From: a virus
IMG/VR virus record: IMGVR_UViG_3300042691_004105
Span: 1 to 22,893 of that record
Direction: 5' to 3' (one strand)
DNA: 22,893 bases
Every line of letters begins with the position of its first letter. Position 1 is the first letter of the stretch. This document shows positions 1 through 22,893 of the stretch, one piece after another. Under the pieces are notes generated by a model that had not been told where the DNA came from, did not search any database, and saw only the letters and a program-made list of their open reading frames with translations. The position numbers and the translations under genes are program-made.

Positions 1-7
1 GCTTTAG

Positions 8-223
8 ACTAGGGTACAAATTTGGCAAGCCGTACTTTCAGTACACTGTACAACAAGTAATAGTATTACAACCGTACAAAAGCTACTCAGGATTGTAAAA
101 CCGTCAGACAAGGTTTTAGACACGTCTGGGGCGTCTGAAAGCCTAAAGGCTAGGGCACTACTAATAAATCAGGAAAACGCCTCTACGGGGCTAGAATTAA
201 GTTTAAACGCTATATGTAAATAA
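8..223 (+). other. Start-less open frame; possible 3' end of an upstream gene
   Basis: An open frame of about 71 codons runs from just after an in-frame TAG at 5-7 to TAA at 221-223. It contains no ATG, GTG or TTG. Its stop overlaps the AAGG ribosome binding site of the holin gene, a spacing typical of real genes in this operon. The translation looks protein-like and ends ..LELSLNAICK. A second frame (3-98) is also open from the window edge and ends ..QPYKSYSGL at TAA 96-98; it could instead be the true C-terminus of the upstream gene. The two frames overlap, as spanin genes often do, but no lipobox is visible. A -1 shift or a sequencing error near the edge would also explain the picture. No function is assigned. 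Confidence 0.3.
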
Positions 224-233
224 GGTCTAAGCT

Positions 234-617
234 ATGCCAGATATTTTTGGGTTAATAAATACAATAATCAGTCGAGTCTGGCCAGATAAGACAGAACAGC
301 AGCGCTTAGAACTCATCGCAGAAATGCAAAAAGATGAGAATCTGACAAAACTCATGACTGGTCAGATGGAAGTCAACGCTGCTGAAGCTGCGCATCCTAA
401 TTTGTTTGTAGCTGGCTGGAGACCTTGTGTAGGTTGGGTCTGTGCCTCAGCATTTGCTTGGCAGTTCGTAGTATTACCTATCTTGTTGTTTGTATCTGAG
501 GTTTTTGGGCATCATGTTCCTACCCCAGAGTTCGATATAGGTACCATGGTTACAGTCTTGATGGGTATGTTAGGACTAGGCGGATTGAGGACGTATGAGA
601 AAATAAAAGGAAAATAA
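234..617 (+). CDS. Holin, 3TM/GTA-holin-like family
   Basis: This 127-residue protein is probably the holin that permeabilises the inner membrane to time lysis. An N-terminal amphipathic, charged region (1-55) is followed by the signature AGWRPCVGW (60-68), then a hydrophobic stretch at about 65-90 and a second at about 101-118, ending in a short basic tail. The AGWRP..GW motif followed by a tryptophan-rich membrane segment is characteristic of the three-TM holin family found in gene transfer agents and many phages. The start has AAGG eight bases upstream. It leads the operon just before the terminase genes. The endolysin is not in this window and may lie upstream. Assignment is by motif recognition; lysis function is inferred. 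Confidence 0.8.
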   Translation: MPDIFGLINTIISRVWPDKTEQQRLELIAEMQKDENLTKLMTGQMEVNAAEAAHPNLFVAGWRPCVGWVCASAFAWQFVVLPILLFVSEVFGHHVPTPEFDIGTMVTVLMGMLGLGGLRTYEKIKGK

Positions 618-618
618 C

Positions 619-858
619 ATGGAAGTCTTGATCCAGATCTTATACATTATTATTCCGTTTGTTATTGGTTTTATGACGTTTTTAGTCAAGATCCACCTAA
701 ATCGGATCTCGGCATTAGAAAGTAAGCTAGAACATTGTGTAACTAAAGAAGAAGTAAATCAAATAGTTAATGACAAACTAGCACCTGTCAGAGAAGACAT
801 AGCAGAAATTAAAGCAACATTAACAAAGCTTTACGACTTCCTGCTTACTAATAAGTAG
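619..858 (+). CDS. Small membrane-anchored coiled-coil protein
   Basis: This 79-residue protein has one N-terminal hydrophobic segment at about 5-25 (IIIPFVIGFMTFLV region). A charged helical region with heptad-like hydrophobics follows, including HLNRISALESKLEH and a second helix up to the C-terminus. That topology is an N-in anchor with a coiled-coil domain. It starts one base after the holin stop and uses AAAGGA as ribosome binding site, so it is translated together with the holin. Position and topology suggest a lysis accessory such as an inner-membrane spanin-like or antiholin-like subunit. It is short for a classical Rz and no outer-membrane partner is seen, so the role is unproven. Confidence 0.6.
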   Translation: MEVLIQILYIIIPFVIGFMTFLVKIHLNRISALESKLEHCVTKEEVNQIVNDKLAPVREDIAEIKATLTKLYDFLLTNK

Positions 859-865
859 AGGTCAT

Positions 866-1144
866 ATGTCAAGATCTTATAAGAAACACCCCGTCGGGGG
901 TATATGTAGTTCTGGTGGGCAGAAAGCTTACCGAAGCCAAGAGAACCGAGCTAAAAGAACAAAAGTCAGACAAAAGCTCAAAAAAGGTAGATACGATGAA
1001 CTACCTCATGAAAAAGAATACGGCGATGAGTGGCTGAGTCCCAGAGATGGAAAGATGTACTGGAAGCCCACAAAACACGAATTAAATCAGTACAACGCAC
1101 ATAACTGGATGAGTTTATTGTACATCAAGACACTGAGAAAATAA
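866..1144 (+). CDS. Small basic protein of the MSRSYKKxP type, function unknown
   Basis: This 92-residue, strongly basic protein begins MSRSYKKHPVGGICSS. Small proteins opening MSRSYKK.P are widespread in phages and bacteria, and no function is established for them. The middle (about 25-45) is dense in Lys and Arg (AKRTKVRQKLKKGR), suggesting nucleic acid contact. The C-terminal half is aromatic and hydrophilic (DEWLSPRDGKMYWKP). AGAGG lies five bases before the ATG. It sits between the holin pair and the small terminase, so a packaging or DNA-binding role is possible. That is only inference from charge and position. Confidence 0.75.
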   Translation: MSRSYKKHPVGGICSSGGQKAYRSQENRAKRTKVRQKLKKGRYDELPHEKEYGDEWLSPRDGKMYWKPTKHELNQYNAHNWMSLLYIKTLRK

Positions 1145-1151
1145 AGAATCT

Positions 1152-1610
1152 ATGAAAAAGTATAAGTTTCCCTATCATTGTGATAAAGTTCAGAAACTTA
1201 TGTCAGAAGGTCTTGCAAACTGTGAGATATACACTGAGTTCGGTATCTCTAGAGACCTGTTCTATAAGTGGAAGAAGAACTACCCAGAATTTGAAGAGGC
1301 GATTGGATTAGGTGAACAAGCCCGTAAGGCTTTTTACTTCCGAGAAGCTCGTAAGCGTTGGCTTAAAGGTAATGACAAAGGTTATAAGTTCTTCCAAGCT
1401 ATTGCAAAAGAAGAATTAAACCTCCTCCCTAACCAAGGTACCCAAGTCAATATTGGTAGTATCAACGTATTAGAAGGGAAGTCAGAATCAGATTTGATCG
1501 AGTTTATTCAAGCTAAGATGCAACGATTACCAGTCGATGTACAGTTTGAAGAAGTCAAAGTCTTAGAACATAAAGAAGAACAAGACGAGGACGAAGATGG
1601 ATCTCAATAA
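1152..1610 (+). CDS. terS: Terminase small subunit
   Basis: This 152-residue protein is the probable DNA-recognition subunit of the packaging motor. Residues about 12-45 form a helix-turn-helix-like region (KLMSEGLANCEIYTEFGISR followed by DLFYKWKKNYPEF), the pattern seen in phage small terminases that choose a substrate by a step-wise HTH. Residues 48-90 form a further basic helical region that could oligomerise. The C-terminus is very acidic (HKEEQDEDEDGSQ), as in small terminases that dock on the large subunit through the tail. It overlaps the large-terminase start by 14 bases, which supports the pairing. The ribosome binding site is weak (AAAGAA), so translation may depend on coupling. 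Confidence 0.8.
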   Translation: MKKYKFPYHCDKVQKLMSEGLANCEIYTEFGISRDLFYKWKKNYPEFEEAIGLGEQARKAFYFREARKRWLKGNDKGYKFFQAIAKEELNLLPNQGTQVNIGSINVLEGKSESDLIEFIQAKMQRLPVDVQFEEVKVLEHKEEQDEDEDGSQ

Positions 1611-3144
1611 ACTGAATAAAGATCAACTCCTTGAAATTGCTACAGCAGTTGATGCATTAGACAAAAAGTTTAAATACAACAAAGCTAAGACCTACTTCCC
1701 AGATAAGGGTAAGTACTCAAGGGATAAATACCCCAAGCAGATGGAGCTGATGCGTGCTGGTAAGAAACATAGACTTAGGGCACTGGTCGGGGGGAATGGT
1801 TCAGGTAAGAGTCTCTGGTTAGCTTTAGAATCATACTACCATATGTCCGGTAAATATCCAGCTTGGTGGGAAGGTCATAAGTTTACAGGTCCGATAACCG
1901 CATGGCTTTGCGGATTAGACGCTAAGGCGTTAAGAGCAGGTTTACAAGAAATCCTCTTCGGTGGGATCGGTGATGATGACTTCGGGACTGGGGTTATAGC
2001 CCGTGATGATATGACAGATGATTCAGGTCATCTCCAGAAGTGGGCAATGCAAGGTACAGCTAACTGTATTGGACAGTTCAGAGTCAGACATTATACCAAT
2101 GGTGTTTTTGATGGTTGGTCTACTTGTGAATTCATGTCATATGAACAAGGCTGGAAAAGCTTTCAAGGCCCGACTAAGAACTGGATAGGGTTCGATGAAG
2201 AGCCTGAAGATGGTAAGATCTTTGGTGAGTGTGTAGCACGGTTACGGGGTAAGGATGGAGCAAAGCCTGGTCACTTCTTGGCTACCTTTACACCGACAGA
2301 CGGTTTCCGCGACGTATATCTGACGTTTGTCCCTCAAGGGATATTCCCAGAAGATGGTCTCCATGTAGATGATCCATCTAAGTACACAGCGCGTATAGGC
2401 TGGTCAAATAGCCCACATTTAGACGAAGAATGGAAAGCCTCCGCTATTAAACAGTGGGAGCTGACAGACCCAGAGAATATACAAGCCCGTACTGAAGGGT
2501 TTGCAGCGGCAGGATCTGGTAGAATCTTTCCTACACCTGAGTCTGATATAGTAGTTCCTAAGATGGAGATCCCTTCTTACTGGAAACGCTGTTACGGAAT
2601 GGATCCAGGCCAAAAGAACTTTGGTGGTTGCTGGATAGCACAAGACCCAGATACAAATATTTATTATGTATATGATGAATACAAGACACAAAGACACGTC
2701 CTGTATCTGATACACGCAGAAGCTTTTAGAGCACGTGGGAAGTGGTTACAAGGTGGTATCGATCCACATGAAGCATGTAAACCTAGAGATACTGGTGAGA
2801 CAGTCCAGAGTTATTTTCAGACTCAAGGGTTAAATCTTACAGCTGCAAGTGGAGATGAATTAGCTTGGTTAATGAAGATCAGAGCTTGGTTTGAATCAGG
2901 ACAGCTAAAGATTATGGATAACTGTACACAGATCTTATCAGAGTACAGGACTTATCACTATGATAGTAATAACCCTAACAAACCCGCTAAGAACCAACAA
3001 GATCATATATTAGATGCAATGAGATACTGTCTGACTGTATTTGATTCAGTCGCAGAATCTAAAGCTGAGTACGAAGAATCACAGGAACAATCAGACGATG
3101 ATGACCAATTTGATACAGGTCGATCTTCTGTCACTGGATATTAA
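1597..3144 (+). CDS. terL: Terminase large subunit (ATPase-nuclease)
   Basis: This 515-residue packaging motor pumps DNA into the prohead and cuts the concatemer. The N-terminal ATPase has Walker A GGNGSGKS (65-72), Walker B with catalytic acidic residues WIGFDEEP (196-203) and the coupling motif ATFTPT (229-234). The C-terminal RNase H-like nuclease shows acidic residues in the expected order: MDPGQ (D336), GGIDPH (D389) and QDHILDAMRY (D469, D473). Length is typical. The C-terminal tail is acidic and disordered (EYEESQEQSDDDDQ). The ATG overlaps the end of the small terminase and has GAGG inside that gene. Whether packaging is by headful (pac) or cohesive ends cannot be read directly; P22-like neighbours favour headful. 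Confidence 0.96.
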   Translation: MDLNKLNKDQLLEIATAVDALDKKFKYNKAKTYFPDKGKYSRDKYPKQMELMRAGKKHRLRALVGGNGSGKSLWLALESYYHMSGKYPAWWEGHKFTGPITAWLCGLDAKALRAGLQEILFGGIGDDDFGTGVIARDDMTDDSGHLQKWAMQGTANCIGQFRVRHYTNGVFDGWSTCEFMSYEQGWKSFQGPTKNWIGFDEEPEDGKIFGECVARLRGKDGAKPGHFLATFTPTDGFRDVYLTFVPQGIFPEDGLHVDDPSKYTARIGWSNSPHLDEEWKASAIKQWELTDPENIQARTEGFAAAGSGRIFPTPESDIVVPKMEIPSYWKRCYGMDPGQKNFGGCWIAQDPDTNIYYVYDEYKTQRHVLYLIHAEAFRARGKWLQGGIDPHEACKPRDTGETVQSYFQTQGLNLTAASGDELAWLMKIRAWFESGQLKIMDNCTQILSEYRTYHYDSNNPNKPAKNQQDHILDAMRYCLTVFDSVAESKAEYEESQEQSDDDDQFDTGRSSVTGY

Positions 3145-3154
3145 TAGGTAACTA

Positions 3155-5260
3155 ATGTCAGTCAAGAAACTTAAAAAGTACAGTCAGATGGTCAACCTTG
3201 TTGACGAGTTGACTGATGAACAGAAATATGAGATTCAACATAAAGCTATTAATGGCTATGAAGATGACCTCAATTCTATGTCTGAATGGTTGTCTGATGT
3301 CAAGAAAGTCGAAGAGCTTGCAAGTTTAACAGCCGGTAAAAAGAATGTTCCGTTACCTAATTCAGCTAATGTCAAACTACCAATCATCACTAAAGCATGT
3401 TATGAGTTCGCGGCTCGTGTCGTACCTGAGATTCTTAAAGACGATCAAGTAGTCAAAACTAAGGTATTAGGTATTAAACCTACGGAAGCTCAGAAGTTAG
3501 CTGCTATTCGCACATCTGATTTCATGAACTGGCAATTATTGCTAAAGAACTCTGAATGGGCTGACCAGTTAGACATGTTGATGTTACGTCTAGCTCTTGT
3601 TGGCTTTATTTGTAAAAAGACGTACTATGACCCAGTCCGTAAACAGATTAAATCTGAAATCTGTCAGCCAGATGAATTAATTATTAATGCTAAGACTAAA
3701 TCATTAGTAGATGCTAAGCGTATCACCCACAAAATGTGCTGGAGACTTAATACTCTAGTAGAAAACTCTAATAAATCTGAGGATGGTGTGACTGTATTCT
3801 GTAAAGAAGCTGTAGAACGGATACAGAAGCTTAAAAATGATGATCCCCTTGATTCTGATATCTTAGGTATTGAACAATGCATGTACCTAGACTTAGACGA
3901 GGATGGATATCTAGAGCCGTATATAGCAACAATCGCTACAGAGTCTCAAGAATTGCTTCGCTTAGTAGCTCAGTACTCAGAAACTGATATATATGCTGAC
4001 GAAGAAAAGGTTGATCAAGTCTGTTATATAAATAAAGAAGAAGTCTACGAAGATTTTCACTTTCTAAAGAATCCTAAAGGCTGTTTCCAGTCTGTAGGCT
4101 TTGGGATATTGTTGTTACACTTGACAGAGTCTGCTAACTCAACAATTAACCAGTTGTTAGACGCTGGTCAATTAGCTAACATGAAAGGTGGGTTTATGGA
4201 TGCCCGCATGAATACGGTCAAGAAAGGACCAACTAACCATAGACCAGGTGAGTTCCAACTTATAAAGACTTCTACAGGCATGACTTTAAAAGATGGTATC
4301 TTACCAATAGATTTCGGTGAGCCATCACAAGTCTTGTACAACCTATTATCGTTATTGATCGATGTATGCCGAGATTTGACCAGTTCAGCTGAGATTAATA
4401 ATGGTACTCAGTCGTCAGAAAATGCAAAGACTGGTGCTACATTAGCATTACAAGAAGAAGGTAGAAAAGCAGCTACATTGATCAATAAAAGTGTTTACAG
4501 GTCATTAGGTAAAGAATTAAATCACCGGTTCAGATTAAACAACCAATATCTGACTAACCAAGAGTATCGTAATATTATCAATGATACCTTGGCTAACGTC
4601 AAGAATGACTTTAATCTAGAGACCTTTGACGTAATGCCTACAGCAGATCCTAATCTAGCGTCGAGCCAACAAAAGATGGCCGAAGTAGGTTTATTACAAC
4701 AAGTTGGGGCACTCCCTGGAGTAAATCTCGAGAAGATAACTAGTCTTATAATTGATCGAATTAATATTCCAGGCATAAAAGACGTATTGTATACGCCAGA
4801 AGAAAAACAGAGTGCTCCACCAAGTCCAGAAGTCTTGAAGTTACAAGCTGACATGGAAGAAGCAGGTCAGAAGCTTAACATTGAAGGCGCACGTCTAGAA
4901 ATAGAAAAACAAAAAGTCTTTATTCAAGCTCAGTTAGCCGAGGCTCAGATTTTACAGTACAAAGCTAATGCTATGGCTTTACTTGCTAAGGCAGGCTCAG
5001 AAGAGCAAAAAATGCAGCTTCAAGAGCTTACATCTCAGTTAGACATTATCCAACGTGGTATTGATCAAGAGATGGAAACAGCTAAGATGGTTCAAGAACA
5101 GGATCAGATAGCTAAACAGCAAGAACATGAAAAACAAATGCAGATGATGCAGCAGCAAGGGCAGCCTCCAGCAGAAGGAGCACCCCCAGAACGTGGGTTA
5201 CCTCCAGAAGGAGCAATGCCTCCGGAAGGCCAAGTACCTCCTGAAGGACCGCCAGAATGA
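3155..5260 (+). CDS. Portal protein, P22 gp1-like
   Basis: This 701-residue portal forms the dodecameric channel at the special head vertex for DNA entry and exit, and serves as the platform for the tail. Size is close to the P22 portal (725 residues). Its place right after terL and upstream of scaffold and coat genes is diagnostic. Residues about 1-540 hold the wing and stem regions, including the long helical region around LGFGILLLHLTESANSTINQ-type sequence. Residues about 550-668 are a long Gln/Glu/Lys-rich helix, comparable to the P22 C-terminal barrel. The last 32 residues (670-701) are a proline-rich tail with repeated PPEG units. The TGA stop overlaps the next ATG as ATGA. AGGT precedes the start. 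Confidence 0.92.
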   Translation: MSVKKLKKYSQMVNLVDELTDEQKYEIQHKAINGYEDDLNSMSEWLSDVKKVEELASLTAGKKNVPLPNSANVKLPIITKACYEFAARVVPEILKDDQVVKTKVLGIKPTEAQKLAAIRTSDFMNWQLLLKNSEWADQLDMLMLRLALVGFICKKTYYDPVRKQIKSEICQPDELIINAKTKSLVDAKRITHKMCWRLNTLVENSNKSEDGVTVFCKEAVERIQKLKNDDPLDSDILGIEQCMYLDLDEDGYLEPYIATIATESQELLRLVAQYSETDIYADEEKVDQVCYINKEEVYEDFHFLKNPKGCFQSVGFGILLLHLTESANSTINQLLDAGQLANMKGGFMDARMNTVKKGPTNHRPGEFQLIKTSTGMTLKDGILPIDFGEPSQVLYNLLSLLIDVCRDLTSSAEINNGTQSSENAKTGATLALQEEGRKAATLINKSVYRSLGKELNHRFRLNNQYLTNQEYRNIINDTLANVKNDFNLETFDVMPTADPNLASSQQKMAEVGLLQQVGALPGVNLEKITSLIIDRINIPGIKDVLYTPEEKQSAPPSPEVLKLQADMEEAGQKLNIEGARLEIEKQKVFIQAQLAEAQILQYKANAMALLAKAGSEEQKMQLQELTSQLDIIQRGIDQEMETAKMVQEQDQIAKQQEHEKQMQMMQQQGQPPAEGAPPERGLPPEGAMPPEGQVPPEGPPE
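5162..5257 (+). repeat. PPEG repeat tract at the portal C-terminus
   Basis: Residues 670-701 of the portal contain several units of about six residues built on PPEG (PPERGL, PPEGAM, PPEGQV, PPEGPPE). The DNA units are similar but not identical (CCTCCAGAAGGAGC, CCTCCGGAAGGCC). This points to older duplication with synonymous drift rather than recent slippage. The tail is predicted to be extended and disordered. Confidence 0.75.
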
Positions 5261-5523
5261 GATACGTAGAATTTGAAGAATGGATGGAAAATCCATGTAC
5301 GAGAGAGTTTTTAGACTTAATTAAGGAGCATCAGAAAGCAAGTAAGGATGCGATAACAGATCTAATGCTAAATGTCCAATCAATCAGCCAAGTAGATCTA
5401 CATCAGGTAAGCCAATTGAGAGGGCAATCTTACGCTTTAGAATCGATTCTTAACACAGAGTTGTTTATGAGAGAATTAATCGATGAAGAAGTTCAAACCG
5501 TTAGGCCCGAATCTGATAATTAA
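5257..5523 (+). CDS. Small helical protein following the portal, function unknown
   Basis: This 88-residue, mostly helical, acidic protein begins MRYVEFEEWMENPCTREF and contains a central amphipathic run VDLHQVSQLRGQSYALESIL (about 46-65). It is translationally coupled to the portal by an ATGA overlap and has AAGGA upstream in the portal tail. Its last 41 bases overlap the start of the co-chaperonin gene in another frame. Small helical proteins of this kind often follow portal genes in podoviruses, but I do not recognise a named family. It could be a minor head or neck component or an assembly factor. Confidence 0.7.
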   Translation: MRYVEFEEWMENPCTREFLDLIKEHQKASKDAITDLMLNVQSISQVDLHQVSQLRGQSYALESILNTELFMRELIDEEVQTVRPESDN

Positions 5524-5800
5524 GATGGAAACGGGAGAGGTCAGATCCTCGTCAGGAATCATTATAGAAGCTGAAGGAACGAGAGCTACGATGGCTAGAG
5601 AAGAAGCTATCATAGAAGTTTTAGGAGAATCCTCATTTGATGATTTACATCCTGAAAACAGACCAAAGGTTGGAGACCGAGTAGTCATTCCGAGGTATGA
5701 AGGCCATACAGTATTATCTGCAAGAGATGCAGAAGATAAGCTCGAAAGACGAGTAATTCAGGATACACGTATATTATGCAGTATTTCTGATAATCAGTAA
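5483..5800 (+). CDS. GroES-like co-chaperonin (Cpn10)
   Basis: This 105-residue protein matches the GroES/Cpn10 layout. KPLGPNLIIK (5-14) corresponds to the conserved RPL.DRV..K strand. GEVRSSSGIII (18-28) is the mobile loop with a hydrophobic tripeptide (I26-I28) in the place of GroES IVL, which docks on GroEL. A glycine-containing strand follows (IIEVLGE), then the KVGDRVVIPRYEG strand (about 62-74), which parallels VGD.V.F..G.G. The C-terminus ends ILCSISDN, similar in position to GroES ILA.. It should cap the host GroEL chamber. Its location immediately before scaffold and coat genes suggests it helps fold the coat protein, as T4 gp31 does. It starts inside the preceding gene with only a weak ribosome binding site. 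Confidence 0.87.
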   Translation: MKKFKPLGPNLIIKMETGEVRSSSGIIIEAEGTRATMAREEAIIEVLGESSFDDLHPENRPKVGDRVVIPRYEGHTVLSARDAEDKLERRVIQDTRILCSISDNQ

Positions 5801-5822
5801 TTACCCAAGTGAGGTTTAAAAT
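5800..5822 (+). promoter_or_regulatory. Translation leader of the scaffold gene; shared with the 7.3 kb leader
   Basis: ATTACCC (5800-5806) followed by TGAGGTTTAAAAT (5810-5822) holds the GAGG ribosome binding site, six bases before the ATG at 5821. The same two blocks recur at 7328-7334 and 7348-7360 before the next head gene but one. The shared 13-mer fixes the start at 5821 rather than at the in-frame GTG at 5809, which lies inside this leader. Confidence 0.6.
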
Positions 5823-6753
5823 GAGTCAAGAGAATCAAGCTGGACTAGAAGAAAATAGTCAAGATTCATCTCTAGAAGTAAATCAAGAGATGCATATCGA
5901 AAGTTTTAACCGAGAAGTCGAAGAAGAAGCTAAAAAGCTCGGACTAATCGAAGCAGAAACCAAAGAAGAAACTAGCTCAGAAGAGCGTCAATTTACGGAA
6001 CTAGAAATAGAACAAATGGAAAAGGGATGGGATCCCAATGGTAAATATGATGCCGAAACGTACAAAAAAGTCGGTGAATTAATAGAAGCTAAACGAAAAG
6101 CTTCTAAACACGCAGACGTAGCCTCTAAAGAAGTACAAGAGCTTAAAAGCCTTGTTAAACAACTTGTAGAGGATCAAAGAGCTGCTAAAAAGGCAATGCA
6201 AGAAGAAAAACTTCATGCCCTTCACCAAGCTAAACTCGAAAAGATTAATGAAGGAGACATTAACGGAGTATTAGCAGTAGAACAAGAATTAGAAGCTGTA
6301 AAGCTTAAAGTAAAAGAGATCGAAGCTCCGAAGCAGGATGCTGCTCCGGCAGAAGAAGATCCGATCGTAGCGGACTGGAAAGAAAAGAATAAGTCTTGGT
6401 TATTAGAAGACAGTCAAGATCCAGCAGAACAAGCAGTAAGAGAGGCAATGCGTGCTGTAGTAGGCGCTAGAGCTAATCATTATATGCAACAAAACCCTGA
6501 CATCGATCCGAATATAGCTTTACAAGATATTGATAAAAGGTTAAGAACAGCTTTCCCTCAGAAGTTTGAGGCTCCAAAGGCTGTGTCAAAAGTCTCAATT
6601 AGTGACAGTACTCCGTCTAAGAAGGGGTCAACGTCCATGAGTAAATTAGATTACGATCAACGCAGACAGTTTGAGAGTATCAAAAATGTAGATCCTTCAT
6701 ATACTATTCAGGAGTATATGGAATTATTAGAGAAATCTGGGAGGCTTAGCTAA
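5821..6753 (+). CDS. Scaffolding protein
   Basis: This 310-residue protein is the probable internal scaffold that guides coat assembly and is absent from mature heads. It is very rich in Glu, Lys, Gln and Ala and mostly helical. Features include an acidic N-terminus, an EQMEKGWDPNGKYDAETYKK-like segment (about 58-77) common in podovirus scaffolds, a coiled-coil stretch (about 95-170), and a linker with Pro and Ala. A C-terminal helical module follows (QRRQFESIKNVDPSYTIQEY region), a likely coat-binding element. It sits between the portal and coat genes, where P22 gene 8 lies. I chose ATG 5821 with GAGG six bases upstream. The stop overlaps the next start (TAATG). Confidence 0.85.
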   Translation: MSQENQAGLEENSQDSSLEVNQEMHIESFNREVEEEAKKLGLIEAETKEETSSEERQFTELEIEQMEKGWDPNGKYDAETYKKVGELIEAKRKASKHADVASKEVQELKSLVKQLVEDQRAAKKAMQEEKLHALHQAKLEKINEGDINGVLAVEQELEAVKLKVKEIEAPKQDAAPAEEDPIVADWKEKNKSWLLEDSQDPAEQAVREAMRAVVGARANHYMQQNPDIDPNIALQDIDKRLRTAFPQKFEAPKAVSKVSISDSTPSKKGSTSMSKLDYDQRRQFESIKNVDPSYTIQEYMELLEKSGRLS

Positions 6754-7292
6754 TGGCTAACAAAGCTACTACAAAGTCAACCAACTTAGAAAGTTTAACC
6801 TTAGAGGGTAAAGAAATGTCAAAAGATATAGAATCCAAAGACGTACAGCATAAGACCAAAGAAGAGCTGTCTTATGAACAAAAGAAAGCAATGCGCAGAA
6901 ACGCAATAGATAAAACATCGCGTTTATATTTAGATGATAAATTCAAAGAGAAAGGATTCAATTACCGCATCTGTAATGTAACGCCTGGTAATATTGAGAC
7001 ATACCTCGATAAAGGTTATGAAGTTGTGACCCACCCGATGAGTTCTGGTACAGGTTCCATCTCTCAGCCTGAAGTTGATGGTACGCCTAGAGAATTTGAA
7101 GTCGGAGGAGCGTCTGGTTCGCGTAAAGCAATCTGGATGAGAATCTCTGATGAGAATTTGAAAATGTTACGAGAAATTGAAAAAGAAAATGCTGATAATC
7201 AGACTGCTATGCTTTACCGTGGTAAAGATGGTGGTGGTAACTCGTTTATCCCAGATGGTCATCAGTACGGTAAAATAACAAAGGAAAATTAA
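6753..7292 (+). CDS. Head-module protein of unknown function, with possible second start
   Basis: This 179-residue hydrophilic protein has a low-complexity, charged N-terminus (1-60). A more ordered middle (DKFKEKGFNYRICNVTPGNI, about 62-81, then ETYLDKGYEVV) precedes a Gly/Ser-rich stretch and a helix (DENLKMLREIEKENADNQ). I recognise it only as a recurrent companion of podovirus scaffold genes; no function is established. GGGAGG lies eight bases before ATG 6753. An internal in-frame ATG at 6816 also has a good ribosome binding site (GAGGG at 6804-6808, seven bases away), so a shorter 158-residue form starting MSKDIESKDV is possible. It may be a capsid-bound or assembly protein. Confidence 0.75.
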   Translation: MANKATTKSTNLESLTLEGKEMSKDIESKDVQHKTKEELSYEQKKAMRRNAIDKTSRLYLDDKFKEKGFNYRICNVTPGNIETYLDKGYEVVTHPMSSGTGSISQPEVDGTPREFEVGGASGSRKAIWMRISDENLKMLREIEKENADNQTAMLYRGKDGGGNSFIPDGHQYGKITKEN

Positions 7293-7297
7293 TAATC

Positions 7298-7363
7298 GAT
7301 ATAAAGGATATATAGTGCTTCGGCACGATTACCCTTATATCGGGTAATGAGGTTTAAAATTTT
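7298..7363 (+). promoter_or_regulatory. Structured leader before the pre-capsid gene: two hairpins plus GATATA repeats
   Basis: The 71-base gap holds a direct repeat GATATA-aag-GATATA (7298-7312). A hairpin follows with the extra-stable C(UUCG)G tetraloop: GTGC 7315-7318, TTCG 7319-7322, GCAC 7323-7326. A second perfect 7-bp hairpin has ATTACCC 7328-7334 and GGGTAAT 7342-7348 around a 7-base loop. The GAGG ribosome binding site (7349-7352) abuts the second stem. Neither hairpin is followed by a T-run, so these are not intrinsic terminators. RNA processing, stability or translation control is inferred. Confidence 0.6.
7315..7347 (+). CDS. Candidate 10-codon leader ORF (GTG start)
   Basis: GTG at 7315 opens a frame encoding MLRHDYPYIG, with TAA at 7345-7347. 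AAAGGA (7303-7308) stands six bases before the GTG, a good ribosome binding site. The start codon lies in the 5' arm of the UUCG hairpin and the stop lies in the 3' arm of the second hairpin. The stop is directly followed by the ribosome binding site of the next gene. It could be a leader peptide coupling translation to the downstream gene. It is short enough to occur by chance. Confidence 0.22.
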   Translation: MLRHDYPYIG

Positions 7364-7948
7364 ATGGCAACAGGTTTTGGTTTAAGATTTAAACGTACGC
7401 TACACGGGCAAGCCCCAGTATGTGCTAAATTTTACGTTCCTGCAACTGACTCTACCGCACTTTTAGAAGGTGATCTAGTAACACTAGTTCCCACTACTGG
7501 TGCGATGGATACGGCTGCTGAGGTTCCAGTAGTTACACGAGCAGCGACAGGTAATGTCTTGCTAGGTGTGGTTAAGAGCTTTCAGCCAGACGGGTCTCTT
7601 CCTTTGACTGGTAACTATCGTGCAGCTTCTACTGCTCGTTATGTTAACGTCATTATTGATCCAGATGCAGTATATGAAGCTCAAGAAGATGCAGTAGGTG
7701 GTTCAATTACCGCTGCTGTAGTAGGTGCTATGCAAAATGTTAACGTCATTGTAGCTGCTGGTTCGACTGTAACAGGTCTTTCTGGGACTATGATTGACTC
7801 TAATACTACTACGACTTCTGCTGCTGATCTTAAGATTGTAGGTGTTCCTGCTAATGGTGGCGATAACTACGCTGCTAAATCAGGTGGCGCAATTCTCGAA
7901 GTTATGATTTTGGCTCCGGCTTTAAAATCAACTGACAGTCAATCATAA
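7364..7948 (+). CDS. Probable head decoration or minor capsid protein
   Basis: This 194-residue, Ala/Val/Thr-rich protein is predicted to be mostly beta-strand. It lies immediately upstream of the major capsid gene and follows the structured leader. It resembles a family of pre-coat structural proteins of podoviruses with a pattern like EGDLVTLV (35-42), then LLGVVKSFQPDG (about 66-77), YRAASTARYVNVIIDPDAVY (about 85-104) and YEAQEDA (104-110). No signal peptide or membrane segment is seen. Its location beside the coat gene, and the family's usual place, support a decoration or coat-associated virion protein. This is inference; the exact role is unknown. The start follows GAGG at 7349-7352 with a long 11-base spacer. 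Confidence 0.7.
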   Translation: MATGFGLRFKRTLHGQAPVCAKFYVPATDSTALLEGDLVTLVPTTGAMDTAAEVPVVTRAATGNVLLGVVKSFQPDGSLPLTGNYRAASTARYVNVIIDPDAVYEAQEDAVGGSITAAVVGAMQNVNVIVAAGSTVTGLSGTMIDSNTTTTSAADLKIVGVPANGGDNYAAKSGGAILEVMILAPALKSTDSQS

Positions 7949-7954
7949 GAGGAG
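7948..7954 (+). promoter_or_regulatory. Strong ribosome binding site of the major capsid gene
   Basis: AGAGGAG at 7948-7954, eight bases before ATG 7963, is the longest anti-Shine-Dalgarno match noticed in the window. This fits the coat protein being the most abundant product. Confidence 0.7.
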
Positions 7955-7962
7955 CATAGAAT

Positions 7963-8868
7963 ATGAGTATTCAACGTGGTAATTTTCATTCAGACCTTAT
8001 ATCTGGTCTAGTGGATAAGTGGTTTAGCACAAGACCTACGGATATTGCTCCTTTGCATAACCGTATGTTTCAAGTCCTAAAATCGAATCAAGCTTTTGAA
8101 AGAAATGCTACGATCACGGGTTTTAGCTCGATGTCCGCTAAGCATGAAGATGGTCCAGTGTTACTTGATTCCAGTCAAGAAGCACAAAAGCCCGTCTACG
8201 AACATACGACATTTGCATTAGGTTTTGCAATGTCTATGGAATTGATGGAAGATGGTATTGCATTTAGTCAAGCTTCACGCTTTACTGATATGTTGAAACG
8301 AGCAGCAATGGTGACGAAAGAAATCGTAGCAGCTAACGTAATCAACTATGCAGCTACCTCAGGCTATACGCAAAAAGGTGGTGACGGTGTTGTATTAGCA
8401 TCAGCTAGCCATCCTACTGCAAGTGGTCTACAGTCTAACATCCTTTCAGGCGGTGCAGATTTGAGTGAAGCTTCTCTAGAAGCGATCAGAACTCAGATCA
8501 AACGTGCTAAGGATAACCGTGGATTGTATCAACAATTAGCAATCAATACTTTGATTATCAGCCCTGAACAAGAAGCTGAAGCTCATCGTATCTTGCACTC
8601 ACTCTTGAGATCTGGTACCGCTAACAATGATACCAACTTCTTGAAAGACATGAGCACTGTTAAAGATGTGGTTGTAAACCCATATTTGACCAGTACGACC
8701 CAATGGCAAGTCACTACGACTCATCCAGATGGTCTGAAGTTCTATGTCAGAAAAGAAGCTCAAATCGATAAAGACAATGTGTTCTTAACTGCACAAGGTA
8801 TCTATCGAGCAATCATGCGTATCAGCGCTGGTTGGGATGATTTCCGTGGGATTTATTTCTCTCTATAA
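7963..8868 (+). CDS. Major capsid protein, HK97-fold
   Basis: This 301-residue coat protein builds the icosahedral head. It lacks an obvious cleaved delta domain. An N-terminal arm leads into a segment MSAKHEDGPVLLDSSQEAQK (about 57-76), then a long spine-like helix (RFTDMLKRAAMVTKEIVAAN, about 107-126). A P-domain/A-domain region follows (SEASLEAIRTQIKRAKDN; LIISPEQEAEAHRIL; VVVNPYLT), and a C-terminal strand that ends in DDFRGIYF. This order is typical of HK97-fold coats, and the length is near that of Mu gpT-like coats (about 300). It is much shorter than P22 coat (430) and shows no inserted I-domain. It has the strongest ribosome binding site here. The gene is followed by a highly structured gap. 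Confidence 0.88.
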   Translation: MSIQRGNFHSDLISGLVDKWFSTRPTDIAPLHNRMFQVLKSNQAFERNATITGFSSMSAKHEDGPVLLDSSQEAQKPVYEHTTFALGFAMSMELMEDGIAFSQASRFTDMLKRAAMVTKEIVAANVINYAATSGYTQKGGDGVVLASASHPTASGLQSNILSGGADLSEASLEAIRTQIKRAKDNRGLYQQLAINTLIISPEQEAEAHRILHSLLRSGTANNDTNFLKDMSTVKDVVVNPYLTSTTQWQVTTTHPDGLKFYVRKEAQIDKDNVFLTAQGIYRAIMRISAGWDDFRGIYFSL

Positions 8869-8875
8869 ACTATAC

Positions 8876-8968
8876 ACTCTATGGGCAGGGCATCATGATG
8901 GTGTCCTTCCCCCTAAGAGTCAATCAAGGGTCATATGCAAATCTAATCGTAGGATACGGTATTGACTC
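8876..8968 (+). promoter_or_regulatory. Structured intercistronic RNA after the capsid gene, with two competing pairings
   Basis: A long hairpin pairs ACTCT 8876-8880 with AGAGT 8916-8920, GGG 8883-8885 with CCC 8909-8911, and AGGGCATC 8887-8894 with GGTGTCCT 8900-8907 (two G-T pairs) around loop ATGAT. A second perfect 8-bp inverted repeat pairs GAGTCAAT 8917-8924 with ATTGACTC 8961-8968, and encloses a small stem TCGTA-gga-TACGG. The two pairings share 8917-8920, so the outer helices exclude each other. There is no T-run, so it is not a standard terminator. The downstream GAGG (8972-8975) lies just outside the second stem. Confidence 0.6.
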
Positions 8969-8978
8969 AACGAGGTAA
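8895..8978 (+). CDS. Candidate 27-codon mini-gene or leader ORF
   Basis: ATG ATG at 8895/8898 opens a frame of 27 codons beginning MMVSFPLRVNQGSY and ending YGIDSTR, with TAA at 8976-8978. The last sense codon AGG and the base before it form part of the GAGG ribosome binding site of the next gene, whose ATG follows four bases after the TAA. AGGG (8887-8890) is a weak ribosome binding site and is buried in the hairpin stem, while the ATGs sit in its loop. The amino acid pattern looks protein-like. A small virion or leader peptide, or chance coding over a structured RNA, are all possible. Confidence 0.35.
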   Translation: MMVSFPLRVNQGSYANLIVGYGIDSTR

Positions 8979-8981
8979 TTA

Positions 8982-9521
8982 ATGTCTTATTTTAAAGATA
9001 ACGTGACGTCAAAGGACTCAGTCTGTGTAGCTCCTACTGGTAATAACTCTCAAGACGCTGTCAATGCGATCAAGATTACTGGTACGGCTAATGCTGCTGA
9101 TGCTAATGTCGTCACACTTACAAATGCTAGTCATGGTCAGGCAACTACCATCACTATCGCAGACTGTGGTAATGCTGCTGGTACAATTACTCCGGCTGTA
9201 GGGGGCTATGCTCCTGTCAGATCCGTAGGAGCTGTAACAGCTGGTACTACTCAGACCCAAGCAGGAGCTACAGCTATCACTAAAGATATCACTGTAGTAA
9301 CTACTGGGAATGCTAATGATGGTGTATTGCTTCCTTCGATCAGAGCTGGTCAAGTATTAGTCATAATCAATGCTAGTGCAAATGCTGGCAAGATTTATGC
9401 TAATGGTACTGAAACACTAAACGGTACTGCTGGTAACGCAGGTTCTACGGCACTAGGTGCTAGTAAAGCTGTGACAGTAGTAGGTACTGCTGCTGGTGTA
9501 TCAGTAAGTTATACAAACTAA
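8982..9521 (+). CDS. Probable virion surface or head decoration protein
   Basis: This 179-residue protein is extremely rich in Ala, Thr, Gly, Asn and Val, with short beta-prone segments. A signature-like stretch GVLLPSIRAGQVLVIINASA (about 114-133) is followed by GKIYANGTETLNGTAG. That pattern recurs in accessory structural proteins encoded just after coat genes. No signal peptide or membrane segment is present. It follows the major capsid gene across a structured RNA gap and has GAGG six bases before ATG 8982. Position and composition suggest a decoration or head-fibre protein. I cannot name a family with certainty. Confidence 0.65.
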   Translation: MSYFKDNVTSKDSVCVAPTGNNSQDAVNAIKITGTANAADANVVTLTNASHGQATTITIADCGNAAGTITPAVGGYAPVRSVGAVTAGTTQTQAGATAITKDITVVTTGNANDGVLLPSIRAGQVLVIINASANAGKIYANGTETLNGTAGNAGSTALGASKAVTVVGTAAGVSVSYTN

Positions 9522-9584
9522 AGTCTAGGGGACGGACTATAAATGTCCCCACTAATTCATGTTCTAGATTCGCGAATTGCGAAC
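9522..9584 (+). promoter_or_regulatory. Structured gap: GGGGAC/GTCCCC hairpin and TTCGC/GCGAA hairpin
   Basis: GGGGAC 9528-9533 and GTCCCC 9545-9550 form a perfect 6-bp stem. AGTC 9522-9525 and GACT 9535-9538 offer a weaker, mutually exclusive pairing. Further on, TTCGC 9569-9573 and GCGAA 9579-9583 form a stem around GAATT. The same place contains a 10-bp perfect palindrome ATTCGCGAAT (9568-9577) framed by GTTC 9561-9564 and GAAC 9581-9584. No T-run follows. Role is inferred as RNA processing or regulation; the palindrome could also be a protein-binding DNA site. Confidence 0.5.
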
Positions 9585-9596
9585 ACTAAAAGGTAA
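9543..9596 (+). CDS. Candidate 17-codon leader ORF
   Basis: ATG 9543 opens MSPLIHVLDSRIANTKR, with TAA at 9594-9596. Its last codons AAA AGG form the ribosome binding site of the gene starting at 9602, exactly as in the mini-ORF before 8982. GGACGGA (9530-9536) gives a modest ribosome binding site six bases upstream. The ATG touches the 3' arm of the GGGGAC/GTCCCC hairpin. Translation is unproven. Confidence 0.22.
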   Translation: MSPLIHVLDSRIANTKR

Positions 9597-9601
9597 ATAA
9601 A

Positions 9602-9997
9602 ATGGCTGACGCAGTAAATACTACAGTAATCTATCAAGATACTGTCCGTTATGTAGTTAAAATTACTAACCTGTCAGATGGCACAGGCGAAACTGCCGTC
9701 ACTAAAGTAGATAAATCTACATTGACTGGACCTAATGGTTTGGAACCCACTGAGCTTGTCGTAGAATGCATTGACGCTGATGTTGCGGGTATGCAGGTAT
9801 ACCTATATGCTGACCATACTACAGACGTACCAATCGCTCGTATTGGCGGTTTAGGACGATATAAAAGAGACTTCAGAAAGACAGGTGGTCTAAGTACGGC
9901 TGGAGCTGGTGATACTGGAGATATCTTATTGACTACTAATGGTCATAGTTCAGGTGATAGTTACGATATTACTCTTTATTTAAGAAAAAAGGATTAA
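9602..9997 (+). CDS. Small virion-associated protein, probable structural
   Basis: This 131-residue protein is predicted to be mainly beta (NTTVIYQDTVRYVVKITNLS at 6-25; TELVVECIDADVAGMQVYLY at about 50-69; DSYDITLYLRKKD at the C-terminus). It starts after AAAAGG. It resembles a recurrent small structural protein found between coat and tail genes in podoviruses, with the pattern of a YxDT..YV.K.TN strand and a GxGRYKRDFRKTGGL loop (about 84-98). The role could be head completion or decoration. Assigned by position and fold impression only. Confidence 0.65.
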   Translation: MADAVNTTVIYQDTVRYVVKITNLSDGTGETAVTKVDKSTLTGPNGLEPTELVVECIDADVAGMQVYLYADHTTDVPIARIGGLGRYKRDFRKTGGLSTAGAGDTGDILLTTNGHSSGDSYDITLYLRKKD

Positions 9998-9998
9998 T

Positions 9999-10196
9999 AT
10001 GAAGTACTTAGTCTGCAATGTGTGTGAAGATGATATCCCTACTGAGCATATTCCGACTGATGTAGTAGCTATTGTTATATGTCCAAAGTGTCAGACTAAA
10101 CACAAACTTTTACCTACTAAACAAGTACTTACAGAAGTTCCTAGAAAACTCGGCTTATTAGATAGAATTTTCAGTGTTTTTAAGAGAAATAAATAA
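9999..10196 (+). CDS. Small zinc-ribbon-like protein
   Basis: This 65-residue protein has two CxxC knuckles: C6-x-x-C9 (CNVC) and C28-x-x-C31 (CPKC). Their spacing is compatible with a single zinc ribbon. The C-terminal part is basic (RKLGLLDRIFSVFKRNK) with a short amphipathic helix. It begins one base after the preceding stop, and its TAA overlaps the next ATG (TAATG). A DNA, RNA or protein contact role is possible. The function in a virion gene block is unknown. Confidence 0.7.
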   Translation: MKYLVCNVCEDDIPTEHIPTDVVAIVICPKCQTKHKLLPTKQVLTEVPRKLGLLDRIFSVFKRNK

Positions 10197-10423
10197 TGGC
10201 TAAATTTGCTCGTGCCAGACAGTTATTCCGATTATTTAAGCAATCAGCTGCTCCAACCGTTGCTGAAGGCTTAACGGTAGATGATATCTGGGTAGATACG
10301 GATGACCATGCAGCTTATGTCTGTACAGCGGTTAGTCCTGTGACGTTTACTGCTTTAGGTGGTGGTAGTGGAAGCGGTCTTTCTGACGCACAAGTCCGAA
10401 CAATAGTGTCTTTAGGTATATAA
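10196..10423 (+). CDS. Small structural-module protein with fibre-like C-terminus
   Basis: This 75-residue protein has a basic N-terminal helix (MAKFARARQLFRLFKQ), a central DDIWVDTDDHAAYVCTAVS segment (about 29-47), and a Gly/Ser hinge (GGGSGSG, about 55-61) leading to LSDAQVRTIVSLGI. The hinge plus the SDAQVRTIVS end resembles segments in phage fibre and baseplate proteins, so it may be a small adaptor for the fibre-like proteins encoded next. It is overlapped by the upstream stop (TAATG). No certain family. Confidence 0.6.
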   Translation: MAKFARARQLFRLFKQSAAPTVAEGLTVDDIWVDTDDHAAYVCTAVSPVTFTALGGGSGSGLSDAQVRTIVSLGI

Positions 10424-10424
10424 A

Positions 10425-11357
10425 ATGATTTTAGACAGTACTACTAAAAGTATCGATGTTTTAATGGGGGAAGCTATTACAACTTCTAACCCAGACTATG
10501 TAGTAGCCTATGATGACATAACTACCACTACTTTTATTCCTAAATCTTCAGATGGTGCTTTAAACGGTACGTCTGTTGTAAGTATTGTGTCAGCTCCTAG
10601 CGCTTCAACTCAAAGGCATGTAAAGTATATAAGTATTAATAATACCGATACCGTATCACATACTATTACTATAAGACTAAATAATAACTCTACTAATAGA
10701 GTTCTTTACAAAGCTACATTAGCAATAAATGAAGTTTTACAATATACAGAGGGTCTTGGGTTTGAATGCTATCAAAAAGATGGTAATATAAAAGTATCTA
10801 CATCTTTACCGGGTGTTATTCAGTCTTTTTTAAGACCAGTGAGTTATGTATACGGATCTATATCTGGATCTGCGAGTTTTCCTACAGATAATACAGTAGC
10901 TTATTTCATGGGGATAGCTACAAAATCATCTAGTTCTGTAAATGTTATTATAAGTTGCGTTACTACAGCAATGTCTGGAACTACTTATTCAGAAGTAGGT
11001 ATTGGGGTGTATAAAGGTCCGATGCAAAGTTCCCAAATGATAGCTAACAATGTAGCTGAAATGAAAGTCTTAGGATATACGGATACTAGCTCTGTGTTTA
11101 ATAGTACTGGAATAAAGAATATTAGCGTTTCACTATCTCCATCAATTCAGCCTGGAGACGCTATATTTTTACTACAAGCTCATCAAGCTACAACAACACC
11201 TACATTAAGAACTACTACTACAGCTTATAGTACTCAATTGACCAGTAACGTGATGCACACTCAAGCTGGAGCTAGGATATCTACTACCTCTCCTTTAAGA
11301 TTAGGTACTATTACTGGTAATAACCCCTTAATAATAACAGCTATATATTTAAATTAA
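10425..11357 (+). CDS. Fibre-like accessory structural protein, copy 1 of a tandem paralogue pair
   Basis: This 310-residue, Thr/Ser/Asn-rich, beta-predicted protein begins MILDSTTKSIDVLMGEA. An N-terminal domain (1 to about 125) contains ASTQRHVKYISINNTDTVSH (about 60-79), a pattern shared by many phage virion proteins of the ILD.TTKS type. A second domain (about 135-310) includes SSSVNV, TYSEVG, LGYTD, NSTGIKN and QATTT blocks. The next gene shares all these blocks in the same order, so the two arose by duplication. No signal peptide. Probable head fibre or tail surface protein exposed on the virion. The molecular target is unknown. Confidence 0.75.
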   Translation: MILDSTTKSIDVLMGEAITTSNPDYVVAYDDITTTTFIPKSSDGALNGTSVVSIVSAPSASTQRHVKYISINNTDTVSHTITIRLNNNSTNRVLYKATLAINEVLQYTEGLGFECYQKDGNIKVSTSLPGVIQSFLRPVSYVYGSISGSASFPTDNTVAYFMGIATKSSSSVNVIISCVTTAMSGTTYSEVGIGVYKGPMQSSQMIANNVAEMKVLGYTDTSSVFNSTGIKNISVSLSPSIQPGDAIFLLQAHQATTTPTLRTTTTAYSTQLTSNVMHTQAGARISTTSPLRLGTITGNNPLIITAIYLN

Positions 11358-11366
11358 TAGGTATAT

Positions 11367-12263
11367 ATGATTATATTAGATTCTACTACTAAAAGCATAA
11401 CTGCAGTCATGGATGTAGCAGCAGCTACTAATAATCCAGATGTCACCTGTGCCTATAGTGATATAACTACCTCGACTTTTAGTCCAGCATCTTCCGATAT
11501 AGTATTAAATGGTACTACTCCCGTAACAATTGTGTCTAGTCCGGCTAGTTCTACTCAACGACAATTAAAATATATTAGTATTAACAATACAGATACTATA
11601 GCCCATCAAATAACAATAAACTATAATAACAATGGTACATACAGAGTGTTAGTAAACTGGGTACTAAACTCAGGTGATACTTTATTATATACTTCTAATA
11701 GTGGTTGGGTTATTACAGACTCGACAGGCTCAAAAAGACCTGGATCATCTTCTTTAGTAGGAAGTCAATTTCTTTCTCCTATATTAGAAGCTGCTAATAC
11801 GTCAACTACTCTAAGTCTTACTAGCACTACATCATACGCTACATATTTAGGTGTAAGTCCAAAAGTCAGTTCCTCAGTAAATGTATGTTTTAACGTAACT
11901 ACGGCTTGTGCTACTATCACGTATGCCGAAGCTGCAATATTTAAAGGTAATGTAAATCTAAATGGTAATCCCACATTAACTAGACTGGGGTATGCTGATA
12001 TAAGTGGTATTGCTAATAGTACCGGTGTAAAAAACGTACAAATAACACTAAGCACTCCAGCAAATATAAATGATACTTTGTGGTTAGTCTTAGGAGATCA
12101 AGCTACTACTACGATGGTAATCAGAGCTGGATTAGCTGATGATATTCAATCTGGAATACTAGCTACATTATCTGCTAGACCTTCTACAGCTACAAGTCCT
12201 ACAGCTTGGACTATAGCTGCTAATACTATCGCGGTGCCTTGGGTATCTGCATTTGTGAATTAA
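11367..12263 (+). CDS. Fibre-like accessory structural protein, copy 2 of a tandem paralogue pair
   Basis: This 298-residue paralogue of the preceding protein begins MIILDSTTKSITAVMDVAA. The N-terminal domain is the better conserved part: ILDSTTKSI, DITT.TF.P.SSD, LNGT, STQR..KYISINNTDT are common to both. The C-terminal domain keeps SSSVNV, TYAEAA, LGYADIS, NSTGVKN, and QATTT, with many substitutions between. The level of divergence suggests an old duplication or acquisition of two alleles, not a recent assembly artefact. Probably assembles with or alternates with copy 1 on the virion. AGGT precedes the ATG. Confidence 0.75.
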   Translation: MIILDSTTKSITAVMDVAAATNNPDVTCAYSDITTSTFSPASSDIVLNGTTPVTIVSSPASSTQRQLKYISINNTDTIAHQITINYNNNGTYRVLVNWVLNSGDTLLYTSNSGWVITDSTGSKRPGSSSLVGSQFLSPILEAANTSTTLSLTSTTSYATYLGVSPKVSSSVNVCFNVTTACATITYAEAAIFKGNVNLNGNPTLTRLGYADISGIANSTGVKNVQITLSTPANINDTLWLVLGDQATTTMVIRAGLADDIQSGILATLSARPSTATSPTAWTIAANTIAVPWVSAFVN

Positions 12264-12271
12264 GAGGTTTT

Positions 12272-12433
12272 ATGACAGCTTTAGAAATACTAAAATCAGA
12301 TATTTTAAATGTTAGCATAGTAGATGCTAATGTAATTATTCAAACAGACTCTGACACTCTATTCTTAGATTTGACTAAACTATCTTTAGTAGAAGCAATA
12401 TATATTAGAGCTACATATGGGAAGGTATTATAA
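12272..12433 (+). CDS. Small protein of unknown function
   Basis: This 53-residue protein begins MTALEILKSDILNVSIVDAN, with alternating hydrophobic residues and a helical end (LSLVEAIYIRATYGKVL). I place the start at ATG 12272, with AAGAGG (12262-12267) five bases upstream. A longer frame beginning at TTG 12239 would overlap the previous gene by 25 bases and lacks a comparable ribosome binding site. Its TAA overlaps the next ATG. Position between fibre genes suggests a small structural or assembly helper. No family recognised. Confidence 0.6.
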   Translation: MTALEILKSDILNVSIVDANVIIQTDSDTLFLDLTKLSLVEAIYIRATYGKVL

Positions 12434-13623
12434 TGGCAGCACTATCAGGTCGTGTGACAGCTTCTAAAGCTGATCTTTTAAGATTTAATAATGATAATGC
12501 TGGAACTGGCGTAACTGGCTCTTTTCAGACTGTATATGATGGCGCTGGTAATGCTACAGGCTATAAGGTAAGTACAGCTGGGGTAGTTTCAGGTAATCTG
12601 CAATTAACTGCAAATACACTGACTACTACAACGGGTGCTTTGACCGTTAAAGGGTTTAATAATGCTCTGACTCTAGGCACAACAGCCGGTACTACAACCA
12701 TTAATGGCGTAGTTACAATAGCGGAAGCAGTTACATTTTCTAGTACTATTACTGCTGTTGATCTTAATGCATCAGGGACAATTAAGTGTCCGACAGTTAC
12801 TACAGCATCCGGAGCATTGACTCTTACTGGATTTAACAACAATGTGACTCTAGGTACAGTAGGCGGAGCCACTACTATTAATGGTACTACTACTTTCAGT
12901 GGTACGGCATCATTTACTAGTCTTTCAGTATCTGGTACTTTGACTGTAGCTACTCTTGCAGCAACCACACTAGGTACTCCAGGGGCAGGTGTTTTAACTA
13001 ACTGTACCGGACTTCCTATTTCTTCTGGGGTAACCGGATTAGCTGCGGGTATTAGTACTTTTTTAACAACTCCTAGCAGCGCTAATTTAAGAACAGCTGT
13101 TACAGATGAAACTGGTACAGGCAGTCTTGTATTTGCCACTTCTCCCACTTTAGTGACTCCGACTTTAGGTGTTGCATCAGCTACAAGCATTAACTTCGGT
13201 GGTGGGGCGTTAGGTAACTATATACCATGGACGTCTTATACTCCTACGGTTACATCGAGCGTGGGGGGTGATACCATCCCTGTATATACGACTAACTCAG
13301 GTCTTTATACTCGTATAGGGGACACTGTCTTTGTCCAAGTGTTTTTGACTGGGGATGGTGGTGCGGAAGGTAATGGATCAGGGGATCTACGTATAGCTTT
13401 ACCCGTAGCGGTCGGAGCTAGTGACTTAGGAATACTCCGTGGTAATGGTATCCGTCTAAATAATGCTACTTACTACACTATCTTAGCTAACCCCGTAGTA
13501 GGTCAAAGCTATTTCAGACTATTCTATATAGACCCAGCTACTAATACTCAAAACATTATTACACCGACTTTACAGAATAATACTACAAGAACTATTCAAA
13601 TTTCCTTCTTTTACCGAGTATAG
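12433..13623 (+). CDS. Repeat-containing tail or head fibre protein
   Basis: This 396-residue protein has a fibre architecture. Residues 66-95 and 124-154 are two copies of a repeat on the pattern T.GALT..GFNN..TLGT..G.TTINGT.T, about 59 residues apart. They are followed by beta-prone repeats and the linker motif GLPISSGVTGLAAGISTFLT (193-212). The DETGTGSLVFATSPTLVTP segment (225-243) is very common in phage fibre proteins. A distinct C-terminal domain begins at YIPWTSYTPTVT (263-274), includes GLYTRIGDTVFVQV (290-303), and may be the receptor-facing or trimer-tip part. It likely forms a trimeric beta-structured fibre. Receptor unknown. Confidence 0.82.
   Translation: MAALSGRVTASKADLLRFNNDNAGTGVTGSFQTVYDGAGNATGYKVSTAGVVSGNLQLTANTLTTTTGALTVKGFNNALTLGTTAGTTTINGVVTIAEAVTFSSTITAVDLNASGTIKCPTVTTASGALTLTGFNNNVTLGTVGGATTINGTTTFSGTASFTSLSVSGTLTVATLAATTLGTPGAGVLTNCTGLPISSGVTGLAAGISTFLTTPSSANLRTAVTDETGTGSLVFATSPTLVTPTLGVASATSINFGGGALGNYIPWTSYTPTVTSSVGGDTIPVYTTNSGLYTRIGDTVFVQVFLTGDGGAEGNGSGDLRIALPVAVGASDLGILRGNGIRLNNATYYTILANPVVGQSYFRLFYIDPATNTQNIITPTLQNNTTRTIQISFFYRV
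12628..12894 (+). repeat. Two-copy GFNN/TTING repeat in the fibre gene
   Basis: The units at 12628-12717 and 12802-12894 encode residues 66-95 and 124-154 of the fibre. They share the pattern GAL-T-x2-GFNN-x2-TLGT-x2-G-x-TTING. The spacer between them differs. Both units preserve the reading frame, consistent with internal duplication of a beta-helical fibre element. Confidence 0.75.
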
Positions 13624-13624
13624 A

Positions 13625-13954
13625 ATGTCTGATAATTATTTTAAAAAGGGTTCTTATAACGTAACGTGTGCTACATGTGCAAGTACACGCAAAAGAGAAA
13701 TGGTTCGCAAGAATCGTAATGGTCTACTTTGCTGTATTGACAGGGATTGTCATGAAATGAAACACCCATTAGAAAAGCCACAATTAATGATTGGGGCTGA
13801 TGATAAACCTGTATCACAAGCTCAAATCTATAAGTTTGAAAATCTAGCTGTGGACTTTGGAACTACCCTATGGGATGACACAGACTTAGACTGGAATGAT
13901 ACAACGTGGTACTGGGATGACTCCACTAACATATATGGTAATGAGATAGAATAA
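13625..13954 (+). CDS. Small cysteine-rich phage protein with an acidic tail
   Basis: This 109-residue protein resembles a widespread phage family of unknown function with the layout YFxxGxxNVxCxxC...R...GLxxCxxDxxxxxHP. Here DNYFKKGSYNVTCATC (3-18) gives C15 and C18. RNGLLCCIDRDCHEMKHP (31-48) gives C36, C37 and C42, plus H43 and H47 as potential zinc ligands. The C-terminal half has a Trp/Asp-rich stretch (LWDDTDLDWNDTTWYWDDS, about 82-100), which is acidic. Position directly before the gp4-like adaptor is common for this family. It is probably zinc-binding; the role in head-tail joining is only suggested by context. It overlaps the next ATG (TAATG). Confidence 0.75.
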   Translation: MSDNYFKKGSYNVTCATCASTRKREMVRKNRNGLLCCIDRDCHEMKHPLEKPQLMIGADDKPVSQAQIYKFENLAVDFGTTLWDDTDLDWNDTTWYWDDSTNIYGNEIE

Positions 13955-14895
13955 TGACAACATCAAATAGTTATGACTATAATCAAACTGCTTTACAGAT
14001 TATTACCGATGCCCTAACAAGGCTAGGGGTTGTAAGGCCTGGTGGCACTGTTCCTACGGCTGATTTAAACCTCTGTCTAACAATCCTAAATAAAATTGTT
14101 AAACACTGGCAAAAGATAGGTATTCATGTCTGGGCTGAAGAAGAAGGTACGTTATTCTTGACTTCAGGAACAGATAAATACACTATAACTGGTAGTGGAA
14201 ATATAGCCGGAGATAACGTAGTAGAAACTGAATTGACCGCGTCAGCTTCAGGAACTTCAGCTACAGTCACAAGCACCACAGGTATGACTGCAAATGATCA
14301 AATTGGTATTGAACTAGATGATGGAACAAGACAGTGGATGACTATTACTTCAGTAGATAGTACAACGTCAGTAACTTTAAGTACTTCTATTGTAGGTACT
14401 GCAAGTTCAGGGAATACCATATTTACGTATACTACCGAATCGAATAAACCCCTAAATGTAAGTTCTTGCCGGTTTAGGAATAGCTCAGGCATTGATATTC
14501 CAGTCAAAATGCTTGGCCGTGATGAATTTATGCTACTAAGTGACAAGACGCAAGAAGGGTCAACTGTTACACAATGTTTCTTTGACGCTTCTAGATCTAC
14601 GGGTATTTTTTATATTTGGCCAGTTATGACTGATTGTGTCGGCAGGTTAAAATTCTCTTATAGCAGACAAATCCAAGATTTTGATGCTAGTTCTAATAAT
14701 CCAGACTTTCCAGCTGAATGGCTCGAAACACTCACACTAACGCTTGCAGCTAAAGCAGCGCCTATTTACCGTATAAAGCCTCGAGATATTGAGACTATTT
14801 TAGCTGATGCCCAAAGAAGTCTGTTAGACATGCAATTAAATGATATTAATAATGGCAGCATCCAAGTATGTCCACAAGATAAGGATTCATACTAA
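13954..14895 (+). CDS. Head-tail adaptor, P22 gp4-like, with a beta insertion
   Basis: This 313-residue neck protein is predicted to sit under the portal and close the head. N-terminal helices (YNQTALQIITDALTRLGVV, 9-27; LNLCLTILNKIVKHWQKIG, 38-56) and a C-terminal helical region (EWLETLTLTLAAKAAPIYRI, then KPRDIETILADAQRSLLDMQ) fit the adaptor fold. Between them, about residues 91-161 form a Thr/Ser/Val-rich, Ig-like beta segment, which helps explain the larger size than P22 gp4 (166 residues). It precedes the gp10-like gene, matching the P22 order. No peptidoglycan hydrolase residues are obvious. Its stop overlaps the next gene start. Confidence 0.8.
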   Translation: MTTSNSYDYNQTALQIITDALTRLGVVRPGGTVPTADLNLCLTILNKIVKHWQKIGIHVWAEEEGTLFLTSGTDKYTITGSGNIAGDNVVETELTASASGTSATVTSTTGMTANDQIGIELDDGTRQWMTITSVDSTTSVTLSTSIVGTASSGNTIFTYTTESNKPLNVSSCRFRNSSGIDIPVKMLGRDEFMLLSDKTQEGSTVTQCFFDASRSTGIFYIWPVMTDCVGRLKFSYSRQIQDFDASSNNPDFPAEWLETLTLTLAAKAAPIYRIKPRDIETILADAQRSLLDMQLNDINNGSIQVCPQDKDSY

Positions 14896-16322
14896 TGCTA
14901 TTAGATCTCTTAAATCAACATACACCCGGAAGAAGTCCAGATCAAAATAGATCTGAACTGACTAACATGTATCTCGAGGAAGATCAAAGCATTACTCAGG
15001 TTAAAGGTGAGTACAAGCATATTGCTATGCCTACATTTGGCTTAACTTCTTTTTGTTCTACAGGAGAAAGTAATGTCAGAGCTTTGTATACCCATAATAA
15101 TATTTTATACGTTGTGGCTGGAAATAAATTTGGAAGCATTGGCTCAGGAGGGGCTTTTACACAGATAGGTTCTAATCTTTCAACTTCTTCAGGTTTTGCT
15201 AAGATTGTCTCTATCTTTGGTGGTTCTGATACTAATAATCAGTTAGTTATTATTGATGGGACGAATGGGTATTATTACAATGTAACCTCTGGAGTTACTC
15301 AATTTCCTATCACAGATGTGGATTTTCCTCAGACTGCTGTAGATATTACAAACCAAGATGACTATGTAATCTATCAAAAATTAGACTCTGTATCTTTTGG
15401 ATTGTCTAATATTTCAGATGGAGCTACCTATCAAGCCTTAGATTTTGCATCTAAATTTAGACAGCCTGATCGCCTAGTGAGCATTTGCTCGTATAAGGGT
15501 GAACTGTGGTTATGTGGTGAACAGACTACAGAAGTCTGGGTTAACAGCGGTAACGCTAACTTCCCTTTTGAGCGTCGATCAGATATTTTAATAGAAATGG
15601 GTAATGCATCACGCCGATCATTCTTGATTACTGCTACTAAAGCTTTCTGGTTAGCTAAGTCTAAATCAGGTGGGTACGGATTTGTTGTGGCTGATGGTTA
15701 CGAGCCTAAAGTTATTGCAACAAAGGCAATCATGAATAAACTAGATACCTTGTCTACTAAATCTGATTGCATAGGCTATGCCTATGCAAAAGGTGGGCAT
15801 GAATTTATTGACTGGGTCTTCCCAACTGATAATGTCACACTAACTTATGATATTACTACTGACAGCTGGATCAATCGTTCCTCGTACGTTTCTAGTACTT
15901 ATGGTAGATTTTTAGGTAACTGCCATGCTTTCTGTTATGATAAGTCACTTGTTGGAGACTTCAATTCTGGTATAGTGTACATCCAATCAAATACGACTTA
16001 TACCGAAAATAGTACAGCTATTAAACGACAGATTGTTACTCCACATGTATATCAAGAAGGCAAAAGAATTTTTATAAGTCGTTTACAAATAGACGTACAG
16101 ACTAATGTAGGTTCAAACAAGACTTTTACTTTAGAGTTAAGTACTGATAGAGGAAATACTTGGGAAACAGTCGAAACTTTTACAGTCCCTACTAGTGGTG
16201 ATGGTACTTTATATACGACCAGCTTAGGAAGCAGTTATTGCTATACCTTTAGACTGACTACAACAGATGACTTTAATTTTACGGTTTTAGGCTTTCAAGC
16301 CGAAGCCGGTATAAGCTACTAG
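14895..16322 (+). CDS. Tail hub / packaged DNA stabilisation protein, P22 gp10-like
   Basis: This 475-residue protein is almost the same length as P22 gp10 (472), the hexameric hub below gp4 that seals the head and carries the tailspikes and needle. It begins with the family-like opening PGRSPDQNRSELTNMYLEED (11-30). Beta-propeller-like blades follow: NVRALYTHNNILYVVAGNKF, a FGGSDTNNQLVIIDGTNGYY region, LVSICSYKGELWLCGEQTTE, and SRRSFLITATKAFWLAKSK. The C-terminal part (about 350-475) is beta-rich (ISRLQIDVQTNVGSNKTFTL). The ATG overlaps the preceding stop. It likely provides the attachment surface for the next protein. Confidence 0.87.
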   Translation: MLLDLLNQHTPGRSPDQNRSELTNMYLEEDQSITQVKGEYKHIAMPTFGLTSFCSTGESNVRALYTHNNILYVVAGNKFGSIGSGGAFTQIGSNLSTSSGFAKIVSIFGGSDTNNQLVIIDGTNGYYYNVTSGVTQFPITDVDFPQTAVDITNQDDYVIYQKLDSVSFGLSNISDGATYQALDFASKFRQPDRLVSICSYKGELWLCGEQTTEVWVNSGNANFPFERRSDILIEMGNASRRSFLITATKAFWLAKSKSGGYGFVVADGYEPKVIATKAIMNKLDTLSTKSDCIGYAYAKGGHEFIDWVFPTDNVTLTYDITTDSWINRSSYVSSTYGRFLGNCHAFCYDKSLVGDFNSGIVYIQSNTTYTENSTAIKRQIVTPHVYQEGKRIFISRLQIDVQTNVGSNKTFTLELSTDRGNTWETVETFTVPTSGDGTLYTTSLGSSYCYTFRLTTTDDFNFTVLGFQAEAGISY

Positions 16323-16329
16323 GTAATAT

Positions 16330-17400
16330 ATGGCCGTAATTGGTAAAATCCCAGATTCTATTGTTGACCTGAAAACAGGGAAAATGACCGTAGAAGCCCG
16401 TCGTTGGTTTTATGAGATGTTTACCCGTGTAGGTGGGGCTGAGTCAAGCATTGCGCCAGCAGATGCTTTTTATATTTTAGCTAAACCTAACACTACGTTA
16501 ACTAATTCTCAAGACTTAGGCTCTTTAGCTACTGGTTTTGTAAAATCTACGACTACTACAGGTACAGTATCTACACAAGCAGCTATAACCAGCTCTGATA
16601 TGGATGATACTGGAGTCACAGCAGCTAGTTACAGTATCAATGGTGGCGCAAGCTTTGTAGTAGACGCTAAAGGCAGAATCACAGCAGCATATGATACTAC
16701 CATAACTGTAACTGGTACTTCAGGTACAATTGACGTAGCTAATGGCACTACACAAACTCCGACTATCACCATATCCCCTACTTATGCAGGTCAGTCGAGC
16801 ATTACAACTTTAGGTACTATTACTACTGGAGTATGGAATGGTACAGACATAGACTTAGCTAATTATGTGACAGGTAACTTATCAGTAAGTAATCTTAACA
16901 GTGGCACAAATGCCTCTAGCTCCACATATTGGAGAGGTGACGGTACTTGGGTTAATCCTACGCAAACAGTACCATCCTATAGCGTATATTTATCGTCATC
17001 CCAATCAATAAATGACATTACATTTACAAAAGTACAACTAAATACCGAGAACTTTGACACTAACAGTAATTATGATAACGCTACTAATTATAGATTTACT
17101 CCGACTGTAGCTGGTAAATACATTATTACCGTAAAAGCTAGATTTGCTACTATGTCTGCTTCAGGTAAACGTGGGTTCTTATACATCTATAAGAATGGTA
17201 GTTCTTATGCAGCTACAAGTGGTATCACATTTAGTACAGCTCATAACTTGTATCTACATATCTCGGAAGTAATTGATTTTAATGGCTCTACAGACTACGT
17301 TGAGATGTATGTCTGGCATGATAATGGTTCAGCAATAAATGTCGAAGCTACAAATGCCCAAACTACAGTAATGTCTGGATGCAGGCAGCACGGGAGTTAA
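16330..17400 (+). CDS. Tail fibre or needle-knob protein with C1q/TNF-like C-terminus
   Basis: This 356-residue protein occupies the gene 26 (tail needle) position of P22. N-terminal residues 1-40 (GKIPDSIVDLKTGKMTVEAR, then RWFYEMFTRVGG) look like a virion-attachment module common in fibre proteins. The middle has short beta repeats with TITTGVWNGTDIDLANYVTG (163-182) and SGTNASSSTYWRGDGTW (191-207), frequent in fibre shafts. The C-terminal domain (about 215-350) resembles a C1q/TNF jelly roll: NFDTNSNYDN (241-250), YRFTPTVAGKYIITVKARF (254-272), GFLYIYKNGSSY (282-293), VEMYVWHDNG (324-333). Such domains trimerise and often bind ligands. It is less helical than P22 gp26, so needle versus fibre is open. 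Confidence 0.72.
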   Translation: MAVIGKIPDSIVDLKTGKMTVEARRWFYEMFTRVGGAESSIAPADAFYILAKPNTTLTNSQDLGSLATGFVKSTTTTGTVSTQAAITSSDMDDTGVTAASYSINGGASFVVDAKGRITAAYDTTITVTGTSGTIDVANGTTQTPTITISPTYAGQSSITTLGTITTGVWNGTDIDLANYVTGNLSVSNLNSGTNASSSTYWRGDGTWVNPTQTVPSYSVYLSSSQSINDITFTKVQLNTENFDTNSNYDNATNYRFTPTVAGKYIITVKARFATMSASGKRGFLYIYKNGSSYAATSGITFSTAHNLYLHISEVIDFNGSTDYVEMYVWHDNGSAINVEATNAQTTVMSGCRQHGS

Positions 17401-17401
17401 T

Positions 17402-17569
17402 ATGACATTATCAGAAAAGCTTAAGCTTATTTATCCTGAGCTTGACAGTATAACTGATGTATTCTTAGATACGATTATACTCCAAGATGATGGTCAAGGA
17501 GCTTATATCAAAGAATGGAAGTATACTAAGCCACAACCTACACAAGACGAGCTAGACAGTATTATATGA
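17402..17569 (+). CDS. 55-residue tail-fibre-associated protein
   Basis: ATG 17402 opens a 55-codon frame beginning MTLSEKLKLIYPELDSITDV and ending in KPQPTQDELDSII, with TGA at 17567-17569. It has GGGAG upstream at 17392-17396 and its end overlaps the next start as ATGA. The layout, a short helix with YPEL, a central DDGQGAYIKEW motif and a terminal Y.KP.PTQDEL, is typical of small proteins following phage tail fibre genes, sometimes described as XkdW-like or fibre-assembly proteins. It fills what would otherwise be a 165-base gap. Function is unproven. Confidence 0.75.
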   Translation: MTLSEKLKLIYPELDSITDVFLDTIILQDDGQGAYIKEWKYTKPQPTQDELDSII

Positions 17570-17970
17570 TAACTCTATTTAGATCTAAAAATCCAAAGTT
17601 AATACAGAAAGTGTTTGACTTAAATGTGCACCCAGATCATCAGTACATTATAATCTTGTATAAAAACGTATTAGCTGGCATGTATGAATTACAGCCCTTC
17701 ACTAAAGTTACAGCTAACGTACATCTACACATTAAGGATAAATTTAGAAAACTTGGGGTTGCAATTAATAGCTATCCTGTATTTAAGGACTATGTAAGAA
17801 CAATGACCGACTACACTAAGGTATTGGCTTCTATTTCAGCAAACAATATAGCTATGTTGTCAGGTTTAAAGAAAACAGAATTTAAATTATGTGGTTTAAT
17901 CAAGAATGGGATAATAGATCAGAATAGTTATCAAGATTTATTATTATTCGAATTAGAAATAAAGAGGTAA
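17566..17970 (+). CDS. GNAT-like protein, P22 gp14-like position
   Basis: This 134-residue protein has the GNAT acetyltransferase pattern. An N-terminal strand pair (YIIILYKNVLAGMYELQPF, 27-45) is followed by a motif A-like strand and turn NVHLHIKDKFRKLGV (51-65). A helix comes next, then ASISANNIAMLSGLKKTEFK (88-107), and a final strand (LLLFELEIK). The usual Q/R-x-x-G-x-G/A acetyl-CoA loop is degenerate (KFRKLGV), so catalytic activity is doubtful. P22 gene 14 lies in the same place, just upstream of gene 7, and belongs to a phage family described as GNAT-like. A virion assembly role is possible. It is coupled to the previous gene by ATGA. Confidence 0.68.
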   Translation: MITLFRSKNPKLIQKVFDLNVHPDHQYIIILYKNVLAGMYELQPFTKVTANVHLHIKDKFRKLGVAINSYPVFKDYVRTMTDYTKVLASISANNIAMLSGLKKTEFKLCGLIKNGIIDQNSYQDLLLFELEIKR

Positions 17971-17973
17971 TCT

Positions 17974-19416
17974 ATGTCAATGGGTGGTGGTGGACAAACA
18001 GGCGGAACAGTAGTACAATCTACAGCGCCATGGGCTGCAGATCTAGCTGGTCAATACGGGTCGGCTGCTGCTGCACAAGCCGGAGCTGAAGCTTCGGCTT
18101 CTATGCAAGAAGCCATTAAAGCTATTAATACCCAATACGTATCTGCTGCTAAGACTATGCAGCCTTATACGCAAGAAGGTGTACAAGCGTTAAATAAACT
18201 GAATTCTTACTTACAGTTGAATGCATATAACCCAGGTAATGCTCCGACTCTAAAAACTCTTGATGAGCTGAAGAAGGGTATTAATAGTAGTGCAGTCAGA
18301 GACTATATCTTAAATAACTCAATATTGACTCCTACAAGTGGTACTCGTAAAGTAGACTATTACACTCCTACTGATGCCGCATATAACTACTCAGGTGTTG
18401 GCTCTTATGATAATAGATCAGAATTTGCTGTAGCTGATGCTAAAAATGGTGGTAAAGGTAACATCGGGCAGTCTATTGCTGGGTATGATCAAGTAGGTCC
18501 TGGTTACTACGGAAGTGTAACTGGTATTTCTATGAATTTATCCGATAAGATTAAAACTCAACTTGCTCAAGATCAGTTAGATGCGTTAAAACCTCAATAT
18601 GAACTTGATAAGTCAAATTATGATTTTGCTAAGGCTGAGTATGACAAGTACCAAGCACAAGGTCCGATGACAGCTGAGCAGATTGCAAATGATATTACTA
18701 ATCAGCCTGGGTATCAAGCTGAGCTAACTCAAGGTATTGATGCAATTCAAAAAGCTGCCTCGTCTAGAGGTTATGTAGGGTCTGGACGTATATTAAAAGA
18801 ATTAAACTCTTGGGGTCAAAATACGTTAAGTACATACTACGGTAATACATTAAATCGATTAGCTGCATTGGCTGGCTCTGGTCAGCAAGCCGCTACTACT
18901 GTAGCAGGATTAAATGCGAACCAAGGTAATAACTTAGCCTCACTGTACTCCTCATTAGCCGATACTAAAGCAAATGCAACTTTAGCAGGAGCTAAAGCAA
19001 GATCTGAGGCTCTAATTGCGGGTAATCAGCGTTTTGATGTAATCGGCCAGCAGTCAACCGGAGGTGGTGGTATTGGTCAAGCGTTAGGTGCTATTGGTTC
19101 TATTGCGTCAGCATTTTCAGCTAAACATCTAAAAGAAGACTTTAAAACAATTAACACTCAAGATATATTAGATAAGGTAAATCAACTAGATATTGAGAAG
19201 TGGAAGTACAAAGGAATTAACGTCGATCATATCGGACCTTATGCCGGACAGTTTAAAGAAGTCTTCGGTGTAGGTGATGGTCAATCCATTAACCTGATCG
19301 ATGCTGTAGGTATTTCATTAGCAGCTAATCAAGAGTTAACAAAACGACTAAAATACGTGTTAGATAAGGTAGATATGTTAACTACAAAGCTAGAAGCTAG
19401 ACAGGAGACAAAATAA
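17974..19416 (+). CDS. Ejection (DNA transfer) protein, gp7-like position, with S74 chaperone domain
   Basis: This 480-residue, Ala/Gln/Gly-rich protein is probably carried in the head and injected with DNA. It opens MSMGGGGQTGG, then has an Ala-rich helical region (about 20-80), a variable middle, and the conserved-looking QPGYQAELTQGIDAIQKAAS (244-263), continuing RGYVGSGRILKELN (265-278). The C-terminus (about 382-465) looks like an S74 intramolecular chaperone/peptidase domain. SAKHLKED (382-389) matches the S-x-x-x-L-K cleavage motif with S382 and K387. KYKGINVDHIGPYAGQFKEV (411-430) and LIDAVGISLAANQELTKRLK (441-460) follow. S74 domains trimerise phage fibres and then cut themselves off. 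The position before gp20/gp16-like genes matches P22 gene 7. Confidence 0.78.
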   Translation: MSMGGGGQTGGTVVQSTAPWAADLAGQYGSAAAAQAGAEASASMQEAIKAINTQYVSAAKTMQPYTQEGVQALNKLNSYLQLNAYNPGNAPTLKTLDELKKGINSSAVRDYILNNSILTPTSGTRKVDYYTPTDAAYNYSGVGSYDNRSEFAVADAKNGGKGNIGQSIAGYDQVGPGYYGSVTGISMNLSDKIKTQLAQDQLDALKPQYELDKSNYDFAKAEYDKYQAQGPMTAEQIANDITNQPGYQAELTQGIDAIQKAASSRGYVGSGRILKELNSWGQNTLSTYYGNTLNRLAALAGSGQQAATTVAGLNANQGNNLASLYSSLADTKANATLAGAKARSEALIAGNQRFDVIGQQSTGGGGIGQALGAIGSIASAFSAKHLKEDFKTINTQDILDKVNQLDIEKWKYKGINVDHIGPYAGQFKEVFGVGDGQSINLIDAVGISLAANQELTKRLKYVLDKVDMLTTKLEARQETK

Positions 19417-20750
19417 TGGCTATCGATTGGGGTCAAATTGGCAGCGTACAGCAGCAATCTAAAGTAGTTGCTCAACTTCCTGTAGTACAACAGCAAGATT
19501 CAGCTGGAAGTGCTATAGCTGGGTTGGCTAATGGTATACAGCAAGGTATGAGTATCAAGGGTCAGATGCTCCAAAATCAAGGCCAAGAAATACAAAATGA
19601 AGGGATGAAAACACAAAATGAAATGAGTCAATTAAAACTTGATCAAGTCAAGCAAGGTATTGCTGATGATAAGCAAGTGCGAAGTGCTTTTGGCCAAAGT
19701 GTTGATCAGGGTATGGATGTTTTACGTAAAACTAATTACGTACAGTATATTGAAATTAAAAAGAATCAGGCTGTTTATGATCGTACGGTAGCAGAGACTG
19801 CTAAACTGATGACCGATACTAAAGCTAATACAGCCCAAGCTGCAAATCAAATGAAGATCACTTACGCTGGTGCAGCTGCTGCTGCTATGCAAGTTCAGCA
19901 ATTACATGGTCCCGAAGCTGCTCAAAAACAATGGGAATACCAACTTGGTTTAATTGATGAGTCTGTTTTAAAATCAAGCCTGCCACCAGATATGATGAAG
20001 TTTAATGAAAAGACTTACTTTACAGCTGTAAACGGTGGGGCTGATGCTATGGATCAGATGGCTCAACAAGAAGCTGCTAAAAACTCAACGCCAGAAATGA
20101 AGAAGACACAAAGAATAGCTAGTCTGCAAAATAAAGCAAACTTATCTCCTCAAGAGAAGTCAGAACTAGACTTATTGACAGCTAAAGATCCTGTAAATCA
20201 AGAGAAGATTACGACCCAAGAGAACTCGATGAGAAGTCAATTTATTAGCATAACGAAACCCTTCCAAGATGTCAATGATGCGTATGGCCGTGTACAAGCT
20301 TCTATTTCAGAGCCTTCGGCTGCTGGGGACTTAGCGTTAATATTTAACTACATGAAGATGCTTGATCCAGGTTCTACTGTCCGAGAAGGTGAATTTGCTA
20401 CAGCTCAAAACTCCGCAGGTGTACCGGATATTATTCGTGCGCAGTACAATAAAATTAGCAGTGGTGAACGCTTAGCAGATAAACAAAGAAATGATTTTGC
20501 AGCTAGAGCTACAAAACTGTATAACTCTCAAAAAGAAAGTTACCAACAGCAAAGTGAAGATTTCAAAAAGAAAGCTAAAGCTTCGGGTCTGAATCCTGAT
20601 AACGTAGTAGTAGACTTTACTGTAAAATCTAGGGAGTCTGCGTCTAAATCTTACAGCTTGAATGGACAGCCATTTGATATGCAAGCTGCTTTAAGAGACA
20701 ACCCAGGTATGACTGAAGAACAAATCATTAAAGCTGCTGGCTTAAAATAG
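19416..20750 (+). CDS. Ejection protein, gp20-like position
   Basis: This 444-residue, Gln/Ala/Lys-rich and largely helical protein is probably an internal head protein ejected at infection. It opens MAIDWGQIGSVQQQ, with a hydrophobic patch QLPVV (20-24). Residues 45-150 form coiled-coil-like helices (GQMLQNQGQEIQNEGMKTQ region). A well-preserved segment SAAGDLALIFNYMKMLDPGS (301-320), then TVREGEFATAQNSAGVP (321-337) and GERLADKQRNDFAARA (350-365), is a pattern I recognise in phage DNA-transfer proteins. Start overlaps the preceding stop as TAATG. By order it equals P22 gene 20. Confidence 0.78.
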   Translation: MAIDWGQIGSVQQQSKVVAQLPVVQQQDSAGSAIAGLANGIQQGMSIKGQMLQNQGQEIQNEGMKTQNEMSQLKLDQVKQGIADDKQVRSAFGQSVDQGMDVLRKTNYVQYIEIKKNQAVYDRTVAETAKLMTDTKANTAQAANQMKITYAGAAAAAMQVQQLHGPEAAQKQWEYQLGLIDESVLKSSLPPDMMKFNEKTYFTAVNGGADAMDQMAQQEAAKNSTPEMKKTQRIASLQNKANLSPQEKSELDLLTAKDPVNQEKITTQENSMRSQFISITKPFQDVNDAYGRVQASISEPSAAGDLALIFNYMKMLDPGSTVREGEFATAQNSAGVPDIIRAQYNKISSGERLADKQRNDFAARATKLYNSQKESYQQQSEDFKKKAKASGLNPDNVVVDFTVKSRESASKSYSLNGQPFDMQAALRDNPGMTEEQIIKAAGLK

Positions 20751-20758
20751 GTACTAAC

Positions 20759-22678
20759 ATGACAGACTGGTCTAAGTATACAGTACAATCTCAGCCTGCT
20801 GCTCCAAGCACATCATCGTCTATGCAGACTGAACAACTTCAACAAGCTCCACAGCAATCACAGTGGAGTAAATATATAGTACAGCCTAAACAAGCACAGC
20901 AAGCAGCTCCTGAACAATCTATCGGTCAGAAAGCCGCTGGTATTGGAGGAGCTATCGTTGGTGGTATTTCAAGTGCCGGTGCAGACATTCTTGAGACTGG
21001 GACTAATGCTGCATTGTGGCTAGCTCAGAAAGCTGGCATCGCTGATCCTAAAATCGCTGATCAAGCTAAGAAGGATATTAGTCGTGATTTGTCTAAGTGG
21101 TTTAGAACTGACGAGACATCTTCGACAGATGATTTCTTTACAAAGTCTTATATGGAAAATCCTGGTGTAGGTGCTGTTAGTCGTGCTGCTACAAATGTTG
21201 GTGCATTAGCTACAGCTCCAGTAGGAGCTATTAAGCCCTTTGCTGGAGCCAGTACTGCTGCTAAGATCGGTAATACCGTTGCTAACACGGCCTCTAAAGC
21301 CGCTGTGGCTGGAGTTACATCAGCTGGTATTGCAGGAACTGATACAGAAGCACAGGACTCAGCAGCTATGTTCGGAGCTGCTTTGACTCCAGCCGTTGGT
21401 TTGGCAGGGTATGGAATTAAAAAACTCGGCGAGGTTCCTTTACTCAAAGATAAGCTAAGAGTAATGACAGCTAATATGAACAAAGCTTTATTTAATAATA
21501 ACCAACTCACAATGGACGATAAAGCAGCTGAAAGTATTACTAATTACGTAAATAATGCTCGTCAGATTGAAACACAGAATTATGAGGCTATTAAAGGACT
21601 CAAGGGTGTGATTGATGCTAAACCTATTCAGTCTCAACTTAAAGGGCTTCTAGAGTCTAGTGGGTCAGTATATGATAAAAATATTGGAAGATGGAACCAT
21701 GCAAACTCTGTAATTAAAGATCAAGCAGATAAACTTCAGGGGTTCCAACTACAAGCAACTCAAATGAAGACTATGGAAGATGCTATCATGCTTAAGCAAG
21801 ATTTGGCATCAGCCAGTCGTTTCTTTAAGCCTGGAGAAGTAAATACTCCTATGGTGAAAGGATTTAGACAAGTCAAAGATATTATTGACTCAGCTATTGA
21901 AACTAAAGCTAAAGAAGCAGGAATGGAGGGAGCATGGAAAGCTGCTAATAAGTTCCACAAAGACATTATAGAACCTCTTAAAAACTTCGGTGCAGATGAT
22001 ATCGCTTCTGCCGTTAAAGACAAGGCTAATTTACCTGAGTATGCTACCCAAGTAAATAATCTGATTAAGAAAAATTTAAAGTCGCCTCAGCAATTAAAGG
22101 CTATGCTAAGTGTTATGGATGAAAGTGGCTCCAAAATTATTGAACAACAGATTATTAAGAGTAGTCTAGATGACCTAATAAAAGCTCCTGAATCATTTAA
22201 TAAAAATCGTGCTATGTTTGATATTAATCAGAATATTTCTAAATTTAAAGACGTATTATCCAAAGATAGTATTAAAGCTCTAAAAGGCGTGCGAAAGACT
22301 TTAGCTTCAATGGGAGCTAGTCCGGTCAAAGATAGTGGTACTGTAAGTAACGTATTTGCTGAGCATATGATTGGGGGATCCATTGGTGCTGGTTTAGGTG
22401 GTGCTGTAGGCAGTGTATTAGGACCTGCTGGTACGGGTGCTGGAGCTGCAATAGGTGCAGGTATTGGTGTTGCCTCAGCTGGTAGAGTCATGCAAAATAT
22501 TAAAAATGTATTAGAATCTCCGATAGGTATCTCTGTATTTAAAGGTATAGCTGACGGAAAACCTTGGGCTACAGGTATCCGGAATCTAATTATTCAAAGC
22601 CCTGCATTAGATATGAGACAACAAGAACAAATCGACCCTGCTCAGGCAGAAAATAGAGGTACTCCAAATGGCTATTAA
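20759..22678 (+). CDS. Large ejection protein, gp16-like position
   Basis: This 639-residue protein is a candidate for the membrane-spanning or pilot ejection protein. The N-terminus (1-60) carries two related units, DWSKYTVQSQPAAP (3-16) and QWSKYIVQPKQ (35-45), in a Gln/Ala/Pro-rich linker. Residues about 58-225 are rich in Gly and Ala with weakly hydrophobic helices (AVSRAATNVGALATAPVGAI region). The middle (about 240-520) is helical and charged. A Gly/Ala zipper at about 539-576 (GGSIGAGLGGAVGSVLGPAG and on) could insert in the membrane. Size is near P22 gp16 (609 residues). AGGT precedes the ATG. No lytic transglycosylase motif is visible. Confidence 0.75.
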   Translation: MTDWSKYTVQSQPAAPSTSSSMQTEQLQQAPQQSQWSKYIVQPKQAQQAAPEQSIGQKAAGIGGAIVGGISSAGADILETGTNAALWLAQKAGIADPKIADQAKKDISRDLSKWFRTDETSSTDDFFTKSYMENPGVGAVSRAATNVGALATAPVGAIKPFAGASTAAKIGNTVANTASKAAVAGVTSAGIAGTDTEAQDSAAMFGAALTPAVGLAGYGIKKLGEVPLLKDKLRVMTANMNKALFNNNQLTMDDKAAESITNYVNNARQIETQNYEAIKGLKGVIDAKPIQSQLKGLLESSGSVYDKNIGRWNHANSVIKDQADKLQGFQLQATQMKTMEDAIMLKQDLASASRFFKPGEVNTPMVKGFRQVKDIIDSAIETKAKEAGMEGAWKAANKFHKDIIEPLKNFGADDIASAVKDKANLPEYATQVNNLIKKNLKSPQQLKAMLSVMDESGSKIIEQQIIKSSLDDLIKAPESFNKNRAMFDINQNISKFKDVLSKDSIKALKGVRKTLASMGASPVKDSGTVSNVFAEHMIGGSIGAGLGGAVGSVLGPAGTGAGAAIGAGIGVASAGRVMQNIKNVLESPIGISVFKGIADGKPWATGIRNLIIQSPALDMRQQEQIDPAQAENRGTPNGY

Positions 22679-22893
22679 TTGGGGAGCACTTAGTGCACAG
22701 CAAGCTCAGCCACAGAGCCCTGAAGGTCAACCTATGGGAGCTAATTTTGGTCAACTCGGAGGTATCCAACAGATGCCTCAAGCTATAGCTCAATTACCTG
22801 TGGCTGAAGGCGGTTCTGAAGGTGGTATAGGAGACTTAATTTCTGGCCTATCCGGATTAATAGGTGGTGTTCGATCGGCTGCTGGCGGGGCTG
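22668..22893 (+). CDS. Ejection-type protein, 5' part only, cut by the window edge
   Basis: ATG 22668 opens a frame that is still open at the window end (75 codons seen). It overlaps the preceding stop by 11 bases. The protein starts MAINWGALSAQQAQPQSPEG and later has NFGQLGGIQQ (26-35) and AIAQLPVAEGG (39-49). A Gly-rich, weakly hydrophobic stretch (DLISGLSGLIGGVRSAAGG) follows. The opening and the GQLGGIQQ..AQLPV block parallel the N-terminus of the protein encoded at 19416. It is most likely a further internal virion or ejection protein. Its full length and any enzymatic domain lie outside the window. Confidence 0.75.
   Translation, partial: MAINWGALSAQQAQPQSPEGQPMGANFGQLGGIQQMPQAIAQLPVAEGGSEGGIGDLISGLSGLIGGVRSAAGGA

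Follow-up and report, generated by a model that had tools for sequence, protein, structure and literature searches.

Conserved stem-loops behind the capsid gene and upstream of a second downstream gene in a gpT-type phage: a possible border of the capsid message

Two gene-free gaps in the capsid region of a 22.9-kb virus record carry stem-loops whose pairing is retained through compensatory changes in the one close relative, and strong hairpins occur in excess at the same two positions in many other relatives. We propose, with a probability of roughly 0.5, that the gap directly behind the capsid gene forms the 3' border of the capsid unit, where a hairpin barrier is combined with a structured leader of the next gene, and that the following gap holds a weaker barrier.

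Gene order and the three gaps

The window, by which we mean the entire 22.9-kb stretch of viral DNA that was analyzed, reads as a short capsid-module phage. Its genes are arranged in the order terminase, portal, GroES-like, scaffold-like, two small genes, capsid, a 179-aa gene, a 131-aa gene, and tail-side genes. The GroES-like gene is a candidate, named from the equivalent slot in annotated relatives. The capsid protein matched Pfam PF10124 (Mu-like_gpT) above the curated cut-off (E = 1.9e-5) as well as PHROG 371, major head protein (E = 4.6e-11), and homologous capsid genes are present in 20 phage records. The 179-aa protein had no match in Pfam, PHROGs, or PDB, and a sequence search of the capsid-neighbor proteins against solved structures returned no match giving an identity. 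No known Rfam RNA, tRNA, or tmRNA was found in the window.

The nearest relative, L002, has the same gene order, with identities of 61% for terminase, 50% for capsid, and 59% for the 131-aa protein. Searches of viral contigs with terL, the capsid gene, and the 131-aa gene (for the last, the best 80 of 226 relatives were kept) revealed no close kin beyond L002, and a terL search of genome contigs returned a single remote match. Because L002 is the sole close relative in the collections searched, the covariation reported below for gaps 2 and 3 comes from one pair of sequences.

The original prediction placed stems and tiny open reading frames (ORFs) in gaps at 7293-7363, 8869-8981, and 9522-9601 (hereafter gaps 1, 2, and 3), and all of them are present there. 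Apart from the cut-off 3' end, no other sizeable gene-free interval lies beyond position 233, since a 165-nt gap at 17401-17565 holds a 55-aa ORF that overlaps the following start. The features are as follows.

7297..7342, + strand: gap 1 hairpin with an 8-bp arm (CGAUAUAA/UUAUAUCG) and a GUGC-UUCG-GCAC tip, judged to lie outside the pattern
7315-7347: tiny ORF of gap 1, 10 codons, GTG start
7963..8868, + strand: major capsid protein gene, Mu gpT-type (Pfam PF10124, PHROG 371)
8876..8920, + strand: hairpin A of gap 2, pairs kept and sequence conserved in L002
8895-8978: tiny ORF of gap 2, 27 codons, ATG start
8917..8968, + strand: element B of gap 2, fold z of -2.1
8982..9521, + strand: 179-aa gene 3' of the post-capsid gap, assigned by synteny to the slot of the relatives' FSGPV-type gene
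9528..9550, + strand: gap 3 hairpin, GGGGAC-GGACUAUAAAU-GUCCCC, pairs kept in L002
9543-9596: tiny ORF of gap 3, 17 codons, ATG start
9569..9583, + strand: second small stem of gap 3 (TTCGCGAATTGCGAA), specific to the window and an insertion relative to L002
9602..9997, + strand: conserved 131-aa gene with the gap 3 hairpin upstream

Conservation of stems and tiny ORFs

Compared with dinucleotide shuffles, the stems were only modestly unusual, with minimum free energy (MFE) P values of 0.061, 0.027, and 0.017 for gaps 1, 2, and 3, respectively. A terminator scan found no intrinsic terminator on the + strand of the gaps, sigma-70-like promoter sites were at the shuffled level, and a promoter-like repeat shared among the gaps was sought but not found.

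The sequence of gap 2 is conserved with L002 (P of about 0.001). Hairpin A consists of an outer stem (ACUCU/AGAGU, 8876-8880 with 8916-8920), followed by GGG/UCC, and a core of AGGGCAUC/GGUGUCCU at 8887-8907. All 16 pairs are retained in L002, where three double changes and one single change turn ACUCUAUGGGCAGGGCAUCAUGAUGGUGUCCUUCC...AGAGU into ACUUGAUGGAUAGGGCAGCAUGGCCGCUGUCCUUCC...AAGU (P = 0.0003 to 0.022 for pair retention under two nulls). The core stem runs into TCCCCCTAAG with no U-tract, so that it does not have the form of an intrinsic terminator (GC-rich stem plus U-tract), and the scan gave no terminator-like site on the + strand for hairpin A. The missing U-tract speaks against simple intrinsic termination and allows for RNA processing or for a leader-type role of the kind suggested by the position of Mu-gpT-DE. 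A DNA pattern search for hairpin A matched only L002 and one other locus (L054), where the match falls inside a tape-measure gene and was taken as chance.

Gap 3 is likewise conserved with L002, even with the ribosome binding site (RBS) excluded (P of about 0.001). MAFFT misaligned this gap, and we used local and structure-anchored alignments instead. The hairpin changes from GGGGAC-loop-GUCCCC in the window to GCUGGC-loop-GCCAGC in L002, with 6/6 pairs retained through three double changes (P = 0.004 to 0.088, values that are optimistic because a structure-anchored alignment favors pairing). The loop motif GGA(C)UAUAAA and the 3' flank ACUAAUUC are common to both phages. As in gap 2, the stem is followed by a stretch without a U-tract (ACTAATTC), which is not the form of an intrinsic terminator. 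In one relative, hairpin A and its counterpart in gap 3 thus both show the compensatory stem changes expected of a conserved structured RNA.

Element B pairs GAGUCAAU (8917-8924) with AUUGACUC (8961-8968) in eight perfect pairs around a loop of 36 nt that is weakly folded. Because the 5' arm of the element shares nucleotides with hairpin A's outer stem, the two pairings are mutually exclusive. L002 keeps GUCAAU but not the 3' partner, and taken alone the element is conserved with P = 0.08. A switch in gap 2 is therefore speculative, since L002 retains the pairing of hairpin A without the partner needed for element B.

Gap 1 has neither sequence similarity to L002 (SW P = 0.71) nor a hairpin there, and only 1/22 relatives have a top-5% hairpin at its position. 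From these comparisons its hairpin looks like chance, and we rejected the idea that the three gaps form one family.

The tiny ORFs had been predicted to stop at or before the next RBS, as part of a translation-coupled design. In gaps 2 and 3, the ORF instead crosses the RBS and stops just after it. When sequences were shuffled with the RBS held fixed, an equal or longer ORF ending no more than 18 nt from the next start arose with a probability of 0.17, 0.13, and 0.31 for gaps 1, 2, and 3, respectively. This chance-level occurrence is explained by the AT-rich sequence from RBS to start, which supplies stop codons. In L002, gap 1 contains no tiny ORF, and gap 3 contains only a TTG ORF encoding an unrelated peptide. 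The 7-mer GCAAATC is common to gap 2 of both phages but in different frames. A leader peptide encoded by an upstream ORF should exceed chance and keep its frame in relatives; here, shuffles reproduce the ORFs in 13-31% of cases and the peptides are not shared, and we rejected them as coding or coupling elements. It is accordingly extremely improbable that three translation-coupled leader peptides, each a hairpin plus a tiny ORF ending at the next RBS, make up one regulatory family. Each gap does have an ORF that ends close to the following start, but the family reading is already largely refuted by their chance-level occurrence, by the lack of a common frame and peptide, and by the unconserved gap 1 hairpin. 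Comparison with shuffles and relatives, the refutation named in the original prediction, thus disposed of the ORFs and gap 1, while the stems of gaps 2 and 3 withstood it.

Hairpins and other RNAs at these positions in relatives

To place the stems in a wider context, we scored hairpins in the 110 nt after the capsid stop of 71 capsid genes at <80% identity, with thresholds set within this analysis. A score of at least 22 was reached by 62% of post-capsid stretches, whereas the share was 13% in front of the capsid gene and 10% in random stretches. Raising the threshold to 26 gave 47%, 6%, and 3%, respectively. Part of this excess could reflect gaps in general, as the random control is mostly coding sequence. 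Measured against the background of its own genome, the MFE was in the top 5% for 24/48 post-capsid stretches and for 4/44 stretches before the capsid gene. Upstream of the 131-aa gene, 53% of 15 relatives scored at least 22 compared to 5% of random stretches, and a hairpin of the form GGGGGCUUCGGCCCCC precedes this gene in many marine phages. This positional excess marks the sites of gaps 2 and 3, but not that of gap 1, as places where hairpins recur.

Some relatives (L042, L043 with AAAGGGGCGGTGTTCACATCGCCCCTTTTTTT, and L050) have textbook intrinsic terminators behind the capsid gene. However, of the 102 loci with a hairpin behind the capsid gene, only 22 had a TTTT run. Plain intrinsic termination therefore cannot explain these hairpins as a whole. 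The post-capsid hairpins of L042, L043, L045, L050, Caulobacter phage RW, and Alcaligenes phage QDWS535 resemble that of the window in position, in following a homologous capsid gene, and in having a strong stem. Unlike that of the window, several are true intrinsic terminators with U-tracts, and their stem sequences are unrelated to the window's.

Several relatives have a second element after the hairpin, immediately 5' of the next gene. The protein encoded by that gene often starts with M..(T/S)HFSGP or M.TTFSGP. This second element is Mu-gpT-DE (RF03012; 70.8-72.3 bits) in three loci (L077-L079) and in two Roseobacter phages, CRP-901 and CRP-902, where it extends up to the next gene's start codon. 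Gap 2 has the same location, behind a PF10124 capsid gene and at the next RBS and start, and element B occupies the position that Mu-gpT-DE has in relatives. The two differ in architecture, Mu-gpT-DE being a compact 53-nt fold and the window's element a larger front stem-loop plus an 8-bp long-range helix. They also differ in sequence: RF03012 had no match to 7200-9700 up to E = 10, and its best match in the window (8.6 bits, 3116-3189, - strand) is away from gap 2 and far from the 49 bits required. Nevertheless, since the post-capsid gap of relatives already houses Mu-gpT-DE and ordinary terminators, the system cannot be called undescribed in the strong sense first suggested.

A further RNA, which we refer to as R1, lies in the post-capsid gap of eight freshwater loci and has the form of a three-way junction (RAGUYAAU-P2-UAAA-P3-UACUY). 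A covariance model built from these eight loci recovered three loci outside its build set (L151, L147, and L143), for a total of 11, and had no other match in 440 kb. The helices covary, with 13 cells changed on both sides compared to 4.4 in shuffles and none of 500 shuffles as high. For R1, there was no Rfam match at gathering scores in the loci scanned; one locus (L013), searched up to E = 1, had only a single weak match to a microRNA family, located elsewhere. When viral contigs were scanned for an R1-type pattern, 18 stretches were found, seven of which were accepted by the model. Six of the seven contigs carry a capsid gene, with the motif close behind it in all six; the seventh is a short contig with the motif 279 nt from its end.

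The window is not an R1 member. It scored 9.7 bits (E = 0.015 in 151 nt), compared to 32-62 bits for members, and did not appear in the 440-kb search at E = 10; L002 scored -0.3 bits. The window's score is driven by a RAGUYAAU strand, GAGUCAAU, closed by an ACUC partner at 8965-8968, but the inner helices P2 and P3 are not recognizable. The likeness is weak because L002 lacks the strand and its partner as a pair, and we regard the shared position and RAGUYAAU word as suggestive only.

A possible barrier behind the capsid gene

Tailed phages need hundreds of capsid proteins for every few portal or adaptor copies made from neighboring genes. The original prediction suggested that the gaps might control virion stoichiometry as leaders. 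The tiny-ORF, translation-coupled part of that idea has fallen away, but a role for gaps 2 and 3 in capsid-gene stoichiometry is plausible because their stems are conserved as RNA structure and strong hairpins occur at both positions in many relatives. We infer a barrier that acts on transcription or on mRNA decay, and with it the direction of that action. Hairpin A, directly behind the capsid stop codon, would be a partial barrier on the mRNA, lowering transcription into downstream genes and/or blocking 3'-to-5' decay of the capsid message, and capsid mRNA would then outnumber downstream mRNA. Element B, close in front of the RBS of the next gene, would give that gene a short structured 5' leader, while the gap 3 hairpin may act as the same barrier, though weaker, ahead of the 131-aa gene. 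Neither the tiny ORFs nor the hairpin of gap 1 would contribute to this arrangement.

By analogy, the arrangement is probably best read as a variant of the T7-like logic in which a terminator stands behind the capsid gene. What appears to be a strong terminator comes immediately after the capsid gene in the T7-like phage LUZ100, just as in T7 (PMC10134795). The window shares with the T7 Tphi and LUZ100 terminators (PMC10134795) a stem-loop immediately 3' of the capsid gene, which in those phages is thought to hold capsid expression over that of downstream genes. It differs in having no U-tract and an empty + strand terminator scan, and it belongs to a different lineage, with a gpT-type capsid and a putative GroES-like gene and scaffold upstream.

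Rather than a barrier, gap 2 could be a cis-regulatory leader comparable to Mu-gpT-DE. Its RNA would respond to capsid protein or a different factor by exposing or occluding the next RBS. The switch would be between AGAGU pairing with the upstream ACUCU and GAGUCAAU pairing with the downstream AUUGACUC. The presence of RF03012 in exactly this gap in CRP-901, CRP-902, and L077-L079, the covarying R1 RNA in the same gap of 11 other loci, and the mutually exclusive pairings in the window are all consistent with such a leader. However, we consider it rather unlikely, as the window matches neither RF03012 nor, convincingly, R1, and L002 lacks the 3' strand of element B. GC-rich stem-loops without U-tracts, as found at most loci, could also be RNase III or RNase E processing sites that part the capsid message from its neighbors without a transcriptional effect. 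Although RNA processing at late-gene cleavage sites is a known solution in T7-like phages, the perfect stems of the window (8-9 bp) are short for RNase III, and this explanation seems to us unlikely.

The stems may also have no RNA function, arising from chance folding of AT-rich spacers or marking DNA-level elements such as promoters. Single-sequence z-scores of only about -2 would fit this view, as would the TATAAA in the gap 3 loop, which resembles a -10 box. Yet the compensatory changes and the positional excess of hairpins in relatives speak against it, and sigma-70-like sites were no more frequent than in shuffles, so we judge this very unlikely.

Beyond the barrier proposed for the window, it is conceivable, but doubtful, that the post-capsid gap of gpT-type phages is a hot spot in which unrelated lineages have placed different RNAs that sense capsid supply and tune the next structural gene. 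These RNAs would include Mu-gpT-DE, R1, the CTGACCTAGCAGAC-type element of L042 and L043, and the bipartite element of the window; if this were true, the last of these would represent a new class of RNA in which two pairings exclude each other. For the window itself, a speculation about a leader-peptide family has mainly given way to a simpler view: chance features plus two conserved stem-loops, of which one follows the capsid gene. If a post-capsid RNA proves general in gpT-type phages, it would explain where the orphan Rfam family Mu-gpT-DE fits in, and would offer a small, testable element for stoichiometric control.

A candidate RNA family behind the capsid gene

Between the Mu gpT-type major capsid gene and the next gene, 11 relative phage loci carry a three-way-junction RNA of the form RAGUYAAU-P2-UAAA-P3-UACUY, in which all three helices covary. 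The Rfam searches that were run returned no match for this RNA, and we regard it as a candidate new RNA family.

Positions of the three-way-junction RNA in each locus
L020, 4949-4997
L013, 4696-4742
L011, 4979-5024
L021, 1927-1972
L016, 3509-3554
L023, 4073-4119
L028, 2336-2383
L025, 4925-4973
L151, 2351-2399
L147, 3962-4002
L143, 3956-4002

Other elements near the capsid genes of relatives

Upstream of the next gene, two further loci (L042:3904-4034 and L043:3919-4072) share the core CTGAC(C)TAG.CAGAC...AGAGA. The outer stem around it is wholly different in sequence between the two (CTCGTATCT/AGATACGAG versus ATTTTGTAG/CTACAAAAT), with complementarity kept. This core recalls the CUGACA.UAGCCA core of Mu-gpT-DE, an Rfam RNA from the same gap in several relatives; the Mu-gpT-DE model did not match the L042/L043 element. 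Behind the capsid gene of L046 (3880-3925), a near-perfect sigma-70 promoter sequence (TTGACA, 17 nt, TATAAT) sits within a 20-bp inverted repeat.

By eye, group I intron-like sequence (GGGAAACCCTAAAGCC, GGTAATCAGCAGCCAAGC) was seen in L185 downstream of position 3798, past the point where the capsid reading frame seems to stop, which suggests that an intron interrupts the capsid gene. HNH-type endonuclease-like ORFs, also recognized by eye, lie immediately 3' of the capsid gene in L015/L154 and L036 (opposite strand) and in L146 (same strand), suggesting that this region is a homing hot spot.

Additional features of the window

The gene-free record start (1-233) has a predicted fold of -54 kcal/mol and matched neither a tRNA nor an Rfam family. 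Two tandem genes at 10425-11357 and 11367-12263 have products that both start like M(I)ILDSTTKSI and resemble paralogues. An apparent gap at 17402-17569 is occupied by a 55-aa ORF (MTLSEKLKLIYPELDSITDV...) that overlaps the next start codon (ATATGA). The 131-aa protein encoded at 9602-9997 has further relatives in the T4-like pelagiphages Mosig EXVC030M and HTVC008M and thus crosses phage lineages.
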